Positions 1 to 64,000 of a stretch of 64,000 nucleotides of DNA are shown piece after piece. The notes under the pieces were generated by a model. That model searched no databases. It had not been told where the DNA came from and was given only the letters and a program-made list of their open reading frames with translations. Origin of the DNA: Thermodesulfobacterium sp. TA1. Its GTDB lineage: Bacteria > Desulfobacterota > Thermodesulfobacteria > Thermodesulfobacteriales > Thermodesulfobacteriaceae. Made by a program: the position numbers and the translations under genes. Location of the stretch: positions 1,116,001-1,180,000 of the forward strand of contig NZ_CP043908.1 of the NCBI RefSeq assembly GCF_008630935.1, in the 5' to 3' direction. Each line of letters starts with the position of its first letter. The first letter of the stretch is position 1.

Positions 1-164
1 TTATCAAGACTATTAATACTGTTAGAGAATGTTTTGTAAAGGTTGATCTTTTAATCTTTAGGATGAAGACTCAGATAGTATATTTCTCTGTTTACGTCAC
101 AATACAAAGGAATATCCTAACCTCGTTTAATAGCATAAGACTCATCAAAAAGTCTTTTAAAAAG
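1..164. other. No recognisable gene
   Basis: AT-rich stretch downstream of the flagellin terminator. One plus-strand frame stays open from the window edge, but it runs straight through the strong hairpin at 172-193 and then into the antisense of flagellin, and its translation resembles nothing I recognise. I see no RNA gene or clear promoter here. Confidence 0.4.
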
Positions 165-201
165 AAAAAAAGGGCGGGTTTTCAAACCCGCCCTTTTTTT
201 T
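165..201 (-). terminator. Rho-independent terminator of flagellin gene
   Basis: A GC-rich stem (GGGCGGGTTT at 172-181, with its complement ending at 193 and a loop of about 3 nt) is flanked on both sides by A/T runs. It begins 25 bases beyond the flagellin stop codon. The T-run on the minus strand comes from the A-rich stretch at 160-171. The symmetric flanks mean it could also stop plus-strand transcripts coming from outside the window. Confidence 0.9.
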
Positions 202-217
202 CAATCTTTAGAGCTTA

Positions 218-1726
218 TTACCTCAACAGCTGAAGCACTAATTGAGGCTGTGTGTTAGCCTGGGCAAGCATGGCAATAGTTGCCTGCATACGGATCTGGT
301 AGGTGGTAAACTCAGCCATTTCTTTGGCGTAGTCGGTGTTCCTGATAACGGATTCGGCCTCTTTGGTGTTGTCGTAGGCAACCTTCTGAGAGTCAAAAAT
401 AGACTGAAGGTTGTTCATAGTGGCACCGATCTGGGCTCTTATGGTGTCAACCTTTCTTAAGGCTATCTCTGCGATAAGCATCGATGCCTCTGCACCTTCA
501 TTTGAGGTAACGTCTATAGAATAAAGGTTCTTAAACTGAGAACCTCCTGCACTACCAATCTCGAAGTCTCCTAATTTACCTGCTATATTAGTATCTATAT
601 TCATCTCAAACTCTTTATCGTTGGCAATATAAAGGTCTCCCACCTTAACTGCAGCAGCAGTAGAAGAATTAGTAATAGCGGTTACACTACCCGAAGAGGC
701 ACCCTCAAGGTCATTTATTATCTGATTTATATTAATCGTACCGCTTCCACTTGCTAAAGAAATCTCTACACCTATGGTATAACCTTTGGAAGAGGTAAGC
801 ACAAGCCTTCCTGCGTCAGTAGAAGCTGTCAAGTCAGCTCCAGCTGTAGCAGCAGCACGGTTGATTTTTTCAACCAATTCATCAAGAGATACTGTAGTTT
901 CTGCATCAAAATTAAAAGAAACATCTCCTACTTTAAAAGCTATAGTCGCCGTTCCAGAAACATCGGCTATTCCTGTATATTTTTCACCCACGCTAACATT
1001 AATAGCTTTTGCCTTAAAACCAACATCGTTTAACTTTTCGTTAACCTGCTTTGCTATATACCCTGCATCAAGGATATAATCATTTCCATTTTTTATGGTA
1101 GCATCTATTACCCTTCCGCCAATGGTTATAGTCTGGTTACTAGCAGAAACAACATCAGTTAGACCTGTGAAAGAAGCAGCTTGTCCTTTATATCCGCTGG
1201 TTTTAACCATGTGAGCACCTAAACTCTGAGCCCTCACATCATCTACCGATAGATAAACCGTCTGCTCAAGACGAGCCCCATAATGGATATACTTGTCCTT
1301 AAACGTACCATCCAAAAGCTTAATCCCGTTATACTCTGTATCAGCACCTATTTTCTGAATAGCATCAACAAAATTCCTAATTTCCTGTTGCAATGCGCTT
1401 CTTGCTGTCGGGTCGTTGATGTCGTTGGCTGCATTCTGAGCCCTTATATAGATTTCCTGAAGTTTGTCAAAAATCTGTCCGGCTGAAGCCTCTGCAATCT
1501 GTAAGGCTGAAATACCTGTCTGGATGTTTCTATTACCCTGTTCGTAACCCTTAGCCACCGTTCCAAGCATGTCTGCGATAAACAAACCTGCTGAGTCGTC
1601 TGCAGCATTCAAAATCCTATTTCCTGTAGACAACCTCAACAAACTCTTGTTTAGTGCACGCTCATTTCTCAACAATGATGTATGGGTCTGAGCGGCACCT
1701 TCATTAAAGTTAATTCTGACTGCCAT
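218..1726 (-). CDS. fliC: Flagellin
   Basis: Flagellin, the exported subunit of the flagellar filament. The N-terminal ~140 residues have the coiled-coil D0/D1 pattern (RALNKSLLRLSTGNRI, DDSAGL, NIQTGISALQIAE). The C-terminal ~90 residues have the matching pattern (RAQIGATMNNLQSI, ending in LVLQLLR). A less conserved Ser/Thr/Gly/Ala-rich region, the surface-exposed part in this family, lies between, and the total is about 502 residues. An upstream in-frame GTG at 1735 is unlikely to be the start because it overlaps the Shine-Dalgarno AGGAGG (1735-1740). The ATG at 1726 gives MAVRIN with 8-base spacing, the normal flagellin N-terminus. The gene is monocistronic, with a sigma-28 promoter upstream and a strong terminator downstream. 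No chaperone or other flagellar gene lies beside it. Confidence 0.96.
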   Translation of the reverse strand: MAVRINFNEGAAQTHTSLLRNERALNKSLLRLSTGNRILNAADDSAGLFIADMLGTVAKGYEQGNRNIQTGISALQIAEASAGQIFDKLQEIYIRAQNAANDINDPTARSALQQEIRNFVDAIQKIGADTEYNGIKLLDGTFKDKYIHYGARLEQTVYLSVDDVRAQSLGAHMVKTSGYKGQAASFTGLTDVVSASNQTITIGGRVIDATIKNGNDYILDAGYIAKQVNEKLNDVGFKAKAINVSVGEKYTGIADVSGTATIAFKVGDVSFNFDAETTVSLDELVEKINRAAATAGADLTASTDAGRLVLTSSKGYTIGVEISLASGSGTININQIINDLEGASSGSVTAITNSSTAAAVKVGDLYIANDKEFEMNIDTNIAGKLGDFEIGSAGGSQFKNLYSIDVTSNEGAEASMLIAEIALRKVDTIRAQIGATMNNLQSIFDSQKVAYDNTKEAESVIRNTDYAKEMAEFTTYQIRMQATIAMLAQANTQPQLVLQLLR

Positions 1727-1771
1727 ATCAGCCACCTCCTTTTGTTTTTTTCTTTCTGCTTTTGGATATTT

Positions 1772-1798
1772 TTATCGGAAAGCTTTGAAAAAACTTTA
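1772..1798 (-). promoter_or_regulatory. Sigma-28 (FliA) promoter for flagellin
   Basis: Read on the minus strand the site is TAAAGTTT, 11 bases, TCCGATAA. The sigma-28 consensus is TAAAGTTT-N11-GCCGATAA, so only the first base of the -10 half differs. It lies about 46 bases upstream of the flagellin start codon. The match implies flagellin is a late flagellar gene that depends on FliA. Confidence 0.9.
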
Positions 1799-1908
1799 GC
1801 CCTATCCTTTAAAAATTAAAAACTTTAACCCTTTTACTTTTTCTAAGAAAATGCTAAAATAAAATCAAAGATAAAACCTAAACCCAAGTCTTAACCAAAG
1901 GATTGGAC

Positions 1909-2595
1909 ATGACTTTTAAAAATTTTTCAACCCAAGAAAAATTAGAAGCCTTATCTTACCTAAAATCCCGTCAAAAAACCAAAGACCAGTCTATTTTTCT
2001 TTCTCCAGATTTTGAGTATTTAGTTTTTAAAGCCAAAGACGAACACGACGAACCTCCCCCAGACCTTCCTCTTAAAATTTCTCATTTTCTTTCGCTATAC
2101 GATAAGGCTAAACATCAACCTCCCCCAACAAAGCTTTATCTTACCAAACCTGCTTGGGTAGAGGTCCTTTCTACTGAAGGAGGGGCTACCAAAGAATACC
2201 TTCTACGGTTAGAAGAAGAAACCTACTTAATCGACAACCGCTCAACCCAACCTCTACCTTATCAAGCCCTTACTAAACTAAAAGACCTTCCTTTTTCAGA
2301 CCCAACCTTTGTTCCCCCTAACCAACCAAACGTTTATACGTATACTCATCTTTGGACGGTTGAGTGGCTTGACAAGGGTATGCTTATTCTTACCTTTCAA
2401 GAAGGTTTTGTCCACCAGCATTTGGTGCTTCAGTTTGACTGGATGGAAGGACAAGTCCTTATCCCTTCGGTTAACTCAGCCTGTTTTGGCTACAGGTTTT
2501 ACATAGAAGACCCTCTTATCCTAAAGGCCTTTGAAACCCTCTGGGAGATGTCCCAAACAACCGGGTTTACCCCAGATATTTTTAAAAACCTATAA
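1909..2595 (+). CDS. Hypothetical protein, 228 aa
   Basis: I do not recognise a family. The protein is soluble-looking, proline-rich near the N-terminus (PPPDLP, QPPPTK), rich in aromatic residues, and has no signal peptide or membrane segment. The reading frame extends to a TTG at 1903, but that codon abuts the purine-rich AAAGGA (1897-1902). The ATG at 1909 is correctly spaced from it and is the better start. It precedes the aminotransferase gene by 20 bases and probably shares its transcript. Codon use matches the neighbours, so I take it as a real gene of unknown role. Confidence 0.7.
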   Translation: MTFKNFSTQEKLEALSYLKSRQKTKDQSIFLSPDFEYLVFKAKDEHDEPPPDLPLKISHFLSLYDKAKHQPPPTKLYLTKPAWVEVLSTEGGATKEYLLRLEEETYLIDNRSTQPLPYQALTKLKDLPFSDPTFVPPNQPNVYTYTHLWTVEWLDKGMLILTFQEGFVHQHLVLQFDWMEGQVLIPSVNSACFGYRFYIEDPLILKAFETLWEMSQTTGFTPDIFKNL

Positions 2596-2615
2596 AATTA
2601 CCTTAGGAGACGCCT

Positions 2616-3800
2616 ATGGTCTCTTCTCAGATTGCAAGCTACTTAGAAAGAAGTTCCTGGATAAGAAAAATGTTTGAAGAAGGTATTAAACTTAAAAAAA
2701 CGTATGGAGAAGACCGGGTTTTAGACTTAACCTTAGGAAATCCAGACCTTCCACCGCCTCCTCAAGTAAGAGAAACTTTACAAAAATTGGTAGAAAATTA
2801 CGACCCTTGTTTTCATCGTTATATGCCTAATGCCGGTTTTCCTTTTGCCCGGGAAATGATGGCTAAAAAGGTAACTGCCGAACAAGAAGTTGCGGTCAAT
2901 CCTGAAGACGTAGTTATGACCTGTGGTGCAGCCGGTGCCTTAAACATCGTGTTTAAAACCCTTCTTAATCCAGGAGAAGAGGTAATTTTTCCTTCTCCCT
3001 TTTTCGTAGAATACTTTTTTTATGCTGAAAACCATCAGGGGATACCTAAACCTGTGCCTACCAACCCTGATTTTTCCCTTAACCTTGAGGCTTTAGAACG
3101 ACACATTACCCCAAAAACCAAGGTAGTTTTGATAAACTCCCCTAACAACCCTACAGGTCAAATCTATACTGAAGAGGAGGTAAAAGGTCTTGCTGACCTT
3201 TTAACCCAAAAAAGTAAAAATTTAGGGCGTCCTATCTATCTGGTTTCTGATGAACCTTACAGGAACTTAGCCTTTGACGGAGAAAAAGTACCTTCTATTT
3301 TTAAGTATTATCCTAACAGCTTTATAGCCTATTCCTTTTCTAAAGAGCTTTCTCTTGCAGGAGAAAGGATAGGGTTTGTGGCAGTCCATCCTGAAATAAC
3401 CCCTAAACAGCTGATTTTAGACGGTTTAGTTCTTTGCAACAGGATTTTAGGGTTTGTAAACGCACCGGCTTTAGCCCAGAGACTTGCGACAGAATGTGCC
3501 TTTGCTAAGGTAGAAGTAAGTATATATCAAAGGAGAAGAGACCTTATTTGCGAGATGTTGCAGGAAGCAGGCCTTGAGTTTGTTAAACCTAAAGGAGGTT
3601 TTTTTATCTTTCCTAAGGTACCGATGGATGATGTAGAGTTTTGTCAAAGGCTTAAAGAACGTTTAATATTGGCTGTGCCCGGAAGAGGGTTTGGGGTCTC
3701 AAACCATATCCGACTCTCTTTTTGCGTAGACGAAGAAACCCTTAAAAAAATGAAAACTTTTTTTGTAGAAGCGGTAAAAACCATCCTTAGTCAAGCCTAA
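2616..3800 (+). CDS. Pyridoxal-phosphate-dependent aminotransferase (class I/II)
   Basis: Fold-type I aminotransferase of about 394 residues that moves an amino group between an amino acid and a 2-oxo acid through PLP. Visible family features are the NNPTG motif near residue 177, DEPY near 212 (the Asp that binds the PLP ring nitrogen), the Schiff-base lysine in SFSKELSLAGER (K243), and a C-terminal substrate arginine in NHIRLSF. TTAGGAG precedes the ATG. The next gene, tgt, starts about 10 bases downstream. Substrate cannot be assigned from sequence: aspartate-, alanine- and N-succinyl-diaminopimelate-type enzymes all share these motifs. There is no biosynthetic neighbour to decide. Confidence 0.88.
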   Translation: MVSSQIASYLERSSWIRKMFEEGIKLKKTYGEDRVLDLTLGNPDLPPPPQVRETLQKLVENYDPCFHRYMPNAGFPFAREMMAKKVTAEQEVAVNPEDVVMTCGAAGALNIVFKTLLNPGEEVIFPSPFFVEYFFYAENHQGIPKPVPTNPDFSLNLEALERHITPKTKVVLINSPNNPTGQIYTEEEVKGLADLLTQKSKNLGRPIYLVSDEPYRNLAFDGEKVPSIFKYYPNSFIAYSFSKELSLAGERIGFVAVHPEITPKQLILDGLVLCNRILGFVNAPALAQRLATECAFAKVEVSIYQRRRDLICEMLQEAGLEFVKPKGGFFIFPKVPMDDVEFCQRLKERLILAVPGRGFGVSNHIRLSFCVDEETLKKMKTFFVEAVKTILSQA

Positions 3801-3809
3801 ATACTCTTG

Positions 3810-4931
3810 ATGTTTAAGTTTAAACTTCTATACGAAAGTCAAACTACTAAAGCAAGGATAGGAAGATTAATTACCCATAGAGGGGTGGTTGAAACCCCGG
3901 TGTTTATGCCTGTAGGCACCCAGGCTACCATCAAAGCCGTCCCCCCTGAAAAAATAGCCTCCTTAGGTTATAGGATTATCTTAGCCAATACCTACCATCT
4001 TTACCTAAGACCTGGCGCTGAAGTTGTAAAAGATTTAGGGGGGCTTCATCGGTTTATGAACTGGTCAAGGCTTATCCTAACTGATAGCGGAGGCTTTCAG
4101 GTCTACAGCTTATCTCAGTTTAGAAAAATTAAAGAAGACGGTATAGTTTTTAAGTCCCATCTGGATGGCTCAGAACACTTTATCACCCCGATTGAGGCTT
4201 TAGAAATCCAGAAAAAACTTGGGTCTGACATAGCTATGGTGCTTGATACCTGTATTCCCTATCCCCTTTCTTACGAAGAAACCAAGGCTCTTACCGACCT
4301 TACACACCGATGGGCGTTAGAATCCTTTAAGTATAAACAAAGACATGAAAACCATAAACAGGCGGTTTTTGGTATCATTCAGGGGGGTATGTTTCCAGAC
4401 CTTAGACAAAAAAGCACAGCTTTTATTACTTCTTTAGAGTTTGAAGGATATGCCATAGGTGGACTTTCGGTAGGAGAACCTTTAGAGCTAAGGAACGAAA
4501 TGATAGAGATTTCAACCAGTCTTATGCCTAAGAATAAGCCCAGATATCTAATGGGAGTTGGAACTCCTCTGGATATTGCTGAGGCAGTAGCCAGAGGAGT
4601 AGACATGTTTGATTGTGTACTGCCAACCAGAAACGCAAGGAGAGGAAGTCTGTTTACCTCCCAAGGTCCTTTATCGATAAAATCCTCTAAGTTTAAAACT
4701 GATTCAGAGCCTATAGACCCTATGTGTGACTGCTACACCTGCCGAAATTTCTCCAGAGGTTATTTAAGACATCTTTTCCATGCTAAAGAACTTTTAGTCT
4801 ATCAATTATTAACCCTTCACAACTTATTTTATTATGCTAAACTTATAGAGGAAATAAAACAAAGCATCCAGCAGGAAAAGTTGCCAAGCTTGATCCAAAA
4901 GCTAAAAACTTTATACGAAAAATCAAATTAA
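3810..4931 (+). CDS. tgt: tRNA-guanine transglycosylase (queuine tRNA-ribosyltransferase)
   Basis: Exchanges guanine-34 for preQ1 in tRNAs with GUN anticodons, part of queuosine synthesis in the cytoplasm. The general-base Asp is in LTDSGGFQVYSL (about D92) and the nucleophile Asp in MFDCVLPTRNARRG (about D268). The zinc site is CxCxxC near 306-311 with a His about 26 residues later (LTLHN). Length (373 aa) is normal for bacterial Tgt. A TTG at 3807 is also in frame, but the adjacent ATG at 3810 is the simpler start. yajC follows after 15 bases, the classic tgt-yajC order. No secD or secF follows, because the next gene is convergent trmFO. Confidence 0.96.
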   Translation: MFKFKLLYESQTTKARIGRLITHRGVVETPVFMPVGTQATIKAVPPEKIASLGYRIILANTYHLYLRPGAEVVKDLGGLHRFMNWSRLILTDSGGFQVYSLSQFRKIKEDGIVFKSHLDGSEHFITPIEALEIQKKLGSDIAMVLDTCIPYPLSYEETKALTDLTHRWALESFKYKQRHENHKQAVFGIIQGGMFPDLRQKSTAFITSLEFEGYAIGGLSVGEPLELRNEMIEISTSLMPKNKPRYLMGVGTPLDIAEAVARGVDMFDCVLPTRNARRGSLFTSQGPLSIKSSKFKTDSEPIDPMCDCYTCRNFSRGYLRHLFHAKELLVYQLLTLHNLFYYAKLIEEIKQSIQQEKLPSLIQKLKTLYEKSN

Positions 4932-4946
4932 AAAGGAGGCAGTTTT

Positions 4947-5285
4947 ATGAATTTGAATTCCCTTTTGGTTTCTAATCTTTGGGCTATGGGTGCACCTCAA
5001 GGACAAGCCCCTCAAGGAGGATTGGTAGGGTTTATCATCTCTCTTTTACCTCTTATCATCATCTTTGTCATCTTTTACTTTCTTCTTATCAGACCTCAGC
5101 AAAAAAGGATGAAAGAACACCAAAAGTTTCTTTCTGAACTAAGACCAGGACAAAAGGTTTTCACCACCGGTGGTATCGTAGGGAAAGTAGTAAAGATAGA
5201 AGGCGACATCGTGTGGTTAGAGGTGGACAAGGATACCAACATACCTGTAGTAAAGGGTTATATCGCAGGACCTATTAATTTTTAG
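4947..5285 (+). CDS. yajC: Sec translocon accessory protein YajC
   Basis: Small inner-membrane subunit of the SecDF-YajC complex that helps SecYEG export proteins. It has a short Gly/Gln/Pro-rich N-terminus and one strongly hydrophobic segment at about residues 27-48, followed at once by the family signature LIRPQQKRMKEHQ. A small soluble domain with the GQKVFTTGGIVGKV motif comes next. AAGGAGG precedes the ATG. It ends 6 bases before the convergent trmFO, with no obvious terminator between them. The usual secDF partners are not in the window. Confidence 0.95.
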   Translation: MNLNSLLVSNLWAMGAPQGQAPQGGLVGFIISLLPLIIIFVIFYFLLIRPQQKRMKEHQKFLSELRPGQKVFTTGGIVGKVVKIEGDIVWLEVDKDTNIPVVKGYIAGPINF

Positions 5286-5291
5286 TCTTTT

Positions 5292-6605
5292 TTATAGCAC
5301 TTGATGGTTATTTATCCAATCAGAAAGGGTCTTTAAAGCCCTTTGTGCCATAAGAAAGTATTTTTGATTTTTAGGGACTTTTCTTTCAAGCTGAGGGAAA
5401 AGTCCCCAGTTTATGTTCATAGGTTGAAAGTGCTTTGGGTTTGCCTCAACCAAATAGTGAACCAGCGCACCGATGGCTGTTTCCTTAGGCGGTATTAACA
5501 AAGGCTTATTTCTGACCAATCTTTCTACGTTAAGCCCTGCTAAAAGCCCCATAGCCGTAGACTCTACATAACCTTCAACCCCTGTAAGCTGTCCTGCTAA
5601 AAATACGTTTGGTTTCTTTTTAAGTTGTAAAGTAGGGGTTAAGACTAAGGGTGCGTTGACAAAGGTGTTTCTATGGATGGACCCTAACCTTGCAAACTCA
5701 GCCTTCTCAAGGCCTGGTATAATTCTAAATACCCTTTTTTGTTCTTCATACTTAAGCTTGGTCTGAAAACCTACCAGGTTATACAAAGTTTTTTCTTGGT
5801 TTTCAGGCCTTAGCTGGACCACAGCATAAGGTTCTTTCCCTGTCTTAGGGTCTATCAACCCTACCGGCTTCATCGGACCATAAAGTAGAGTCTCTTTTCC
5901 TCTTTCAGCCATCACCTCTATCGGAAGACATCCCTCAAAATACTTTGGGTCCTCAAAAGGATGCAGAGGAACCTTTTCGGCTGTAATTAAAGCCTCCCAA
6001 AACCGTTCGTATTCCTCTTTCGTAAGAGGACAGTTTACATATGCCCCTTCTTCGTCTTTACCATAACGGTCTGCCACAAACACCTTTTCCCAGTCTATGG
6101 TCTCTGCATAAACTACCGGAGAAATGGCATCATAAAAATGTAAATAAGGCACTTCTATCAACTTAGCTAAAGCCTGGTCCATGGCTTCGCTGGTAAGAGG
6201 ACCGGTAGCGATAATAACTATCTTGTCTTCTGGAATTTCTTTTACTTCTTCCCTGATAACCTTTATATTAGGATGAAATAGGATCTTTTGGGTGATATAT
6301 TCAGAAAAAAGTTTCCTATCAACCGCTAAAGACTTACCTGAAGGAACCTCAAATTTTAAAGCAGCTTCTATTATCAAAGATTTTAAAAGCTTAAGCTCTT
6401 CTTTTAGAAGTCCTACTGCCTTGGTAAGTTCTTTAGAACGAAGTGAGTTAGAACAGACAAGTTCAGCCAAAAACTCTGTTTTATGGGCTGGGGTGTTTTT
6501 AAAAGGTCTCATCTCAAAAAGAGAGACCTTAACCCCTCTAATCGCAAGCTGCCATGCAGCTTCAGACCCGGCAAGACCTCCACCTACTACCCAAACCTCA
6601 GACAT
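5292..6605 (-). CDS. trmFO: FADH2/methylenetetrahydrofolate-dependent tRNA (uracil-54-C5)-methyltransferase
   Basis: Flavoprotein that makes 5-methyluridine at tRNA position 54, using methylene-tetrahydrofolate as carbon donor and FADH2 as reductant. The FAD-binding dinucleotide motif VVGGGLAGSEAAW is at the N-terminus, the family signature LVCSNSLRS follows near residue 50, and GQLTGVEGYVESTAMG near 335-350 is the C-terminal FAD/GidA-like motif. Length (437 aa) is typical. The related GidA/MnmG is about 180 residues longer, which separates the two. It begins just 3 bases after the pilQ stop and so is probably read at the end of the pil operon. Confidence 0.96.
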   Translation of the reverse strand: MSEVWVVGGGLAGSEAAWQLAIRGVKVSLFEMRPFKNTPAHKTEFLAELVCSNSLRSKELTKAVGLLKEELKLLKSLIIEAALKFEVPSGKSLAVDRKLFSEYITQKILFHPNIKVIREEVKEIPEDKIVIIATGPLTSEAMDQALAKLIEVPYLHFYDAISPVVYAETIDWEKVFVADRYGKDEEGAYVNCPLTKEEYERFWEALITAEKVPLHPFEDPKYFEGCLPIEVMAERGKETLLYGPMKPVGLIDPKTGKEPYAVVQLRPENQEKTLYNLVGFQTKLKYEEQKRVFRIIPGLEKAEFARLGSIHRNTFVNAPLVLTPTLQLKKKPNVFLAGQLTGVEGYVESTAMGLLAGLNVERLVRNKPLLIPPKETAIGALVHYLVEANPKHFQPMNINWGLFPQLERKVPKNQKYFLMAQRALKTLSDWINNHQVL

Positions 6606-6608
6606 TTT

Positions 6609-8567
6609 CTATGGTTGATAATCGATCCCTTCAATGGGGATGTAGGCTATTTTAGGAGTGATAAAAACAAGTAGTTCAGAGTTAGACAACATTTTCTCTT
6701 TTCTCTTAAAAAACTCTCCAGCCCCAGGAATGCTTGCAAGCCCAGGAACGTTGTCTATATTGTCAGAGATGTTTTTAATCTTTACCCCACCGATTACTAA
6801 AGTTTCTCCATTATCAAGTAAAACCGAGGTAGCGATGTTGCTAGTATTAATGGTTGGTTCTCCAGAAACAGTACGGCTCCAATCAGGTTCTGACTTTTCT
6901 ATAGAAATATCAACAAAGATTTTACCTTCTGGGGTTACTGAAGGTGTGACTAAAAGTCTTAAACCTGCATCTATAAAATTAACGGTTGCTTGGTTGATGT
7001 TAGCGGCATAACTTAAATAAGGGATTCTGTATCCTTGCTGGATTACAGCCTGTTCTTTATCTAAGGTTAAGATTTGTGGTCTTGAAAGCACCCTTGCAAC
7101 CCCTGTTTCTTCAAGGGCAGAAAGGGTTACATCAAGCACAGCTCCTGTCTTACCAAAATATCCAAGTATTACTCCCAAATTACTCGTAGCCCCGGCTACC
7201 CCTAAATCAAAGATGGCTGAACCAGGAACATTAATAGTACTGTTGCCTGTAGAGGGTTGTTTAGCATCTGGTCCATATGGATTGGGATAAGGATAATTAG
7301 TTTGTCCGGTGTTAGCCGAAGGATTAGGAGAAACCCCCCACATGCTGTGGTCTGTTGCCTTCCAAGCAGCACCACCCCATTTAATCCCTAATTTATGGGT
7401 GTACTCATCTCTTATCTCAACAATCCTTGCTTCTATTACTACCTGAGGTCTTGGTCTATCTACTGCCTTGATGATAGCCTCAACCTCATCTAAGATCTTA
7501 GGAGTAGCCTTAACTATGATGGTATTAGTCATAGGCTCAAAGGTAACCTTGTTTGGATCTTTAAGTAATTCCTGAAGTTTTTCAGAAAAACGATGGGTTT
7601 TTAAAAGATCTATTACCTTATTTGCCCTTAGATATTTAAGGGTAAAAGTTTTCGTAATCAGCACGTTTTTTTCTTCTTGTAATTTTTGCAAAGCATCAAA
7701 GATGTCTCTTTGAGCTTCTATCTCTGTCTTGACGCCTTCTTTACCTTGAGCTATGGCTTTTAAATAATCTTTATAGATTTCAGCATACTTTTTGGCCTCA
7801 TCTAAGGTTGCGATAATCATCAAGTTTTCTGTTTTTAATTTTGCCAAACCAAAATTAGAAACTATAGCATCCAAAATCAAATCCCAAGGAACATTCTTAG
7901 CCCTTAGGGTAACCATCCCGTTAACCTTATCACTAACCAAGAGGTTAATCTTACCCACCTCTGCTAAGAGTCTTAAAACAGCATGCAAATCAGCCCCTTG
8001 AAAATCAACCGTTATAGGAATACCTGTGTATTTATCCCCTGAAAGAGGTGAAGTAAACCTTCTTTCATTTAAAAAAATTTCATACGGTTGGTTAGAAATC
8101 CTATTTTCTAAAATAGCCTTAACTTCTCTTAAAGTTTTTTCCTCTAAAGTTTCCACCTTTTTATCTTTGATAACTACGTTTATAGGGGTTGAAGGTTTTT
8201 CCCATAAAAATTCTAACAATATTTTATTTTCTAAGTCTTTGGCTTGAACATTAAACTTTTGGGTTAAGGTTAAGGTTAAAACTATCCCGCTTTTTTCTAA
8301 ACTAACGTCTACCTCTTTGATTAAATCTTTGGGTAAATGCCTTACCCAATTTGATTTTAAAGGAACTACATTTTGTAAAAACAAGGTCAGCCTTGTCTGA
8401 TCAACCTTTAAAGTATATTGTGGTTTTCCGTCAAACTCGAAAATCAACATATCCACAGGTTGTTTTAAATATAAAACCTCTCTTAGATTAACCTTAGCTT
8501 GAGCTTCAACCACCCAAAAAGTTAAAATAAATATGAGTATACCAAACATAATTTTCCTTATATCCAT
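6609..8567 (-). CDS. pilQ: Type IV pilus outer-membrane secretin
   Basis: Forms the multimeric outer-membrane channel through which the type IV pilus leaves the cell. A signal peptide (about residues 1-24) leads into an AMIN-like peptidoglycan-associated beta domain (about 25-115). Next come secretin N-domains (about 170-380, e.g. GADLHAVLRLLAEVGKINLL) and the C-terminal secretin core with VEARIVEI, VLSRPQILTLD and GETLVIGGV. At 652 residues with only one N-terminal AMIN repeat it sits at the compact end of the family. It is the last pil gene of the pilMNOPQ order and starts 3 bases after pilP ends. Confidence 0.95.
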   Translation of the reverse strand: MDIRKIMFGILIFILTFWVVEAQAKVNLREVLYLKQPVDMLIFEFDGKPQYTLKVDQTRLTLFLQNVVPLKSNWVRHLPKDLIKEVDVSLEKSGIVLTLTLTQKFNVQAKDLENKILLEFLWEKPSTPINVVIKDKKVETLEEKTLREVKAILENRISNQPYEIFLNERRFTSPLSGDKYTGIPITVDFQGADLHAVLRLLAEVGKINLLVSDKVNGMVTLRAKNVPWDLILDAIVSNFGLAKLKTENLMIIATLDEAKKYAEIYKDYLKAIAQGKEGVKTEIEAQRDIFDALQKLQEEKNVLITKTFTLKYLRANKVIDLLKTHRFSEKLQELLKDPNKVTFEPMTNTIIVKATPKILDEVEAIIKAVDRPRPQVVIEARIVEIRDEYTHKLGIKWGGAAWKATDHSMWGVSPNPSANTGQTNYPYPNPYGPDAKQPSTGNSTINVPGSAIFDLGVAGATSNLGVILGYFGKTGAVLDVTLSALEETGVARVLSRPQILTLDKEQAVIQQGYRIPYLSYAANINQATVNFIDAGLRLLVTPSVTPEGKIFVDISIEKSEPDWSRTVSGEPTINTSNIATSVLLDNGETLVIGGVKIKNISDNIDNVPGLASIPGAGEFFKRKEKMLSNSELLVFITPKIAYIPIEGIDYQP

Positions 8568-8570
8568 ACC

Positions 8571-9032
8571 TCACTCCTTGATTAAACTTAAAACCCTTTG
8601 CACTTTTTTACGGTTTCCATAGAGGTCTACGATCTCTTCTTCTACTAAAACTTGATTTTTTTCTACCTTTAAAACCTTATAGTTTCCTACTTTGCTGCCG
8701 GTTTTTACCAAATAACCTATCCTTCCTTCATCTTGAATAAGGGCCATCCTTTGTCCTTGTTTATCAACTATTCCTACTAACCGGATAGAAATCACGTCTT
8801 CATAACTTATAGTCTTACCTACTACCGGTAAAACAAAGGGATTTTTAATTTCCTTAGGGTTTATTACATAAGCTTCTTTAGCAAGTTCAGTTTTCCAAGT
8901 TTCAAGCTCTTTATCTATTAAAGTTGCATTAAAACTTACTGCCTTTGGAGATGTGTCCTCTTTTTTATTATTACATCCCATCAAAAAAACAACCAAAAAA
9001 AACAAACTGATTAAACAAAATTTAAACTTCAT
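8571..9032 (-). CDS. pilP: Type IV pilus assembly lipoprotein PilP
   Basis: Periplasmic lipoprotein that links the PilNO inner-membrane dimer to the secretin PilQ. The N-terminus is a lipoprotein signal peptide with a lipobox (VFLMGC, acylated Cys about residue 20). It is followed by a charged linker and a small beta-domain containing NPFVLP, SIRLVGIV and GRIGYLVKTGSKVG, which match the PilP homology domain. The start codon overlaps the pilO stop (ATGA). Length 153 aa. Identification rests on this domain plus its position between pilO and pilQ. Confidence 0.92.
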   Translation of the reverse strand: MKFKFCLISLFFLVVFLMGCNNKKEDTSPKAVSFNATLIDKELETWKTELAKEAYVINPKEIKNPFVLPVVGKTISYEDVISIRLVGIVDKQGQRMALIQDEGRIGYLVKTGSKVGNYKVLKVEKNQVLVEEEIVDLYGNRKKVQRVLSLIKE

Positions 9033-9640
9033 TTCTTTTCCTTACCTTCTTTATTTTCTACCGGTTTGCCTGTGTACTGAAAAGTACTTAAATTTAACCC
9101 AAGGGTAAGTCTTTTATCTTTAATCTTAAACTCAAGTTCGTTTATTACCACTAAACGTGGAAGCTTTTGAATTTCGTTTAAAAACGCTATCATGTTGTTA
9201 AAGTCTCCTGTAAGTTCTACGGTTATAGGTATAGCTTGGTAATAATCTTTAACCACTTCTTTCTCTGGTTTAAATAAAATTATTTCTAAGTTGTTCTTTT
9301 TAGCAAGCTCTGCCACTTTTTTTAAAATAATGGGTATTTCTTTTTCATCTGGAAAAAGGTTTTTAACTACCTCTAAAAACTCCTTCCTTGCTGCCATCTG
9401 TTTGTTAAGAAATTCAAGCTTAGTTACTACTTGTGAGTACTTAGCAATCTCAAGGTCTAATTTGTTAATATCTTCTTTTAAAATGTTGATTTTTTCTTTG
9501 TTTGGTTGGTAATAAAATTGATAAAACAAGGCAAGAGGACCTAACACCAAAACGATTAAAACCAATATTTTTGTCCTGAGCGGGGTAACTTCATCCCAGG
9601 TTTTAATCCTTTCGGTTAAAACCTTTATTATTTTCATCAA
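9029..9640 (-). CDS. pilO: Type IV pilus inner-membrane protein PilO
   Basis: Bitopic inner-membrane protein of the pilus alignment complex. A short cytoplasmic N-terminus is followed by one membrane helix (about residues 24-44, rich in Leu/Val/Ile). A periplasmic coiled coil (about 48-95) and a ferredoxin-like domain with QAIPITVELTGDFNNMIAFL complete it; that last segment is the PilO hallmark. It starts in an ATGA overlap with pilN. The two proteins normally heterodimerise through the coiled coils, and pilN here has the same architecture. Confidence 0.93.
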   Translation of the reverse strand: MMKIIKVLTERIKTWDEVTPLRTKILVLIVLVLGPLALFYQFYYQPNKEKINILKEDINKLDLEIAKYSQVVTKLEFLNKQMAARKEFLEVVKNLFPDEKEIPIILKKVAELAKKNNLEIILFKPEKEVVKDYYQAIPITVELTGDFNNMIAFLNEIQKLPRLVVINELEFKIKDKRLTLGLNLSTFQYTGKPVENKEGKEKK

Positions 9641-10179
9641 AATAAAACCTCTGCCTGAAATTCTACCAATTTATCCTGTTTTTTAACCTGAGTAATGTTT
9701 ACCTGCTTTACTATATCCTTTTTTTCTTCTAATGTTTTAAAATACTCTCCTACTTCTTTCATATCAATGCTTACACCTTCTATTTTTGTTTGATTAGAAT
9801 TTACTTTTAATAAACTAAAATAAACTTGGTTTTTACCAAAATTGCTAAAAACTACATTTACCTTTTTTAATACTTTTTCCTGTTCTTTTTTAAGAGATAA
9901 AATAGTTTCTATCCTTTTTTTAGCCTCTTCGTTTTCCTTTTCAAGTTGGACTACTTTTTGAGATATGCTTTTGTATTCTTGAAGTTTAGCTTCTTTGGTC
10001 GTCTTTTCTTTAACAAGCTCTTTTTTTTGTTTTTCTATAGAAATAAAACCGCTTATCAGTAAAGATAGAACAAAAAACACAGAAGCTATAAGAAGTTTAT
10101 AAAACTTAAAAGGTTCTTTATGAACCTCTTCTTTTACAACCTCTTTAGGTTTAGGTAAAAGGTTAAACTTAATAATCAT
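9637..10179 (-). CDS. pilN: Type IV pilus inner-membrane protein PilN
   Basis: Inner-membrane partner of PilO that binds PilM through its cytoplasmic tail. The extreme N-terminus has the conserved PilM-binding motif FNLLPKPK (the family consensus is INLLPxR). A membrane helix at about residues 28-46 and a Lys/Glu-rich coiled coil to about 105 follow, then a short periplasmic domain. The ATG lies in an ATGA overlap with the pilM stop. High Lys/Glu content fits a thermophile. Overall sequence is weakly conserved, as is usual for PilN, so position and motif carry the call. Confidence 0.92.
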   Translation of the reverse strand: MIIKFNLLPKPKEVVKEEVHKEPFKFYKLLIASVFFVLSLLISGFISIEKQKKELVKEKTTKEAKLQEYKSISQKVVQLEKENEEAKKRIETILSLKKEQEKVLKKVNVVFSNFGKNQVYFSLLKVNSNQTKIEGVSIDMKEVGEYFKTLEEKKDIVKQVNITQVKKQDKLVEFQAEVLF

Positions 10180-11237
10180 ATAAATTCCCTCAAGGCTGCA
10201 GCTACGGCGTTAGCTCCTTGAGTATTTATAATTTTAAGATAAGAAGGATCTATATTAGGGTCTATATCTATCCTTTCTTGAAGTTCCAATTTTTTGGTTT
10301 CAAGGTTAAGTTTTGTGGTAAAAATTTTTTCTATGTCTAAAATTCTTGCCCCACCACCTACAAGATAAATCGTTTCTAAACTCAGATTAAACTTGCTTTG
10401 CACAAAATCTATAGTATACTCAACTTCTTTTAAGATTTCGTCGATGTAATTTATATAAACCTTTTTAACTTCTTGAAACTTTTCAAACTTCAACGGATTA
10501 ACCATAGTCATCTCAACCAAATCTTTATCAGGTACCAATTTTTTTATTTCTTTTTTTAAATTTTTTAAACCAAGATTAAAAAGCTCTCGGTTGTAAACTG
10601 GAATATCCTTATTAGAAAAAAGAAGCCTAACCTTGCTTTCTCCCCAGTCGATGATTAGCTTAGCTTTTTCTCCCATTTCTAAAAACTCAACAAGATTATG
10701 AAGGTTTATAAAATCAGTGTCCATGTTATTCACATTAAAATTGAGACCCTTTAAAAGGTTCTCATATTGATGTGCTATATCTTTCTTTATAACTAAATAC
10801 AAAATTTTATAAACATTTTGCATGGGGAAAATAAAATAACTGTAATAAACATCGTCTAAGTTATAAGGAATATCATCATTAAGTCTTTTTTTTATCTCTT
10901 CCTCCGAGGGTATATACTGAGATTGAAAGGAATCATATATAACTACATCATAAGAAATAGAAAGGTTGACTTGATGAGAATTAGGATGAAAAACCTCAAA
11001 AATATTTTTTAGGTTGGTGCTAAGATACTGAAAATCATTGATAATCCCGTTTACAATAACGTTAGGATAGGTTTTACCCTGGATAAAATTAGTAAGAATT
11101 ATTTTTCCTTTGTTTAATACCACCTCTGCTAACTTAATAGAATAAGTCCCTATATCTATCCCTATATAAGAGTTTTTTTGAGACTTTTTAAAATTAAAAA
11201 ATTCTTTAAATTGCTGAAGATTAAACATTTGCTTCAT
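10176..11237 (-). CDS. pilM: Type IV pilus ATPase-like protein PilM
   Basis: Actin-like cytoplasmic protein that docks on PilN and transmits the state of the pilus motors. It has the actin-fold phosphate-1 motif IGIDIGTYSIKLAEV (about residues 23-37), the phosphate-2-like segment LIIDWGESKVRLLF (about 195) and the adenosine motif VYLVGGGARI (about 293-302). Length 353 aa is normal. The pilMNOPQ set has overlapping start and stop codons, so it is translationally coupled. PilM begins only 30 bases after the dynamin partner gene, and I see no terminator between them. Confidence 0.95.
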   Translation of the reverse strand: MKQMFNLQQFKEFFNFKKSQKNSYIGIDIGTYSIKLAEVVLNKGKIILTNFIQGKTYPNVIVNGIINDFQYLSTNLKNIFEVFHPNSHQVNLSISYDVVIYDSFQSQYIPSEEEIKKRLNDDIPYNLDDVYYSYFIFPMQNVYKILYLVIKKDIAHQYENLLKGLNFNVNNMDTDFINLHNLVEFLEMGEKAKLIIDWGESKVRLLFSNKDIPVYNRELFNLGLKNLKKEIKKLVPDKDLVEMTMVNPLKFEKFQEVKKVYINYIDEILKEVEYTIDFVQSKFNLSLETIYLVGGGARILDIEKIFTTKLNLETKKLELQERIDIDPNIDPSYLKIINTQGANAVAAALREFI

Positions 11238-11267
11238 ATTTTTATAATACTTTTTTAAAAATCAAAG

Positions 11268-11936
11268 TCAAGCTTCAATTTTATTTTTTTGGTAAAACTC
11301 CCCTAGTTCTTTTTCAAATTTTTCTATTACTTTTTTCAACCAAACCTTTATTTCTTTTTTTGATTTTTCTAAGTAGTTATTGATTTCTTTTTTCCAAATG
11401 TTTTTTAATCTTCTGTTTTTTTCTTTAATCTTTTTAAAAATATAAATCGGACCAGCTAAGGTAGAAACTGCAGGTATGGCTTTTAAAATTAAAGTCTCAG
11501 GCACAGAAGCCACAGCAATTAACCCTCCTGCACTGACCGCTACCCCAGGGGCAACAGTAATCGTTTTTTCAACAAAGGTCTCTTCCTCTTTTAACCTTAG
11601 TATATCAGGATTATATCTATTTTCTTTAGTTAAAGCCCAATTTTTTACCTTTTCTCTTAAATTTTCCCTTGCAAAAGCATACTGTATGTCTGAAGTTTGC
11701 TTCCTAATGGATTCTAAAACCTCTTTCATAAGATAATTAAGCACAGTATCAAGCAAAACCTCAGACCTTTCCCTCAAAAGCTTTACCGGATAATGTTTGA
11801 TAAACTCTTTTAAAAAAAACATGTCTAAATCTTTATCTAAAAAATAAAAAAGTTCGTTTTTAATCAAATCCATTTCTTTATCTAAATCTTTCTCCAGTAA
11901 ATTTTCTATGCTTTTTATAGTATCTTTATCAAGCAT
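11268..11936 (-). CDS. Hypothetical membrane-associated partner of the dynamin-like GTPase
   Basis: I do not recognise a named family. The N-terminal half is Lys/Glu/Leu-rich helix. Residues of roughly 125-165 form a hydrophobic Gly/Ala/Val/Pro-rich stretch (APGVAVSAGGLIAVASVP and onward), long enough for a re-entrant loop or membrane hairpin. A highly charged coiled-coil tail follows. The ATG at 11936 overlaps the stop of the dynamin-like gene by 8 bases, so the two are translationally coupled; an upstream GTG at 11945 is also possible. Bacterial dynamin-like proteins are often encoded in adjacent pairs, but I see no GTPase motifs here, so it is better described as a membrane-binding partner. 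Confidence 0.75.
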   Translation of the reverse strand: MLDKDTIKSIENLLEKDLDKEMDLIKNELFYFLDKDLDMFFLKEFIKHYPVKLLRERSEVLLDTVLNYLMKEVLESIRKQTSDIQYAFARENLREKVKNWALTKENRYNPDILRLKEEETFVEKTITVAPGVAVSAGGLIAVASVPETLILKAIPAVSTLAGPIYIFKKIKEKNRRLKNIWKKEINNYLEKSKKEIKVWLKKVIEKFEKELGEFYQKNKIEA

Positions 11937-13932
11937 AAAGGTCACTCTTCAGATTATCAATCTTCTTAAGCTCTACTTCTATACGATTAATATCCTTTTG
12001 GTGCATAAGGATCTCATAGTCTATTAATTCATTTGATTTTAACTCTTGCCTCAATTTTTCTAACCCTTGTCTTTTTTCCTCTAAGATTAAAGTAATCCTT
12101 TTTTTATAAAAATCAAAAGCCTTATAAAACTCTTCCCTTAACCTTTCTATGATATCTATAAAACTTTCTATAAGGTTGTTTTTTAACGTTTTAAAAAACA
12201 TTTCTTGGTCCAATACTTCTTTGGTTCCTATTACCGTCTTTTTGGTACGACCAGCTTTAAACCATTTCCAAGGTTTAAGAAAATTCCAATTCTCCAAAAG
12301 GTCTTCTACTTTTTCTTCTACGATCTCTTCCCTTTTCACTACTCTATTTTTACAGTTTTCTTCTATGGCTTTAAAGTCTATCTTAGGTAGAGTTACGTTA
12401 TATTCCTCTTTAAATTGCTCTCCTATTTGGTTTAACTTGTTTTTAAAAAACTCACTAATCTTTTGTAGATTTTCTCTTACTATCTGGTCTAAATCATTTT
12501 CTGCATCTCGATAATGTTTTCTCAGTTCTTCTAAATCGGAACTTTTTAAAAAAAGTTCATAATAGTTAAGTTTAAACTCGTTTAACGTGGTTTCAACCGG
12601 TGAATGAACCCCTTTAAAGATGGTAGTAGCCTCTTCTAAAACTAAATAACAGTACGCCTCTAATTTTTTTAAGCCTTCTTGTCTCCTTTCTATCTCTATT
12701 AAAAACTCCTCTCTATTTTTCTTTTGACTTTGAAGTAATTCTATCATTTCTTGGTGAAGGTTGATTTGTTCTTTATATCCTTCTTTGATGTTTTCTAAAA
12801 TTTCAATTAAAACCGAGAAAGGAGCCTCAACCAAAAATCTTTCAAGATTAGGAAGCAGTTGTTTAAATCCGGAAAAATCTAAAAAAGCCTCTTTTTCATC
12901 TAACCCTTCTTCTTCTGCTAAGTCCTGAAAATAAACCACCCATTTTCTTTTACTTTTATCTTTTTTAATTTCAGCTAAATTTTTACCTCTGTTAAGCTCT
13001 TCATAAATAAGTTTTAACAAACTGTCTACCGCAAAAATTCGCTCAGGAGAAATGATAGAACCATATATACGTTTAGCCTCTTCAACCAGTCTTTCTTTTT
13101 CTTCATAAAAAACCGCTGCATGGGTTAAAACCAAAAACAATACATCTTTACTTTTTTTAGTAATAACCGAGGAGACAAACCTTTTAAATGATTCTGACTC
13201 TACAGGCTTGATAGGATGGATAAAAAGCACTGCATTAGCCCTGTCTAAAAAGGAAAAAGAGATGTCATAAACACCTCCTACCGCATTTACTCCCGGCATG
13301 TCAACCAACCTTAATTCGTCAAATTCCCAATCAAAAGGATAGCCAAGCTCTATCCTTATAGGAATATTATCTTTACTACGGTTAAAAGCATATTGTTCAA
13401 GCTTATATTTTACCTCCTTAAGTTTTTCCATACCAGACCTTTCTTCTAAATACTTGATGAAATCCTCATCTATAAAAGGAGCTTTATCATGCTCTAAAAT
13501 ATAAAGGTCTATCAAGGTTACCGGTATGTCCCGATATTCTTCTGGAATAGAAGCAATAGTTTTAAGCCTTTCTCTAAAAATCTCTTTAGACTCTTCTTCA
13601 AAAAGTTCTACCCTACCAGAGGCATAGGTAACCTTTAAAAAAGGTTTTTTCGAATAAAAAATCTCAATAAGGGCACTGGTAGCTTGCAACACATCGGTCG
13701 GAAGTATTTCTTCTTTTATTAAACTATTTATAAAACTTGATTTTCCTGCCTTTACCTCACCGGCTACAGCTACCAAAAACTGACTGTTTTTTAAATTTTC
13801 AACCTTGGTAGTTAGGCTTTCAAGGTCTATGCCGTCGTTATGATTACCTCTTAAAGATTTATAGACTTCAAAGGCCTCTATAACTTGTTGTTTATAAAGC
13901 TTATAATCCGCAAATCTTAAACGAGAAGGCAT
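11929..13932 (-). CDS. Bacterial dynamin-like GTPase
   Basis: Large GTPase of 667 residues. P-loop GEVKAGKSSF at about 58-67, switch-I threonine in QATSALIEI (about 84), and G3 motif VDMPG at about 210-214. The G4 TKxD motif is not clear; the matching strand reads LFLVLTHAAVF, with His where Lys is usual and no Asp. Long Glu/Lys coiled coils (about 390-660) resemble the dynamin stalk. I see no obvious transmembrane paddle, and the hydrophobic segment is on the downstream partner gene instead. Known members remodel or fuse membranes. The gene sits between a haem-sensor gene and pilMNOPQ in one co-directional block. Confidence 0.87.
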   Translation of the reverse strand: MPSRLRFADYKLYKQQVIEAFEVYKSLRGNHNDGIDLESLTTKVENLKNSQFLVAVAGEVKAGKSSFINSLIKEEILPTDVLQATSALIEIFYSKKPFLKVTYASGRVELFEEESKEIFRERLKTIASIPEEYRDIPVTLIDLYILEHDKAPFIDEDFIKYLEERSGMEKLKEVKYKLEQYAFNRSKDNIPIRIELGYPFDWEFDELRLVDMPGVNAVGGVYDISFSFLDRANAVLFIHPIKPVESESFKRFVSSVITKKSKDVLFLVLTHAAVFYEEKERLVEEAKRIYGSIISPERIFAVDSLLKLIYEELNRGKNLAEIKKDKSKRKWVVYFQDLAEEEGLDEKEAFLDFSGFKQLLPNLERFLVEAPFSVLIEILENIKEGYKEQINLHQEMIELLQSQKKNREEFLIEIERRQEGLKKLEAYCYLVLEEATTIFKGVHSPVETTLNEFKLNYYELFLKSSDLEELRKHYRDAENDLDQIVRENLQKISEFFKNKLNQIGEQFKEEYNVTLPKIDFKAIEENCKNRVVKREEIVEEKVEDLLENWNFLKPWKWFKAGRTKKTVIGTKEVLDQEMFFKTLKNNLIESFIDIIERLREEFYKAFDFYKKRITLILEEKRQGLEKLRQELKSNELIDYEILMHQKDINRIEVELKKIDNLKSDLYA

Positions 13933-13948
13933 ATTGTTTTACCTCTTT

Positions 13949-15601
13949 TTAAGCTTTTATTTTATGGTATTGTTCTCTCAATTCTTCTAACAAAAGTTTT
14001 AACCTTCTGGCTATACTTCTAAGTTGGGTTTGAAGCTTTTCTGCCTTTATAGAATCTTCTTGGTCATGGGCAATAATAAGGTCTCTCCCTATAGTATGCA
14101 AACTCTTCAAAATACTTTCAAACTCCTCAAAATCAAAATCCTTAACCATCTGTTTCAATTTTTGTCCCTCTTCAGAGTAATACCACTTTCCTATAGGAAA
14201 AGCTTGATAATCTCCCCATCTATCAGGGTCAAGTCTATCTATACCTTTAATATGGGCTTGCAAACGTAATAGATAACGATCTATATCTTTTTCAAAAAGT
14301 TCAAAAAGCATATCTTCCATCTTCTTAGTTTTTACCGTTGAGGCTATGGTTTTCATATAAGAAGAAATAAGTAAGGTCTCATAGGCGTTTTCACTCATCT
14401 TATCCATAAGCTGACTTATCTCGTTTGAAACTTGGGTAATTTCTTCAAAGGCTTCGTTAATGCTTTCAGAGGTTTTCAAACCTCTGTCTAAATCTTCGGC
14501 TATTTCTAAAACCTTAGTGTTTAAATCATCAAGCAATCCTAAAATCTTGGCCAACACTTCTTGTTTTTCTTTAACCTCATCTTGTTTAAAAATTTCTATT
14601 TGTTCCAGTATTTCTTTAGCGATGTTGTTTATAGAACTGGTGTTCCTTGAAATAGCTCCTACGGTTAAAGCAAAATCGTCTGCTATGATAGAGGTTTGGG
14701 CTACCTTTAGATTTTGAAACTTGATTTTTTCGTTAACATTATCTACCAACCTGAAAACATTGTCTACCTGGTCTACCAATTTTACCGAATAATCTAAAGT
14801 TTTAGACGTAAAGTTTCTCATATATTCTAGCACTTTGTCTAATCCTTTAGCTAATCTTCCTATCATGTCTTCTCTTTCTTTAAAAACAGAGGGTATTTCA
14901 ACCGTAAGGTCTCCCTCTGCTATTTTATCAAGGCTGTTTACCATTACCTCTAAAGGCTGATGGGCTATTTTTATGTAGGTAAAATACACCAACAGAGCCG
15001 CGGTTAAAATACCTCCTAAACCTAAAAACACATAAACGATCGTTACTAACTTTGTCTCAGAAAAAATATATTCTATCGGAATAACTATACTTATAGCCCC
15101 CATTACTTCTTTTTCTCCTACGTTATAATGACATCTCAAACACTCTATGTCAGGTTTTATTGGAAAAACTCCTCTTAAATCAAAGCCTTCTCTTATAATT
15201 ACTTCGTTTCCCTCTTTTAAAACTTTCTTTTCTAACTCATCCTGGGCATAATATTGGGGGGCTTCTTTACCATATAATTCGTCTATCTTCTCAGCTCTTA
15301 TAATTCTGATATTAGGTTGCTGTTTTAAAAACTCTTCTCTAATGATTTTATAGTTTTGCCTTTTATCCCCTACCATCTTATCAAGAATAGCTCCATGTTT
15401 GATTATGGTACTATATACCATTTCTTGTTTTTCTCTTAAATATAGTTTAGCATGTCTTAAACCGAAGAAGTAATTAGCATAAGAAGTAACAATTATAGTT
15501 AAAATTATCAAAATAGAAAAACACAAAACGATAATAGGGATAATCTTTTGATGTAACTCTAATTTTTTACTTAAACTACTGAACCACCCTTGCGAAGACA
15601 T
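13949..15601 (-). CDS. Membrane sensor with periplasmic c-type haem domain, HAMP and CZB-like tail
   Basis: Bitopic inner-membrane protein of 550 residues. Membrane helix at about 21-44, then a periplasmic domain with a single haem-c motif CLRCH (154-158) of the DUF3365/Tll0287-like type. A second helix (about 185-208) leads into HAMP (KIAEGDLTVEIP) and long coiled coil. Residues ~440-510 resemble a chemoreceptor zinc-binding (CZB) domain: H450, a GKWYY motif at 471-475 and H502 are present. The usual Cys before GKW is Phe468, and the usual first His of the HxxxH pair is Leu498. The conserved methyl-accepting hairpin tip is absent, so it cannot be called a standard chemoreceptor. It lies 21 bases downstream of the hemerythrin gene. 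Confidence 0.8.
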   Translation of the reverse strand: MSSQGWFSSLSKKLELHQKIIPIIVLCFSILIILTIIVTSYANYFFGLRHAKLYLREKQEMVYSTIIKHGAILDKMVGDKRQNYKIIREEFLKQQPNIRIIRAEKIDELYGKEAPQYYAQDELEKKVLKEGNEVIIREGFDLRGVFPIKPDIECLRCHYNVGEKEVMGAISIVIPIEYIFSETKLVTIVYVFLGLGGILTAALLVYFTYIKIAHQPLEVMVNSLDKIAEGDLTVEIPSVFKEREDMIGRLAKGLDKVLEYMRNFTSKTLDYSVKLVDQVDNVFRLVDNVNEKIKFQNLKVAQTSIIADDFALTVGAISRNTSSINNIAKEILEQIEIFKQDEVKEKQEVLAKILGLLDDLNTKVLEIAEDLDRGLKTSESINEAFEEITQVSNEISQLMDKMSENAYETLLISSYMKTIASTVKTKKMEDMLFELFEKDIDRYLLRLQAHIKGIDRLDPDRWGDYQAFPIGKWYYSEEGQKLKQMVKDFDFEEFESILKSLHTIGRDLIIAHDQEDSIKAEKLQTQLRSIARRLKLLLEELREQYHKIKA

Positions 15602-15622
15602 CTTTACCCCCTTTTTATCTAT

Positions 15623-16012
15623 TTATTTTTTATCAATTAAAAAACTTCCATATTTTTTATCGTGGTTCAAAAGATGATTAATCCACCAATTTTTTAGATA
15701 TTTTAAAATTTCAGTAAAATTAATCTCTTCCTGAGAAACCAATTCAGTAAAATCTTTTTTAAAATTACTATGCTCTTCTTTATGCTTTTCTGCTTCAGGA
15801 TAACCATACTTTTCTAACATCTCTTCTTCAAACTTAAAGTGGTTTTCAAAATAGTTTTTAAGCGTATCCAATGAACTTTTTAAAAAATTTTTGTCTACCT
15901 TTAATCTTACCGCTTCATATAAAGCATTAACCATGTTAAACATCTTTTTATGTTGCATGTCAATTTCTTTAATCCCTGTAAGAAAAGTATCATTCCAATC
16001 TAAAAAAGACAC
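15623..16012 (-). CDS. Bacteriohemerythrin
   Basis: Single-domain hemerythrin with a di-iron O2-binding site. Expected ligands are all present in a 129-residue four-helix bundle: IDMQH (His), NHFKFEEEM (His, Glu), HKEEH (two His) and HLLNHDKKYG (His, Asp). The start is GTG with a strong TTAGGAGG. In anaerobes such proteins bind, carry or sense O2. The gene heads a co-directional block with a periplasmic-haem sensor, dynamin-like GTPase and pilus genes, which suggests an oxygen or redox role. The sequence itself does not distinguish storage from sensing. Confidence 0.93.
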   Translation of the reverse strand: MSFLDWNDTFLTGIKEIDMQHKKMFNMVNALYEAVRLKVDKNFLKSSLDTLKNYFENHFKFEEEMLEKYGYPEAEKHKEEHSNFKKDFTELVSQEEINFTEILKYLKNWWINHLLNHDKKYGSFLIDKK

Positions 16013-16044
16013 AACAAAACCTCCTAATTAAGGTCTAAAAAATT

Positions 16045-16072
16045 AAATAACAAATTTTTAAGATTTAGTCAA
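16045..16072 (-). promoter_or_regulatory. Probable promoter for hemerythrin block
   Basis: On the minus strand a -35 TTGACT (16067-16072) and a weak -10 TTATTT (16045-16050) are separated by 16 bases. The position is 33 bases upstream of the GTG start. The -10 is poor, so an activator or another sigma factor may be involved. Confidence 0.4.
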
Positions 16073-16134
16073 ATCCTAAAAAAAACCGAAAAATGTTTTT
16101 TTTATAAAAATTTTTGCTTTTATCAAGATTTTTG

Positions 16135-16162
16135 TTGACATTTTTAAAATTTTTTTTATAAT
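16135..16162 (+). promoter_or_regulatory. Strong sigma-70-type promoter giving a leaderless mRNA
   Basis: TTGACA (16135-16140), 16 bases, TATAAT (16157-16162): both hexamers are perfect consensus. The start codon of the WP-repeat gene is at 16171, only 8 bases beyond the -10 box. The transcript should therefore begin at or within 1-2 bases of the ATG, and no Shine-Dalgarno is present. Confidence 0.85.
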
Positions 16163-16170
16163 CGTAAATT

Positions 16171-17631
16171 ATGTTTAAATCGTTTAAAATCATTAGCTTT
16201 TTAATTTTTATAAACTTAATCTTTTCTTCTAACCTTTTTTCTTACGAAGACCTTACAGAAAAAAGGCTTAACCTTTGGCCTCTGATTTTTTTTTCTAAGA
16301 ACCATGAGCTTAACTCTACCAGGATAGAAGCCTTAGGGCCATTTTATCAAGAAATAACCTTCACTCAAGAAAATTCTACTTCTGTAAGACCGATAATTTC
16401 TAAGGTTAATACCCCAGGAGAAAAAAAGGTATTTTTTTTATCTCCTTTAGGTATTTATAAAACAGATAATCAAACATCAACCCTAAAGCTTGTACCTATT
16501 ATCAACAAAACTTGGTACAAAGACGAGCCACAAGAAGCTAAAGAAGAGCAGTTTACCTTTTTTCCTTTTTTTAAAGGAAAAACCGCCTCTAATGAAACTT
16601 ATGGGGGGTTCTTTCCTCTTTATGGAAAAATTAAAAACCGTTTTGGTGCTGAAGAAATAACCTTTTTCTTATGGCCTCTTTATAGTAGGACTCAATATGA
16701 AGAATACACAGCTTATAACATACTTTGGCCTTTTATAAGAAAGATTTCCGCCAATCAAAAAAAAGATCAAGTTCTCTATCAAGGTTTTAAAGTATGGCCT
16801 TTTTATGGAAGGTTTAAAGAAAAGGAAGAAGAACGAAAATTTATCTTATGGCCTTTTTACATCAAAGAAACCTTTCGTTCTGCAGAGGGAGACTTTTCAG
16901 AAAAGCTTATAAGTTTTCCCTTTTATATAAAGGAAAAAAACGACACCTTTGAAAAAACTATAGTCTTATGGCCTTTCTTTCAAAAAATAACCACCCCAGA
17001 CCAGTCCTACTATCAGTTAGATGCACCCTGGCCCTTTTTTAGGGAAATAAAAGGAAAAGATATAGAGGGTAAACGTTTTTGGCCTTTATATGGATATGTT
17101 AAAAAAGCTGAAACCTTTGATTATTTCATCTTATGGCCGCTTTATTCCTACCAACATACTTCTATCAATTATAAAGATAAAACTTATTATGAAGAAGTAC
17201 AACGTTTCCTTTTTTTATCTAAGTTTCAGAAAAATTTAGAGGGAAACCAGACTGTCTTGCAAGAAGTTAGAATTTGGCCTCTTTTTTATAAACTCTCTCA
17301 AGGTATCCCTCCAGATAATATAGACATATGGTATTTTCCAGCAATTTTGCCTATTTTTGATGAAGGATTAGAAAGAAACTATGGACCTCTTTTAAAATTA
17401 ATGGAATATTACCAAAAACAAGACTATGTAATGTTTAAATTTCTATGGGGGCTTTATAGATACGAAAGATATAAACAAAGAAAAGTACAAGAATTAGGTC
17501 CTCTTTTAAGGATTGTAGAGGGAGAAAAAACAGCCTATGTAGAAATCTTAGAAGGACTTTTTGGTATAGGTCAGAAAAACGGTTTACCTGTTCTCAAAAT
17601 ACTTTATATTCCGATAGAAAAACGCCCATAA
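16171..17631 (+). CDS. Exported WP-repeat protein of unknown function
   Basis: The 486-residue protein begins with a signal peptide (about residues 1-24, hydrophobic core then Ser-Tyr) and has no later membrane helix. I count ten WPL/WPF/WPFY-type motifs (e.g. FFLWPLYSR, KVWPFYGRF, FILWPFYIKE, VLWPFFQKI, KRFWPLYGYV), with related FPFYIKE and FFPLYG copies between. They fall every 20-45 residues and alternate with charged segments. This suggests a repeating beta-hairpin or propeller/barrel fold in the periplasm or outer membrane. I know similar uncharacterised WPF-rich proteins only from delta-proteobacteria-like sulfate reducers. It starts from a leaderless-type promoter and stands before coaD. 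Confidence 0.7.
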   Translation: MFKSFKIISFLIFINLIFSSNLFSYEDLTEKRLNLWPLIFFSKNHELNSTRIEALGPFYQEITFTQENSTSVRPIISKVNTPGEKKVFFLSPLGIYKTDNQTSTLKLVPIINKTWYKDEPQEAKEEQFTFFPFFKGKTASNETYGGFFPLYGKIKNRFGAEEITFFLWPLYSRTQYEEYTAYNILWPFIRKISANQKKDQVLYQGFKVWPFYGRFKEKEEERKFILWPFYIKETFRSAEGDFSEKLISFPFYIKEKNDTFEKTIVLWPFFQKITTPDQSYYQLDAPWPFFREIKGKDIEGKRFWPLYGYVKKAETFDYFILWPLYSYQHTSINYKDKTYYEEVQRFLFLSKFQKNLEGNQTVLQEVRIWPLFYKLSQGIPPDNIDIWYFPAILPIFDEGLERNYGPLLKLMEYYQKQDYVMFKFLWGLYRYERYKQRKVQELGPLLRIVEGEKTAYVEILEGLFGIGQKNGLPVLKILYIPIEKRP

Positions 17632-17661
17632 AACTCTTCTAAAATCAAATGGGAGGAAAGG

Positions 17662-18165
17662 ATGCCTGACCGCAAGGTGGTTATCTATCCTGGAACGTTT
17701 GACCCGATCACCAACGGCCATCTTGACATTATAAACAGAGCCTTAAAGCTTTTTGATACAGTAATAGTAGCTATAGGGGAAAATCCAACTAAAAAACCTC
17801 TTTTTTCTATAGAAGAAAGGTTGATGATGGTAAAAGAGGCTGTAAAAGAAATTCCTGAGGGGATAAGGGTAGAAGTAGAAGCTTTTTCTGGATTGTTGGT
17901 TGAATTTGCTAAGTCTAAAAAGGCTTGTGCCATAATAAGAGGGTTAAGGGCGGTTTCAGACTTTGAATATGAAATGCAATTGGCTCTTATGAATAGAAAA
18001 CTTTCTAATAGCATAGATACTATTTTCCTTTTGCCTAGTCTTAAATGGATTTTTCTAAGTTCCTCTATCGTAAAAGAAGCAGCAAGATTAGGAGGAAAAG
18101 TAGAAGACTTAGTCCCTAAGATCGTTTTTGAAAAACTAAAAGAAAAATTCCCTCTGGGGCTTTAG
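17662..18165 (+). CDS. coaD: Phosphopantetheine adenylyltransferase
   Basis: Fourth step of coenzyme A synthesis: 4'-phosphopantetheine plus ATP gives dephospho-CoA. Nucleotidyltransferase motif YPGTFDPITNGHLD is at the N-terminus (TNGH is the HxGH-type site), followed by the RGLRAVSDFEYEMQLA substrate-binding segment (near residues 93-108) and SSSIVKEAA (ISSSxVR-type ATP motif, about 133-141). The 167-residue length is typical. GGGAGG precedes the ATG. Its stop codon lies inside the loop of the terminator hairpin. Confidence 0.97.
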   Translation: MPDRKVVIYPGTFDPITNGHLDIINRALKLFDTVIVAIGENPTKKPLFSIEERLMMVKEAVKEIPEGIRVEVEAFSGLLVEFAKSKKACAIIRGLRAVSDFEYEMQLALMNRKLSNSIDTIFLLPSLKWIFLSSSIVKEAARLGGKVEDLVPKIVFEKLKEKFPLGL

Positions 18166-18187
18166 ATAGTCCCAGAGGGGAAATTTT
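18148..18187. terminator. Bidirectional terminator between coaD and ferredoxin gene
   Basis: Stem CCCTCTGGG (18150-18158) pairs with CCCAGAGGG (18171-18179), with A/T tracts on both sides. It serves coaD on the plus strand and the ferredoxin gene, ending at 18201, on the minus strand. The coaD stop TAG (18163-18165) falls in the loop, so the 5' stem is coding sequence. Confidence 0.88.
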
Positions 18188-18200
18188 TCGATTAAAAAGC

Positions 18201-18389
18201 TTAGATCTCCTTAACTGTGATAGAACCGGTTGGGCAAACCTCTACACAGGTCATGCAGCCAAGACAATCCTCTGCCCTTGAAATTACAGGTTTGCCATCA
18301 TCTCCTTTGTCGTAAACCTGCGCAGGACAAGATTCGATGCAAGTTCCGCAGGCATCACAGGTGTCATAGTTAATGGTAATTTCAAACAT
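18201..18389 (-). CDS. 2[4Fe-4S] ferredoxin
   Basis: Small cytoplasmic electron carrier of 62 residues. Two cluster motifs are complete: CDACGTCIESCP (about residues 11-22) and CLGCMTCVEVCP (about 42-53), the classic clostridial-type arrangement with an acidic loop between. It lies 12 bases downstream of the CbiA/CobB-family gene and is probably co-transcribed with it, downstream of the dsr operon. A role as electron donor or acceptor in sulfite-reduction metabolism is inference from context only. Confidence 0.93.
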   Translation of the reverse strand: MFEITINYDTCDACGTCIESCPAQVYDKGDDGKPVISRAEDCLGCMTCVEVCPTGSITVKEI

Positions 18390-18401
18390 GTTACACCTCC
18401 T

Positions 18402-19799
18402 TTATGATGTTTTTTTTAGTTTAAACTCTTTAGCCTTTCTTAAAAATTTTTCTGCCCAACATTTTACACTAAAAACATGAATATGTGTATAGGCTGCTAA
18501 TAAATTTTTATACAAAATTCCGTCTTTTTTTCCCTCAAAACCTACCCCTTTTTCTAGCTCAAAAATCAATTTAAGGTCTTGTTGAGGTTCAAACTCCACA
18601 GGTTTTGAGTAATGAAATTCATGTCCTTTTATAGAAAGACCTAAATCAAAATAAGGATTTTCTTTTTTAACTTTAGCTATCACATATCCATGACCTTGGG
18701 GGGTAGGTTCTACCTTAAAAATTATAGGTAATACTTCAGACATTGGATATTTCCGATTTTTCCAAATTATTTGTTTTCCTAAATACATCAAACCTCCACA
18801 TTCAGCATAAACCGGCATACCCTCTAAAACCGCCTCTTTTAAGTCTTTCATTAAATCCCTGTTTTCTGAAAGAGCCTCTGCTTGAACTTCAGGAAATCCC
18901 CCACCTAAATAAAGTCCATCTATTTCTGGAAGGGTTTTATCTTCAAAAGCATTTATCAACTTAACCTCAGCCCCAAAGGTCTGAAAACTTTCTAAATTTT
19001 CAGGATAATAAAACTGAAAAGCCTTGTCCCAAAACACCCCTATCTTAATCCCGTTCAACTCGCTTCTCTGATCAACCTGAAAAGAAAGGTTTACCTCAAA
19101 CGGAGGAACATTTTTAGCTATCCCTAAAAGTCCTTCTAAATCAAAGTTTTGTTTGATCGCTTTAGAAAGTTCATCTAAAAAAAGTTCCTGTTGATATTCA
19201 AAAGAAGTAATCAGCCCTAAATGCCTTTCTGGAGGCAAATTTTTAAGCTTAGGCAAAGCTCCTAATACCTTTACTCCTGTATAATATTCTATAGATCTTC
19301 TTATGATATCTTCATGCCTGGGCCTGGCTATTTTGTTTAAAACAACCCCTTTAATATCTATCCCTTGCTCGAAATTTAAAAATCCTTTAACCAATGGAGC
19401 TAAACTTCTAGTAACTTTTGTGCAATCAAGAACTAAAATTACCGGAGAACGGAGGAGCTGAGCTAATTTAGCGGTACTATAACTTCCGTAAACATCTATA
19501 CCGTCAAAAAGCCCTCTATTGCCTTCTATCACCGCAAGGTCACATTCTTTAGCACCTAAATAAAATGACCTCAAAACATCTTCTTCTTTAAACAAAAAAG
19601 GGTCTAAATTTCTACAAGCTGACCCAGAAATCTTAGACAGCCAACCTGCATCTATATAGTCAGGTCCTTTCTTAAAACCTGCAACCTTTAAACCTAATTC
19701 TCTAAAAACATAAATAAGACCTATAGTTAATAAAGTCTTACCTGAACCACCTTTATGAGAAGAAATCAGAACTCTAGGAATATTAAAAACCTTATTCAT
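18402..19799 (-). CDS. CbiA/CobB-family ATP-dependent amidase (dsrN candidate)
   Basis: Glutamine-dependent amidotransferase of 465 residues that amidates carboxylates of a tetrapyrrole. N-terminal dethiobiotin-synthetase-like domain with P-loop SSHKGGSGKT (about 13-22) and GPDYID; C-terminal class I glutaminase domain with LYLGGGFPE and the catalytic Cys in YAECGGLMYLG. The general family makes cobyrinate a,c-diamide (CobB/CbiA). The DsrN subgroup, encoded in dsr clusters, amidates sirohaem for dissimilatory sulfite reductase. Its position directly after dsrMKJOP favours DsrN, but a cobalamin role cannot be excluded because the nearby nrdJ needs B12. Confidence 0.85.
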   Translation of the reverse strand: MNKVFNIPRVLISSHKGGSGKTLLTIGLIYVFRELGLKVAGFKKGPDYIDAGWLSKISGSACRNLDPFLFKEEDVLRSFYLGAKECDLAVIEGNRGLFDGIDVYGSYSTAKLAQLLRSPVILVLDCTKVTRSLAPLVKGFLNFEQGIDIKGVVLNKIARPRHEDIIRRSIEYYTGVKVLGALPKLKNLPPERHLGLITSFEYQQELFLDELSKAIKQNFDLEGLLGIAKNVPPFEVNLSFQVDQRSELNGIKIGVFWDKAFQFYYPENLESFQTFGAEVKLINAFEDKTLPEIDGLYLGGGFPEVQAEALSENRDLMKDLKEAVLEGMPVYAECGGLMYLGKQIIWKNRKYPMSEVLPIIFKVEPTPQGHGYVIAKVKKENPYFDLGLSIKGHEFHYSKPVEFEPQQDLKLIFELEKGVGFEGKKDGILYKNLLAAYTHIHVFSVKCWAEKFLRKAKEFKLKKTS

Positions 19800-19823
19800 A
19801 TAGAGCAGTGTAACATAGATTAG

Positions 19824-19866
19824 AAAAAATAAAAGGGAAGAAGTTTATTTAAACTTCTTCCCTTTT
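19824..19866 (-). terminator. Terminator after dsrP
   Basis: A perfect 17-base stem (19831-19847 with 19850-19866, 2-base loop) lies 22 bases beyond the dsrP stop and is followed on the minus strand by a T-rich tract. It separates dsrMKJOP from the downstream amidase and ferredoxin genes. Those would need read-through or their own promoter in the ~30 bases before 19799. Confidence 0.85.
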
Positions 19867-19887
19867 ATAGATAAAGTATACATTTGT

Positions 19888-21078
19888 TTACTTTTTGTAT
19901 AAAACTCCTTGATATTTTACTCTCAATTCTTTGGCCTCTTTTACCCCTAAGGCTATCTTATAAAGGATGGTTAAAACAAAGAACCCTACAGCCCAAATCC
20001 CTATAGCTATTCCTATCTCTAACAAGGTGGGACGATAAGGAGTGATGGTCTCAAAAGGAGTAGGGGTATAACCTCCGGTAATCAAACCAATCCCTTTATC
20101 TATCCAAGCAGCTATAAACACTGCTAAGCAAGCAACGGCTAATGTGGTTTCATTTTTTCTAGTAGCTGGAATCACTAAAAGAACCAAAGCTATAAAAGCG
20201 AGGACATAAGAAGCCCACATAAATGGTACCCATTCTGCATGTCCATGAAGTCCAGCAAAAAGATATTTAATAGGTGCTTGATGGGATTGTATACCACTAT
20301 AAAAAGCAGTAAAAACTTCGAAGAAGAAGAAAAGCAAGTTCAAAACAAAAGCATAGGTTACTATTTTAGCTAAGGTCTGAATAGCCCTCTGACCAGCATC
20401 AAAGTTAGCTATCCTTTTTAACAATAAAGCTAATAAAATGATAAGGGCAGGACCAGCAGAGAATGCAGAAGCTAAAAACCTAGGAGCCATAATGGCTGTT
20501 AACCAAAAATGCCTTCCAGGTATACCTTGATAGATAAAGGCAGTTACGATGTGAATACTTGGAGCCCAAAGGATGGCTAAGTAAATAAATGGCTTGAGCC
20601 AAGAAGGATATTTAGTCCCTTTGTATTCAGCATGTAAAACAGTCCATCCACAAAGAAGGTTTAAGAGCAAATAACCAGAAAGGACGCAGGCGTCAAAGAA
20701 GAATACAGAGTTAGGAGTAGGATATCTCAAAACGTTTAATACTCTGGTTGGTTGACCTAAGTCTACAAAGATAAAAAGCATACACATCAAAACCGCTGAA
20801 ATAGCTAAAAACTCACCTAACACTGTAATCTTTCCAAAATCTTTATAGTGGTGCCAGTAATATGGAAGGACTACCATAACCGCCGAGGCAGCTACTCCAA
20901 CCAAAAAGGTAAAGTTTGCAATATAAAAACCCCAAGACACATCTCTACTCATACCGGTTATACCTAAACCTATCTTCCACTGCTGTAAATAACATAAAAA
21001 CCCTATAAAAATGAGAGTACCTAAAAAGGCAAGCCATAACCAATACTTTTTACTTCCTGTTAATGCCTTTTCTATCAT
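19888..21078 (-). CDS. dsrP: DsrMKJOP complex membrane subunit DsrP (NrfD-like)
   Basis: Integral membrane quinone-interacting subunit of the DsrMKJOP redox complex, of the NrfD/PsrC polysulfide-reductase family. About ten hydrophobic helices span 396 residues. Family features include SRDVSWGFYIANFTFLVGVA near residue 43, FVDLGQPTRVLNVLRYPTPNS near 105, and the WIDKGIGLITGGYTPTP region near 335. It sits directly after dsrO (27 bases). It is expected to pass electrons between menaquinone and the Fe-S subunit DsrO at the periplasmic face. A strong terminator follows. Confidence 0.95.
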   Translation of the reverse strand: MIEKALTGSKKYWLWLAFLGTLIFIGFLCYLQQWKIGLGITGMSRDVSWGFYIANFTFLVGVAASAVMVVLPYYWHHYKDFGKITVLGEFLAISAVLMCMLFIFVDLGQPTRVLNVLRYPTPNSVFFFDACVLSGYLLLNLLCGWTVLHAEYKGTKYPSWLKPFIYLAILWAPSIHIVTAFIYQGIPGRHFWLTAIMAPRFLASAFSAGPALIILLALLLKRIANFDAGQRAIQTLAKIVTYAFVLNLLFFFFEVFTAFYSGIQSHQAPIKYLFAGLHGHAEWVPFMWASYVLAFIALVLLVIPATRKNETTLAVACLAVFIAAWIDKGIGLITGGYTPTPFETITPYRPTLLEIGIAIGIWAVGFFVLTILYKIALGVKEAKELRVKYQGVLYKK

Positions 21079-21105
21079 GTTTCTACCCCTCTCTAATTAA
21101 ATTTT

Positions 21106-21870
21106 CTATCCGATTAAATAAAAAACCGAAGGATAGGTGGTTAACTCTTCTTTTCTTCTGATGGCTATTCTCTCTTTCAATATCTTATTAATTTCATCGT
21201 TTGGATTTTTTAGGTCTCCAAAATATATAGCTTTAGCAGGACAAGCCTCTACACAAGCAGGAACCTTACCCTCAGCTATCCTTTCATAACAAAGGGTACA
21301 TTTTTCTACAACACCTTTCATACGACTAGGATATTCAAGATTAACCTTTGAAATAAAGGGTCTTGGGTCTATCCAGTTAAAAGACCTTGCTCCATAAGGA
21401 CAAGCAGCCATACAAAAACGACACCCTATACATCTATGATAATCCATCATTACAATACCATCTTCTCTTTTAAAAGTAGCCTTAGTAGGGCATACCCTAA
21501 CACAAGGAGGGTTATCACAATGATTACAGAGAAGTAAAAAAGGTGCATCATGAAATTTTTCGTTTAAATAGTGGTTGGCTTCGTGTTCTGGAAAGGCATG
21601 TTCAAACTTTTCTTCCCAAATCCATTTGATTTCCTTTTTCTTATCCGGTATGTTAGGAATATTATGTAAAGAATGACACACCTCTACACATTTTAAACCA
21701 CAAGTAGCCCTATTCTCCTTACACTTAACCACATCAATAGCTAAAGCCCATCTGCTACCTTTTAAAGCCTCTTGGGGTTTAGTGTAAACCCCACCTACAG
21801 CAGCTGAAGCTGCTGTACCTATTAAAGTTAATCCACCTAATTTTAAAAGGTCTCTTCTTTTTATTGCCAT
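21106..21870 (-). CDS. dsrO: DsrMKJOP complex periplasmic iron-sulfur subunit DsrO
   Basis: Tat-exported ferredoxin-like subunit. The twin-arginine signal KRRDLLKLGG is followed by a hydrophobic Ala/Gly stretch. The mature part has four cysteine groups for [4Fe-4S] clusters: CGLKCVEVCH, CNHCDNPPCVRVCP, CIGCRFCMAACPYG and CTLCYERIAEGKVPACVEACP-like spacing. The frame extends to 21909, but ATG 21870 is chosen because GGAGGT lies just upstream and because it places the Tat motif at the N-terminus. The start overlaps the dsrJ stop by 10 bases. DsrO links DsrP with the haem subunit DsrJ. Confidence 0.95.
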   Translation of the reverse strand: MAIKRRDLLKLGGLTLIGTAASAAVGGVYTKPQEALKGSRWALAIDVVKCKENRATCGLKCVEVCHSLHNIPNIPDKKKEIKWIWEEKFEHAFPEHEANHYLNEKFHDAPFLLLCNHCDNPPCVRVCPTKATFKREDGIVMMDYHRCIGCRFCMAACPYGARSFNWIDPRPFISKVNLEYPSRMKGVVEKCTLCYERIAEGKVPACVEACPAKAIYFGDLKNPNDEINKILKERIAIRRKEELTTYPSVFYLIG

Positions 21871-22247
21871 TTTTCTGCCACCTCCGGTGCAATGTGACAA
21901 TGCCAACAATCTGGGTGTGTTACTACAAAATTATGACAACTATCACAAAATTTTTCTTTATTAGTATGGCATTTCATACATGTTTTCTGTAAACTAATAA
22001 AATATTTTTCACCATCCTTAGCTATATATAAATGTTTATTTTCACGAATAGCTTGCTTTCTCCAGTCATCTAATAATTTCATATGATAAGCTCTCATATA
22101 TTCTTTAGATTCAATACACTTCTCTTTATCTTTTGGAAGCTCTGGCTGAGGAATAGCTTCTAACCTACCAAAGTTTAACCACATGGGTGTACTCAAAAAT
22201 CCTATTAGGATTACTATAAAAATAATTACCTTACCCGCATTATACAT
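21861..22247 (-). CDS. dsrJ: DsrMKJOP complex triheme cytochrome c DsrJ
   Basis: Periplasm-facing cytochrome c with three haem sites: CMKCH, CDSCH and CWHCH, all in the last 45 residues of a 128-residue protein. An uncleaved-looking N-terminal hydrophobic segment (about residues 6-24) anchors it in the membrane. DsrJ is known for three haems with unusual and mixed axial ligands. Gene order dsrK-dsrJ-dsrO and tight spacing make the assignment secure. Confidence 0.95.
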   Translation of the reverse strand: MYNAGKVIIFIVILIGFLSTPMWLNFGRLEAIPQPELPKDKEKCIESKEYMRAYHMKLLDDWRKQAIRENKHLYIAKDGEKYFISLQKTCMKCHTNKEKFCDSCHNFVVTHPDCWHCHIAPEVAEKWQ

Positions 22248-22269
22248 ATTCAGTCCTCCTTAGGAAGAT

Positions 22270-23892
22270 TTAATCTACGCCTTTTACAGGATTTTTTAAC
22301 GGTCTTCTTCTTAAGTCCACATCCCTTGACTTTTCACCTTCAAAAACTAAAGCATTAGCCACCAACTCATGAAGACCGCTTACCTCCACCCCAGGGACCC
22401 AGTATTGGAAAAGGGTAGGTAAAGCAGCTCTATCTATAGCACAAATACAAACTACTTGATTCACTCCATATTCTTTATGCACATATTCTAAAGCGTTTGC
22501 CCTGGGGAAACCACCTCTCATCCTTATTTCCATGTTTTCTCCAGCGTTAAGTCCTGAACCACTACCACAACAGAAGGTTTTTTCGCGTATAGTATTTTCT
22601 GGCATTTCTACAAAGTTATTACAGACATGTTTTAACACAAATCTTGGCTCTTCAAAAAATCCCATACCTCTTGAAGTATTGCAAGAATCATGAAATGTAG
22701 CTATTACATGGTCATTTCTTGAAGGGTCTAACTTTAACTTTCCATGAGCTATTAAGTCCGCAGTAAATTCAACTATATGAACGATTTTATTAGATTTGGC
22801 GTGTTCAAAAACTGTTCCTGTAATAGGAGATTTAGGAACTTCTAAAAAGTCTAGCGGACCAAAGAAGGTGTTATGATACTGGTGCCATACCCTCCACATA
22901 TGTCCACACTCACCACCAAGCAACCACTTAACCTTAAGCCTTTTAGCCTCTTCGTATATCTTAGAATGAAGCCTTTTAGCCATCTCCATAGAGTTAAAAA
23001 AGCCAAAATTTCCACCTTCAGTAGCAAAAGGGCTCATCGTAACGTCTAAATCTAAATAATGGAACAATACAAGATAACCTAACATGGTGTAAATACCTGG
23101 TTCAGCAAAATAGTCTCCAGACAAAGGCACAAACATAATTTCTGCACCCTTTCTGTTTATATACTTATCCAAATCTATACGAATACCCGTAAGCTCTTCA
23201 AACTCCCATACTAAAAACTCTAAATTTTCTTTAAAAGATTGAGGAGGCACACCGACATGGTTACCTATATAATAACTATTGTGAACAGGCTTAATTCCCC
23301 AGTCTGTACCGATACCAAGCTCAAGTAAAACTTCTCTCATCATCATGGTTATTTCTGCCGTGTCTATCCCATAAGGGCAAAAAACGGAACATCTTCTACA
23401 TTCTGTACACTGATAGAAATAATAAAACCATTCCTTTATTACATCTTCATCTAACTTTCTTGCACCTGCCAACCTTCCAAACAACTTTCCAAAAGCACTA
23501 AATTCACCCTTTATCACAGACCTTACCAATTCAGCCCTCAATACAGGCATATTCTTGGGATCACCTGTCCCAAGGAAAAAGTGGCATTTGTCAGCACAGG
23601 CTCCACACCTTACACATATATCCATAAATAGTTTAAATGCACGGTTTATTCTCATTCTTCTCTGCAACTCTTCTTTAACCTTCTCTTGCCAGTTTTCAGG
23701 AAGAGGCCACTTTTCATCATAAGGTTGCCATTTCCCCATATGGGGAAGGTCTAACTCTTCTAAATATTTAGGCTCTACAATACTTAAATAATAACCTTTT
23801 TTAAGTTCTGGTTTTATTTCCATCCAATCTTTGGCTGGAGTGCTCTGCAAATTTACATCAGATATTAACTCTTCAGGCTTGGGAAGGCTCAT
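22270..23892 (-). CDS. dsrK: DsrMKJOP complex cytoplasmic iron-sulfur subunit DsrK (HdrD-like)
   Basis: Catalytic cytoplasmic subunit, related to heterodisulfide reductase HdrD, thought to act on the DsrC trisulfide. Two [4Fe-4S] motifs: CVRCGACADKCH near residue 92 and CTECRRCSVFCPYG near 165. Two CCG-type regions bind the special catalytic cluster: the first is degenerate around GGECGHMW (about 325) and the second is HDSCNTSRG with CCGSGSG (about 408-445). At 540 residues it has the usual DsrK length. DsrM precedes it by 17 bases. Confidence 0.96.
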   Translation of the reverse strand: MSLPKPEELISDVNLQSTPAKDWMEIKPELKKGYYLSIVEPKYLEELDLPHMGKWQPYDEKWPLPENWQEKVKEELQRRMRINRAFKLFMDICVRCGACADKCHFFLGTGDPKNMPVLRAELVRSVIKGEFSAFGKLFGRLAGARKLDEDVIKEWFYYFYQCTECRRCSVFCPYGIDTAEITMMMREVLLELGIGTDWGIKPVHNSYYIGNHVGVPPQSFKENLEFLVWEFEELTGIRIDLDKYINRKGAEIMFVPLSGDYFAEPGIYTMLGYLVLFHYLDLDVTMSPFATEGGNFGFFNSMEMAKRLHSKIYEEAKRLKVKWLLGGECGHMWRVWHQYHNTFFGPLDFLEVPKSPITGTVFEHAKSNKIVHIVEFTADLIAHGKLKLDPSRNDHVIATFHDSCNTSRGMGFFEEPRFVLKHVCNNFVEMPENTIREKTFCCGSGSGLNAGENMEIRMRGGFPRANALEYVHKEYGVNQVVCICAIDRAALPTLFQYWVPGVEVSGLHELVANALVFEGEKSRDVDLRRRPLKNPVKGVD

Positions 23893-23909
23893 TCTTACCT
23901 CCTTTAATT

Positions 23910-24968
23910 TTATATGTTTAGATTTTTATGAGGTCCGTATATGGTATACCATTCATGATGCTCTTCTTTTTCTACTTCTTCATCAATAGGAATACCGGCA
24001 TTTTCCATAGCTTCTCTAAACCTTTCTTGCCATTCTGCATAAGTTAAATGCTTTACCGGATAGTTCCAAGGATTAACATGCATTACCGCACGATTGTTAT
24101 TAGCCATATTACGGGTGGGGCTAAAAAACACACCTACCATGTGGGCAAGCTTACTAAAAGGAAAGTAAGCAGCTAAAACAGATACCAAAAAGAGATGAAT
24201 ATAAAAAATCGTTCCTATTTTAGCCTCAGGTAAAGAAGGTTTAAACGTAGCTAACCCCAAGGTTAACTGCTTTACCGCATACACATCAACCTTTAGGTTA
24301 TATCTCATCAACACCCCTGTAATCGCTATACCTAAAATAAGAAATAAAGGAAAATAATCAGATCCATGAGAAAGATAGGAAACTTTTGCGTCAACCAACC
24401 TTCTAAGAAGCAGAAAAGAAAGTCCTGCTATAATCAAAATATCGGTAATATAAACCGGAGGCACACCAAAACTATGAATAAAGCTATCCATATAATCTAA
24501 AAACTGAATCACTGAAGGAACAGGATTGGTAAACAACCTAAGATGTCTGATAAGAATAATCAAAAAAGACCAATGAAAAAGTATGGCCCCTAACCACAAC
24601 CATTTGGCAGATCCATAAATAAGCCTTTTCCCCTGAAGGTCAGCCCTAAGGTTTCTAAATAGGCTTCTGAAAAATAATACTTCTAACAACATCCTTAAGA
24701 TTACATCAAAAGTAGTAAAAGGAGATTCTAAACGGCTGTACTTTATCCAAGGGAAACTTTTTTGCTGACCACAGGTAGTTGGAATTTTAAAGGGTTGAGG
24801 AGATTTGGCCCAGCTTACTATCCTATAAATGAGCCCTACCACAAAAATCAAAAAACATACATAAGGTATCACTATAGCAAACAATCCTTGCAAACCTAAA
24901 ACCCCGACCCCAATCCAGGGGATAAGAAGTAAGACCAAAAAGATCAAAAAACTCCAGCCTACGTTCAT
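23910..24968 (-). CDS. dsrM: DsrMKJOP complex membrane cytochrome b subunit DsrM (NarI-like)
   Basis: Haem-b membrane subunit of 352 residues that connects the quinone pool with DsrK. About six hydrophobic helices, with likely haem-ligand histidines in ILFHWSFLIILIRHLRLF-type helices (near 130-145) and near KLAHMVGVFFSPT (about 280). The last ~50 residues are charged and cytoplasmic. It belongs to the nitrate reductase gamma (NarI) family. It starts the dsr set after a small RsbRD-like gene (18 bases). The first ~60 residues add two extra hydrophobic segments compared with NarI, as is usual in DsrM. Confidence 0.95.
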   Translation of the reverse strand: MNVGWSFLIFLVLLLIPWIGVGVLGLQGLFAIVIPYVCFLIFVVGLIYRIVSWAKSPQPFKIPTTCGQQKSFPWIKYSRLESPFTTFDVILRMLLEVLFFRSLFRNLRADLQGKRLIYGSAKWLWLGAILFHWSFLIILIRHLRLFTNPVPSVIQFLDYMDSFIHSFGVPPVYITDILIIAGLSFLLLRRLVDAKVSYLSHGSDYFPLFLILGIAITGVLMRYNLKVDVYAVKQLTLGLATFKPSLPEAKIGTIFYIHLFLVSVLAAYFPFSKLAHMVGVFFSPTRNMANNNRAVMHVNPWNYPVKHLTYAEWQERFREAMENAGIPIDEEVEKEEHHEWYTIYGPHKNLNI

Positions 24969-24986
24969 ACCTCTCTCCCTCTCTTT

Positions 24987-25544
24987 TTATTGGTTTATTT
25001 TTTCTTCAGCCTCAACATGAGGCATCCCTTCCATAGGATCGTAAACTAGACCTGCCCTCTTTAAAAGTAAAAAATGCGCCCTTTTCCATTCATCATATTT
25101 AATTTTGTTTAACCTTTCTCTATATTCATAAAAATAATCAAAACCCTTGATAAGAAGGGCGTTTATTTTATCTTCTAATCTTAGAAACTCCTCTATCCCA
25201 AACCTATGCAAAAACTCTTCCCCAATTTCTTCTCTTATAATACCTTTAAGCTGAATAAACATCCTTAAGGCTTTAGAGGGGACCTCTTCTTGAACAGCAA
25301 CCAGTTGAGCAAGCCTTTCTAAGTAATAATTAGCTTCTTCCCAGTTAAATTCCCCGAACAAAACCCTTGTCAAACCTTCAAAAACCTCTTCAATCCTATA
25401 ACCAAAAGGATTTTGGAATCGGTCAACCTCTCTACTAAAATACTTTTGAGTCTCTTCTCCTAAAGAGTTTAAAAAAACAGATTTCCATTTCTTTAAAATC
25501 TTTTCCTGGTTCTCTTCTAAAAACTTAGTTAATTCTTCAGACAA
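24987..25544 (-). CDS. RsbRD N-terminal-domain-like protein preceding dsrM
   Basis: Helical cytoplasmic protein of 185 residues resembling the N-terminal, globin-like sensory domain of RsbR/RsbRD co-antagonists (pattern LTKFLEENQEKILKKW, then NPFGYRIEEVFEGLTRVLFG and LRMFIQLKGIIREEIG). No STAS domain follows, so it is a stand-alone sensor or adaptor domain. The start is TTG at 25544 with GAGGG upstream; no nearer ATG fits the family pattern. It is the first gene after the dsr promoter. Similar genes precede dsrM in other sulfate reducers, but their function is not known to me. Confidence 0.8.
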   Translation of the reverse strand: MSEELTKFLEENQEKILKKWKSVFLNSLGEETQKYFSREVDRFQNPFGYRIEEVFEGLTRVLFGEFNWEEANYYLERLAQLVAVQEEVPSKALRMFIQLKGIIREEIGEEFLHRFGIEEFLRLEDKINALLIKGFDYFYEYRERLNKIKYDEWKRAHFLLLKRAGLVYDPMEGMPHVEAEEKINQ

Positions 25545-25577
25545 TCTTTAAGCCCTCTAAAGAGATTTTAACCTAAA

Positions 25578-25605
25578 TTTATACAATTATCTATGGAAAA
25601 GTCAA
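25578..25605 (-). promoter_or_regulatory. Promoter of the dsrMKJOP operon
   Basis: On the minus strand TTGACT (25600-25605) and TATAAA (25578-25583) are separated by 16 bases. The predicted start lies about 25-30 bases upstream of the TTG start of the RsbRD-like gene. A good housekeeping promoter fits constitutive expression of a central energy pathway. Confidence 0.7.
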
Positions 25606-25723
25606 CCCTTGTTTTAAAAGGTAAACTCCCTTTTTTGACTTCTTTTTTAGTTAAAAAAAGATTTTTTTTTATTTTTTTAAATTTTTTCAATTTTTCATTC
25701 AAAAAGATAATCTGTTGAAACTC

Positions 25724-27142
25724 TTAAAGTTTTTTAACGTCGATATTACTTTCCTGATAATAAAAGAGCAAAGGACCTCTTATTTCTTCGTTAATAACTT
25801 CTTGTTGGTCGGCTATCCCAAGGATAACCCCAGGATAAACCTTCTCTAAAACCTTTATCGTTTTTTGTTTAAACAATGAAAGTTCTTTTTTCACCTCTAT
25901 TATTCTTTCTAACAAGTTTTGAAATTCTTTAGTATAAAGATCTTGTTGTTCGATAAGTTTGTTTATAACCTCTTCTTTTTCAGGAGGCACCCTACCCTCT
26001 TTAATAAGTTTTTTTCCCAGTTCGATACCTGATTTTAATTTATTTAAAGTTTCTTCATAAAGGATACTTTTTTGCAAAATTTCAAAATACTCTTCTAACA
26101 ATTTTTTGTTATAACCAGCATAAACCTTTGTAGGTGTCTGGCTTTCATTACCCAAAAGCTTAACTTCTACGCTACCTCCGCCTTTTATCTCACCTCCATA
26201 AACCCAGCCCTTACCTGTAGTAACCCAAACATTACCAGAAATAAAGGCTTTAGTAAAAATCATATAATTTTTAATCAAAAGATCTCCGTTTACTTCTAAA
26301 TTCGCATACTCAACCCCTTTAATCTCTGCCTTGCCCTTAACTTTAACCTTGGTTTCCTCTCCTCTTATGATACCATCACAAACAAAGTTTCCGTCTACTT
26401 CTATAAATACTTTATTTTCTGTTCCTCCTTGAAGCTCTAAATCTCCTCTAACCCTTACCTTAAATCCAAACTTTATATCTCCCTGAATGGTTAACTTTTT
26501 ACCGATAAACCTTATGTTTCCTACAGAGAAATCTACATCTCCTTTGATGGTATACTCTGGGAAGACCTCCAATTTATTTCCTTGTAAAACTAAAACCCCG
26601 GCAGTCTTAGCTTTTACCAAGTTTTCTTCATCGATAAAAAGGTTTTCTCCTAAGGTTATTTTAGATGGTTCTTTCACCTCAGGAGGAGGTATAGGCTCCC
26701 CCAAAACATTCATTCCTGGAATACCCGGTATAGGGGGAATCCATTTAGCTATAGGCTCGTTTTGGTCTATGCAAACAAGCTTTCTGGGTACTTCTCTTAT
26801 GTCTTGACGATCAACCTCTTTTTCTGCTTCTTGGTTAGTTTCTTCAAACAAAAAAGCAAATTTATCTAAAAACTCTATTTTTTCAGGAAAAGGTGGTTTA
26901 GGTGGTAATCCTTTGGCTACTATAACTTTATCCCCAACAAGCTCTGGTTCCTCTAAAATTCCAAAAATGTTGGCTTTTTTTATTTCTTCTCTTATTTTTT
27001 CCCAATTTTTGATAAAATCTTTAAGCAAAATCCTTTCTGAAGGTTTTACAGGGAAATATACCATCATTTCATCCTGACTAAGATATAAAAGGAAATCTCC
27101 AAACCACAGACCTTCTTTTTTAAACTGATTTCGGTCTATCAT
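25724..27142 (-). CDS. FapA-family (DUF342) polymer-forming-like protein, copy 1
   Basis: The 472-residue protein has a DUF342/FapA architecture: an N-terminal alpha/beta region (about 1-190), a right-handed beta-helix in the middle (GDVDFSVGNIRFIGKKLTI, GDIKFGFKVRVRGDLEL, repeats to about 330), and a C-terminal coiled coil (about 345-430). FapA-type proteins are linked to flagellar assembly and cell-surface polymer, but no direct role is proven. The ATG overlaps the tilS stop. The paralogue at 29260-30678 has exactly the same length, and 36 consecutive residues in the beta-helix are identical between them. Confidence 0.85.
   Translation of the reverse strand: MIDRNQFKKEGLWFGDFLLYLSQDEMMVYFPVKPSERILLKDFIKNWEKIREEIKKANIFGILEEPELVGDKVIVAKGLPPKPPFPEKIEFLDKFAFLFEETNQEAEKEVDRQDIREVPRKLVCIDQNEPIAKWIPPIPGIPGMNVLGEPIPPPEVKEPSKITLGENLFIDEENLVKAKTAGVLVLQGNKLEVFPEYTIKGDVDFSVGNIRFIGKKLTIQGDIKFGFKVRVRGDLELQGGTENKVFIEVDGNFVCDGIIRGEETKVKVKGKAEIKGVEYANLEVNGDLLIKNYMIFTKAFISGNVWVTTGKGWVYGGEIKGGGSVEVKLLGNESQTPTKVYAGYNKKLLEEYFEILQKSILYEETLNKLKSGIELGKKLIKEGRVPPEKEEVINKLIEQQDLYTKEFQNLLERIIEVKKELSLFKQKTIKVLEKVYPGVILGIADQQEVINEEIRGPLLFYYQESNIDVKKL
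26355..26446. repeat. 92-bp identical segment shared by the two fapA copies (copy A)
   Basis: Comparison by eye shows 92 consecutive bases identical to 29891-29982, including synonymous sites, inside otherwise diverged paralogues. Sequence on either side differs at third positions. This looks like recent gene conversion. Confidence 0.85.
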
Positions 27143-28503
27143 TTTAAAGGGAAAACCTCTAAAACTAAAACTTCTTCATCTTCCTTTGGCCTGTAAGCTG
27201 GGGCAATATAGATACCCCAAACGGCTATTATTTTACCTTCATGTTCTATAATTAGAACCTGATCTCTTAAATGATGAGGGATCCCTTTTTCTTGAAAAAA
27301 CTTTTTTAATTTTTTGTGTCCTAAAGAAGGGATGAAAACCTTATCCCCTGGTTTTCTATTCCGAATTATAAAAGGAAATGAAAGTTTTTTGGCTGAAAAA
27401 CACATTACCAAAGGAGTTTTTTTTATTTCTGAAGTTTTTATTTTATAAACCTTTAAAATTTCTTGATTAGGAAGAAGGTACTCTCCTTCGGTTTTTATTT
27501 CTAACTCAAAAAAAGGAAGGTTAAAAACCTTTTTAGAAAAGGCTAAGTAACCTGGACCACGATAAGCTATATAATCTCCTGGAAGATAAACAGGTCCCTT
27601 TACATGTTTAGTAAGTAGCCTCTCCAAGTTTTCAATATGAGAGAAAGAGACCCTAAATAAAGGAAGGTTTATTTCTTGGAAAACCAAAAAATATATTCTC
27701 TTTCTCAACGTAGTAGAAAGTTGTTTAAGGTCATAAAGTTTTAACCGGATGTTCTTTCCATCAAAACTTTTCAATTTTTCATAATGTTTTTTGGCAAGAT
27801 CCTCTATCAGTTCTTCTTCTTCCGCTATGATTAAGGCTACTTTTTTGAGGTTTTGTTTGATGTTTTTGTTGAAATTTTGTTCTAAATAAGGGATTAAAAG
27901 ATGTCTTACCTTATTTCTTACAAACCTTAGGTCATTGTTGGTTGGATCTTCGACCCATTTTAATCCTCGCTCTTCTACAAACCGCCTTATTTCTTCTTTA
28001 CTTACAAACAAAAAGGGTCTTATAATAAGGTCTTCCCTTTTTATAGGAATACCTGATAGTCCTCTTTTGCCTGTACCCCTTATTATTTTTAAAAATACCT
28101 CTTCTGCCAAGTCATCCAAATGATGAGCCAAAGCTACCCTTTGTAGATCATACTTTTTAGCTAAAAAATACCATAGACGATACCTAAGTTCCCTCCCTGC
28201 CATTTCTAAACTAAGTTTTTCACGTTTAGCATAAAGAGGCACAGGAGAAGCAGTGTAAAAAAAAGGAATACTTTTTTGTTTACATAGTTGATATACAAAC
28301 ATAGCGTCTTTATAAGAGTTTTTTCTTATTTTATGGTCATAATGAGATACAAAAAGAGAAAGTTTGTATTCTTTTTGTAAAAGGCAAAAAACCTCTAAAA
28401 GAGCTACAGAATCAAGACCTCCAGAAATGGCAAGAAGTACTCGGTCTCCTTTTTGTAAAAGCTTAAACTTTTCGATTGCCTGTTTTATAGTGTTAATAAA
28501 CAT
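27139..28503 (-). CDS. tilS: tRNA(Ile)-lysidine synthase
   Basis: Converts C34 to lysidine in tRNA-Ile with CAU anticodon, so that it reads AUA. The PP-loop ATP pyrophosphatase motif SGGLDS is at residues 27-32; LAHHLDDLAEE and GKRGLSGI are the conserved family motifs that follow; the C-terminal domain has FIIRNRKPGDKV and KKLKKFFQEKGIP, the TilS C-terminal signature. The frame extends 28 codons further upstream into the preceding gene, but ATG 28503 puts the PP-loop at its usual position and overlaps the upstream stop by only 11 bases. It lies between two fapA paralogues. Confidence 0.94.
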   Translation of the reverse strand: MFINTIKQAIEKFKLLQKGDRVLLAISGGLDSVALLEVFCLLQKEYKLSLFVSHYDHKIRKNSYKDAMFVYQLCKQKSIPFFYTASPVPLYAKREKLSLEMAGRELRYRLWYFLAKKYDLQRVALAHHLDDLAEEVFLKIIRGTGKRGLSGIPIKREDLIIRPFLFVSKEEIRRFVEERGLKWVEDPTNNDLRFVRNKVRHLLIPYLEQNFNKNIKQNLKKVALIIAEEEELIEDLAKKHYEKLKSFDGKNIRLKLYDLKQLSTTLRKRIYFLVFQEINLPLFRVSFSHIENLERLLTKHVKGPVYLPGDYIAYRGPGYLAFSKKVFNLPFFELEIKTEGEYLLPNQEILKVYKIKTSEIKKTPLVMCFSAKKLSFPFIIRNRKPGDKVFIPSLGHKKLKKFFQEKGIPHHLRDQVLIIEHEGKIIAVWGIYIAPAYRPKEDEEVLVLEVFPLK

Positions 28504-29254
28504 AGCTAAGAATAGTTTTGGCGTTTTCTGGATAAAGCTCATAGGATTTTTTAGAAAGTAAAGATAGTTTATGATAAATCTCAGCAAAATTTGGAAGAGG
28601 TTTAAACTCTTTAAACAACAACTCTAAAGAGGGCGCTTTCTCTATTTTCAAAGCTTCTGTAAGCGAAGACCAAACCTTTTCTTTATCCTCTATAGAACCT
28701 ATTTCTAAGCTTTCTCCAGAGAGCTTATGAAAAAAATTTAAAATATAACTTAAATCAAATCTTTTATAAAAGTTCTGGGTTTCCTCCTCCAACTCTTGAT
28801 AAGCCTTTTTTAATTTCTTAAGTTTTAATATAAAATCCTCTAAAACCTTGCTAAACCTTTTATAAACTGTAAAGAAAAGTTTTACAAACTTACTTTTAGT
28901 AGTTAAAGCAAAAGAAGAAGTTACATTAGCAAAAAGCTTTTTTTTAAGCACCTCCTCAGGGAGGTTAAATTCTTTAGCAAAAACTTCTTTACTTAATTTA
29001 CAAGTCTCTCTTAAAGGAAAATCAGTAATTTTCTCAAACTCAGCCACTAAGTCCTCATCTTTATTTAGTAAAAAAAACACCCTCCAGCTGTTGTTAAAAA
29101 CCCGTTTATATAAACCTTTTAACTGCTCGATTTCTTCTTTAAAAAGGTTCCATTTTTCTTCTAAAAAAATTTTTTCTCTAAAATAAGTTTCGGCTATTTC
29201 TTTTTTGATTTCTATACTTAAGCTTTCTGAAAGTTCATCCCAATTTTTTATCAT
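28493..29254 (-). CDS. Hypothetical helical protein between fapA paralogues
   Basis: I do not recognise a family. The 253-residue protein is Lys/Glu/Leu/Phe-rich and nearly all helical. It has a region that may be a helix-turn-helix or HDOD-like fragment (ITDFPLRETCKLSKEVFAKEF) and a hydrophobic-aromatic central stretch (KFVKLFFTVYKRFSKVLEDF) followed by a coiled coil. No signal peptide or metal motif is visible. It starts 5 bases after copy 2 of fapA and overlaps tilS by 11 bases, so it is read in the same operon. A link with the FapA-like proteins is only a guess from position. Confidence 0.7.
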   Translation of the reverse strand: MIKNWDELSESLSIEIKKEIAETYFREKIFLEEKWNLFKEEIEQLKGLYKRVFNNSWRVFFLLNKDEDLVAEFEKITDFPLRETCKLSKEVFAKEFNLPEEVLKKKLFANVTSSFALTTKSKFVKLFFTVYKRFSKVLEDFILKLKKLKKAYQELEEETQNFYKRFDLSYILNFFHKLSGESLEIGSIEDKEKVWSSLTEALKIEKAPSLELLFKEFKPLPNFAEIYHKLSLLSKKSYELYPENAKTILSYVY

Positions 29255-29259
29255 TTAGT

Positions 29260-30678
29260 CTAACCTTTTTCTATATTTATTTTATTGTCTTCTAACCTAA
29301 AAATTACTGGTCCAGGTATTTCTTCTACCACCGTATAAAAAACATCAGCGATACCTATCATAACTCCAGGATAAACCTTTTCTGTAACCTTAACAAACTT
29401 AGACTTATACACGTTTAACTCTTTTTTTATAGCCTTTAATTGTTCTAAAAGTTCTTCTAACTCCTTAGAATAAAGTTCATATTGTTTTTGGATTTTTTCA
29501 AGGATTTTTTGTTTTTCTGAAGATAATCCCCCTTCTTCTTTAAGCTTTCTTCCTAAATCTATCCCTACTTTAAGTTTATTTAAGGTTTCTTCTAAAAGTA
29601 TAGCTTGTTGAAGCTTTTTTAGATAATCATCGATTAAGTCAGATTTATATCCAGCTAAGACCTTGGTAGAAGTTTGGGTCTCATTACCTAAAATCTTAGC
29701 TTCTATCTCCTCACAGGATTTAATTACTCCTCCATAGATAATCCCTTTGCCTGAAGTGGCTTCTATCTTTCCAAATACGGTGGTTTCTGAAAAAATAAGA
29801 TAATTTTTTACTAATAAATCTCCCAAGACTTCTAACTTAGCATGCTCAACCCCTTTAATCTCTGCCTTACCATTAACTTTAACCTTAGTCTCCTCTCCTC
29901 TTATGATACCATCACAAACAAAGTTTCCGTCTACTTCTATAAATACTTTATTTTCTGTTCCTCCTTGAAGCTCTAAATCTCCCTTAACCCTTACCTTAAA
30001 CCCAAACCTTATATCTCCCTTTATTGTTAATTTTTTTCCGATAAAATCTATGTTTCCTATAGAAAAATCTACATCTCCTTTTATTTCATATTCTGGAAAA
30101 ATCTCAAGTTTATTTTGACTAAACACTAAAACACCTGACTGTTTAGCTTTTATAAATTTTTCTTCGTCTATAAACAAATTGTCTCCTAACTGAACTTGAG
30201 GCTGCCCTGCCGGTTGAGGAGCTTGAAGAGTTTCCCCAAAAACATTAACTCCATCTATCCCTGGAATCGGAGGAAACCATTTACCAAGAACTTCACTTTC
30301 TTCAGCACAGATTATTTTTTTATGTATTTCCCTTATATCCTTTATTTTATCTTTTTCCTGAAACTCTGGTTGGTCTGGTTGAAAATTAACAACCTTTGCA
30401 AATTTTTCTAAAAGTTCTATTTTTTCTGGAACAAAAGGAGTGATATCTATACCTTTGGCTACTACTAATTTATCTTCTAAAACCTCTGGCTCTTCTAAAA
30501 TGCCAAAAAAACCCTCTTCGCTAAGCCTTTGTTTTACCTGAGGCCAAAGCTCTTTAAATTTTTTTAAAACATCTTCGTTAGGAGGCTCTTCTAAAAAAAT
30601 CTTTAGCTCATCATCTGAAATCCTAAATTTAAAACCTTCTAAAAGAATACCTTCTTTTTTTATTTCTTCTTTATCCAT
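29260..30678 (-). CDS. FapA-family (DUF342) polymer-forming-like protein, copy 2
   Basis: Paralogue of the gene at 25724-27142, with the same 472-residue length and the same layout: N-terminal domain to about 190, beta-helix (GDVDFSIGNIDFIGKKLTI, GDIRFGFKVRVKGDLEL) and C-terminal coiled coil. Divergence is concentrated in the first 150 and last 130 residues, and the centre is nearly identical. The start overlaps plsY by 8 bases. Two tandem-like copies split by two other genes suggest an old duplication followed by insertion or rearrangement. Confidence 0.85.
   Translation of the reverse strand: MDKEEIKKEGILLEGFKFRISDDELKIFLEEPPNEDVLKKFKELWPQVKQRLSEEGFFGILEEPEVLEDKLVVAKGIDITPFVPEKIELLEKFAKVVNFQPDQPEFQEKDKIKDIREIHKKIICAEESEVLGKWFPPIPGIDGVNVFGETLQAPQPAGQPQVQLGDNLFIDEEKFIKAKQSGVLVFSQNKLEIFPEYEIKGDVDFSIGNIDFIGKKLTIKGDIRFGFKVRVKGDLELQGGTENKVFIEVDGNFVCDGIIRGEETKVKVNGKAEIKGVEHAKLEVLGDLLVKNYLIFSETTVFGKIEATSGKGIIYGGVIKSCEEIEAKILGNETQTSTKVLAGYKSDLIDDYLKKLQQAILLEETLNKLKVGIDLGRKLKEEGGLSSEKQKILEKIQKQYELYSKELEELLEQLKAIKKELNVYKSKFVKVTEKVYPGVMIGIADVFYTVVEEIPGPVIFRLEDNKINIEKG
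29891..29982. repeat. 92-bp identical segment shared by the two fapA copies (copy B)
   Basis: Direct repeat of 26355-26446, in the same orientation, about 3.5 kb apart. A recombination between the two would delete tilS and the unknown gene, so the pair is also a potential instability point. Confidence 0.85.
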
Positions 30679-31282
30679 GTTTGTGCTTTCTCCAGGATTT
30701 TTCTTCTCCCCTTAAAAGCCTTCTTATGTTGTCTTTATGTTTATACCAAATTAAAACACCTAAAAGGGTTGCACATATTATATATTCGGTAGGATAATTA
30801 AAAATAAAAAGATTGATGGGTAAAAAAATGGTGGCAAGTAAAGACCCTACAGAAACAAAGCCTGTCAAAGCTACCCCTGCAAGAAAGGTTAATAAACTTA
30901 CTAACATAGCCTTAGGTGCAAGAAACAAAAATACTCCTATGGTAGTAGCAACCCCTTTTCCGCCTTTAAACTTTAAAAAAACAGAAAAAAGATGCCCTAA
31001 AACAGCAAAAAAACCAGCTAAAGAAAGGATTAGTTCCTGAGGATAAGAGATTTTGGATTTAAACAAATAGGCTATCAAAAGGGCTAAAACACCTTTTGAA
31101 GCATCCCCTAAAAAGGTTATTATCCCCCATTTTTTCCCTAAAAGTCTGGCTACATTTGTAGCACCTGGATTTTTACTACCTTCCTTTCTTGGGTCTACTC
31201 CAAAAGGTAAAGACACTAACAGTGCAAAGGGGATTGATCCTAAAATATAACTTATTGTGGAGATAAAAATTAAATAAACCAC
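30671..31282 (-). CDS. plsY: Acyl-phosphate:glycerol-3-phosphate acyltransferase
   Basis: Integral membrane enzyme that moves an acyl group from acyl-phosphate to glycerol-3-phosphate, the first step of phospholipid synthesis. Family motifs: GSIPFALLV (about residues 15-23), DPRKEGSKNPGATNVARLLG (about 30-49) and FLKFKGGKGVATTIGVFL (about 100-117). Five to six hydrophobic helices in 203 residues. It stands first in the operon with the fapA and tilS genes. Its partner plsX is not in the window. Confidence 0.96.
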   Translation of the reverse strand: MVYLIFISTISYILGSIPFALLVSLPFGVDPRKEGSKNPGATNVARLLGKKWGIITFLGDASKGVLALLIAYLFKSKISYPQELILSLAGFFAVLGHLFSVFLKFKGGKGVATTIGVFLFLAPKAMLVSLLTFLAGVALTGFVSVGSLLATIFLPINLFIFNYPTEYIICATLLGVLIWYKHKDNIRRLLRGEEKSWRKHKHG

Positions 31283-31333
31283 AAAAAAATTTTAAACGAA
31301 TTTTTAATAAATGGCAAGGAATTAACGGATAAA

Positions 31334-31373
31334 ATTAGGTGGGTTAGTGTATCTATGGACCAACCCACCTAAT
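31334..31373 (-). terminator. Probable terminator after rpmA
   Basis: A perfect 12-base inverted repeat (31334-31345 with 31362-31373) lies 10 bases beyond the rpmA stop. The following minus-strand tract is T-rich but not a pure run, so it may be a moderate terminator or partial attenuator ahead of plsY. Confidence 0.65.
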
Positions 31374-31382
31374 GCTTAGAAG

Positions 31383-31637
31383 CTATATATTAGGATAAAC
31401 GCTTACTACTTTTCTTCCGTTCTTGGTTTCAAACTTAACAAAACCGCTTATTTTAGCAAAGATGGTGTAATCCTTACCCACCCCTACGTTAAATCCTGGG
31501 TGAACCTTAGTCCCCCTTTGTCTAACTATAATCTCTCCTGCTTTTACAAACTGACCTCCATATCTTTTAACCCCTAAACGTTTAGAGTTAGAATCTCTTC
31601 CGTTTCTTGAAGAACCACCAGCCTTCTTATGAGCCAT
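31383..31637 (-). CDS. rpmA: 50S ribosomal protein L27
   Basis: Ribosomal large-subunit protein whose N-terminal tail reaches the peptidyl-transferase centre. [20 protein letters not shown] and [17 protein letters not shown] are the family signatures. 84 residues. The N-terminus starts directly with MAHKKAGG, so no Firmicute-type cleaved leader is present. It follows rplU by 17 bases, the conserved rplU-rpmA order. Confidence 0.98.
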
Positions 31638-31654
31638 TTAAACCTTCCCTCCTT

Positions 31655-31963
31655 TTACAAAATTTCTTTAATCTCTATCGTAGTTATCAGTTGTCTATGA
31701 CCTTTTTTTCTTTTGTAACCTTTTTTGGCTCTTTTCTTAAAGACAATCACTTTAGGACCTTTGGCATGGTCTACCACAGAGGCTACTACCTTTGCCCCTT
31801 CAACTACAGGATTTCCTAACTTTACTTCTCCTTCTTTGTTAACCAAAAGCACCTCTGAAATTTCTATGGTATCTCCTACATTTGCTTCTAATTTTTCTAC
31901 CTTAATTCTATCGCCAGGTTTTACTACATACTGCTTTCCACCAGTCCTAATTACAGCAAACAC
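31655..31963 (-). CDS. rplU: 50S ribosomal protein L21
   Basis: Large-subunit protein that binds 23S rRNA. Signatures include MFAVIRTGGKQYVVKPGD at the start and KRAKKGYKRKKGHRQ near residue 80. 102 residues. The start is GTG with GGGAGGG 6 bases upstream; using GTG keeps the invariant FAVIxTGGKQY N-terminus. It has its own promoter at 31998-32025. Confidence 0.98.
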   Translation of the reverse strand: MFAVIRTGGKQYVVKPGDRIKVEKLEANVGDTIEISEVLLVNKEGEVKLGNPVVEGAKVVASVVDHAKGPKVIVFKKRAKKGYKRKKGHRQLITTIEIKEIL

Positions 31964-31997
31964 GGAAACCCTCCCTTGCTTAAATTTTTCATCCTAA

Positions 31998-32025
31998 AAG
32001 ATAGCTTAAAAACAGGTTTTGTCAA
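31998..32025 (-). promoter_or_regulatory. Promoter of rplU-rpmA
   Basis: On the minus strand TTGACA (32020-32025, perfect) and TATCTT (31998-32003) with a 16-base spacer. The predicted 5' leader is about 28-35 bases. No extended L21-leader structure is evident at that length. Confidence 0.65.
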
Positions 32026-32122
32026 TATTTTTCAGAAGATGTTTTTAACGTCTAAAATATTTTTACCCAAATACTATTATCTTACTTCTAAAGACCACCC
32101 AAGAGGGGGGAATAGGTTATTA

Positions 32123-32151
32123 TTGACTTTTGTTTGATTATCAAATAAAAT
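32123..32151 (+). promoter_or_regulatory. Promoter giving a near-leaderless mRNA
   Basis: TTGACT (32123-32128), 17 bases, TAAAAT (32146-32151). The ATG of the phosphotransferase gene is at 32161, 9 bases beyond the -10, and has no Shine-Dalgarno. This predicts transcription starting at or very near the start codon. Confidence 0.65.
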
Positions 32152-32160
32152 ATTATAATT

Positions 32161-32790
32161 ATGAACCTTACTTCAAAAAAGGCTTATTTCAGACGTTTCT
32201 ATTTTCTGTTAGGACTTTTTCTTTATAAAGTTAACCTATCTCCTAATTTTGTTACTTCTCTATCTTTAATCTCTGGAACTTTTGCAGGTATATGTTTTTA
32301 TTATGATTACTTAATTACGGCTGCTTTTTTATTATTTTTATCAGGCCTTTTAGACCTTCTTGATGGTGAATTAGCCAGGCTTTCAGGTCGTCCCACCAAA
32401 TTTGGAGCGGTTTTTGATTGGATCGCTGATAAATGGGTAGATGGAGTAGTATTAGGAACGATTGCTTATGTATATACAGATGCTTTTTGGACTATATTAG
32501 CTATAGTGTCTTCGATGCTTCATTCTTTTATTAAACCTGTAGTATATGCCGAAATAGGTTATCAAGTAAAACTAAAAGGGAAAATTCAAGACCCTTTAGA
32601 AAACACAGGTTTCTTTGGACGTCCTGAAACCCATTTAAGCCTTCTTTTTTTTACTTTTTTAGAAAAACTTAGTTTTTATGATATAGGGCTTGAGTTCGGT
32701 ATTAAACTTATTACTTTGTTAAGCTTAGCTTCTTTTATCAGTAGATTAGTATATCTATACCAAAACTTTAGAGGAGTAAAGGATGAATAG
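32161..32790 (+). CDS. CDP-alcohol phosphatidyltransferase-family membrane enzyme
   Basis: Polytopic membrane enzyme of 209 residues. The full catalytic signature DxxDGxxARxxxxxxxxGxxxDxxxD is present, starting at DLLDGELAR (about residue 64) and ending in FDWIADKWVD. The family moves a phosphoalcohol from a CDP-linked donor to an acceptor alcohol. It resembles archaeal archaetidylinositol-phosphate-synthase-like and other short members, but the acceptor cannot be named from sequence. Its reading frame overlaps the next gene by 8 bases. It is predicted to be translated from a leaderless transcript. Confidence 0.85.
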   Translation: MNLTSKKAYFRRFYFLLGLFLYKVNLSPNFVTSLSLISGTFAGICFYYDYLITAAFLLFLSGLLDLLDGELARLSGRPTKFGAVFDWIADKWVDGVVLGTIAYVYTDAFWTILAIVSSMLHSFIKPVVYAEIGYQVKLKGKIQDPLENTGFFGRPETHLSLLFFTFLEKLSFYDIGLEFGIKLITLLSLASFISRLVYLYQNFRGVKDE

Positions 32791-33445
32791 ACCTTATGTA
32801 ATAATCGTTTCTGAAGTAACGATAGACGGAAAACTTACTTTATACAGAGGGGCTTCAAGCAAAGAATTGATGAGTATTATGACTAAAGAGGTTTATCGTT
32901 ATTTGCATGCTATAAGGGCTGAGGTTGACGGTATCATGGTAGGGTGTGAAACAGTAAGAACAGACGACCCAAGCTTAACCGTAAGATATGTAGAAGGAAA
33001 AAATCCTGTAAGGATTATACCTTGTTCTACGGCTAATGTGCCTTATAACTCTAACATTCTTTCTAAAGAAGCTCCTACCATCATAGCTACTACCAAAAGA
33101 GCTCCTAAAGAAAAAATAGAGAAATTGAAAGAACTTGGGGCTGAGGTTATCATCTCTGGGGAAGAGTTGGTAGACTTTAGTTTACTTTTACCAGACCTCT
33201 ATCAAAGAGGTATTAAAAAACTGATGGTAGAAGGGGGTTCCTCTATAAACTGGGAGTTTGTAAAAAATAGATACGTAGATGAAATAAGAATTATCCACCT
33301 TCCAATAATAGTAGGAGGAGAAAACGTACCTACTTTTGTAGGTGGAGAAGGTTTTAAATCTCTTACCAAAGTATTAAGGTTAGAAATAAAAAATTTTTTT
33401 AAAATTGACGAATTTTTAATTTCTGAATGGAAGGTTCAAAAATAG
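32783..33445 (+). CDS. Stand-alone RibD-C/DHFR-type reductase, probably diaminohydroxyphosphoribosylaminopyrimidine reductase-like
   Basis: NADPH-dependent reductase fold of 220 residues. Motifs: SEVTIDGKLTL (about 9-19), IMVGCETVRTDDPSLTVR (about 50-67), and the C-terminal LMVEGGSSINWEFVK and LPIIVGGENVPTFVGG. These match the RibD C-terminal domain and the archaeal/fungal 2,5-diamino-6-ribosylaminopyrimidinone phosphate reductases of riboflavin synthesis. It has no deaminase domain. It is translationally coupled to the phosphotransferase gene (8-base overlap). No other riboflavin gene is near, so the exact substrate is uncertain. It ends overlapping the convergent dehydrogenase by 10 bases. 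Confidence 0.8.
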   Translation: MNRPYVIIVSEVTIDGKLTLYRGASSKELMSIMTKEVYRYLHAIRAEVDGIMVGCETVRTDDPSLTVRYVEGKNPVRIIPCSTANVPYNSNILSKEAPTIIATTKRAPKEKIEKLKELGAEVIISGEELVDFSLLLPDLYQRGIKKLMVEGGSSINWEFVKNRYVDEIRIIHLPIIVGGENVPTFVGGEGFKSLTKVLRLEIKNFFKIDEFLISEWKVQK

Positions 33446-34476
33446 AATTGATAACTGGTTGAAAGCTGTTTATAGTTTAAAAACTCTGCGATTACTTCAA
33501 CTACCCAAAGGATATCTCTTTTTATGGCGTCTTTAGTATAATGGGCTGTATGGGGCGTAAAAATAACATTAGGATAACCTAATAAATGAAGGGTTTTAAA
33601 TGCCCTTTCATAATCTTGAAGAGAAAATTTACCCTCCAATACCTTTTTCATTTCAAGCAAGAGTTTTTCTCCCTCAAACACATCAAGAGCGATTCCTCCT
33701 TGAAGTTTTTGATTTTGTAAGGCCCAAATTAAAGCTTCTGTGTCTACAATAGGACCACGGGCAGTATTAATCAACATGGCTTCATCTTTAACCAATTTTA
33801 TGTTTTCAAGGTTTATCATATGGTGAGTTTTAGGATAATAAGGTACCATTACTACTATGATATCGGATAATTTAAGCAACTCTTCTAAAGAGAGATAGGT
33901 TACATTAAACTTTTCTTTTAACTGAGGGTCTGGCTTTATATCATGAGCTAAAACCTTCATCCCTATACCATGGGCTATCCTTACTACCTCTTTTCCTATT
34001 CTTCCTGTCCCTATAATCCCTATTTTTTTACCAAAAAGGTCTAAACCTAAAAGTCCTTCTCTTGAAAAATCCAAATTTTTAATTTTTGAGATAGCTACAT
34101 TTACTCTTTTAGCCAAAGCAAAAATAAGCCCTATGGTATGCTCTGCTACTGTATTAGAAGCATAATAAGGAGAATTAGCAACCATTATTCCTCTTTTTTG
34201 ACAACATAAAACATCTATATGGTCTGTACCTGTAGTTCTCGTAATCACGAGTTTTAGATTAGGAAGTTGACTTAGTACTTTTTCAGTTATTAAAGAACTA
34301 ATATAAATTACTACTATATCTAAATTTGTATATAATTTTGCCGAAAACTCATCTAAAGGGTCTGAGGTAAAAATAATCTCTATGTTAGACAAAGCAGGTC
34401 CCAATTTTTGGTTTAATTGTGTTACATAATATTCCTTTTCCCAGTCTTTTTCTATCTCAAAAATCGCTATTTTCAT
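33436..34476 (-). CDS. D-isomer-specific 2-hydroxyacid dehydrogenase
   Basis: NAD-dependent oxidoreductase of 346 residues in the D-lactate dehydrogenase-like subgroup. Rossmann motif GIIGTGRIGKEV near residue 153. Catalytic triad: Arg in INTARGPIVDTEAL (about 240), Glu in LDVFEGE (about 269) and His in FTPHTAHYT (about 308). The nucleotide-binding strand ends LAHDIKPDP, where Asp favours NAD over NADP. The start overlaps the stop of the alcohol dehydrogenase gene (ATGA), so the two are a pair that may interconvert short-chain alcohols, aldehydes and hydroxy acids. Reduction of pyruvate to D-lactate is the most likely reaction, not certain. Confidence 0.88.
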   Translation of the reverse strand: MKIAIFEIEKDWEKEYYVTQLNQKLGPALSNIEIIFTSDPLDEFSAKLYTNLDIVVIYISSLITEKVLSQLPNLKLVITRTTGTDHIDVLCCQKRGIMVANSPYYASNTVAEHTIGLIFALAKRVNVAISKIKNLDFSREGLLGLDLFGKKIGIIGTGRIGKEVVRIAHGIGMKVLAHDIKPDPQLKEKFNVTYLSLEELLKLSDIIVVMVPYYPKTHHMINLENIKLVKDEAMLINTARGPIVDTEALIWALQNQKLQGGIALDVFEGEKLLLEMKKVLEGKFSLQDYERAFKTLHLLGYPNVIFTPHTAHYTKDAIKRDILWVVEVIAEFLNYKQLSTSYQFYF

Positions 34477-35648
34477 AGGTTTTTCTCTTCATAATAGGCT
34501 AAATGGAAAATCCCTCTTATGTCTTCTTTAGAAATTTCTTCAGCTACCTCCCAGATGGTTAAAATATGATAAGCCTTGTCTACCAAGTAGTCTAAATCTT
34601 CTTTTGGAATCTTTAAGTCTTTTAAAGTATAAAGCAATCTCAAGTCTCTCAACCAGTTTTCAAAAACTTCAATACCCATCTCTACCGAAATCTTATCTTC
34701 TACCTTTATGCCCAAGACTTTTTCGAAAAATTTATGAAGAAGTTTATTTTTTTTATGAACTTTCATCCAGGCATAAGTAATCACTGCCAAACCTAAACCA
34801 TGAGGAAGGTCATAAACTCCACTTAAGGTGTGTTCTAAAGCATGGATAAAAAAGCGATATTTGCCTACCCCTGCCTTAGGTAAACCACATAAAGCTAAAG
34901 AAGAAGCCCACATAAGGTTTGCCCTAGCTTCATAGTTGGTAGGGTCATACATAGCAACTTTAGACCATCTCATAATATTTTTCATTAAAGCTACCATCAA
35001 GTCTTCGGTAAGACAATCTTTTTTATATTCCCTACTTACAAAAACCTCAAAAACATGAGAAAAGGCATCAAAAGCTCCATAAGCGGTATAATCTGGGGGA
35101 ACGCTAAAAGTAAACGTAGGGTCTAAAAAGGTAAGTTTAGGAAAAATAAAGGGAGAGCTCATAGAGAGTTTAACCTTGGTCTCATCGTTTACGATAACAC
35201 TTATGTTATTAAGCTCTGAACCTGTTCCAGAGATGGTTGGAATAGCTACTATAGGTAACGCCTCCGTAGGGAATGCCTTTCTTTCATAAAAATCCCATAT
35301 CTTTTCTTCTGCAAAAACTCCACAAGCGATAGCCTTAGCAGTATCTATAACACTTCCTCCACCAGTAGCCAAAATAAAACTTACTCCTTCTTCTTTAGCC
35401 ACTTTTATCCCTTCTAAAACTTTAGACAATAAAGGGTTAGCCTTTACTCCTCCAAACTCTACATACTCTATTTTAGCCTTTTTTAATACCTCTTTAACTT
35501 GTTCGTAAACTCCATTTCTCATTATAGAACTTCTTCCAAACACCCAAAGAGCCTTTTTACCTAAACTTGGAATTTCCTTAGGGAATTGCCTTAAAACTTT
35601 TTTTCCAAAAAAAACCTTTGTCGGAAGATAAAACCCAAAATTTTTCAT
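34473..35648 (-). CDS. Iron-containing alcohol dehydrogenase
   Basis: Group III metal-dependent NAD(P)-linked alcohol dehydrogenase of about 391 residues, similar to butanol dehydrogenase types. NAD motif ATGGGSVIDTAKAIA near residue 93, GTGSELNNISVI near 137. Metal ligands are the Asp in PDYTAYGAFDAFSHVFEVF and the His residues in that segment, HALEHTLSGVYDLPHGLGLA, and one further downstream. The frame runs on to 35711, but that extension crosses the acs terminator hairpin. ATG 35648, with GGGGGA 6 bases upstream, gives the usual FYLPTKVFFG N-terminus. It is coupled to the 2-hydroxyacid dehydrogenase. Confidence 0.9.
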   Translation of the reverse strand: MKNFGFYLPTKVFFGKKVLRQFPKEIPSLGKKALWVFGRSSIMRNGVYEQVKEVLKKAKIEYVEFGGVKANPLLSKVLEGIKVAKEEGVSFILATGGGSVIDTAKAIACGVFAEEKIWDFYERKAFPTEALPIVAIPTISGTGSELNNISVIVNDETKVKLSMSSPFIFPKLTFLDPTFTFSVPPDYTAYGAFDAFSHVFEVFVSREYKKDCLTEDLMVALMKNIMRWSKVAMYDPTNYEARANLMWASSLALCGLPKAGVGKYRFFIHALEHTLSGVYDLPHGLGLAVITYAWMKVHKKNKLLHKFFEKVLGIKVEDKISVEMGIEVFENWLRDLRLLYTLKDLKIPKEDLDYLVDKAYHILTIWEVAEEISKEDIRGIFHLAYYEEKNL

Positions 35649-35665
35649 CCACATTCCCCCAAAAT

Positions 35666-35705
35666 AAAATAGACCTATAGGGATAAACCCTATAGGTCTA
35701 TTTTT
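35666..35705. terminator. Terminator after acs
   Basis: A long perfect stem (AGACCTATAGGG at 35671-35682 paired with 35688-35699, extended by A/T pairs) has T-rich flanks on both sides. It lies 28 bases beyond the acs stop codon. It also supports the shorter start chosen for the downstream alcohol dehydrogenase gene. Confidence 0.85.
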
Positions 35706-35732
35706 AATCAAAATTAAAAATAAATCAACAGG

Positions 35733-37709
35733 TTAGGCCAAATTTTTTCTTAAACTTACTAGTTTTTCTACTACCTCTGGTTCTGCCAAAGTACTGGTAT
35801 CTCCTAAATCTTCAAACTGACCAGAAGCTATTTTTCTTAAAATCCTTCTCATGATTTTTCCGCTTCTGGTCTTAGGTAATCCCGGAGCAAAAAGGATATG
35901 GTCTGGAGTAGCTATAGGACCAATAACTTTCCTAATATGGTTTACCAATTCTTTTTTAAGCTCTGGAGTAGGATCAAAACCTTCTCTTAGGACTATGTAG
36001 GCAAAAATACCTTCACCTTTTATTTCATGAGGAAATCCAACAACCGCAGCCTCTGCTACTGCAGGATGTTCTACAAAAGCAGACTCTAATTCCATCGTAC
36101 CAAGCCTATGGCCTGACACATTGATAACATCATCAAGCCTTCCCATAATCCAAAAATATCCGTCTTCATCCTTTCTGGCACCATCTCCAGTATAATAATA
36201 TCCTGGGAACCTACTGAAATAAACTTCTTTAAACCTCTTTTCATCTCCCCAAACTCCTCTTGCCATACCAGGCCAAGCCCTTTTTATACAGAGATGTCCT
36301 CCTTCATTGATGTCCGCCTCTGTTCCATCAGCCCTTAAAATTACAGGCTCTATACCAGGTAAAGGATAGGTAGCTGAGCCTGGCTTTTGAGGCACAGCAA
36401 AAGGTATTGGGGCTATCATATGTCCACCGGTCTCAGTTTGCCACCAAGTATCTACGACTGGACAGCGATTACGTCCTACGTGAGCATAAAACCAAACCCA
36501 AGCTTCTGGATTTATAGGTTCTCCCACTGTACCTAAAATTCTTAAGCTAGAAAGATTATATTTTTTAGGCCATTTATCTCCTTCTCTCATCAAAGCCCTT
36601 ATCGCTGTAGGAGCTGTATAAAACACCGTAACCCCATATCTGTCTACCAACTCCCACCATCTTCCTGGGTCTGGATAGGTAGGAACTCCCTCATACATAA
36701 AAACAGTAGCCCCTAAAGCTAAAGGTCCATAAACTACATAAGAATGTCCGGTAATCCAACCTATGTCAGCAGTGCACCAATAAATGTCTTCAGGTTTAAG
36801 GTCAAAGACCCATTGAGTAGTATGGGCAGCATATACTAAATATCCACCAGTAGTATGATAAACCCCCTTCGGTTTTCCTGTAGTTCCCGAAGTATACAAA
36901 ATAAAAAGAGGATCTTCCGCATCCATTATCTCATACTCGCAGTACTCAGCTATGCTTAAATCCTTTTTAAGGTCGTCATAAAAAACACAACGGTTATCCT
37001 TTAACTCAATAGGATCTCCAAAACGGTTTAAAACAATACAGTATTCTACACAATCACAATCTTTTATCGCCTCTTCAGCTCTGTCTAATAGAGTGATCCG
37101 CCTTCCAGCCCTATAAGTTCCATCACAGGTAATAACTACCTTAGACTGAGCGTCAAGGATACGAACTTTAAGCGCCTCTGAAGAGAAACCTCCAAACACT
37201 ACACTATGTATAGCTCCTATCCTTGCACAAGCTAACATGGCTGCCACAGCCTCTGGCATAGTAGGAAGATAAATCGTCACCCTGTCGCCTTTTTCTACCC
37301 CTAAATTTTTTAAAATCTTAGCAAATTTACATATCTCGCTATGGAGCATATTATAGGTATACACCTTGATATCTCTGTCAGGCTCACCTTGCCAAATGAT
37401 GGCGGCTTTGTTTTTAATAGCTGGATTGTCTAAATGCCTGTCTACACAGTTAAAACAAGCATTAAGCTTACCTCCCTCAAAAAACTTAATCTCTGGTTTA
37501 TAAAAATCCCAATAACAAGTCCTATCCCAATATTTAAACCAAGTAATCAACTCTTTAGCCCTTTCAGCCCAAAACTCATCGGGATCATCTAAAGAATATT
37601 GATAGATTTGTTTATATTTGTAACGAGAAGAAATATAAGCTTGGTCCTTACCTTCTTGAGGTGGATAAAAAATCCTACCCTCTTTTAACAAAGATGTTAA
37701 CTCTCCCAT
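35733..37709 (-). CDS. acs: Acetyl-CoA synthetase (AMP-forming)
   Basis: Activates acetate with ATP and CoA to acetyl-CoA through acetyl-AMP. P-loop-like motif YTSGTTGKPKG (about 269-279), tryptophan-rich VDTWWQTETGGHMIAP (about 415), GDGARKDEDGYFWIMGRLDD and VSGHRLGTMELESA for the hinge, and the catalytic, acetylation-sensitive Lys in PKTRSGKIMRR near the C-terminus. Length 658 aa is normal. It lies beside a CBS-domain gene 42 bases upstream, which may regulate it by binding adenylates (inference). The strong terminator follows. Confidence 0.96.
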   Translation of the reverse strand: MGELTSLLKEGRIFYPPQEGKDQAYISSRYKYKQIYQYSLDDPDEFWAERAKELITWFKYWDRTCYWDFYKPEIKFFEGGKLNACFNCVDRHLDNPAIKNKAAIIWQGEPDRDIKVYTYNMLHSEICKFAKILKNLGVEKGDRVTIYLPTMPEAVAAMLACARIGAIHSVVFGGFSSEALKVRILDAQSKVVITCDGTYRAGRRITLLDRAEEAIKDCDCVEYCIVLNRFGDPIELKDNRCVFYDDLKKDLSIAEYCEYEIMDAEDPLFILYTSGTTGKPKGVYHTTGGYLVYAAHTTQWVFDLKPEDIYWCTADIGWITGHSYVVYGPLALGATVFMYEGVPTYPDPGRWWELVDRYGVTVFYTAPTAIRALMREGDKWPKKYNLSSLRILGTVGEPINPEAWVWFYAHVGRNRCPVVDTWWQTETGGHMIAPIPFAVPQKPGSATYPLPGIEPVILRADGTEADINEGGHLCIKRAWPGMARGVWGDEKRFKEVYFSRFPGYYYTGDGARKDEDGYFWIMGRLDDVINVSGHRLGTMELESAFVEHPAVAEAAVVGFPHEIKGEGIFAYIVLREGFDPTPELKKELVNHIRKVIGPIATPDHILFAPGLPKTRSGKIMRRILRKIASGQFEDLGDTSTLAEPEVVEKLVSLRKNLA

Positions 37710-37751
37710 CTTTCCCTCCTTGTTTAAAATTTTTTATGTAAACCATTAGAT

Positions 37752-38144
37752 TTATACATGCGGCTTTATGATGTCTCTTAAAGTTACCATACCTACCAGT
37801 TTTCCTCCTGAGGTTACAGGAAGTCTTACTACATTTGCCATCGACATGAGTTTAGCCGCATATTTGATATCATAATAATCTGGAACAGTGATACAAGGTT
37901 TGGTCATAACTTCTAAAACCCTGACCTTTTCTAAAGGTAACCCTTTAGCTATAACCTTATAAACTATGTCTTTAACCGTAATAATTCCGTAGGCATCTTC
38001 TTCATCTACCTTATCTACTACCAATCCTCTATAACCGGTTTTCATCATAAGTTCTGCCGCTTCTTTTACTGTTGCGTTACCGTCGATGGTAGCCACAGGT
38101 GTAGTCATTACATCTCTTACTTTTATTTTTTCAATCTCAATCAT
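37752..38144 (-). CDS. CBS-domain pair protein
   Basis: Small cytoplasmic protein of 130 residues made of two CBS repeats (VRDVMTTPVATIDGNATVKEA at the start, VLEVMTKPCITVPDYYDIKYA from about residue 72) and nothing else. CBS pairs bind AMP, ATP or S-adenosylmethionine and act as energy sensors. The second repeat ends VGMVTLRDIIKP, a typical ligand-binding motif. It precedes acs on the same strand. GGAGGGG precedes the start. Confidence 0.9.
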   Translation of the reverse strand: MIEIEKIKVRDVMTTPVATIDGNATVKEAAELMMKTGYRGLVVDKVDEEDAYGIITVKDIVYKVIAKGLPLEKVRVLEVMTKPCITVPDYYDIKYAAKLMSMANVVRLPVTSGGKLVGMVTLRDIIKPHV

Positions 38145-38373
38145 AAGCCCCTCCTTATAAATATGATTTGTAGTTATTAAATTCTATATTACAAACATAC
38201 TAAAATTTAAAATAGCTTTGTTAAAAATTTCACTAATATATTTTACTTACAACATTCTTATAACAAAATTTATGCCTGACTTGCACACTAAGAAAACAAA
38301 AAAAATGTCTATTTTTATTAAAATTGTGGTGATGCAAAATGCCTCAAAGAGGAAAATCGCCTCATTTAATCTT

Positions 38374-39681
38374 TTAGGTAATAATCTCCCAAACTTCTGT
38401 TTTTATTCTATCTATCTGTTCTATTACCATGTCTTCATCTATATGAAGGATTTTATAATCCTTCATGATCCATCTTCCGTCAACCATTAGATGAGAAACA
38501 CACCCTGCCTTGGCTGTATAAACTATCAAAGCAAAAGGATTATAGTCTGGCTGTAAAGAATGATTAGAAAGGTCTATTACTGCAAGGTCAGCTTTATAAC
38601 CTATAGCTAGTTTACCTGTATCTGAAAAACCCAAGGCTTTAGCCCCACCTTCTGTAGCAGCGTAAAAAATATCTTTAGCCGTTATAACCGTTGGGTCTTC
38701 CTTTACTCCTTTCTGTATTAAACTTGCTGTTCGCATCTCAGAAAACATATCAAGGTCGTTATTGCTGGCAGGGCCATCGGTGCCTAAGGCTAAGTTTATC
38801 CCAGCTTTTATCACTTCAGGTATCGGTGCGATTCCTGATCCTAACTTTAAATTACTTTCAGGACAATGAACAAAACTGGCCTTAGCCTGAGCCATAAGCT
38901 CTATTTCCTTAGGAGTTATCTTAACTCCATGAACCGCTATAAGGTTTTCATTAACCCCTCCTATATCATAAAGAAGTTCTATCGGAGTTTTACCATAACG
39001 TTCTTTTACTACCTTTATTTCTTCCTGATTTTCGGAAAGATGAATGTGAAGTTTAACTCCATATTTTTCTGTAAGTTTAATACACCTTTTTACCGTTTCA
39101 GAAGAACAGGTGTATAAAGTATGAGGACATACTGCTATTTTTATTAAAGAATGGTTCTGAAAATTTTTTAACAAACTTTCTGTAAGTTCAAAACCTTTTT
39201 CTAAAGGGCCATAACTAGGAGAGGGAAAATCAAAAAGTCCTTCACCAACCAAAGCCTTTACCCCGGCTTCCTCAACGGCTTTTATTACTTCTTCTTCAAA
39301 AAGGTACATATCACAGAAAAGTGTAATTCCTGACCTTATCATCTCTATGATAGAAAGTAAACTTCCCCAATAAACCCAATCTCTCTTTAGTTTAGCTTCT
39401 ACCGGAAAGATATACTGATGTAGCCAAGTCATAAGGGATAGGTCTTCTGCTATCCCCCTCAAAATACTCATCGGAATATGGGTATGCCCGTTTACCAACC
39501 CTGGGATAATTATACCACTTTTAAACACCTCTTTATTTGCATTTGGATATTTCACCTTAAGCTCTTCTCCAAGACCTATGTCTAAAATAAATCCGTCTTT
39601 TATTAAAATTCCTCCGTCTCTTATAGGTTTTTCGTAGGCTGATGGAACTATCCACTTGGCTAAAACTAACTTTTCACCCAT
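38374..39681 (-). CDS. Amidohydrolase, 5'-methylthioadenosine/S-adenosylhomocysteine deaminase-like
   Basis: Metal-dependent deaminase of 435 residues from the MTA/SAH deaminase group (MtaD-like), which converts S-adenosylhomocysteine or methylthioadenosine to the inosyl form. Metal ligands are visible in PGLVNGHTHIPMSILRG (HxH), HIHLSE (His near 215), HGVKI (His near 245) and GTDGPASNNDLD (Asp near 300). The family substrate-specificity motif ESNLKLGSGI is present. It starts 5 bases after the DRTGG gene. Other amidohydrolases such as guanine deaminase are less similar at these motifs. Confidence 0.9.
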   Translation of the reverse strand: MGEKLVLAKWIVPSAYEKPIRDGGILIKDGFILDIGLGEELKVKYPNANKEVFKSGIIIPGLVNGHTHIPMSILRGIAEDLSLMTWLHQYIFPVEAKLKRDWVYWGSLLSIIEMIRSGITLFCDMYLFEEEVIKAVEEAGVKALVGEGLFDFPSPSYGPLEKGFELTESLLKNFQNHSLIKIAVCPHTLYTCSSETVKRCIKLTEKYGVKLHIHLSENQEEIKVVKERYGKTPIELLYDIGGVNENLIAVHGVKITPKEIELMAQAKASFVHCPESNLKLGSGIAPIPEVIKAGINLALGTDGPASNNDLDMFSEMRTASLIQKGVKEDPTVITAKDIFYAATEGGAKALGFSDTGKLAIGYKADLAVIDLSNHSLQPDYNPFALIVYTAKAGCVSHLMVDGRWIMKDYKILHIDEDMVIEQIDRIKTEVWEIIT

Positions 39682-39686
39682 AACCT

Positions 39687-40748
39687 TTATCCTCTTACCA
39701 AGTTTAAAAACCTTTCCAAACTAAGTTCTTTCATTACCATCTCTTTAGCCCTTAAAGCTTTGCCTTTCTCTTTGAGAATGGCCTTGCCCACTAAATTTTG
39801 GATCCTATCAACCGAGGAAAAGGTATCAAGAGAAGTAACCACCACAGGCACCCCTTTGGTCTTAGCTATGTTAACCACCATCTCACTTGGGTATAATCCT
39901 CCTGTCAAAAGTAAACACTTAGTAGAGGTCTCTAAGGCTAAAATCTGAATGTCTGTCCTGTTTACACCGGTTATCACCACCTTGTTAGGTATCCTCAAAA
40001 AATACCTCATCGCATTCTCAGGGTCCATCGCACCGATCGTTATGTTCTCTACAAACTCATCAAGCTTATCCTCACAACACACTATCCCTCCGTTAACCAC
40101 CTCAAGCAACGTCCTAACCGTTACTGCCTCAAGCAACTTATCCCGCTTAAATACCCCTAAAACCTCTACCCCTTTCCCTTCTAAATAAGACACCACCTTC
40201 TCCTTTACATAAGGATACTCCTCAACAGGGACCTTGTTTATCACCGCACCCGCAAAACTTGCACCCAAAAGCTCCCTTATCCCAAGGATATCGTCTACCG
40301 AGGTCTCCCCATCCCAAAGCTGAACTATTACTCCCTTGGCATCTAACTCTTTTATCAAATGAAAACAATCTATCCCCAGGCTGTAGCCTTCAAAAATGTT
40401 GTCTCCTCCTACGACAAAAAGATAATCTTTAAGTTCAGCTTGTTTTTTTATCACCTCTTTTATCTGTTGGTCTAAACTTACACCTTCTCCTTCAAAAAGT
40501 TTATACTGGATATCATAAGTAAACACAAACGGGCAGGACCACTCAACCGGGTCTTCACTTTCTAAGACCTGATGGATAAACATGGCTTCTTCGTCAAGGA
40601 TCTTATCTCCTACCTTTATCGGAACTTTACCTATTAGCTTCATGTACCCAACCTTATTACCTTTTTCTTTAAGGTTTAAAGCCAGTCCTAAAGCTAAAAC
40701 GTTTCTTCCGGTAAAAGGTCTGTTTGACACTAAAAATATAGCCTTCAT
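39687..40748 (-). CDS. BioD-like/DRTGG-domain protein
   Basis: Protein of 353 residues that resembles the N-terminal part of phosphotransacetylase and the COG0857 BioD-like family. N-terminal strand plus loop SNRPFTGRNVLALGLA is where a BioD P-loop should be, but the usual GK(T/S) lysine is missing. The middle has VVGGDNIFEGYSLGID. The C-terminal half (about 205-320) matches a DRTGG domain: VVITGVNRTDIQILALETS with LLTGGLYPSEM. These are probable nucleotide-binding regulators. It is the first gene of a pair with the SAH deaminase-like gene, which suggests a link to methylation or energy metabolism. Function unproven. Confidence 0.75.
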   Translation of the reverse strand: MKAIFLVSNRPFTGRNVLALGLALNLKEKGNKVGYMKLIGKVPIKVGDKILDEEAMFIHQVLESEDPVEWSCPFVFTYDIQYKLFEGEGVSLDQQIKEVIKKQAELKDYLFVVGGDNIFEGYSLGIDCFHLIKELDAKGVIVQLWDGETSVDDILGIRELLGASFAGAVINKVPVEEYPYVKEKVVSYLEGKGVEVLGVFKRDKLLEAVTVRTLLEVVNGGIVCCEDKLDEFVENITIGAMDPENAMRYFLRIPNKVVITGVNRTDIQILALETSTKCLLLTGGLYPSEMVVNIAKTKGVPVVVTSLDTFSSVDRIQNLVGKAILKEKGKALRAKEMVMKELSLERFLNLVRG

Positions 40749-40786
40749 ATCTATACCTCCAGATTTTTTTTGTCTTATTTTTTATT

Positions 40787-40815
40787 ATTATGCCTTCTAA
40801 TAAGCTTTTTGACAA
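40787..40815 (-). promoter_or_regulatory. Promoter for the DRTGG/deaminase pair
   Basis: Minus strand TTGTCA (40810-40815), 17-base spacer, CATAAT (40787-40792). The predicted start lies about 30 bases upstream of the ATG at 40748. Confidence 0.55.
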
Positions 40816-41070
40816 CTCTAAAAAAAGCCTATTTACCAAAAAATCTTGTTTAACTATTTAAAATTCTCTATAAAACCTAAACTCTTAAGCCTTTGTCATC
40901 CCAAACGATATAAAAAGGGTTTATCTCTTTAAAAGATAGAGCCTTTGATATTATTTAGCAGTATTATCTAACCAATCCTTAACAGGATTACTAAATATGG
41001 TACTAGGCAATTGAAAAAATTTAAATCAATTTTAAAATAATATTTATAAAAACTTATTTGGGAGAAAAAC
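40816..41070. other. Gene-free spacer between divergent promoters
   Basis: The whole gene-free stretch is 40749-41070 (322 bases). Apart from the promoter at 40787-40815 it holds an imperfect 12-base hairpin around 40914-40952 and AT-rich sequence leading to GGGAG before def. I see no ORF, tRNA or recognisable RNA element. A def promoter should be here but no convincing hexamer pair stands out. Confidence 0.5.
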
Positions 41071-41568
41071 ATGGAAATATTAACCTTAGGTCATCCTACT
41101 TTAAGAGAAAAGGCTTTGCCTGTAGAGAACATAGATGGGGAGATTAAAAAGTTGGTTGAGGAAATGGCTCAAACCATGTATAAGGCTAAAGGACTTGGGT
41201 TAGCAGCCAACCAAGTAGGGGTTTTAAAGAGGATTTTTTTGTTAGACATCTTGCAGAAGGAGGGAACCCCTAAGTTAGAGGTCTATATAAACCCAGAAAT
41301 TTTACAGGCTGAAGGATATACCACTTACGAAGAAGGATGCCTTAGTATTCCAGGGTATTATGCCAAGGTAGAAAGATACTCTAAGCTTTATATAAGAGCT
41401 TTAGATTTACAAGGAAATCTTGTTGAAAAAGAGCTTGATGGGTTACATGCCATAGCGTTTCAACATGAGTACGACCATTTAGAAGGGATACTCTTTGTAG
41501 ACCGACTTTCTCCCTTAAAACGTACCCTTTTTCAAAAATGGTGGAAAAAAAATCAACCTAAAAAATAA
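41071..41568 (+). CDS. def: Peptide deformylase
   Basis: Removes the N-formyl group from new proteins, using Fe2+ or Zn2+. All three motifs are intact in 165 residues: GLGLAANQVG, EEGCLSIPG (metal Cys) and QHEYDHLEG (HExxH metal and catalytic site). GGGAG precedes the ATG. fmt, the usual partner, is absent. The 3' end overlaps the convergent phosphoesterase gene by 11 bases. Confidence 0.97.
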   Translation: MEILTLGHPTLREKALPVENIDGEIKKLVEEMAQTMYKAKGLGLAANQVGVLKRIFLLDILQKEGTPKLEVYINPEILQAEGYTTYEEGCLSIPGYYAKVERYSKLYIRALDLQGNLVEKELDGLHAIAFQHEYDHLEGILFVDRLSPLKRTLFQKWWKKNQPKK

Positions 41569-42343
41569 ACCTAAAATTTTCGATAAAAGAAGCTTTTCCT
41601 GTTTCGTTTAATTCCAAAAAAACTCCTTCAAGCTTAAGTTTTCCCGTCTTTTCTACCTCTAATTTTCTTGGGACCATATTAAGATACATTTCTATAGCTT
41701 GATCTATCTTCATTCCGATAATACTTTCTACCGCTCCACACATCCCTACATCTGTTATATAACCAGTATTTTGAGGTAAAATTCTGGCGTCTGAAGTTTG
41801 GACATGGGTATGAGTGCCTATCACTGCAGAAACTAAGCCGTCCAAAAAATAACCTAAAGCTATTTTTTCTGAGGTAGCCTCTGCATGAAAATCCACCAAA
41901 ATAAACGGTGTTTCTTTTTTTATTTCTAAGGCTAATTTTTTACCTACTAAAAAAGGGTTAATTAAAGGGCGCATAAAAACACGCCCTTCTAAGTTAATTA
42001 TACCTAATTTTAAATTTTTTTTAGTATAAATAGTCCATCCCTTTCCTGGTGCCCCTTCCCCATAGTTAGCAGGCCTTATAACCCTTTCAGACTTATTAAG
42101 GTAGGGATAAAATTCCTTTTTCCAAATATGATTACCTGAAGTTAATACATCTATACCATATGAAAAGAGTTCTTCTACGACTTTTTCTGTGAGACCATAA
42201 CCACCTGCGGCGTTTTCTCCGTTAGCTGCTACAAAATCGGGTTTATATTTTTTTAAAAGTTCAGGGAGTAGCTCTTTAACCGCTTTTCTACCCGCACTAC
42301 CTACGATATCTCCTAAAAACAAAACCTTTATTTTTTTTTCCAT
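41558..42343 (-). CDS. YmdB-family metallophosphoesterase
   Basis: TIGR00282/YmdB-type phosphodiesterase of 261 residues. Metal-binding motifs are LFLGDIVGSAGRKAV (Asp), VAANGENAAGGYGLT (Asn/Glu), TSGNHIWKKEF (His), LVDFHAEATSEK (His) and GTHTHVQTSD (His). In Bacillus the homologue cleaves cyclic nucleotides and controls motility and biofilm genes, and its gene follows rny. The same order is seen here, since rny starts this two-gene unit 16 bases upstream. That makes functional linkage with RNA turnover likely. Confidence 0.92.
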   Translation of the reverse strand: MEKKIKVLFLGDIVGSAGRKAVKELLPELLKKYKPDFVAANGENAAGGYGLTEKVVEELFSYGIDVLTSGNHIWKKEFYPYLNKSERVIRPANYGEGAPGKGWTIYTKKNLKLGIINLEGRVFMRPLINPFLVGKKLALEIKKETPFILVDFHAEATSEKIALGYFLDGLVSAVIGTHTHVQTSDARILPQNTGYITDVGMCGAVESIIGMKIDQAIEMYLNMVPRKLEVEKTGKLKLEGVFLELNETGKASFIENFRFIF

Positions 42344-42359
42344 AAAAACACCTTTTATC

Positions 42360-43964
42360 TTATTTTGCGTATTCTATCACTCTGGTTTCTCTTATTACAG
42401 TAACCCTAATGATACCCGGATAAGTCACCTCTTTTTCGATTTTTTGAGCAATTTCTCTGGCCAATACATAAGCCTGTTCGTCTGTAATCTTTTTATCATC
42501 TACGATTACCCTTATTTCTCTACCTGCCTGTATGGCAAAGGCTTTTTCAACCCCTTCAAAAGAGTAGGCTATAGATTCTAATTCCTTTATTCTCTTTATG
42601 TAAGCTTCTAAAAGTTCTCTTCTAGCACCAGGTCTTGCACCTGAAATAGCATCAGCTATCTGTAAAAGGATGCCTAAAAGGCTGCTTATTGGAATATCTT
42701 CATGGTGAGAGGCTATAGCATTCACTATTTCTTCATCTTCCCCATATTTTCTTGCGATTTCAGCCCCTATTAAAGCATGAGGACCTTCTAACTCATAGGA
42801 AGCAGCCTTACCGATGTCATGTAGTAAAGCAGCCCTTTTGGCTTTTTTAACATCTATACCTAATTCTCCTGCTAAAGCACCACAAATAATGGCTGTTTCT
42901 ATAGAATGCTGAAGTACGTTTTGGCTGTAGCTTGTTCTATATTTAAGTTTACCTAACATTTTTACCAACTCAAGATGAAGACCATAAACCCCTAACTCAA
43001 AGCAAGCTTTTTCACCTATTTCTATAAGATGTTGTTCCATCTCTTCTTCTACCTGTTTAACCACCTCTTCTATTCTGGTAGGATGGATCCTTCCGTCTGC
43101 TATCAACCTTTCTAAAGCTAAACGTGCTATTTCTCTCCTCAGTGGGTCTACACAAGAAAGCACCACCACCTCAGGTGTATCGTCTATTAAAAGATCAACC
43201 CCTGTTAAGGTCTCAAAAGTACGAATGTTTCTCCCTTCTCTTCCTATAATTCTACCCTTCATTTCCTCATTAGGAAGTTGGACGGTAGAAACTGTCTTTT
43301 CAGTTACAAAAGGAATAGCAGCTTTAGCCACTGAATAGGAAAGAAGCTCTTGGCTTTTTCTTTTAGCCTCTTCCTTGATTTCATTTTCTATTTTCATAAT
43401 TAATTTTGCCTTTTCCTCTATCAACTCCTCATCAACCCTTTTAAGTAAAATCTCTTTAGCCTCTTTCTCAGAAAGTCCAGCTAATTTTTCAAGTTCTTCT
43501 TTTGCCTGCTGGTAAATTCTTTCTACTTCATTTTTTTGTTCTTCTAATGTTTTCTTGAGTTCTTCAATATCTCTTAGCTTTTTTTCTAAATTTTCTTCTC
43601 TTTTTAAAAGCTGTTCTTCTCTTTTAAAAAGGTCATTTTCTTTTTTAGAAAGGTATTCTTCTTTACCTGCAATCCTTTCTTCTTTTAAGATCACTTCTTG
43701 AAGCCTTTTATTAAACTCTTCTTCTAATCTTTGTTTGTGAACTAAAAGCTGTTCTTTAACTTTGAGCTCTGCCTGTTGAAGCTTTAATTTGGCCTCAGTT
43801 TCAGCTCTATCTAAAACTTCTTTAGCCTTGTTTTCTGCCTCTTTGATGATTTCTTCTGCGGTCTTTTGAACCAAAAGACTTCTTTTTCTTTGAAGATAGA
43901 AATAAACAAAAACAGCAACCACACCTAAGATCAACCCTAAAACTAAACCTAACAAAAGACCCAT
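42360..43964 (-). CDS. rny: Ribonuclease Y
   Basis: Membrane-anchored endoribonuclease that starts mRNA decay. N-terminal membrane helix (about residues 2-21), long Glu/Lys coiled coil (about 25-215), KH domain (GRIIGREGRNIRTFETLTGVD begins near 232) and HD domain with LLHDIGKA (about 381-388) and ASHHEDIP. 534 residues is the standard length. It lies after the 6S RNA locus. GGAGGC precedes the ATG. Confidence 0.97.
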   Translation of the reverse strand: MGLLLGLVLGLILGVVAVFVYFYLQRKRSLLVQKTAEEIIKEAENKAKEVLDRAETEAKLKLQQAELKVKEQLLVHKQRLEEEFNKRLQEVILKEERIAGKEEYLSKKENDLFKREEQLLKREENLEKKLRDIEELKKTLEEQKNEVERIYQQAKEELEKLAGLSEKEAKEILLKRVDEELIEEKAKLIMKIENEIKEEAKRKSQELLSYSVAKAAIPFVTEKTVSTVQLPNEEMKGRIIGREGRNIRTFETLTGVDLLIDDTPEVVVLSCVDPLRREIARLALERLIADGRIHPTRIEEVVKQVEEEMEQHLIEIGEKACFELGVYGLHLELVKMLGKLKYRTSYSQNVLQHSIETAIICGALAGELGIDVKKAKRAALLHDIGKAASYELEGPHALIGAEIARKYGEDEEIVNAIASHHEDIPISSLLGILLQIADAISGARPGARRELLEAYIKRIKELESIAYSFEGVEKAFAIQAGREIRVIVDDKKITDEQAYVLAREIAQKIEKEVTYPGIIRVTVIRETRVIEYAK

Positions 43965-44040
43965 AAGAATGCCTCCTTTATATATGATTTTTTAAGGAGG
44001 GAGGAGAAAAAAGATATATAATAACAAGACTTATGATAAA

Positions 44041-44210
44041 CCCCAGGGTGTCGTGGGAGCTCCCTGCTCCAAGCTCTTAGCTTAAAACCTTAGGGGTGGG
44101 GTCTGGATAATCTTAGAAGCTCTTAACGAGCAAAAGACCCCAGATCCACCTAACCCCAACAAACTTTTGATGTTAGCTTGGCAGGGCGTTACTCTTTCCA
44201 CGAGCACCCC
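44041..44210 (-). ncRNA. ssrS: 6S RNA candidate
   Basis: Structured, GC-richer segment directly after zapA, the usual site of ssrS. On the minus strand the ends form a long closing stem: GGGTG/CACCC plus UCGUGG/CCACGA, then CCCUGC-CAAGCU pairing with AGCUUG-GA-GCAGGG. It encloses an open central bubble and an apical arm closed by GGGGUC/GACCCC with a GCUC/GAGC hairpin. That is the 6S layout that mimics an open promoter and binds RNA polymerase. The outer stem's 5' strand (44198-44209) lies within the last codons of zapA. SRP RNA is unlikely because no GNRA-type SRP tip is seen. Ends are approximate. Confidence 0.72.
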
Positions 44211-44497
44211 AGGTATGGCTTTTCCTTTTCTAAAAACTCTCCCAGTTTTAAAACTTGTATCTTAAGATACTCTTCTAACTGTTCTTTTTCTTTTTTAAGC
44301 TTAACGTAATCATGGGCTACCTGCAAAAGTAGCCAAACAGCCAGCTTAAAAGTAGACACCTTCTTAATATTTTCTACTTCTTTCTTTTTTTCCTCTAAAT
44401 AAGCCATAACCTCTGTTATTTCTTCTTCCGAGATGTAAGCTCGAAAGGTAAAACTTTGACCTAAAAAATTAAAACTAACTTCTTTTGAGTTTAACAT
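44189..44497 (-). CDS. zapA: Cell division protein ZapA
   Basis: FtsZ-binding protein that bundles FtsZ filaments at midcell. Short 102-residue protein with the ZapA N-terminal pattern (FNFLGQSFTFRAYISEEEI, then a helix starting EVMAYLEEKKKEVE) and a C-terminal coiled coil (KLKKEKEQLEEYLK). The start is ATG at 44497. Together with the zapB-like gene just upstream it makes a division pair. The last codons (around 44198-44209) also form the outer stem of the 6S RNA candidate. Confidence 0.9.
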   Translation of the reverse strand: MLNSKEVSFNFLGQSFTFRAYISEEEITEVMAYLEEKKKEVENIKKVSTFKLAVWLLLQVAHDYVKLKKEKEQLEEYLKIQVLKLGEFLEKEKPYLGCSWKE

Positions 44498-44517
44498 GGT
44501 TTATAAGCTTATTTAAT

Positions 44518-44736
44518 CTATATTTGGGAGAGTTTCTCTATCAAACTGCCAATTCTTTCTTTTAAAGCTCTCCTTTCCTCCTCCCTCCTTTCTATTTCCT
44601 CTATAAGCCTTGCGTTTTCCTCCTCTTTCATTTTTAATTTATTTATAAGCTCTTCTTTTTCATTTCTAAGCTGAACTACTAAAGAAATAATGGTATCTAT
44701 CTTTTCCTCTAAGCTGACAATTTCTTGAAAATCCAT
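44518..44736 (-). CDS. ZapB-like coiled-coil cell division protein
   Basis: 72 residues, almost entirely one heptad-repeat coiled coil (IDTIISLVVQLRNEKEELINK, then an Arg/Glu-rich part and KERIGSLIEKLSQI). No other motif. ZapB-type proteins are short, fully coiled-coil and FtsZ-ring associated. Position 20 bases upstream of zapA supports the call. Any short coiled coil could look alike, so confidence rests on context. Confidence 0.78.
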   Translation of the reverse strand: MDFQEIVSLEEKIDTIISLVVQLRNEKEELINKLKMKEEENARLIEEIERREEERRALKERIGSLIEKLSQI

Positions 44737-44836
44737 TTATAAAACCTCCTCGTCATTCTTTAAGTTTCTAATTTATTTTTTAAAAATAAAATATACTTTA
44801 GGTTTTGTCAAGGGAAAAAGTTTGTCCTACATAGGA

Positions 44837-44865
44837 TTGACAAAAAAACCTAAGTTTGATAAAGT
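44837..44865 (+). promoter_or_regulatory. Promoter giving a near-leaderless mRNA
   Basis: TTGACA (44837-44842, perfect), 17 bases, TAAAGT (44860-44865). The ATG of the EndoQ gene is at 44875, 9 bases after the -10 box, with no good Shine-Dalgarno. Confidence 0.65.
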
Positions 44866-44874
44866 TAATATAAA

Positions 44875-46173
44875 ATGCAAAATAAAAATCAAACTTTACC
44901 TTCAAAAGAACTTTTAGAAAATTCTTTTTTGGCTGACCTTCATATTCACTCAAAATATAGTAGAGCTTGTAGCCGGTCTATGGAAATTCCCCAAATTGCA
45001 AGGATTGGAAAGAAAAAAGGGCTCTCATTGATAGGTACCGGAGATTTTACCCATCCTGCTTGGTTTAAAGAACTAAAAACTCAGCTTGAATTTGACCCTG
45101 TTTCAGACCTTTTAATCTTTAAAGACCTACCTGAAGGTCCTAAATTTATTCTTACTTCTGAGGTCTCTCTTATTTTTTCTCAGGGAAATAAAACCAACCG
45201 AAGGGTCCATCTTGTAATTATAGCTCCTAACTTTGAAGTAGCGGAAGAGATAAACCTTTATCTTTCTAAACTCGGTTCTCTTACTGCAGACGGAAGGCCT
45301 ACTTTTGGGATTTCTTGTAAAAAACTGGTATTAGATTTGATGAAAATTTCAGAAAAAATTTTAGTTATTCCTGCCCATGCCTGGACACCTTGGTATTCTA
45401 TTTTTGGAGCTTTTTCTGGTTTTGATAGCCTTGAAGAAGCTTTTGAAGAAGCTACTCCTTATATCTACGCTATAGAAACCGGGCTTTCTTCAGACCCGGA
45501 AATGAACTGGAGGATCTCAAAATTAGACCATATTGCCCTTATTTCTTGTTCTGATGCCCACTCCCCTGCCAAATTAGGACGAGAGGCTACCGCCTTTTTT
45601 TATCCTCTTACCTATGAAAACATTTATTCTTCAATAAAAACAGGAAACCTTGCTTTTACTGTAGAATTTTATCCTGAAGAAGGCAAATATCATTATGACG
45701 GACACAGAAGCTGTAAAGTGTGTCTTTCTCCTAAGGAGGCTAAAGCTTTAGGCTTTAAATGTCCTAAATGTGGCGGAAAATTAACCATAGGAGTACTTCA
45801 CAGGATAGAAGACTTGGCTGATAGAGACGAAACCTATAGGCCTTCTAATAAACCTCTTTCAATACATTTAGTACCCTTGATAGAAATCCTAAGCGAGGTC
45901 TTCAACCTTTCTCCGACCTCTAAAACCTTAACCAAGCTTTACGAACAATACACCTCTATGGCTGATACAGAGATTAACTTACTTCTCAAACTACCCGAAG
46001 AAGATTTGTTTAACCTTTTCCCTGAAAAACTGACAGAAGCCATACTTAGAGTCAGAAAAGGTGAAGTCTTTGTTAAGCCTGGCTACGATGGAGAGTATGG
46101 AGTAGTTAAAGTGTTTGCAGCCTTTGAACCAGAAGAACCCTATCTTAAACAACAAACTCTTTTTTCTTTTTAA
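44875..46173 (+). CDS. Endonuclease Q-family (PHP-domain) DNA repair nuclease
   Basis: 432-residue protein with a PHP phosphoesterase domain: ADLHIHSKYSRACSRSM (HxH), TGDFTHP (Asp/His), EVSLIFSQG, VIPAHAWTPWYSIFGAFSG and CSDAHSPAKLG (Asp/His), followed by a zinc ribbon CKVCLS...CPKCGG near 280-300 and HRIEDLADR. This is the EndoQ arrangement, first described in Thermococcales, where it cuts DNA 5' to deaminated bases such as uracil and hypoxanthine. It is predicted from a leaderless promoter. No other repair gene is close. PolX-type PHP proteins differ in lacking the polymerase part. Confidence 0.85.
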   Translation: MQNKNQTLPSKELLENSFLADLHIHSKYSRACSRSMEIPQIARIGKKKGLSLIGTGDFTHPAWFKELKTQLEFDPVSDLLIFKDLPEGPKFILTSEVSLIFSQGNKTNRRVHLVIIAPNFEVAEEINLYLSKLGSLTADGRPTFGISCKKLVLDLMKISEKILVIPAHAWTPWYSIFGAFSGFDSLEEAFEEATPYIYAIETGLSSDPEMNWRISKLDHIALISCSDAHSPAKLGREATAFFYPLTYENIYSSIKTGNLAFTVEFYPEEGKYHYDGHRSCKVCLSPKEAKALGFKCPKCGGKLTIGVLHRIEDLADRDETYRPSNKPLSIHLVPLIEILSEVFNLSPTSKTLTKLYEQYTSMADTEINLLLKLPEEDLFNLFPEKLTEAILRVRKGEVFVKPGYDGEYGVVKVFAAFEPEEPYLKQQTLFSF

Positions 46174-46293
46174 AAAAAATTTTTTTCCTTTTTAAAAAGA
46201 TATAAGCTAACCATGTAAAAATTACAACTTTTTACTTTTTTACAAAATCTATAAAATACTTAAAACTTTACCCCCTCTATAAATCGTTTAAAA

Positions 46294-46383
46294 CTCCTAT
46301 TTTCTAAGTCTAACCTTAGGCACATCTTTTGCTAATAAAATCCAAAAAACTAAATAAAAGGAGTCAACTATCAGAAAATAGGA
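46294..46383. repeat. 11-bp inverted repeat near the right end of the IS110 element
   Basis: TCCTATTTTCT (46294-46304) and its exact complement AGAAAATAGGA (46373-46383) flank about 68 bases just beyond the transposase stop. This could be a hairpin, part of the element's right end or the remnant of the target. IS110 elements do not have typical long terminal inverted repeats. Confidence 0.5.
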
Positions 46384-46384
46384 A

Positions 46385-47584
46385 TTAAACATGAGAGACC
46401 TCCAGAACAGGGAACTTAGAAAAAGCAGGATTAAAGAAAGTTTTTTTTCTACAAATTGCATAGATAACTCTTATAAGTTTGTTTACAACTGCTATCATAG
46501 CTTTCTTATAACTGCCAAAGTTTTTCTTCTTACGTATAAAATAGGATCTGAAGTAAAAATTCCATTTTACTACACCTACCGCCATCTGGAAAAGAACATT
46601 TCTGAGAAAGCTCGACCCTTGCTTAGATATGCTCATCTTAGCTTTATACTTACCAGATTGTTTTGTTACTGGGTCTGTGCCCGCAAACTTTATGAGCTTT
46701 TTGGCATTAGAAAATCTTTTTACGTCTCTGATTTCAGCCAAAAAGAGACTTGCAAGTTTAGAGGAAATACCTTTTATAGAGGAAATGAGCTTAATTTGTT
46801 CTTGCTGGTCTTCATCCATTTTCTCTACAAGCATCTCTTCAAGCTTTTTTATTCTTGGCTCAAGGAAAAAGAGTTTTTCGATGTAGATGATAAGAGTTTG
46901 AGAGAGATAAGGATTGTCAACCCCGATAGAGTTTTTAGCAAGGTTTATGACTTCATCGGGAGAAAAGGAAGGGGTTTTACCTTTAGGAACAGAGGATTTA
47001 ATAATTTCGGAAATTTCATTTGGTTTAGCTTTTTTAAGGGTTTTAGCAGAGGGGAATTTAAGGAGTATGTTAAGGAAGGAGTGGGAGTAAATATTAAAGT
47101 GCTTTTCAGCTTCTGGGAAAAGAACAGTGAGGGCGTATTTGATTTGAGTTTTAGCTTCAGCAAGTTCATGTTTAAGTTTTTGGATAAGACGAGAAGCACT
47201 ACGGAGTTCAGAGTTTTCAGGATAGGATTTAAGGAATTCAGGGTTATTAAGAGCGAAGAGTGCAAGGATTTTGGCATCTTTTGTGTCGTATTTAGAGGGG
47301 TTGTTAGCGGAGATAAATTCAAAGAATCTGTGGACGATTTTAGGGTTAAGGATGAAGGTTTGGATATCTTTTTCAACGAGGAAGCAGTAAAGGGGGATGT
47401 GGAACCTACCAGAGGATTCCATAACAACGATAGGGTCAGAGAGGGTTTTGAGAAGGTTAAAGAAATCAGAGAAGCCTTGAAGAGACATAGAGAGTTTGCC
47501 GGAGGAGAGGGTTTTAGCTTCATGGTTAAGGATGCAGAAGTGGAAGTTATCTTTAGAAATGTCAACACCGATGTAATGGGTCAT
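46385..47584 (-). CDS. IS110-family transposase (DEDD recombinase)
   Basis: 399-residue recombinase. The N-terminal RuvC-like DEDD domain has Asp in YIGVDISKD (D8), Glu in VVMESSGRF (E56) and Asp-x2-Asp in SKYDTKDAKI (D100, D103). A central coiled coil (about 125-255) and a Tnp20 domain follow. The Tnp20 domain has SIKGISSKLASLFLAEI, KLIKFAGTDP and a Ser-Gly (310-311) that fits the catalytic serine of this family. Length is normal for the group and the frame is intact, so the element may be active. It starts at ATG 47584 with a GGAGG upstream. Confidence 0.95.
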   Translation of the reverse strand: MTHYIGVDISKDNFHFCILNHEAKTLSSGKLSMSLQGFSDFFNLLKTLSDPIVVMESSGRFHIPLYCFLVEKDIQTFILNPKIVHRFFEFISANNPSKYDTKDAKILALFALNNPEFLKSYPENSELRSASRLIQKLKHELAEAKTQIKYALTVLFPEAEKHFNIYSHSFLNILLKFPSAKTLKKAKPNEISEIIKSSVPKGKTPSFSPDEVINLAKNSIGVDNPYLSQTLIIYIEKLFFLEPRIKKLEEMLVEKMDEDQQEQIKLISSIKGISSKLASLFLAEIRDVKRFSNAKKLIKFAGTDPVTKQSGKYKAKMSISKQGSSFLRNVLFQMAVGVVKWNFYFRSYFIRKKKNFGSYKKAMIAVVNKLIRVIYAICRKKTFFNPAFSKFPVLEVSHV

Positions 47585-47589
47585 GATGC

Positions 47590-47756
47590 TACCTCCTTTT
47601 TAAGATTTTTGTCCCTCACACCATCCTCCCGAGTAGCTGGGGCTTTGGTAGCCCAACCAACTTATCGGGTGTTGAGGGACAGAGGGACATACTCCTTAAG
47701 AGGCTCAAAGGCCTACCAAAAATGGAGTCCCTGTCCCTCTCTAACTTATAAGCTTT
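47590..47756 (-). ncRNA. Probable IS110 bridge (seek) RNA
   Basis: Non-coding leader upstream of the transposase, rich in hairpins when read on the minus strand. One 5' stem is formed by GAGGGACA with UGUCCCUC and GGGACUCC with GGAGU, around an inner AGGC/GCCU hairpin. A second stem is GGGCU-ACCAA-AGCCC near 47635-47650, and a third copy of GUGAGGGAC lies near the 3' end. IS110 bridge RNAs have a guide loop for target DNA and another for donor DNA within such a leader. Which loops are guides cannot be decided by eye. It ends just before the transposase start. Confidence 0.62.
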
Positions 47757-47762
47757 TGTTTT

Positions 47763-47791
47763 ATTATACAAAACAAAATGTGTTAAACAAA
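47763..47791 (-). promoter_or_regulatory. Promoter for the bridge RNA/transposase
   Basis: Minus strand extended -10 TGTATAAT (TATAAT at 47763-47768) with a weaker -35 TTTGTT (47786-47791), 17-base spacer. It predicts transcription starting near 47756. In this family the -35 can come from flanking DNA or from the circular junction. The promoter overlaps an 8-base inverted repeat (TTTGTTTT/AAAACAAA). Confidence 0.5.
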
Positions 47792-47822
47792 CCTTAACAT
47801 AAAAATTGCAGGAGGATAAAAC

Positions 47823-48413
47823 ATGAAAAAAAAGTTTAAAAGGGGAATTTTAGGAGTTTGTTTATTCTTTTTGTTAACTCCCATAAACTTAAAAGCAGAA
47901 AATATCAACCTTGGAGTTTCTATTTCTGAAAATCGAATAGATCACTTTTTTTTAGCGGTAGGAGACTACTTCCAGGTTCCAAAGGAAACAATTATCATCC
48001 TTAAAAAGAAAGCTTCTACCATTAGAGAAGAAGAAATACCGTTAGTCCTTTATATAAGTAAAAAAAGAAGGGTTAGTCCGGATTTTATCATAGATTTACG
48101 TAATCGAGGGTATAGTTGGTATGATATCTTTATCTATTTTGGGATTAAACCAGAGATAGAGTTTAAAAAAATTATCGTCATCCACGAACCCACCTATGGT
48201 CCTCCTTATGGAAAAGCATGGGGATATCATAAAAAGCATACTAAGCATAAAATTATCTTTTCTGACCATGACCTAATAGTATTGGCTAACGCTTATTTTA
48301 TGGCAGATTACTACAAAATAGAACCTATAGGATTAAAACCTGAGTTTGATAAACATCCAGATCTTATAATCTTACATGAAAAATTATTTACAAAACACCA
48401 TCCCAAAAAATAA
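47823..48413 (+). CDS. Exported hypothetical protein, 196 aa
   Basis: Signal peptide at about residues 1-25 (charged KKKFKR, hydrophobic core, ALKAEN-like cleavage region). The mature part is mixed alpha/beta with a helical repeat-like region (ISENRIDHFFLAVGDYFQVPKETI) and a His/Lys-rich tail (HKKHTKH, HEKLFTKHHPKK) that could bind metal. I recognise no family. AGGAGG precedes the ATG. The IS110 element has inserted just upstream and may have removed or replaced its promoter. Confidence 0.72.
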   Translation: MKKKFKRGILGVCLFFLLTPINLKAENINLGVSISENRIDHFFLAVGDYFQVPKETIIILKKKASTIREEEIPLVLYISKKRRVSPDFIIDLRNRGYSWYDIFIYFGIKPEIEFKKIIVIHEPTYGPPYGKAWGYHKKHTKHKIIFSDHDLIVLANAYFMADYYKIEPIGLKPEFDKHPDLIILHEKLFTKHHPKK

Positions 48414-48414
48414 T

Positions 48415-48450
48415 AGATAAAAACCCGGGAAAAAGGCTTTCCCGGGGAAT
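48415..48450. terminator. Terminator between convergent small genes
   Basis: Stem CCCGGGAAA (48424-48432) with TTTCCCGGG (48438-48446), loop of 5 bases, A/T runs on both sides. It serves the exported protein at 47823-48413 and, with a better T-tract, the small Lys-rich gene ending at 48468. Confidence 0.85.
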
Positions 48451-48467
48451 TAAATTCTTTATAAAAC

Positions 48468-48686
48468 TTAGCAGCCCTCTACTTTTTTCTTAGCACCGGC
48501 TGGTTTAGCAGCTTTTTCTTCTTTTTTTGTTTCTTTTTTCTTGTCTTTTTTCTCTACTTTCTTTTCCACCTTTTTCTCGGTAGCATTACCTTTGGTAGCT
48601 TCTGGTTTAGCTACTTGTTCAGCAGCGAAAACAGGAGAGGTTAAAAGAGCTAAAGCTACTACTGTTCCTAACAATTTTTTCAACAT
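48468..48686 (-). CDS. Small exported Lys/Glu-rich protein
   Basis: 72 residues. A signal peptide with cleavage near SPVFAAEQ (about residue 21) is followed by low-complexity sequence: repeats of VEKK, KKETKKEEK and AKPAGAKKK, ending in Gly-Cys. No known family; extracytoplasmic polycation with possible structural or binding role. It follows the lipoprotein gene on the same strand by 23 bases and shares its Ala/Pro/Lys/Glu style. Confidence 0.6.
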   Translation of the reverse strand: MLKKLLGTVVALALLTSPVFAAEQVAKPEATKGNATEKKVEKKVEKKDKKKETKKEEKAAKPAGAKKKVEGC

Positions 48687-48709
48687 AGTTTACACCTCTC
48701 CCTTTTATT

Positions 48710-48943
48710 TTACTTCTTTTCAGCTGGTTTTTCAGCTGGCTTCTCGGCAGGTTTCTCAGCTGGTTTCTCACCTGCAGGTTGAGCTGGCTGTTCTGTCTGA
48801 TTAGCTGGCTGGGCTGCAGGAGCTGGAGCCTCAGTCTTTGGTGCCTCAGGCTTTGGAGCCTCTTCCTTCTTCTGCTGACATCCAGCTAAACCAATCACAC
48901 CTGCTAAAGCCAAACTTAACATGAAAGATACTACCTTCTTCAT
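48710..48943 (-). CDS. Small EKPA-repeat lipoprotein
   Basis: 77 residues when started at ATG 48943, which has GGAGG then AGGGAG upstream; the frame is open further but that extension lacks a ribosome site. Lipobox VIGLAGC (acylated Cys near residue 21). The rest is Pro/Ala/Glu/Lys low complexity: KPEAPKTEAPAP, then four tandem EKPA units before the end. Probably a surface or periplasmic spacer-type lipoprotein; function unknown. Tandem coding repeats make the length liable to vary between strains. Confidence 0.65.
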   Translation of the reverse strand: MKKVVSFMLSLALAGVIGLAGCQQKKEEAPKPEAPKTEAPAPAAQPANQTEQPAQPAGEKPAEKPAEKPAEKPAEKK

Positions 48944-49031
48944 CTCCCTTACCTCCTCCCTTTGATTTTGAAGTTTATATAAAATATTCAACTTTTATTT
49001 TTTTTGTCAAGAGGTTTTTAAAAACAAAATT

Positions 49032-49883
49032 CTAAAATTCCTTTTTAAAAACTAATGATTTATAAAGACCTATTTTCATATACTTTAATAGTCTCTCTTG
49101 TTTTAAGCCTAAAAAACTTAAAAGCTGGGAAGGAACTTTATACTTAAAAACGTCTACTCCTCCACCTATTCCCAACATATTGGTTAACATATTAGAAAGT
49201 GCAACTATAGCTGCCACATCGCTTTGCAACATAAGGTCAGGGTCATGATGAGCTCTTATCGCAAAATAAATGTTTTCAGGAAAACCCCATCTCTGTAAAA
49301 GGGTTGCTCCCACTAAACCATGGTCTACACCAAGAACCAACCACTCTACTTGTAGAAAATCTTGTTTTATGTTTTCTTCATAGGTCTTTATAAACTTGTT
49401 TAGTTCAAGCTTGGTATAGATGTCTAAAACGATTTTTCCTATGTCATGCAAAACTGAAGCTACATAAACTGCCTCTATCTTGTTTATCGAAAACCCAACA
49501 TCTAAAGCTATTTCTTCTGCTATAAAACCACAAGCTAAAGAATGCAACCAAATATCTTCGGAGCTTATTCCATAACCTATCAAATCCTTTTCAAAATAAT
49601 TTTTAGCTACAGAGGCAACGATGATAAATTTAATTTGGTTAACCCCAAGAAGCATCAAAGCTTTAAATAAAGAATCTACTTTTTGAGGTAAACCAAAAGC
49701 AGGTGAGTTAACAATCTTCAAAAAGTTGGCTACAATTCCAGGGTCGCTTTTAATAACCCTTTCTACCTCCTTTAAATCTACCTCTTCTTTTCTCAAAAGC
49801 TCCAAAGCCTGCATGGCTACCTTAGGAAAGGTAGGAATCTTGTCAACCTTATCAAAAATTTTTTCTAATACTTGTTCTATCAT
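49032..49883 (-). CDS. HDOD-domain protein
   Basis: Single HDOD domain of 283 residues. Typical features: IPTFPKVAMQALELL (about 17-31), IVNSPAFGLPQKVDSL (about 57-72), LMLLGVNQIKFI and a complete-looking HD segment ASVLHDIGK (about 142-150). HDOD proteins are signalling adaptors linked with motility, c-di-GMP or stress. It starts in an ATGA overlap with the CheD-like gene and they are probably co-expressed. Metal-site residues look conserved, which is less common in HDOD proteins, but activity cannot be predicted. Confidence 0.9.
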   Translation of the reverse strand: MIEQVLEKIFDKVDKIPTFPKVAMQALELLRKEEVDLKEVERVIKSDPGIVANFLKIVNSPAFGLPQKVDSLFKALMLLGVNQIKFIIVASVAKNYFEKDLIGYGISSEDIWLHSLACGFIAEEIALDVGFSINKIEAVYVASVLHDIGKIVLDIYTKLELNKFIKTYEENIKQDFLQVEWLVLGVDHGLVGATLLQRWGFPENIYFAIRAHHDPDLMLQSDVAAIVALSNMLTNMLGIGGGVDVFKYKVPSQLLSFLGLKQERLLKYMKIGLYKSLVFKKEF

Positions 49884-50362
49884 AGTTTCTCTTCTTTCCC
49901 ATCTATTTTTATTTTTATGGCTTTTTCTTCTAAATCTACTTCAACCTCCAATGCACTGTTAAGACCTGTCCTAAAAATTATAGAATCTTCATGTATCATA
50001 TATCTTTTAAACATCATTTTAGTTATTTTGAGGTTTAAATCTGCAAGGTTCAAAAATTCAGGGTTATTTTGGTAAACACTTCCTCCAGCAACCACGATTT
50101 TAACATTACTCCAATTTATTCCAGACTTCTCCATTTCTTCTAAAAACAAAGGTAAAAGGTTTTCTCCAGAAAACACTACTAAATCATCTTCTACCTCTAT
50201 GTCTAAATCTTTATAAGGCAAAACAAAGCAACACAACCCGCCTTGTGGGTGTGTTTTATCAACCACACCAATGGCTAAACCACTTCCCAAAAAACCAGTA
50301 GTTAAGACTGCAGGATTATCTTTTAAAATCTGATATTGTCCCATCTCTACTTTTATTTTCAT
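49880..50362 (-). CDS. CheD-like protein lacking catalytic residues
   Basis: 160 residues. The fold pattern matches CheD (chemoreceptor glutamine deamidase): a segment resembling LGSCVAVxxxD appears as LGSGLAIGVVD (residues 25-35), GGxxHxxLP appears as GGLCCFVLP (41-49), then a central helix, IVVAGG near 90, and a C-terminal IIFRTGLNSALEVEV strand. The catalytic Cys is Gly28 and the catalytic His is Cys45, so deamidase activity is not expected. Binding to CheC- or receptor-like partners may remain. It is coupled to the HDOD gene. No other chemotaxis gene is in the window. Confidence 0.75.
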   Translation of the reverse strand: MKIKVEMGQYQILKDNPAVLTTGFLGSGLAIGVVDKTHPQGGLCCFVLPYKDLDIEVEDDLVVFSGENLLPLFLEEMEKSGINWSNVKIVVAGGSVYQNNPEFLNLADLNLKITKMMFKRYMIHEDSIIFRTGLNSALEVEVDLEEKAIKIKIDGKEEKL

Positions 50363-50383
50363 AATATTTCCCTTTTGCTTAGG

Positions 50384-51685
50384 TTAAAAGTCCATAATAC
50401 GATATTTTTTAGTAGGTGCACTTACTACTTCTAAATTATCTATTTCTTCTAATGCCTTTGCTACGTTTTTTTCTTTAGCTTCATGAGTAAGCATTACTAT
50501 AGGCACCGCTTGTTTCTTTTTTTGCCTTCCTATCTGAACCACTGAAGCAATACTTATGTTATATTTTCCTAAAACACCAGAAATTTTTGACAATACCCCA
50601 GGTTTATCTAACGCAGAAAAACGAAAATAGTATTTAAACTCTACCTCATCCATGGATCTTATTTTATAACTTTTCTGGCTAAAGGTCAAGGGATATTTTA
50701 TAAAAGGCTTTTTTCTAAAATAAGAAAATTCTATAGCAGTTATGATGTCGCTTACTACCGCACTAGCCGTAGGTTCTTTACCTGCCCCTAAACCATAAAG
50801 TAATACATCTCCTACAAAATCTCCTGTAAGATAAAAAGCATTGTAGTTTAACCGAATAGAGGCTAACACATGATTTTCAGGAATAAGGGTAGGATGAACC
50901 CTCACTTCTATATAATTCTTTTGCTTAATAGCATAGGCTAACAATTTGATGATATAACCAAAATTTTTAGCAAAAGTAAGGTCCATAAGGTCTATATCTT
51001 CTATCCCTTCTACATAAACTTGAGAGGATTTAATAAAACTACCAAAAGAAAGAGAGGCTAAAATAGCTATCTTGTGGGCGGCATCCATTCCATTTATATC
51101 TAAGGTAGGGTCTGCCTCTGCATAGCCCTTTTTTTGTGCCTCTTTTAAAGCTTCTCTAAAATCCATGTTTTCTTCTAACATCTTAGTAAGGATATAATTT
51201 GTAGTCCCGTTTACTATCCCGACTATAGACTTTATCTCATTCCCAATAAGAGCCTCTCTAAGGGTTTTTATTATAGGTATTCCTCCGCCTACCGAGGCTT
51301 CAAACCCTAAAAATCTTCCGTTCTTTAAAGCCTCACCCCAGATTTCATCTCCATACTCAGCAAGTATGGCTTTATTGGCCGTAACCACCTCTTTCCCTTT
51401 TTGTAAGGCCCTTAAAACATAATCTTTGGCAGGAGAAATCCCTCCTATCAACTCACAAACGATAGAAATCTCAGGATCTTCTAATATTTCCTCAAAGGAG
51501 GTAGTAAATAATTCTGGATTCACTTGAGTATTTCTTGATTTTTTTAGGTCTCTAACCAAAATTTTTTTAATAACCGGAACTAAACCAATCCTTTCTTTTA
51601 TAAGCTCTCGGTTCTTTTCTAATAACTCAAATACTCCGGTTCCTACAGTGCCAAAACCTAAAAGCCCTATCTTTACTTCTTCCAT
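50384..51685 (-). CDS. hom: Homoserine dehydrogenase with ACT domain
   Basis: NAD(P)-linked reduction of aspartate semialdehyde to homoserine in threonine/methionine synthesis. N-terminal nucleotide motif LGFGTVGTGVFELL (about residues 9-22), catalytic region GGGIPIIKTLREAL and GTTNYILTKM (about 130-165), KGYAEADPTLDINGMDAAHK near 185. C-terminal ACT domain (about 345-433) allows feedback control, probably by threonine. Length 433 aa is typical. It lies between nrdJ and the CheD-like gene. Confidence 0.96.
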   Translation of the reverse strand: MEEVKIGLLGFGTVGTGVFELLEKNRELIKERIGLVPVIKKILVRDLKKSRNTQVNPELFTTSFEEILEDPEISIVCELIGGISPAKDYVLRALQKGKEVVTANKAILAEYGDEIWGEALKNGRFLGFEASVGGGIPIIKTLREALIGNEIKSIVGIVNGTTNYILTKMLEENMDFREALKEAQKKGYAEADPTLDINGMDAAHKIAILASLSFGSFIKSSQVYVEGIEDIDLMDLTFAKNFGYIIKLLAYAIKQKNYIEVRVHPTLIPENHVLASIRLNYNAFYLTGDFVGDVLLYGLGAGKEPTASAVVSDIITAIEFSYFRKKPFIKYPLTFSQKSYKIRSMDEVEFKYYFRFSALDKPGVLSKISGVLGKYNISIASVVQIGRQKKKQAVPIVMLTHEAKEKNVAKALEEIDNLEVVSAPTKKYRIMDF

Positions 51686-51708
51686 AAACCCTCCTTCCTT
51701 TTAAAGAT

Positions 51709-53475
51709 TTATCTTAAGGATAAATCACATACTAAACAACCTAAACCCTCAGGGTTATCTTCCCCTAAATATATCACCTGTTCTTTCTTACACCCATACC
51801 TATAAACCGTAACCCCTTTAAGACCTAATTCATAAGCCTTAAGATAAATCTTTTTAATCTCCTCAACTGTGGTATTAGGAGGTAGATTGATGGTTTTAGA
51901 AACTGCGTTATGGGTATGTCTTTGAAAAGCTGCCTGAACCAAAAGTTGCGTCTCAGGAGATACCTCATAGGTGGTTACAAAAAGCCTCTTTATGTTTTCT
52001 GAAATTTTTACATATTTTAAGAGCCCTACCTTCTTTACCTCTGATAAAATCTCATTTATTTCATTTTCTTTATACCCTGCTTTACCTAAAACCTCTAAAA
52101 ACAACGGATGAAATCCTTTTAAAATCTTATTTTCTAAGGTTTTTCTTTCATAATAAACGCCAAAAAGAGGTTCTATGCCTGGAGAAACACCTGCTATTAA
52201 AGAAATACTACCTGTAGGAGCGATGGTAGTTGTGGTCGCATTTCTCATAGGGAGGTTAATTTTGTCCCAAAAACTACCATAAAAAGCAGGGAAACATCCT
52301 CTTTCCTTAGCTAAATGATGCGAAGCCTTTACCGATTCTCTTTCGATAAAACTCATTAATTTTTCTGCTATTTCTAAAGCTTCTTTTTCTGCATAAGAAA
52401 CACCTAACTTGATGAGCATGTCCGCAAAACCCATTACTCCTAAACCTATCTTTCTGGTAAGTCTGGTAATCTTGGTTATCTGAGGTAAAGGAAACCTGTT
52501 AACCTCTATCACATCATCTAAAAACCTAACGGCTAACCAGACAACATCCTTTAGCTTCTCCCAATCTATTTTTTGATCTTTTACAAAGTTAGCTAAGTTT
52601 ATCGAGCCTAAATTACAAGACTCAAAAGGTAATAGTGGTTGTTCTCCGCAAGGATTGGTAGCTTCGATCTCTCCTAAATGTGGTGTAGGGTTGTGTCGGT
52701 TTATGGTATCTAAAAATAAAACCCCTGGGTCCCCTGAAGCCCAAGCAAAATAACTAATCTTTTCAAAAAGTTCTTTAGCGTCTACATGTTTTGTAATTTT
52801 TTTATTTCTTGGATTAACCAAAGGAAATTTTTCTTCTTTTCTTACTGCCTCCATAAAAGCGTCGGTGAGTCCTACTGAAAGGTTAAAGTTTCTTAAAGCC
52901 TCAGGATTTTTAAACTTTATCTCTATAAATTCTTCTATATCAGGATGATCAACCCTAAGAACCCCCATGTTAGCCCCACGTCGTTTTCCACCCTGTTTGA
53001 TAGCCTCGGTAGCCGCATCGAACACCTGAATAAACGAAAGAGGGCCACTGGCTATTCCCTGGGTGCTTGCTACCATATCCCCCTTAGGTCTAATTTTAGA
53101 AAAAGAAAAACCGGTGCCTCCTCCAGATTTATGAATAAGGGCTGCCTGTTTTAAGGCCTCAAAAATAGAAGCTAAAGAATCCTCTATAGGAAGCACAAAA
53201 CAGGCAGAAAGTTGCCCTAAAGGAGTTCCTGCATTCATAAGGGTGGGTGAATTAGGTAAGAAATCTAAATTGGCCATCACTTGATAAAATTTTTCTTGAT
53301 AAAATTCTGCTTGAGAGGTTCCGCCAAAAGATAGTTCCCCTTCTGCTACTGCCTTTGACACCCTTTGAAAAAGTTCTTCAGGGGACTCTACTACCTCTCC
53401 GTTTTTTTTTAGAAGATATCTTTCTTTTAAAATAGCCAGTGCAGACTCTTTCAAGTTAATAAACTTTTTTTCCAT
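51709..53475 (-). CDS. nrdJ: Adenosylcobalamin-dependent (class II) ribonucleotide reductase
   Basis: Makes deoxyribonucleotides using a B12-derived radical, with or without oxygen. Substrate and radical residues: LSACFVLP (first catalytic Cys), [13 protein letters not shown], and [21 protein letters not shown] with the Asn-Cys-Glu catalytic trio; [17 protein letters not shown] is the family phosphate-binding loop. C-terminal CLVCD provides the reductant cysteine pair. It is 588 residues, shorter than most class II enzymes, with no N-terminal ATP cone. It links the organism to cobalamin use. Confidence 0.93.
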
Positions 53476-53482
53476 AAAATCC

Positions 53483-55273
53483 TCAATGGTTTAGGTCTAT
53501 CAAAATCAAGGTTTGGTATTTGGGATCAGGGGGGTTTTTAAGGTCGATATTTCTAAACTCTAAAGAAAGTTTTTCTATGACAAAGTTGAGAAAAGAGTTT
53601 AACAATTCTCCTTCATAATACCAGTTCGTTTTTACATAGTTTTCAAAACTTTTAAAAAATGTCTCTTTCATCTCTGGTTTAAGCTCGCAATGATCTTCTT
53701 TTTCTTCAAAAAGTTCATTTAAAACTTTAGCCCAACTACTTTTAGGTATGGCTTTAAAAATAAACTCTCCGTTTAATTTCCAGTGAAAAAAAGAAGTAAG
53801 GATAAGCCCACTCCAGGTTAAAAAGTTTACATCATAATTTCTACCTGGTTGGTTTACTTCTTTAATCCAACTAAGGGTTGAACCAAACATCCTCTCCATC
53901 ACCGGAGCTATATAACCTATTTCCTCTATATACCTACGAGCGGTATTTACTTCGCTTATTTTCTTAAAAAAGGTGTATTCTTCTAATGTCCCTATTTTTT
54001 CTGGACGGAAATACCTTATTTCGTTTATTTTTTTCACCAAAACCCCTTCAAGATATCCTTTATAAGGTTGGTCAAGATATCTTAAAACCGAAGGATCAAA
54101 ATCTTTACTTTTAGTAACCGAAAGGGCGAATTTTCGAAGTTGTTTAAGTAGGGTCTGAGCTACCCTAAAAAGGTCTTCGAGGAAATGTTCTTCTACCAAA
54201 CTTTTGGCTACCTCTCTGTTCCCTTGAGAAAGATATTCTATCCCTAAGTTTAAACTACCCCATAATTTATCTAAACTTTTTTTAACCTGCTCTATCTCGT
54301 CTATGACGACGTTGTCTACGATGATTACCTTATTAGCCAACCAAGCAAGTTCTTTTTTTATTCTTCCTATCTGATAAGGGTCATTTATAGCCTCTACAAC
54401 TTTAAAAATCAACAACTCCTCCTCTCCAGGATAAACCATGATATTAATCGGAGAAAATTCCTCTTTCTCTTCTGAAGAAGGAAGCGCTATAGGTTCTATT
54501 TTTCTTAAGCTTTTGGGATGCAAAATAGTATAAACGTCTAAAGCTTCAAAATATTCAAGAATACCTTCATCAGCTAACCTTCCGTTTCTCCACCGATAAG
54601 CCCTCTCCTCTACCTCTGCTGGAATCTCCCAGATTACAGACTCAAGCAAGGCAAAATAAGTTTCTGCCATTTCCTCTCTTAAAATCTCTATCATTCTCCT
54701 GAAATAAAATTCTAAAGCCTCATTTTGAAATTCTATAAAATAGAAATCATCTAAAGTAAAATAAGGCAAAAAGTCCATAGCTTCTATTAACTCTATATCG
54801 TCTGGCTTTTTGTATACCTTAATAAACTTCTGAAACATCGCTATCAAAAAATCAAAATCAGCTACCTTTAACCATTCTAAAACTTTTCCCTCTCCCGCAT
54901 GAAAGAGTAGGACTATCCAAGAAGCAACCCTTTCTTTTTTAATTCGGTCTTTATACCAACAATCCATATCAAACATAAACTGAATTTGACTTCCTTTAGC
55001 ATAAGAAAGAAGCTCAACCGATAAATCAAGAGAAGAAGCTTTGATGGTTAAAAACAACTCTTGATAAGGAAGATTTTTTACTAAACCCTCAGGATAAGGA
55101 GAGTTTAGTATAAGTTTAGCCTTATCCTCCCAAGGGGCATTAAGCACCAAATCATAGGCCTGATAAAAATCTAAAGCCTGCAATCTTTTTTCTAACTCTT
55201 TCTCAGAAAGCTTTAAAATTTCCTTTAAATCTAAAGATAGTCCCTCAAACGTCTTTTTGAAAAGCGTCTTCAT
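53483..55273 (-). CDS. DUF6178-like protein, 596 aa
   Basis: Large soluble helical protein with many acidic and aromatic residues. I associate its pattern with the DUF6178 family of Desulfobacterota proteins (LTLDDFYFIEF, LADEGILEYFEALDVYTILHP, YLSQGNREVAKSLVEEHFL). No catalytic or membrane motif is visible. It overlaps yraN by 29 bases at its start and precedes nrdJ by 7 bases. Function is unknown. Confidence 0.7.
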   Translation of the reverse strand: MKTLFKKTFEGLSLDLKEILKLSEKELEKRLQALDFYQAYDLVLNAPWEDKAKLILNSPYPEGLVKNLPYQELFLTIKASSLDLSVELLSYAKGSQIQFMFDMDCWYKDRIKKERVASWIVLLFHAGEGKVLEWLKVADFDFLIAMFQKFIKVYKKPDDIELIEAMDFLPYFTLDDFYFIEFQNEALEFYFRRMIEILREEMAETYFALLESVIWEIPAEVEERAYRWRNGRLADEGILEYFEALDVYTILHPKSLRKIEPIALPSSEEKEEFSPINIMVYPGEEELLIFKVVEAINDPYQIGRIKKELAWLANKVIIVDNVVIDEIEQVKKSLDKLWGSLNLGIEYLSQGNREVAKSLVEEHFLEDLFRVAQTLLKQLRKFALSVTKSKDFDPSVLRYLDQPYKGYLEGVLVKKINEIRYFRPEKIGTLEEYTFFKKISEVNTARRYIEEIGYIAPVMERMFGSTLSWIKEVNQPGRNYDVNFLTWSGLILTSFFHWKLNGEFIFKAIPKSSWAKVLNELFEEKEDHCELKPEMKETFFKSFENYVKTNWYYEGELLNSFLNFVIEKLSLEFRNIDLKNPPDPKYQTLILIDLNH

Positions 55274-55628
55274 AATGAAATACCTCCTCCCCTCTAATCA
55301 CCACAACATCAAACCTGATATTTTTTATTTTACTTAAATTTTTAGAATTTTTAAACAAAAATTCTTCAGCCACCCCAAAAATCTTTCTTATTTTTCTTTG
55401 GTCTATCTTTTCTTCTGCAATAAAATCTAAACCTTGAAAATCAGCCTTTACCTCTACAAAAACCAACAGATCCTTTTTCATGGCTATTAAATCTATTTCC
55501 CCTTGTTTAGTCCGAAAGTTTTTAGCGATTATTTTAAAACCTTGGGCTTTAAGGTATTTTTCTGCTAAACTTTCAGCTAATCCACCTTTTTGTTTAGAGG
55601 AGAGGACCTCAAATAATTTTTTAATCAT
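55245..55628 (-). CDS. YraN-family (UPF0102) nuclease-like protein
   Basis: 127-128 residues with the restriction-endonuclease-like fold motif: GLAESLAEKYLKAQGF, then GEIDLIAMKKDLLVFVEVKA, the (E/D)xK nuclease core. Function not established; often encoded next to rnhB. The frame continues to a GTG at 55637, but ATG 55628 overlaps the rnhB stop as ATGA and is the natural start. Confidence 0.9.
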   Translation of the reverse strand: MIKKLFEVLSSKQKGGLAESLAEKYLKAQGFKIIAKNFRTKQGEIDLIAMKKDLLVFVEVKADFQGLDFIAEEKIDQRKIRKIFGVAEEFLFKNSKNLSKIKNIRFDVVVIRGEEVFHYEDAFQKDV

Positions 55629-56266
55629 AAAAAACACCGATAGTAGGTTCTATGAACCTCACATGGACCATAGAGTTTTATCCTCTCAAGATGAAGCTTA
55701 GTTCCATAACCTTTATGTTTTTCAAAACCGTATTGAGGATAAACCTTAGACAATTCTTGCATATACCGATCTCTAGCCACTTTAGCCAATATAGAAGCTG
55801 CCGCTATTGAAACACAAAGATTGTCTCCGTCTATCACCGCCTTTTGAACACCATGGTATTCTGGAATTAAAAAAGGTCCATCTACCAATACCACCTGAGG
55901 TGAAGGGTTAAGCCCTTTTATAGCCTCATACATAGCCTTAAACGTAGCCTTTAAAATACCTTTAGCGTTTATCTCCTCTACGTCTACTTTAGCGATAGCA
56001 TATGATAAAGCATGAGAACATATATATTCAAACAACTCTTCTCTTTTTTTAGGGGTTAATTTTTTTGAATCTTTTATCTCTTTAGAAATAAAATCTTTAG
56101 GAAGAATAACTGCTGAAGCAAAAACAGGACCTGCGACAGCCCCTCTACCTGCTTCATCTACCCCGGCTATTATGCTATAGCCTAAGTTTTTTAAATATTT
56201 TTCTAAATCTGAAAATCTATCGAATGAACTTTCGACAGAAGAAAAAACGTTTTGTTCTTTAACCAA
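55625..56266 (-). CDS. rnhB: Ribonuclease HII
   Basis: Cleaves RNA in RNA-DNA hybrids and starts removal of single ribonucleotides. Motifs: AGVDEAGRGAVAGPVFASAVI (Asp-Glu catalytic pair, about 34-54), DSKKLTPKKRE, VLVDGPFL and SIAAASILAKVARDRYM, the last with the family's Asp. Length 213 aa is standard, with about 20 extra N-terminal residues. It is downstream of rplS, past a terminator, as in many bacteria (rplS-rnhB-yraN). Confidence 0.97.
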   Translation of the reverse strand: MVKEQNVFSSVESSFDRFSDLEKYLKNLGYSIIAGVDEAGRGAVAGPVFASAVILPKDFISKEIKDSKKLTPKKREELFEYICSHALSYAIAKVDVEEINAKGILKATFKAMYEAIKGLNPSPQVVLVDGPFLIPEYHGVQKAVIDGDNLCVSIAAASILAKVARDRYMQELSKVYPQYGFEKHKGYGTKLHLERIKLYGPCEVHRTYYRCFL

Positions 56267-56275
56267 GGTTTATTT

Positions 56276-56307
56276 AAAAAAGAGGGGTGTTTCTACCCCT
56301 CTTTTTT
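56276..56307. terminator. Terminator after rplS
   Basis: Stem AGAGGGGT (56281-56288) with ACCCCTCT (56295-56302), loop of 6 bases, A-run before and T-run after on each strand. It is 6 bases beyond the rplS stop, and 10 bases upstream of the rnhB start, so rnhB probably depends on read-through. Confidence 0.85.
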
Positions 56308-56312
56308 ATTTT

Positions 56313-56678
56313 TTACTCCATAACTTTATTATCAAACCTTTCTTTAATACGAGCAGCCTTACCAAAACGTTCTCTAAGATAGTAAAGCCTTGCCCTTCTT
56401 ACCTTACCTCTCTTAACGATTTCAACCTTTTCAATCCTGGGAGAATGTAAAGGAAAAGTCCTTTCAACCCCTACTCCAAAAGAGACTTTCCTCACAGTAA
56501 AAGTAGCATTAATACCAGAACCTCTTCTTCTTATAACAACCCCTTCAAAAACTTGAATCCTTTCCTTTTCTTCCCCTTCTTTAAGCCTAAAGTGAACCCT
56601 TACCGTATCTCCTGGATTAAACTTAGGAAGTCCTTCTTTTAAATAATTTTTTTCTACTTCTCTTACTAAGGGATGCAT
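56313..56678 (-). CDS. rplS: 50S ribosomal protein L19
   Basis: Large-subunit protein at the interface with the small subunit. Signatures: [38 protein letters not shown] and [39 protein letters not shown]. 121 residues. GGAGG precedes the ATG. The usual upstream trmD, rimM and rpsP are absent; a tRNA gene lies there instead. Confidence 0.98.
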
Positions 56679-56733
56679 AAATCAACCTCCTTATCACAGG
56701 ACCTATTTAATAATCTTAATTAAATAATAAAAA

Positions 56734-56809
56734 TGGGGAGGCCGACGGGGCTTGAACCCGCAACACCCGGGGCCACAGCCCGGTGCTCTACCATTGAGCT
56801 ACGGCCTCC
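56734..56809 (-). tRNA. tRNA-His (anticodon GTG)
   Basis: 76-base tRNA with all arms pairing: acceptor GAGGCCG with CGGCCTC, D arm GCTC/GAGC, anticodon arm CCGGG/CCCGG with loop CTGTGGC (anticodon GTG), T arm GCGGG/CCCGT. The extra 5' G (-1) faces C73, the histidine identity pair. CCA is encoded. A short T-rich run follows. Confidence 0.97.
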
Positions 56810-56940
56810 ACCTTTAAAGAGTGTTATAATATTATAGTCTACCCTACAAAAAATTCAATAGCTTAACCTTCAAAAGCCTAAAAAACTCAAATTTAACCTT
56901 TATCTCAAATAAGTAATAATTCTCCTGTAGAAATAAATCT

Positions 56941-56969
56941 TTGACTGTGTAAAACATTAAAATTATAGT
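56941..56969 (+). promoter_or_regulatory. Promoter giving a short-leader or leaderless mRNA
   Basis: TTGACT (56941-56946), 17 bases, TATAGT (56964-56969). The GTG start of the following gene is at 56982, 12 bases after the -10, leaving a leader of about 0-6 bases and no Shine-Dalgarno. Confidence 0.6.
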
Positions 56970-56981
56970 ATAATTTAAAAC

Positions 56982-57842
56982 GTGAACAAAAAAATAAATC
57001 CTAATCTTCTTACTTTAATGAGAATATTTTTTCTACCTATCCCTTGTATTCTTCTTTTTATAAATTCCTTTCTCTCCAACCTTATAGCTACAGTCTTACT
57101 GCTATTTCTTTCTCTAACCGACTATTTTGATGGACTTTTAGCCAGAAAATATAACCGAACTTCAAAACTCGGGGCCCTTCTTGACCCTATAGCCGACAAA
57201 ATTTTTATAACTACCATCTATCTTATCTTAGTAAAACTTAATTATTTCCCATATCTACCGGTATTTTTGCTTCTTCTACGAGAAATTTGGATTTCCTTTT
57301 TAAGGAGTATTTTCCCTCAAAAAATGAAGGTCCATCTAATAGCTAAATTTAAAACTTTTTTTCAAATGACCTTAGCCGTAGGCGTAGTCTTAGCCAAAAC
57401 CTTTTACCCTAATCTAAATACCTCTCTAATAGAAATGCTTATCTGGGGGGTTGTTTTTCTTTCTTATCTTAGTGCTTTTGGATATGTTTTACGTAATATG
57501 AACAATTTAAACCTCTTATTTCATAAAAATTTTCGAAATAAACTGATATATGAGATTTTATATCCTCTTTTTTTGTTGCTAATTTTTCCCTTCATAGAAG
57601 AAGTTTTCTGGATAGTACCTTTGCTTATGGGAATAATCTTTTTAAAAGGGGCAAAAAGTTTTGAACCAGAAAGGGAAGAGAGGTTTATTTTTTTTGATTT
57701 TATTGTTTTATTTTTAGTAATAATAACCGAGCTTATTTTACTGAAAAACCTCAAATTTTCATTGTTTCTTTTGTTAGTTTACCTCCTTTTTAAGGAAGGA
57801 ATTAAAAGCCTTAGAGTTTTTAAAGAATCTTTGAAGGTTTAG
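56982..57842 (+). CDS. CDP-diacylglycerol--glycerol-3-phosphate phosphatidyltransferase-like protein
   Basis: 286-residue membrane protein. The CDP-alcohol phosphotransferase signature DYFDGLLARKYNRTSKLGALLDPIADKIF starts near residue 47 and is complete. N-terminal PNLLTLMRIFFLPIPCILLF resembles PgsA, so phosphatidylglycerol-phosphate synthase is the best guess. The C-terminal ~100 residues add several more hydrophobic helices not found in PgsA, so the exact acceptor is uncertain. The start is GTG without a Shine-Dalgarno, close behind the promoter. It overlaps the convergent unknown gene by 4 bases. Confidence 0.82.
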   Translation: MNKKINPNLLTLMRIFFLPIPCILLFINSFLSNLIATVLLLFLSLTDYFDGLLARKYNRTSKLGALLDPIADKIFITTIYLILVKLNYFPYLPVFLLLLREIWISFLRSIFPQKMKVHLIAKFKTFFQMTLAVGVVLAKTFYPNLNTSLIEMLIWGVVFLSYLSAFGYVLRNMNNLNLLFHKNFRNKLIYEILYPLFLLLIFPFIEEVFWIVPLLMGIIFLKGAKSFEPEREERFIFFDFIVLFLVIITELILLKNLKFSLFLLLVYLLFKEGIKSLRVFKESLKV

Positions 57843-58243
57843 TCTTCTTCTTTTTTAAACGGAAAAGGTATGATTTTTTCCTGAGTTTCTTTTTTTTCTG
57901 GTTTTTTAGGACCTCCTCCTTTTGGGCCGGGAGGTAAAAAGGGGTCTGTCAACTGAATAGGAACAGCCTGTTGGTAGAGGCTAAAAAGCGTTTTTGGTAA
58001 ATCAAGGGTATACCAGATAATATGAACTCTCTGTAAGGTAATAGTAGGTATACCAAGTAAGATAGGATAAAGCCCTGTTTTATCAAACTGAACCAAAGCA
58101 GGCCATTCTACCTCAAAAAACTCCTTTTTTTCCAGAACAAACTGAAGGGATTCAAAAAAAGTATTATAACAAACCACACCTAAGAAAAGACCCGTTGGCA
58201 GTTGAAAAAGCACAGGTTGTTTGTCTATGTTTGGTTCAGCCAT
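57839..58243 (-). CDS. Hypothetical protein, 134 aa
   Basis: I recognise no family. Residues 10-100 look like a small beta-rich domain (PVLFQLPTGLFLGVVCYNTFF, GIPTITLQRVHIIWYTLDLP). The C-terminus is a Pro/Gly/Lys-rich tail (PPGPKGGGPKKPEKKE) ending KKEED. No signal peptide. It is a single gene convergent with the phosphatidyltransferase, and about 120 bases separate its start from the plus-strand aldolase. Confidence 0.6.
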   Translation of the reverse strand: MAEPNIDKQPVLFQLPTGLFLGVVCYNTFFESLQFVLEKKEFFEVEWPALVQFDKTGLYPILLGIPTITLQRVHIIWYTLDLPKTLFSLYQQAVPIQLTDPFLPPGPKGGGPKKPEKKETQEKIIPFPFKKEED

Positions 58244-58364
58244 GTTTTTATTTTATTCTCCTTTTACTTTTTTGCAACCTTTTACAGGAGGTTTACAGTT
58301 TGAGTTGTAAAATTTTGGTTTTATGGTTACCTTAGGAATAATGATTGGTTCAAAGGAGGCTTTT

Positions 58365-59630
58365 ATGGAAAAACAACAAATATTGGCTGAACTTACGGAA
58401 AACCCTAAAATTATAGATAGATTAATTTATCAGGCAGTTTTTGAAGATAGACAACTACTATCGGTTTTACACGAGGCGCTAAAAGATTTAGGGATCAAAG
58501 GTTATAGTATCTATCCTTTATACCAACGCTTTTCCAAAAAGTTTCTTGGTTTTACCGTGCCTGCAATTAATCTGCGTGGTATGACTTATGATGTAGCCAG
58601 AGCAATTTTTCGAACAGCTAAAAGGCTTTCAGCCGGAGCCTTTATCTTTGAGATAGCTAAGTCTGAAATAGGTTATACTAAACAACCACCATTAGAATAC
58701 GCTACCGTGGTTTTAGCGGCAGCCTTTAAAGAAGGCTATCGGCTTCCGGTTTTTATTCAAGGAGACCACTTTCAACTTAACCGAAAGTCTTTTTTTGCCA
58801 ACCCTGAAAAAGAAAAAAACAACCTTAAAAACCTTATTAAAGAGGCTTTATCTGCTCAGTTTTATAACATAGACATAGACGCCTCTACTTTGGTTGATTT
58901 AGAAAAAAAGGAAATTTCTGAGCAACAAAGGTATAATTACGAAGTAACCGCTGAGCTCTGTGATTTTGTAAGAGAAATCGAACCCACAGGAATTAAAGTT
59001 ACCTTAGGAGGAGAAATCGGAGAAATAGGAGGTAAAAACAGCACCCCTGAAGAGCTTAGGGCCTTTATGAAAGGGCTAAAACAAACCTTAAAAAAAGAAG
59101 AAGGAATTTCCAAAATAAGTGTTCAAACAGGAACTATCCATGGTGGAGTGGTTTTACCAGACGGTAAAATCGCTGAAGTCAAACTAGATTTCAAAACCCT
59201 AAAAGAACTTTCTAAAATCGCTAGAGAAGAATTTGGACTTGCAGGTGCGGTCCAGCATGGAGCTTCTACCCTACCAGAAGATTATTTCAGCCTTTTCCCC
59301 GAAAATGAATGCGTAGAGGTCCACTTAGCCACAGCCTTTCAAAACTTTCTTTACGACCATCCTGCCCTTCCTGCTGAGTTTAGAGAAAAAATTTACCGAT
59401 ACCTTAAAGAAAACCTTAAACACGAATGGGAAGAAGGCCTTTCTGAATCGCAATTTATCTATAAAACCAGAAAAAAAGGGTTTGGAGCCTTTAAAAAAGA
59501 TTGGTGGGACCTTGATTTAAAGGTTAAAAAACACATCTTAGAGGATATGGAGGGCTTGTTCGAAAAAATATTTTTAAAATTAAACCTTAAAAATACAGAG
59601 AGTTTAATAAAAGAGGTTTTCAATCTTTAA
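58365..59630 (+). CDS. Class II fructose-bisphosphate aldolase-family protein
   Basis: 421-residue zinc-dependent TIM-barrel aldolase. Metal and catalytic features: FIQGDHFQLN (Asp-His), IDIDASTLVDLE, TLGGEIGEIGGKNSTP (Glu), TGTIHGGVVLPDG (His), AVQHGASTLPEDYF (His near 320). The sequence is longer and more divergent than Escherichia-type Fba, so tagatose- or other sugar-bisphosphate activity is possible, but glycolysis/gluconeogenesis is most likely. The frame extends 14 codons upstream, but AAAGGAGG at 58350-58357 selects ATG 58365. Confidence 0.85.
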   Translation: MEKQQILAELTENPKIIDRLIYQAVFEDRQLLSVLHEALKDLGIKGYSIYPLYQRFSKKFLGFTVPAINLRGMTYDVARAIFRTAKRLSAGAFIFEIAKSEIGYTKQPPLEYATVVLAAAFKEGYRLPVFIQGDHFQLNRKSFFANPEKEKNNLKNLIKEALSAQFYNIDIDASTLVDLEKKEISEQQRYNYEVTAELCDFVREIEPTGIKVTLGGEIGEIGGKNSTPEELRAFMKGLKQTLKKEEGISKISVQTGTIHGGVVLPDGKIAEVKLDFKTLKELSKIAREEFGLAGAVQHGASTLPEDYFSLFPENECVEVHLATAFQNFLYDHPALPAEFREKIYRYLKENLKHEWEEGLSESQFIYKTRKKGFGAFKKDWWDLDLKVKKHILEDMEGLFEKIFLKLNLKNTESLIKEVFNL

Positions 59631-60672
59631 GTTTTATAAAGCTACCTGGTAAGACCTGGACCAAACCCTTAAACTCAAGTTCTGTGACAGCCGATAATAC
59701 TTCAGCGGCAGGGAGTTCTATCTTTAACAAAAGATCCTCTAAATGGATAGGATAAGAAGAAAGTAGAGACAAAACCTTTTGCTCTTCTTCGGTAAGGTCT
59801 TTATCATTTTTATTATCTTCTGACTTAAATAAACCAAAAGTTTTTAAATCCTCTGTTATCCCTAAAAAATCTAACAATTCTTCTGGAGAAAAAACCGGCT
59901 GAGCCCCTGATTTGATAAGAAAATGGGTCCCCTCGCTTTGGATAGAAAAAATACTCCCAGGTACCGCAAAAACTTCTTTTCCTTGATGGAGAGCCCATTT
60001 AGCGGTGATAAGCGTCCCACTCTTTGGCCCTGCTTCTACCACCAATATAGCCTCTGAAAATCCACTTATAAGCCTATTTCTTAACGGAAAGTTTTCTTTC
60101 CGCGGGGGGGTTCCTAACGGAAATTCTGAAACCACCGCTCCATACCCAGAGGCAATTTTATTAAATAATGTTTGATTTTCTGGAGGGTAAACAACGTCTA
60201 ACCCTGAGCCTAAAACCGCTATGGTCCTTCCTTCTACCTCTAAGCAAGTTTTGTGGGCTATGGTATCAATCCCTCTTGCAAGACCTGATATTATTACTAC
60301 TCCAGCTTGGGAAAGTTTTTTAGAAAATTTATATGCCACCTCTTTTCCGTAATTAGTAGGTCTTCTTGAACCTATTACCCCAACCGAAGGCGTTATCTTT
60401 TCTAAACTACCTTTTACATAAAGAAAAATCGGAGCATAAGGTATAGCCTTAATTTTATCTGGAAATTCTTGGTCTTCTCTAAAAAAAATTTCTATACCTA
60501 ATTTTTGAGCTTTCTCAAGTTCTTTTAGACCTAACCCTTCTATTTCTTTTAAACTATACCTTTTGTAAGCTAAAATATCTTCTAATGAAATATTTTCTTC
60601 AAAAAATTTAATGGCTTTCAAAAGGTTTCTTTCTTTAAGATAAAAACCCAGCCAAAGAATTTTATCCTTCAT
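59620..60672 (-). CDS. dprA: DNA processing protein A (recombination mediator)
   Basis: Loads RecA on single-stranded DNA taken up during transformation. The Rossmann-like core is complete: VGVIGSRRPTNYGKEVAYKF, VVISGLARGIDTIAHK, VLGSGLDVVYPPENQTLF, EFPLGTPPRKENFPLRNRLISGFSEA, and GALIT-like SGTLITAKWALHQGKEVFAVPG. C-terminal winged-helix-like region (about 285-350). N-terminal helix-hairpin-helix about 30-55. The start overlaps the preceding gene by 11 bases. With pilMNOPQ elsewhere in the window it suggests natural competence is possible. Confidence 0.95.
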   Translation of the reverse strand: MKDKILWLGFYLKERNLLKAIKFFEENISLEDILAYKRYSLKEIEGLGLKELEKAQKLGIEIFFREDQEFPDKIKAIPYAPIFLYVKGSLEKITPSVGVIGSRRPTNYGKEVAYKFSKKLSQAGVVIISGLARGIDTIAHKTCLEVEGRTIAVLGSGLDVVYPPENQTLFNKIASGYGAVVSEFPLGTPPRKENFPLRNRLISGFSEAILVVEAGPKSGTLITAKWALHQGKEVFAVPGSIFSIQSEGTHFLIKSGAQPVFSPEELLDFLGITEDLKTFGLFKSEDNKNDKDLTEEEQKVLSLLSSYPIHLEDLLLKIELPAAEVLSAVTELEFKGLVQVLPGSFIKLKD

Positions 60673-61261
60673 AAGATTTAAACTTTAAGCTTAACCTCTG
60701 GTGGTTTAGGTCAAAGTCTATCAAGGTGGTAAAGCCCTCTAAAAACGTTTTAAGTCTCTCTAAAGAAGGAGGCTCTAAAGTTCTATCCCAACTAAATTCA
60801 AGGAGTTCTCCGTTAATTTTAATCCAAAGCCTTCCCTCTTTTAGACTTAAGAACAAAAGCTCCCCTAAACCACAGAAAAAACCTCTTATAAGATTATTGG
60901 GAAATTTTACTTCTCCTTTTTTTTCTTCTAATATCTCTTTAGCTACATTATGTTTAAAGGTTAAGTCTGCTTCCCAAAAGGCTAAGGCTTCTTCTATAAG
61001 AATTTTCAAATCCCAAGAACTTAGAGAATCATCGTTTAAGTCAGAATAGGCTATTTCTAATCGTTGATTAAGCTTTTTAAGTTGATTAAAAACCTTTTCT
61101 AACCTTTGGGTTAGCTCTTCTTGAGTTAAAGAGGCTTTTTTCATCAAAAGGATTTGAACTTCCAAAAAAGCCCCTTGTAACATTCCCCTTAAATTATGAA
61201 AATATCCTTTGGTTAAACTTCCCAAAGCTAAAGTTTTACAAAAAAAGAGGTCTTCTTTCAT
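60662..61261 (-). CDS. Degenerate histidine-kinase-like protein
   Basis: 199 residues; recognition is weak. The N-terminal helix contains TKGYFHNLRGMLQGAFLEVQIL, which resembles the His-containing dimerisation helix of sensor kinases, followed by a second long helix and a small C-terminal region with strands (EGRLWIKINGELLEFSWD) like a cut-down ATPase domain. N, G1 and G2 boxes are not visible, so ATP binding is doubtful. It is in an operon between recR and dprA, coupled at both ends, so a regulatory role in DNA repair or uptake is only a positional guess. Confidence 0.55.
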   Translation of the reverse strand: MKEDLFFCKTLALGSLTKGYFHNLRGMLQGAFLEVQILLMKKASLTQEELTQRLEKVFNQLKKLNQRLEIAYSDLNDDSLSSWDLKILIEEALAFWEADLTFKHNVAKEILEEKKGEVKFPNNLIRGFFCGLGELLFLSLKEGRLWIKINGELLEFSWDRTLEPPSLERLKTFLEGFTTLIDFDLNHQRLSLKFKSYEG

Positions 61262-61866
61262 TTTTCTTTTAAAAGCTCTCTATAAACTAAAGCCCTTTTA
61301 AGGGTTAAAGGGTCTACAAATTGTAGGTCCATCCCCATCGGAACTCCGCAGGCTAATCTGCTAACCTTTATAGGATAATTTCTCAAGACCTGTAAAATAT
61401 AATTAATGGTAGCTTCACCAGCCAAGGTAGGAGAAAGGGCAAAAATTATCTCTTCTACCCCCCTTTTTTTAACTAAAAAAAGAAGTTTATCTATCTCTAA
61501 TTCTTTAGGACCGATACCTTCTTTAGGAGAAAGTAGATAATGCAATACAAAATAATAACCTTTATATATCCCTGTGTTTTCTATATGAAAAAGGTTAACC
61601 GGATTTTCCACCACACAAAGGGATTTAGCCTCTCGGTTATCATCTTGACAAACCCTACACACTTCATCTTCAGAAAGATTCCTGCAAAGCTTGCACAACT
61701 TTACCTTATACGGCAGTTCTTTTATCAAATCACCTAACGTTTCACAAAAATCAGGTTTAGATAACAAATATAGAGAGATACGGGTAGCGCTTTTTTCCCC
61801 TATGCCTGGAATCTTAGATAAAGATTCTATAAGCTTTTTTAGAGTAAGGGGATAAACCATCGACAT
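61258..61866 (-). CDS. recR: Recombination protein RecR
   Basis: RecFOR-pathway protein that helps RecA load on gapped DNA. Helix-hairpin-helix LSKIPGIGEKSATRISLYLL (about 14-33), four-cysteine zinc finger CKLCRNLSEDEVCRVC (about 56-71) and a Toprim domain with VVENPVNLFHIENTGIYKGYYFVLHYLLSPKEGIGP; the C-terminal segment SRLACGVPMGMDLQFVD is the RecR Walker-B-like motif. 202 residues. dnaX-ybaB-recR order is conserved. Confidence 0.97.
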   Translation of the reverse strand: MSMVYPLTLKKLIESLSKIPGIGEKSATRISLYLLSKPDFCETLGDLIKELPYKVKLCKLCRNLSEDEVCRVCQDDNREAKSLCVVENPVNLFHIENTGIYKGYYFVLHYLLSPKEGIGPKELEIDKLLFLVKKRGVEEIIFALSPTLAGEATINYILQVLRNYPIKVSRLACGVPMGMDLQFVDPLTLKRALVYRELLKEK

Positions 61867-61871
61867 GAGAT

Positions 61872-62210
61872 TTAAAATAATCCTGGGAGGTTAAAACCTC
61901 CGGGAATTTTTAGACCTCCTGTAATCTTTGCCATTTCCTCTTCTATCATTTCTTTAGCCTTTTTCAAGGCTTCGTTTACCCCGGCTAAAATCAAATCCTC
62001 TAACATTTCTTTTTCTTCAGGATTTAAAAGTTCTTTTTCGATTTCTATGGCTAAGATTTCTTGCTTACCGTTAGCAGTAACGGTTACCATCCCTCCACCT
62101 ACCTGAACGGTAACCGTTTTTTCTTCAAGCATCTTTTGAGCTTCTTCTAACTTTTTTTGCATCTTTTGGATCTCTTTCATCATTTGCTGTAACTGGGGTG
62201 GTAGTTTCAT
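61872..62210 (-). CDS. YbaB/EbfC-family nucleoid-associated protein
   Basis: Small DNA-binding protein of 112 residues. Helical N-terminus (QLQQMMKEIQKMQKKLEEAQ), then strands TVTVQVGGGMVTVTANGKQEIL and the helix ending NEALKKAKEMIEEEMAKITGG, followed by the family C-terminus GFNLPGLF. It lies between dnaX and recR in the standard order and starts 3 bases after dnaX. Confidence 0.96.
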   Translation of the reverse strand: MKLPPQLQQMMKEIQKMQKKLEEAQKMLEEKTVTVQVGGGMVTVTANGKQEILAIEIEKELLNPEEKEMLEDLILAGVNEALKKAKEMIEEEMAKITGGLKIPGGFNLPGLF

Positions 62211-62213
62211 ATC

Positions 62214-63728
62214 TTACTCCTTGTTTAATATTTGAATATAAGATATTTTAGCAGAAAGATGGGTTAAAATTTCTTTTACCTCAGGCCTTTCTTTTATCTC
62301 TTCAAGCTTAGGTTGAGGAGAAACCTCTACCTCAACCTCTACAGGCTTCTTAAAAAACTCTTTCATCTTCTCTATAAGTTCATCAAAATATGTAGTATTT
62401 TTTAAATGTTCCTTAACTTTTATATGTAAACGCTGTAAATTAAAGACAGGTGAGGGTAAACTATTAGCGAGACTGTAAAGAATTGGACGGTCTTTTGCAA
62501 GTAGTTCTAAAAAATCTTGCCAAGTTTTTTCAGAAAAAGTTAAAGGTTCTTTTTTTTCTTCAGTTTCTTTAAGTGAAGGTTCAAGGTTTTTATAGTCAAA
62601 AGAAAGGTTAGGTAAAGTCTCTATTTTCTCTATCAATTTGTTTAGAGGAACTAATTTAGCTTGTTCGCAAACCCTTACCAAGGCTAATTCAAACTGCAGC
62701 TGAGGATAACTACTTCTTCTTAATATCTCAAGGTCTCTGGTTAAGCTCTGTAAGATCAGAAAAATTTCCTCTAATTCGTATTCTAAGACTAAATCTCTAA
62801 GAACTGGATTTTGAAAATGCTGGGTATTTTCTTGAGGTAGAGCTTTTGTCAAGAAAAGCTCTCTGAAAAATTCGGTTAGTTTTTCCATAAGATAGATAAG
62901 GTCGGTTCCTTGTTCGTAAACCTTTTGAACAACCTCTAAGGTTTTTTTTAGGTTTTTCTCCAACAAAACTTGAGCTAATTCCTCTATTAACAAGGCTTCA
63001 TGCCATCCAAAGGCTTGAATGACATCCTCTTTGGTATGAGTTCCATAAGCCATAGCCTGGTCTAAAAGTGAAAGGGCGTCTCTTAAACTCCCTTGAGCTT
63101 CTTTAGCGATAAGTTTTAAGGCCTCCTCTTCTATCTGATAACTCTCCTTTTCACAAACGGTTTTTAGATGCTTTATTAATTGAGGAAGGTCAAGCTTTCT
63201 AAAATCATAACGCTGGCACCTAGAAAGGATGGTAGGTAAAAGCCTGTTAGGCTCGGTAGTAGCTAAAATAAAATATACATGAGAAGGTGGCTCTTCTAAG
63301 GATTTAAGAAGGGCGTTTGAAGCCTCTTTAGTAAGCATATGGGCTTCGTCTATGATATAAACCTTGGCTTTACCTCGAGTAGGAGCATATTTAAGGTTTT
63401 CGATGATCTCTCTTATTTGGTCTATTCCTCGGTTTGAAGCAGCATCTATTTCTATAACGTCTACAAAAACCCCACGATTAATCTCTAAGCAGTTAGGACA
63501 TTGATTACAGGGTTCATATCCTTCTATCGGATTTAGGCAGTTTAAAGCCTTAGCTACAAGCCTTGCTACCGTGGTTTTACCTGTTCCTTTTATACCTGAA
63601 AACAAAAGGGCATGAGAAAGCTTACCTAATTTAAGGGCATTGGCTATGGTTTTGACTACATGGGTCTGTCCTACTACTTCTTTAAACGACTGAGGTCTAT
63701 ATCTTCTGGCTAAAACTATATAAGACAT
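62214..63728 (-). CDS. dnaX: DNA polymerase III subunit gamma/tau
   Basis: Clamp-loader ATPase that assembles the replisome. Walker A GIKGTGKTTVARLVA (about 45-59), zinc-binding CLNPIEGYEPCNQCPNC (about 64-80), Walker B IIDEAHML, and sensor-1 region LATTEPNRLLPTILSRCQRYDF with the SRC arginine. Residues past ~360 are the variable tau-like tail. At 504 residues it is a medium-length form. I did not find an obvious slippery frameshift site by eye, so a single product is assumed. The zinc-ribbon gene with the UGA ends 16 bases upstream. Confidence 0.95.
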   Translation of the reverse strand: MSYIVLARRYRPQSFKEVVGQTHVVKTIANALKLGKLSHALLFSGIKGTGKTTVARLVAKALNCLNPIEGYEPCNQCPNCLEINRGVFVDVIEIDAASNRGIDQIREIIENLKYAPTRGKAKVYIIDEAHMLTKEASNALLKSLEEPPSHVYFILATTEPNRLLPTILSRCQRYDFRKLDLPQLIKHLKTVCEKESYQIEEEALKLIAKEAQGSLRDALSLLDQAMAYGTHTKEDVIQAFGWHEALLIEELAQVLLEKNLKKTLEVVQKVYEQGTDLIYLMEKLTEFFRELFLTKALPQENTQHFQNPVLRDLVLEYELEEIFLILQSLTRDLEILRRSSYPQLQFELALVRVCEQAKLVPLNKLIEKIETLPNLSFDYKNLEPSLKETEEKKEPLTFSEKTWQDFLELLAKDRPILYSLANSLPSPVFNLQRLHIKVKEHLKNTTYFDELIEKMKEFFKKPVEVEVEVSPQPKLEEIKERPEVKEILTHLSAKISYIQILNKE

Positions 63729-63744
63729 GTTTATTATTTTAAAG

Positions 63745-63954
63745 CTATTTTGAAAGTTTACAACCGAGGCCTGAAATCCAAGCTTCTTTTAATTTTTCGA
63801 TTTCCTCTTCATATTCCTTAGCCGGTCTTTCTATTCCGCAGGTAAGGCACCTTACCTTCCCTTTTGCTCAGGTTCCTTCTAAAACCGCTTTTCCTCCACA
63901 GTATTTACAAACCAGAAAATCTTCTTTGTGAAAAGTTTGGTCAGGATTTTGCAT
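63745..63954 (-). CDS. Small zinc-ribbon protein with one in-frame UGA (possible selenoprotein or pseudogene)
   Basis: Read through one UGA (63868-63870) the frame encodes 69 residues. CKYCGG at 16-21 and CLTCG at 36-40 make a zinc ribbon; residue 29 is the UGA, in EGT(UGA)AKGK. A charged helix (KEYEEEIEKLKEAW) follows and the end is GLGCKLSK. AAGGA lies 6 bases upstream of the ATG (63954). Frame, codon use and zinc motif continue on both sides of the UGA, so this is not a chance ORF. Starting 10 bases after the UGA the RNA forms an 8-base-pair hairpin (AGGUAAGG/CCUUACCU), a position similar to bacterial SECIS. It is either a selenocysteine gene, a recent nonsense mutation or a base error. 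Confidence 0.6.
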
Positions 63955-64000
63955 GTTTTTTCCTTAAAATTTTATAAAAACCGAGTTACTACATATTCAG

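Follow-up and report, generated by a model that had tools for sequence, protein, structure and literature searches.

The analysed window is a 64,000-nt stretch of the genome of Thermodesulfobacterium sp. TA1 (NZ_CP043908.1, positions 1,116,001 to 1,180,000). On its minus strand, zapB, zapA, a structured RNA, rny and ymdB follow one another in that order, and all four proteins are supported by Pfam (Table 1). The RNA is a long imperfect hairpin between zapA and rny, and the rny start lies 74 nt past its 3ʹ end. A DNA search recovered the same RNA in 18 genomes of the same family, always in the order zapB-zapA-RNA-rny. Placement after zapA is usual in the phylum, if not strictly defining, for 6S RNA, a widespread RNA of bacteria that restrains RNA polymerase. 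A putative IS110-type transposase-like ORF (46385-47584, minus strand) was seen near the zapA-6S-rny cluster.

Table 1. Genes and RNA parts at the locus, in window coordinates
Feature	Position	Strand	Basis or remark
zapB	44736-44518	minus	PF06005, 37.3 bits; upstream neighbour of zapA
zapA	44497-44189 (stop codon 44191-44189)	minus	PF05164, 49.9 bits
Predicted 6S RNA (ssrS), 177 nt	44215-44039	minus	ends from model R1, 175.5 bits; fold z -5.05
Closing stem, 5ʹ strand	44199-44214	minus	consensus helix 1, covariation over 59 loci; all zapA coding
Inner stems, 5ʹ strands (CCUGC, AAGCU)	44175-44185	minus	helices 2 and 3, 100% of cells paired
Central bubble, 5ʹ side	44158-44174	minus	unpaired in consensus; first bases complete the invariant GCUAACA
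Apical arm	44093-44157	minus	double changes at ten pairs (helices 4 and 5)
Central bubble, 3ʹ side	44076-44092	minus	unpaired in consensus
Inner stems, 3ʹ strands	44063-44075	minus	consensus structure
Closing stem, 3ʹ strand	44041-44055	minus	fold, consensus structure, covariation
rny (RNase Y)	43964-42360	minus	PF12072, 118.2 bits
ymdB	42343-41558	minus	YmdB confirmed by Pfam

Fold and covariation of the RNA

The RNA strand folds far more stably than expected by chance. The minimum free energy of positions 44031-44214 is -79.2 kcal/mol, compared with -57.8 +/- 4.2 kcal/mol for shuffled sequences (z -5.05), and none of 200 shuffles folded equally well. An earlier note on this DNA had named four helices (GGGUG/CACCC, UCGUGG/CCACGA, CCCUGC/GCAGGG and CAAGCU/AGCUUG), and all four are present in the minimum free energy structure. 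Its boundaries, 44041-44210, were nearly right, the model-derived ends being 44215 and 44039. It had also held that the pairing needs the last codons of zapA. This is true of the first two helices (RNA positions 2-17, equivalent to 44214-44199) and not of CCCUGC and CAAGCU, which fall just past the stop codon at 44191-44189. The overall architecture is that of a 6S RNA, with a long closing stem, a central bubble and an apical arm in 177 nt, where about 180 nt is expected.

The structure is also maintained in relatives. In the alignment of the organism's own family, 98.3% of the 44 consensus pairs are formed, and 15 pairs are doubly changed; shuffling gives 5.2 such pairs, and sliding the pairing partners no more than 4. 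These double changes point to continuing selection on the fold. The outer stem, which the earlier note had wanted checked in related genomes, is conserved, and its covariation across 59 loci includes an exchange of G-C for C-G in 19 of them. These counts lean towards the model, because the 59-locus alignment was fitted to its structure. The columns of the GCUAACA motif are invariant in the alignment.

Identity of the RNA

The Rfam 6S model (RF00013), the search by which the earlier note proposed to judge its identification, has no match in the window, even at E = 10 (E <= 10), an outcome that the note had itself listed as grounds for refutation. Across the organism's own genome, the best RF00013 score is 10.9 bits and lies elsewhere; it was rejected as noise, leaving no other 6S candidate. 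Rfam matches in the region to HIV_GSL3, SOX2OT and SMAD5-AS1 are far under their gathering scores and were set aside as meaningless. The absence of an RF00013 match in the window is explained by divergence of the RNA and is a property of the detection model, not of the RNA.

This divergence can be followed through relatives in graded steps. RF00013 scores 81-94 bits in sister families of the order, in one genome of which (G032) the RNA is shown between zapA and rny; of 297 phylum members scanned with this model, 103 gave no hit. At nine loci of the organism's own family, it scores 77.6, 73.4, 49.6, 42.2, 37.4, 33.2, 32.1, 28.1 and 19.1 bits, always over the full length and at homologous coordinates, and the 28.1-bit locus belongs to a member of the same genus. 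The relationship also holds in the reverse direction. R1, a covariance model whose only input was the family's own RNAs, recovers 24 of 35 RF00013-positive loci of other families, and in each case its coordinates and strand agree with those of RF00013. R1 matches 39 of the 41 genomes of the order, one of them (G003) partially, and finds a single place in the organism's own genome. Thus, despite the absent RF00013 match, the covarying RNA shared by the family, the graded RF00013 scores of relatives and the R1 matches together establish by homology that the RNA of the locus is a highly diverged 6S RNA; the earlier identification stands on these grounds, while the Rfam search that it had named came back empty.

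Two genomes of the same genus depart from the pattern: in G003 the partial 6S match sits close to the end of a contig, and G006 gives no match. A search for zapA in these two genomes found nothing in either, and the missing full-length 6S match may reflect an assembly gap or real loss.

The 6S RNAs of the sister families (L062-L065, matched by RF00013) share the closing stem CCCUGNGGUGNNCGUGA / CACGGCAC..CNGGGG, GAGCCAACA at the bubble, the position after zapA and a zapA stop codon inside the RNA. However, they carry the classic RF00013 apical arm (GGGAG...CACCCAC), whereas the apical arm of the Thermodesulfobacterium RNA differs from that consensus, and another intervening element lies downstream of theirs. 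In the sister families, this element, conserved 3ʹ of the 6S RNA, reads CCCCGTAAGGGT...GGCCGCCAAGGCGGTCGGTGAAGGG (L089-L094, L096-L098, L062), and a scan of four loci gave no Rfam match to it. In the stretch that separates the 6S RNA from rny (43965-44038, minus strand), loci of the organism's own family have a CTCCTCCCTCCTT-like pyrimidine tract followed by a strong Shine-Dalgarno sequence (AAGGAGG). In the window, these two elements could possibly pair and mask the rny ribosome site, a possible form of translational control of RNase Y.

The overlap with zapA

The end of zapA reads ...CTG GGG TGC TCG TGG AAA GAG TAA, so that RNA positions 1-27 are zapA codons and stop. The shared stretch, 44215-44189, therefore comprises the last 27 nt of zapA (eight codons and the stop) and the first 27 of the RNA. 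The RNA's 5ʹ strand is embedded in the 3ʹ end of zapA, as the earlier note had reported, and the closing stem draws its whole 5ʹ strand from coding sequence.

The overlap extends across the order. Each of its 39 loci that R1 or RF00013 matches over the full length has the zapA stop codon within the RNA, at position +18 (21 loci), +22 (8), +43 (6), +27 (3) or +12 (1), and hence at five positions in two reading frames. Because of these different stops and frames, the ZapA tail varies between clades (LGCS*, LGCSWKE*, SWGVREDD..LPS* and SGARE*) over nearly constant nucleotides. Averaged over pairs of sequences within the family, identity rises from 0.445 in the 15 nt preceding the conserved block to 0.90 in the block's first 15 nt; across the order, the corresponding values are 0.40 and 0.91. 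In the window, these 15 high-identity nucleotides at the start of the overlap are zapA coding throughout. Since identity jumps where the RNA begins, the RNA appears to dictate the tail of zapA. On the simplest reading of these sequences, it appears to be the RNA, and not the ZapA protein, that is selected in the overlap, with zapA ending wherever a stop codon falls.

Elsewhere in the sampled phylum, zapA lies just upstream of 47 of 60 RF00013-positive loci, overlapping the RNA in 8, abutting it in 4 and ending at most 30 nt before it in 29. The overlap thus appears to be fixed in the order and occasional in the rest of the phylum. In E. coli (zapA-ssrS-fau), ssrS likewise follows zapA directly on the same strand and yields an RNA of 183 nt; however, a 41-nt gap without overlap separates the two, and fau/ygfA, not rny, comes next. 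The placement of 6S RNA after zapA is, as the earlier note stated, already established in the literature. The available text of a study of beta- and gamma-proteobacteria describes zapB-zapA-ssrS-(fau)-EVE arrays in which the 6S RNA is often unannotated, conceivably through divergence (PMC7641849). These arrays share the zapB-zapA-6S order but have fau/EVE genes next instead of rny, and that text describes no overlap with zapA. Among publications naming both zapA and 6S RNA, the parts available report adjacency at most; the wide-ranging surveys of 6S RNA (Wehner 2014, Barrick 2005) lie outside this search, and an earlier report of the overlap may exist.

Because the RNA overlaps zapA, its mature 5ʹ end would be made inside the zapA message. 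Judged from the sequence, the transcript must begin or be processed there, and sequence alone does not choose between the two. A consensus scan of the 39 loci found no consistent sigma-70-like promoter ending at the RNA start, so the 5ʹ end could arise at a promoter located in zapA or through processing of a zapB-zapA-6S(-rny) transcript.

Translation itself might regulate the RNA. Ribosomes finishing zapA would occupy the 5ʹ strand of the closing stem, and 6S RNA would fold only from transcripts on which zapA is untranslated. We consider this improbable, though it is the alternative to be taken most seriously. In its favour, every one of the order's 39 loci has the stop codon 12-43 nt into the RNA, and no consistent separate promoter was found. 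Against it, a promoter inside zapA, which is possible, would remove the coupling. Moreover, the position and frame of the stop wander between clades, as expected if the end of zapA is incidental, and most of the remaining phylum is without overlap. If such regulation were real, the supply of 6S RNA would rise when zapA translation falls, so that the translation of a division gene would be tied to the control of RNA polymerase.

Proposed function and significance

The observations are very probably explained together by a 6S RNA (ssrS) that takes part of its closing stem from the end of zapA, appears to be selected as RNA in the overlap and, by homology, would control the RNA polymerase holoenzyme. 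By analogy with known 6S RNAs, the bubble (44174-44158 / 44092-44076), flanked on either side by a helical arm, would mimic an open promoter, and the RNA would sequester the housekeeping holoenzyme. Release would follow from synthesis of a short product RNA on the 5ʹ side of the bubble, and the invariant GCUAACA is likely the putative template site for this product. Going by an alignment to the E. coli start site, the predicted product RNA would start with GUUAGCUUGGCAGG or nearby.

There is a slim chance that the RNA descends from a 6S RNA and no longer works as one, acting instead within a zapB-zapA-rny operon as a structured element of the 3ʹ UTR or intergenic region, perhaps to stabilise the mRNA or, beside the RNase Y gene, to serve as an RNase substrate. 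The fading of the RF00013 match below detection in the window, the changed apical arm and the position in a cluster of genes on one strand, 74 nt ahead of rny, would all suit such a role. However, the RNA retains its central bubble, its closing stem and the invariant GCUAACA, the double changes indicate ongoing selection on the fold, and the genome has no other RF00013 candidate, R1 finding one place only. That the structure works from the plus strand, or that it is an inverted repeat arisen by chance and lacking any function, is scarcely credible, and the plus-strand reading was rejected: that strand folds more weakly, beating its shuffles (z -4.05) as any long inverted repeat would, but R1 gives it 27.5 bits against 175.5 for the minus strand, the RF00013 matches of relatives lie on the zapA strand, and the compensatory changes exclude chance.

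Pipelines that annotate gene boundaries and RNAs are likely to mishandle the locus. A same-strand overlap between a protein gene and a structured RNA has been kept across an order, and the RNA appears to set the tail of the protein in two reading frames. The locus also provides the 6S RNA, invisible to Rfam's model, that was so far missing from Thermodesulfobacterium.

Follow-up and report, generated by a model that had tools for sequence, protein, structure and literature searches.

A predicted selenoprotein of the NF041197 family in Thermodesulfobacterium sp. TA1 and the two registers of its SECIS-like hairpin

The gene and its neighbors

The window analyzed here is a 64,000-nucleotide stretch of the Thermodesulfobacterium sp. 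TA1 genome, which consists of a single contig of 1,829,881 bases. Close to the end of the window, the minus strand carries a short gene whose reading frame is interrupted once, by a TGA at codon 29. The gene, its predicted elements, and its downstream neighbor are as follows.

63745..63954, minus strand: predicted selenoprotein gene, a GxU relative of NF041197 (dual CXXC motif small (seleno)protein), 69 codons plus TAG
63961..63965, minus strand: Shine-Dalgarno sequence AAGGA with a 6-nt spacer, identified by eye
63952-63954, minus strand: start codon ATG, read from the sequence
63898..63909, minus strand: first CxxC (C16-C19), predicted metal knuckle, from sequence and alignment
63868..63870, minus strand: in-frame TGA, codon 29, predicted selenocysteine (Sec), at the same codon in relatives
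63841..63856, minus strand: putative SECIS hairpin GGUAAG/CUUACC, 6 bp, GUGC loop, 11 nt after the UGA, on a mainly comparative basis
63838..63849, minus strand: second CxxC (C36-C39), predicted metal knuckle, from sequence and alignment; its codons overlap the SECIS
63760..63762, minus strand: Cys65, close to the C-terminal end, a candidate for the cysteine that resolves Sec29
63745-63747, minus strand: stop codon TAG, read from the sequence
62214..63728, minus strand: dnaX (DNA polymerase III gamma/tau), a neighbor only, from an NCBIfam dnaX match

The first-pass annotation had placed this gene and its parts (Shine-Dalgarno sequence, ATG, two CxxC pairs, UAG, and a UGA at codon 29) correctly, as a reading of the sequence confirms. 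The hairpin, which it put 10 bases after the UGA, measures 11 nt from it. The preceding gene encodes L-2-hydroxyglutarate oxidase and ends at 63972, with the selenoprotein gene starting 17 nt later, and dnaX starts 16 nt downstream of the selenoprotein gene.

The proximity to dnaX, which had been carried into the title of the first-pass annotation, is only local synteny within some genomes of the genus, and a functional link was rejected. In a clustering of neighbors (ORFs of at least 80 residues, short flanks), the loci with dnaX behind the gene number 8, and all of them belong to the window's genus, where they are spread over 6 genomes; G065 and G203, two further genomes of that genus among those read, fall outside this cluster. 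The neighbors elsewhere are presumably topA-like genes upstream (17 loci, duplicates included) and a nucleosidase-like gene downstream (16). In other neighborhoods, what we take to be an Mrp-like ATPase lies upstream and what seems to be a relative of phosphoglycerate mutase lies downstream (7 each), and in others again there are convergent genes with an apparent resemblance to dsrP, dsrO, and dsrJ (7, 6, and 3). Because the neighbors differ between lineages, dnaX tells little about the function of the gene.

Family membership and conservation of the UGA

The window protein has two CxxC pairs with a Sec or Cys position between them and matches the NCBIfam model NF041197 with 36.7 bits (E 3.5e-9), short of the curated cut-off of 40 bits. 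The motif at its Sec codon is GxU. NF041197 matches all 52 aligned GxU members at E <= 0.01. All GxU members that were read and are listed in the NF041197 search score below the 40-bit cut-off, so they may end up shortened or missing in automatic annotation.

NF041197 appears twice in a 2026 review, as OS_HP3, with an RxU motif, and as “hypothetical protein DW,” with a GxU motif (PMC13188914). DW was reported by deep-Sep from two Desulfosarcina genomes, with Sec and Cys homologues and a SECIS-like structure (PMC12013277). The window subfamily shares with DW the GxU motif, the NCBIfam model, and the occurrence of Sec and Cys forms (PMC12013277; PMC13188914). It is probably DW, an assignment made from the motif and the model and not from the DW sequence SMF39960.1. 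With OS_HP3, the window protein shares its small size, the two CxxC pairs with Sec or Cys at the same place between them, and a Cys near the C-terminus, which many members have. However, Gly rather than Arg stands two residues before its Sec, and it lacks the C-terminal DR[IL] ending found in many RxU members. We assign a probability of about 0.93 to the reading that the window gene is a selenoprotein gene of the known NF041197 family, in its GxU form. The family is already catalogued and thus is not a new kind of selenoprotein, contrary to the “possible new selenoprotein” of the first-pass annotation (NCBIfam NF041197; OS_HP3 and DW in PMC13188914). The available portions of PMC13188914 and PMC12013277 give no function for it.

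The first-pass annotation had made the selenoprotein reading depend on sel genes elsewhere in the genome. The genome holds selA (612 bits), selB (399 bits), selD (349 bits), and a tRNA-Sec with a TCA anticodon. Judged from these four components, the organism is able to make selenoproteins. The selD gene, which lies outside the window (G000:C1:1092579-1093511, L065), likewise contains an in-frame TGA (SGU), with a 10-bp hairpin downstream of it, and the SelD of this genome is predicted to be a selenoprotein itself.

The UGA is widely conserved. A protein search returned matches in 30 of 198 genomes of the phylum and in 29 of 41 genomes of the order. Within the order, 33 of 35 match rows contain one TGA; in two of the 33 there is a TAA as well, at which the gene itself terminates. 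The two rows lacking a TGA are frames of 782 and 253 residues, whose length indicates that they are not this gene. Reading identified 28 of the 33, one from each of 28 genomes, as the present gene with its U at the matching position; the remaining five are L160, an RxU-type row, and four rows left unread. Outside the order, 29 distinct genes were read with the UGA at the same codon. The NF041197 model itself matches 112 of 395 genomes of the phylum, several of them twice, and the genomes that were read for both copies have one RxU copy and one GxU copy. In an alignment of the window protein with 51 of 70 references (A1), the only invariant columns across the 52 GxU members are C16, C19, residue 29, C36, and C39, with Sec written as C.

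Cys is the only residue that a sense codon supplies at position 29 in the members read. The first-pass annotation had looked to Cys in homologues as support and to any other sense codon as a refutation; the former was found and the latter was absent among the members read. Two GxU members have Cys (L034 in G036 and L113 in G408), as do all 24 sense-codon RxU members that were read (27 listed). Of the 29 sense-codon rows in the model search, 26 were read (24 RxU and 2 GxU); L089 is without a reading, and G195 and G390 were left out. Each of the two genomes with a Cys GxU gene has in addition an RxU copy that contains a TGA (L092 and L097), and this places the Sec/Cys exchange in a Sec-using lineage. 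The window gene thus has its UGA at a conserved position that is occupied by Cys in some homologues. Ten comparisons over 34 codons downstream of the UGA gave pN/pS values of 0.06-0.39, though synonymous sites are close to saturation. These ratios indicate, at the sequence level, that protein-level selection goes on 3′ of the UGA.

Eleven of 58 entries were left out before counting. For L028, L105, and L125, the script picked the wrong UGA or found none. L121, L124, L126, and L129 are divergent; they have two CxxC pairs and U-Q-G after the Sec codon and are possibly a third form of the family. In L103, L106, L111, and L127, an additional type (RRUSG) nearer to RxU, U-S-G comes after the Sec codon and the first knuckle reads CxC rather than CxxC. 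L160 was kept out of the order set, and L166 and L167 are repeats of other loci. Identical 45-nt stretches were counted once, which gives 27 order genes and 29 other GxU Sec genes.

The hairpin and its two registers

Published bSECIS rules specify a loop of 3-9 nt that has a G in its first two positions, a stem of 4-16 bp, a UGA-to-loop distance of 16-37 nt, and an MFE <= -7.5 (PMC13188914, Fig 2 legend). The window hairpin conforms to them, with 7 contiguous pairs by script (6 in the conserved helix), the 4-nt loop GUGC, a spacing of 17, and a local MFE of -8.4 over 32 nt, which is that of the best fold of the stretch and not of the hairpin by itself (-5.7 for the 16-nt hairpin alone). Taken alone, the hairpin is within chance, and its significance comes from comparison. 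Synonymous recoding recreates the same six pairs in 14% of cases, and the local MFE against synonymous codons gives p = 0.051. In RNAfold, the check that had been proposed for the hairpin, another register of the same stretch is slightly more stable (-10.1 vs -8.9 kcal/mol, a difference of 1.2 kcal/mol). An Rfam scan of 60000-64000 returned 11 matches at E <= 10, with no SECIS among them and none at the gathering score.

Relatives were scanned for hairpins with a stem of at least 5 contiguous bp including at least 3 GC pairs, a loop of 3-9, a G in the first two loop bases, and a spacing of 16-37, settings modeled on the published bSECIS rules with no MFE limit. Hairpin counts are set against the number expected from synonymous codons and are given with the MFE against synonymous codons; they come from related, non-independent genes and are uncorrected for phylogeny.

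Order genes: hairpin in 27/27, 5.1 expected; median MFE z -2.09, p < 0.05 in 15/27
Other GxU Sec genes: hairpin in 26/29, 9.5 expected; median MFE z -1.46, p < 0.05 in 12/29
RxU Sec genes: hairpin in 5/5, 1.1 expected; median MFE z -1.91, p < 0.05 in 3/5
RxU Cys genes: hairpin in 6/23, 4.6 expected; median MFE z -0.22, p < 0.05 in 4/23
GxU Cys genes: hairpin in 0/2, 0.0 expected; median MFE z -1.88, p < 0.05 in 1/2

The three UGA genes outside the order that fail the hairpin test are L115, L116, and L128. The median z of the GxU Cys genes is as low as that of Sec genes, which counts against the Sec reading; the MFE tests on single sequences are modest in their discrimination and less sharp than the hairpin scan. 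With the sel genes present, the UGA conserved and replaced only by Cys in the members read, and the hairpin in excess in Sec genes but at or near chance in Cys relatives, the UGA at codon 29 very probably encodes Sec. Codon usage in the stem is also constrained. Between the window gene and eight family relatives, none of 37 stem codons changed vs 125 of 260 other identical-residue codons. All six pairs form in 25 of the 27 order genes, and codon 6 is AGG in those 25. In each of them, the third bases of the Val and Leu codons pair with one another, GTG with CTC in 15 and GTA with CTT in 10, a covariation that may come partly from genome GC. Together with the conserved UGA and the sel genes, these comparative hairpins bear out the earlier reading of a selenoprotein gene with a SECIS-like hairpin.

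The hairpin does not occupy the same place throughout the family. It lies about 5 nt earlier in the order than elsewhere, a small point that is new here. Counted from the UGA, the early helix of the order joins positions 12-17 and 22-27, and the late helix outside the order joins positions 17-22 and 28-33. At least five of the six late pairs form in all 29 genes outside the order and all six in 18, and in none of these genes do five or more early pairs form. Within the order, six late pairs form in none of the 27 genes and five or more in one. When columns were shuffled, none of 5000 shuffles reached the observed pairing for either helix (early, 155 of 162 cells paired vs a shuffled mean of 147.3; late, 163 of 174 vs 156.6). 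In the late set, Val at codon 6 is GTC in 20 of 21 cases, compared with 3 of 27 for Val at codon 5 (Fisher p 2.6e-9). The third base of codon 6 is C in 26 of 29 genes, whether the residue is Val, Ile, Ser, Thr, or Arg. In two order members, L149 and L153, the fitting hairpins lie farther downstream, and their loops are 24 and 27 nt from the UGA. The occurrence of one UGA with two hairpin registers suggests that the Sec codon stayed while the SECIS moved. Searches of the open-licence PMC literature, in the portions available and with other points as their aim, returned no description of such a shift in this family.

The conserved codon and the comparative hairpins bear directly on other explanations of the TGA. 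One of these is that an ordinary zinc-ribbon gene has suffered a nonsense mutation or been misread in sequencing, which the first-pass annotation held to be equally possible. Within one genome, nothing sets a lone UGA in a short ORF apart, and the window hairpin alone is within chance. However, the presence of the UGA at the same codon in 28 of 41 order genomes and in 29 distinct genes outside the order, and the protein-level selection on codons 3′ of it, make this explanation almost certainly wrong. Another is a true stop that yields a 28-residue peptide. Termination does compete with Sec insertion, and RF2-mediated termination at UGA is mentioned in the literature (PMC4513850), but the second CxxC is invariant, pN/pS is low past the UGA, and the Cys members run through in one frame, so a functional stop is extremely unlikely.

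Two further alternatives concern what the codon and the protein are. The reading frame alone is silent on the residue inserted, and a UGA read as Trp or through some other suppressor would leave the same frame. This has next to no chance of being right given that the full Sec machinery is present, that only Cys takes the place of the UGA in the members read, and that the hairpin is at or near chance in Cys members. The protein could instead be a Lar-type restriction-alleviation zinc ribbon with an acquired Sec. Lar zinc ribbons (PF14354 and TIGR03655) have a similar CxxC ... CxxC pattern, and weak matches to them occur in 36 of 52 members with Pfam and in 26 of 52 with NCBIfam. The names and descriptions of the Lar models make no mention of Sec. 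The window protein falls below the Lar cut-offs (22.3 vs 28.6 for PF14354 and 17.5 vs 39.6 for TIGR03655), and no phage or restriction gene is found among the five named neighbors, which makes a Lar identity very unlikely. A GxU selenoprotein of the NF041197 family is the preferred reading.

Predicted fold and a possible role for Sec29

The AlphaFold2 model of the window protein has a mean pLDDT of 71.6, with strands at 22-26, 33-36, and 42-44 and a helix at 49-62. Structural matches to it are weak. The best Foldseek match has an E of 0.2, VIA-align gives a best Z of 3.7 (rmsd 5.0 over 68) and a Z of 2.8 for NrdR (rmsd 1.9 over 36), and a PDB profile search returned only weak matches (best E 0.0061). 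No weight is given to the absence of a family from the VIA-align results. Several of the weak structural matches among the listed chains are recurring proteins that we take to be zinc-ribbon proteins. The sequence and the alignment support the earlier observation that Sec lies between two intact CxxC pairs. Cys 16, 19, 36, and 39 are likely zinc or iron ligands. Sec29 is placed by the model in the turn between the first two strands, and for that reason it is probably a free selenol rather than a metal ligand.

Many members have an additional Cys. Among 60 distinct members (58 Sec and 2 Cys), 50 have it 20-45 residues C-terminal to residue 29, mostly at offsets 31-39, at or past the end of the C-terminal helix; in the window protein it is Cys65. 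Ten members have no Cys in the tested range; among these, L021 is cut by the contig end and L013 has a Cys at offset 47. This Cys, whose exact position varies near the end of the C-terminal helix, is a candidate partner for Sec and is also a small new point.

The conserved RNA and the machinery suggest that SelB with Sec-tRNA-Sec would bind the hairpin after the UGA and insert Sec29 instead of allowing termination. The protein would then fold, according to a model of moderate confidence, as a small zinc-ribbon-like domain with a C-terminal helix. Sec29 could serve as a redox or electrophile-reactive residue whose oxidized form is resolved by Cys65 or by a partner protein, a tentative proposal with somewhat less than an even chance of being right. 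A wider proposal joins the protein and the RNA, with the GxU form as a zinc-ribbon selenol redox switch, in which a reversible selenenylsulfide between Sec29 at the tip of the ribbon and the variably placed Cys toward the helix end would change the protein's binding surface, and with a SECIS that was relocated within the coding sequence in the order under an unmoved UGA. This combination is doubtful as a whole.

For the organism, the selenoprotein reading means that one apparent stop in a Thermodesulfobacterium genome is false. For the family, it shows that the present NCBIfam cut-off misses a Sec-containing form of NF041197. The frequent extra Cys gives this family a specific redox hypothesis that can be put to the test. 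One UGA with two hairpin registers in related genes is a natural test of SECIS movement, and relocation of the SECIS within coding sequence, if true, would make SECIS turnover traceable at a single Sec codon.
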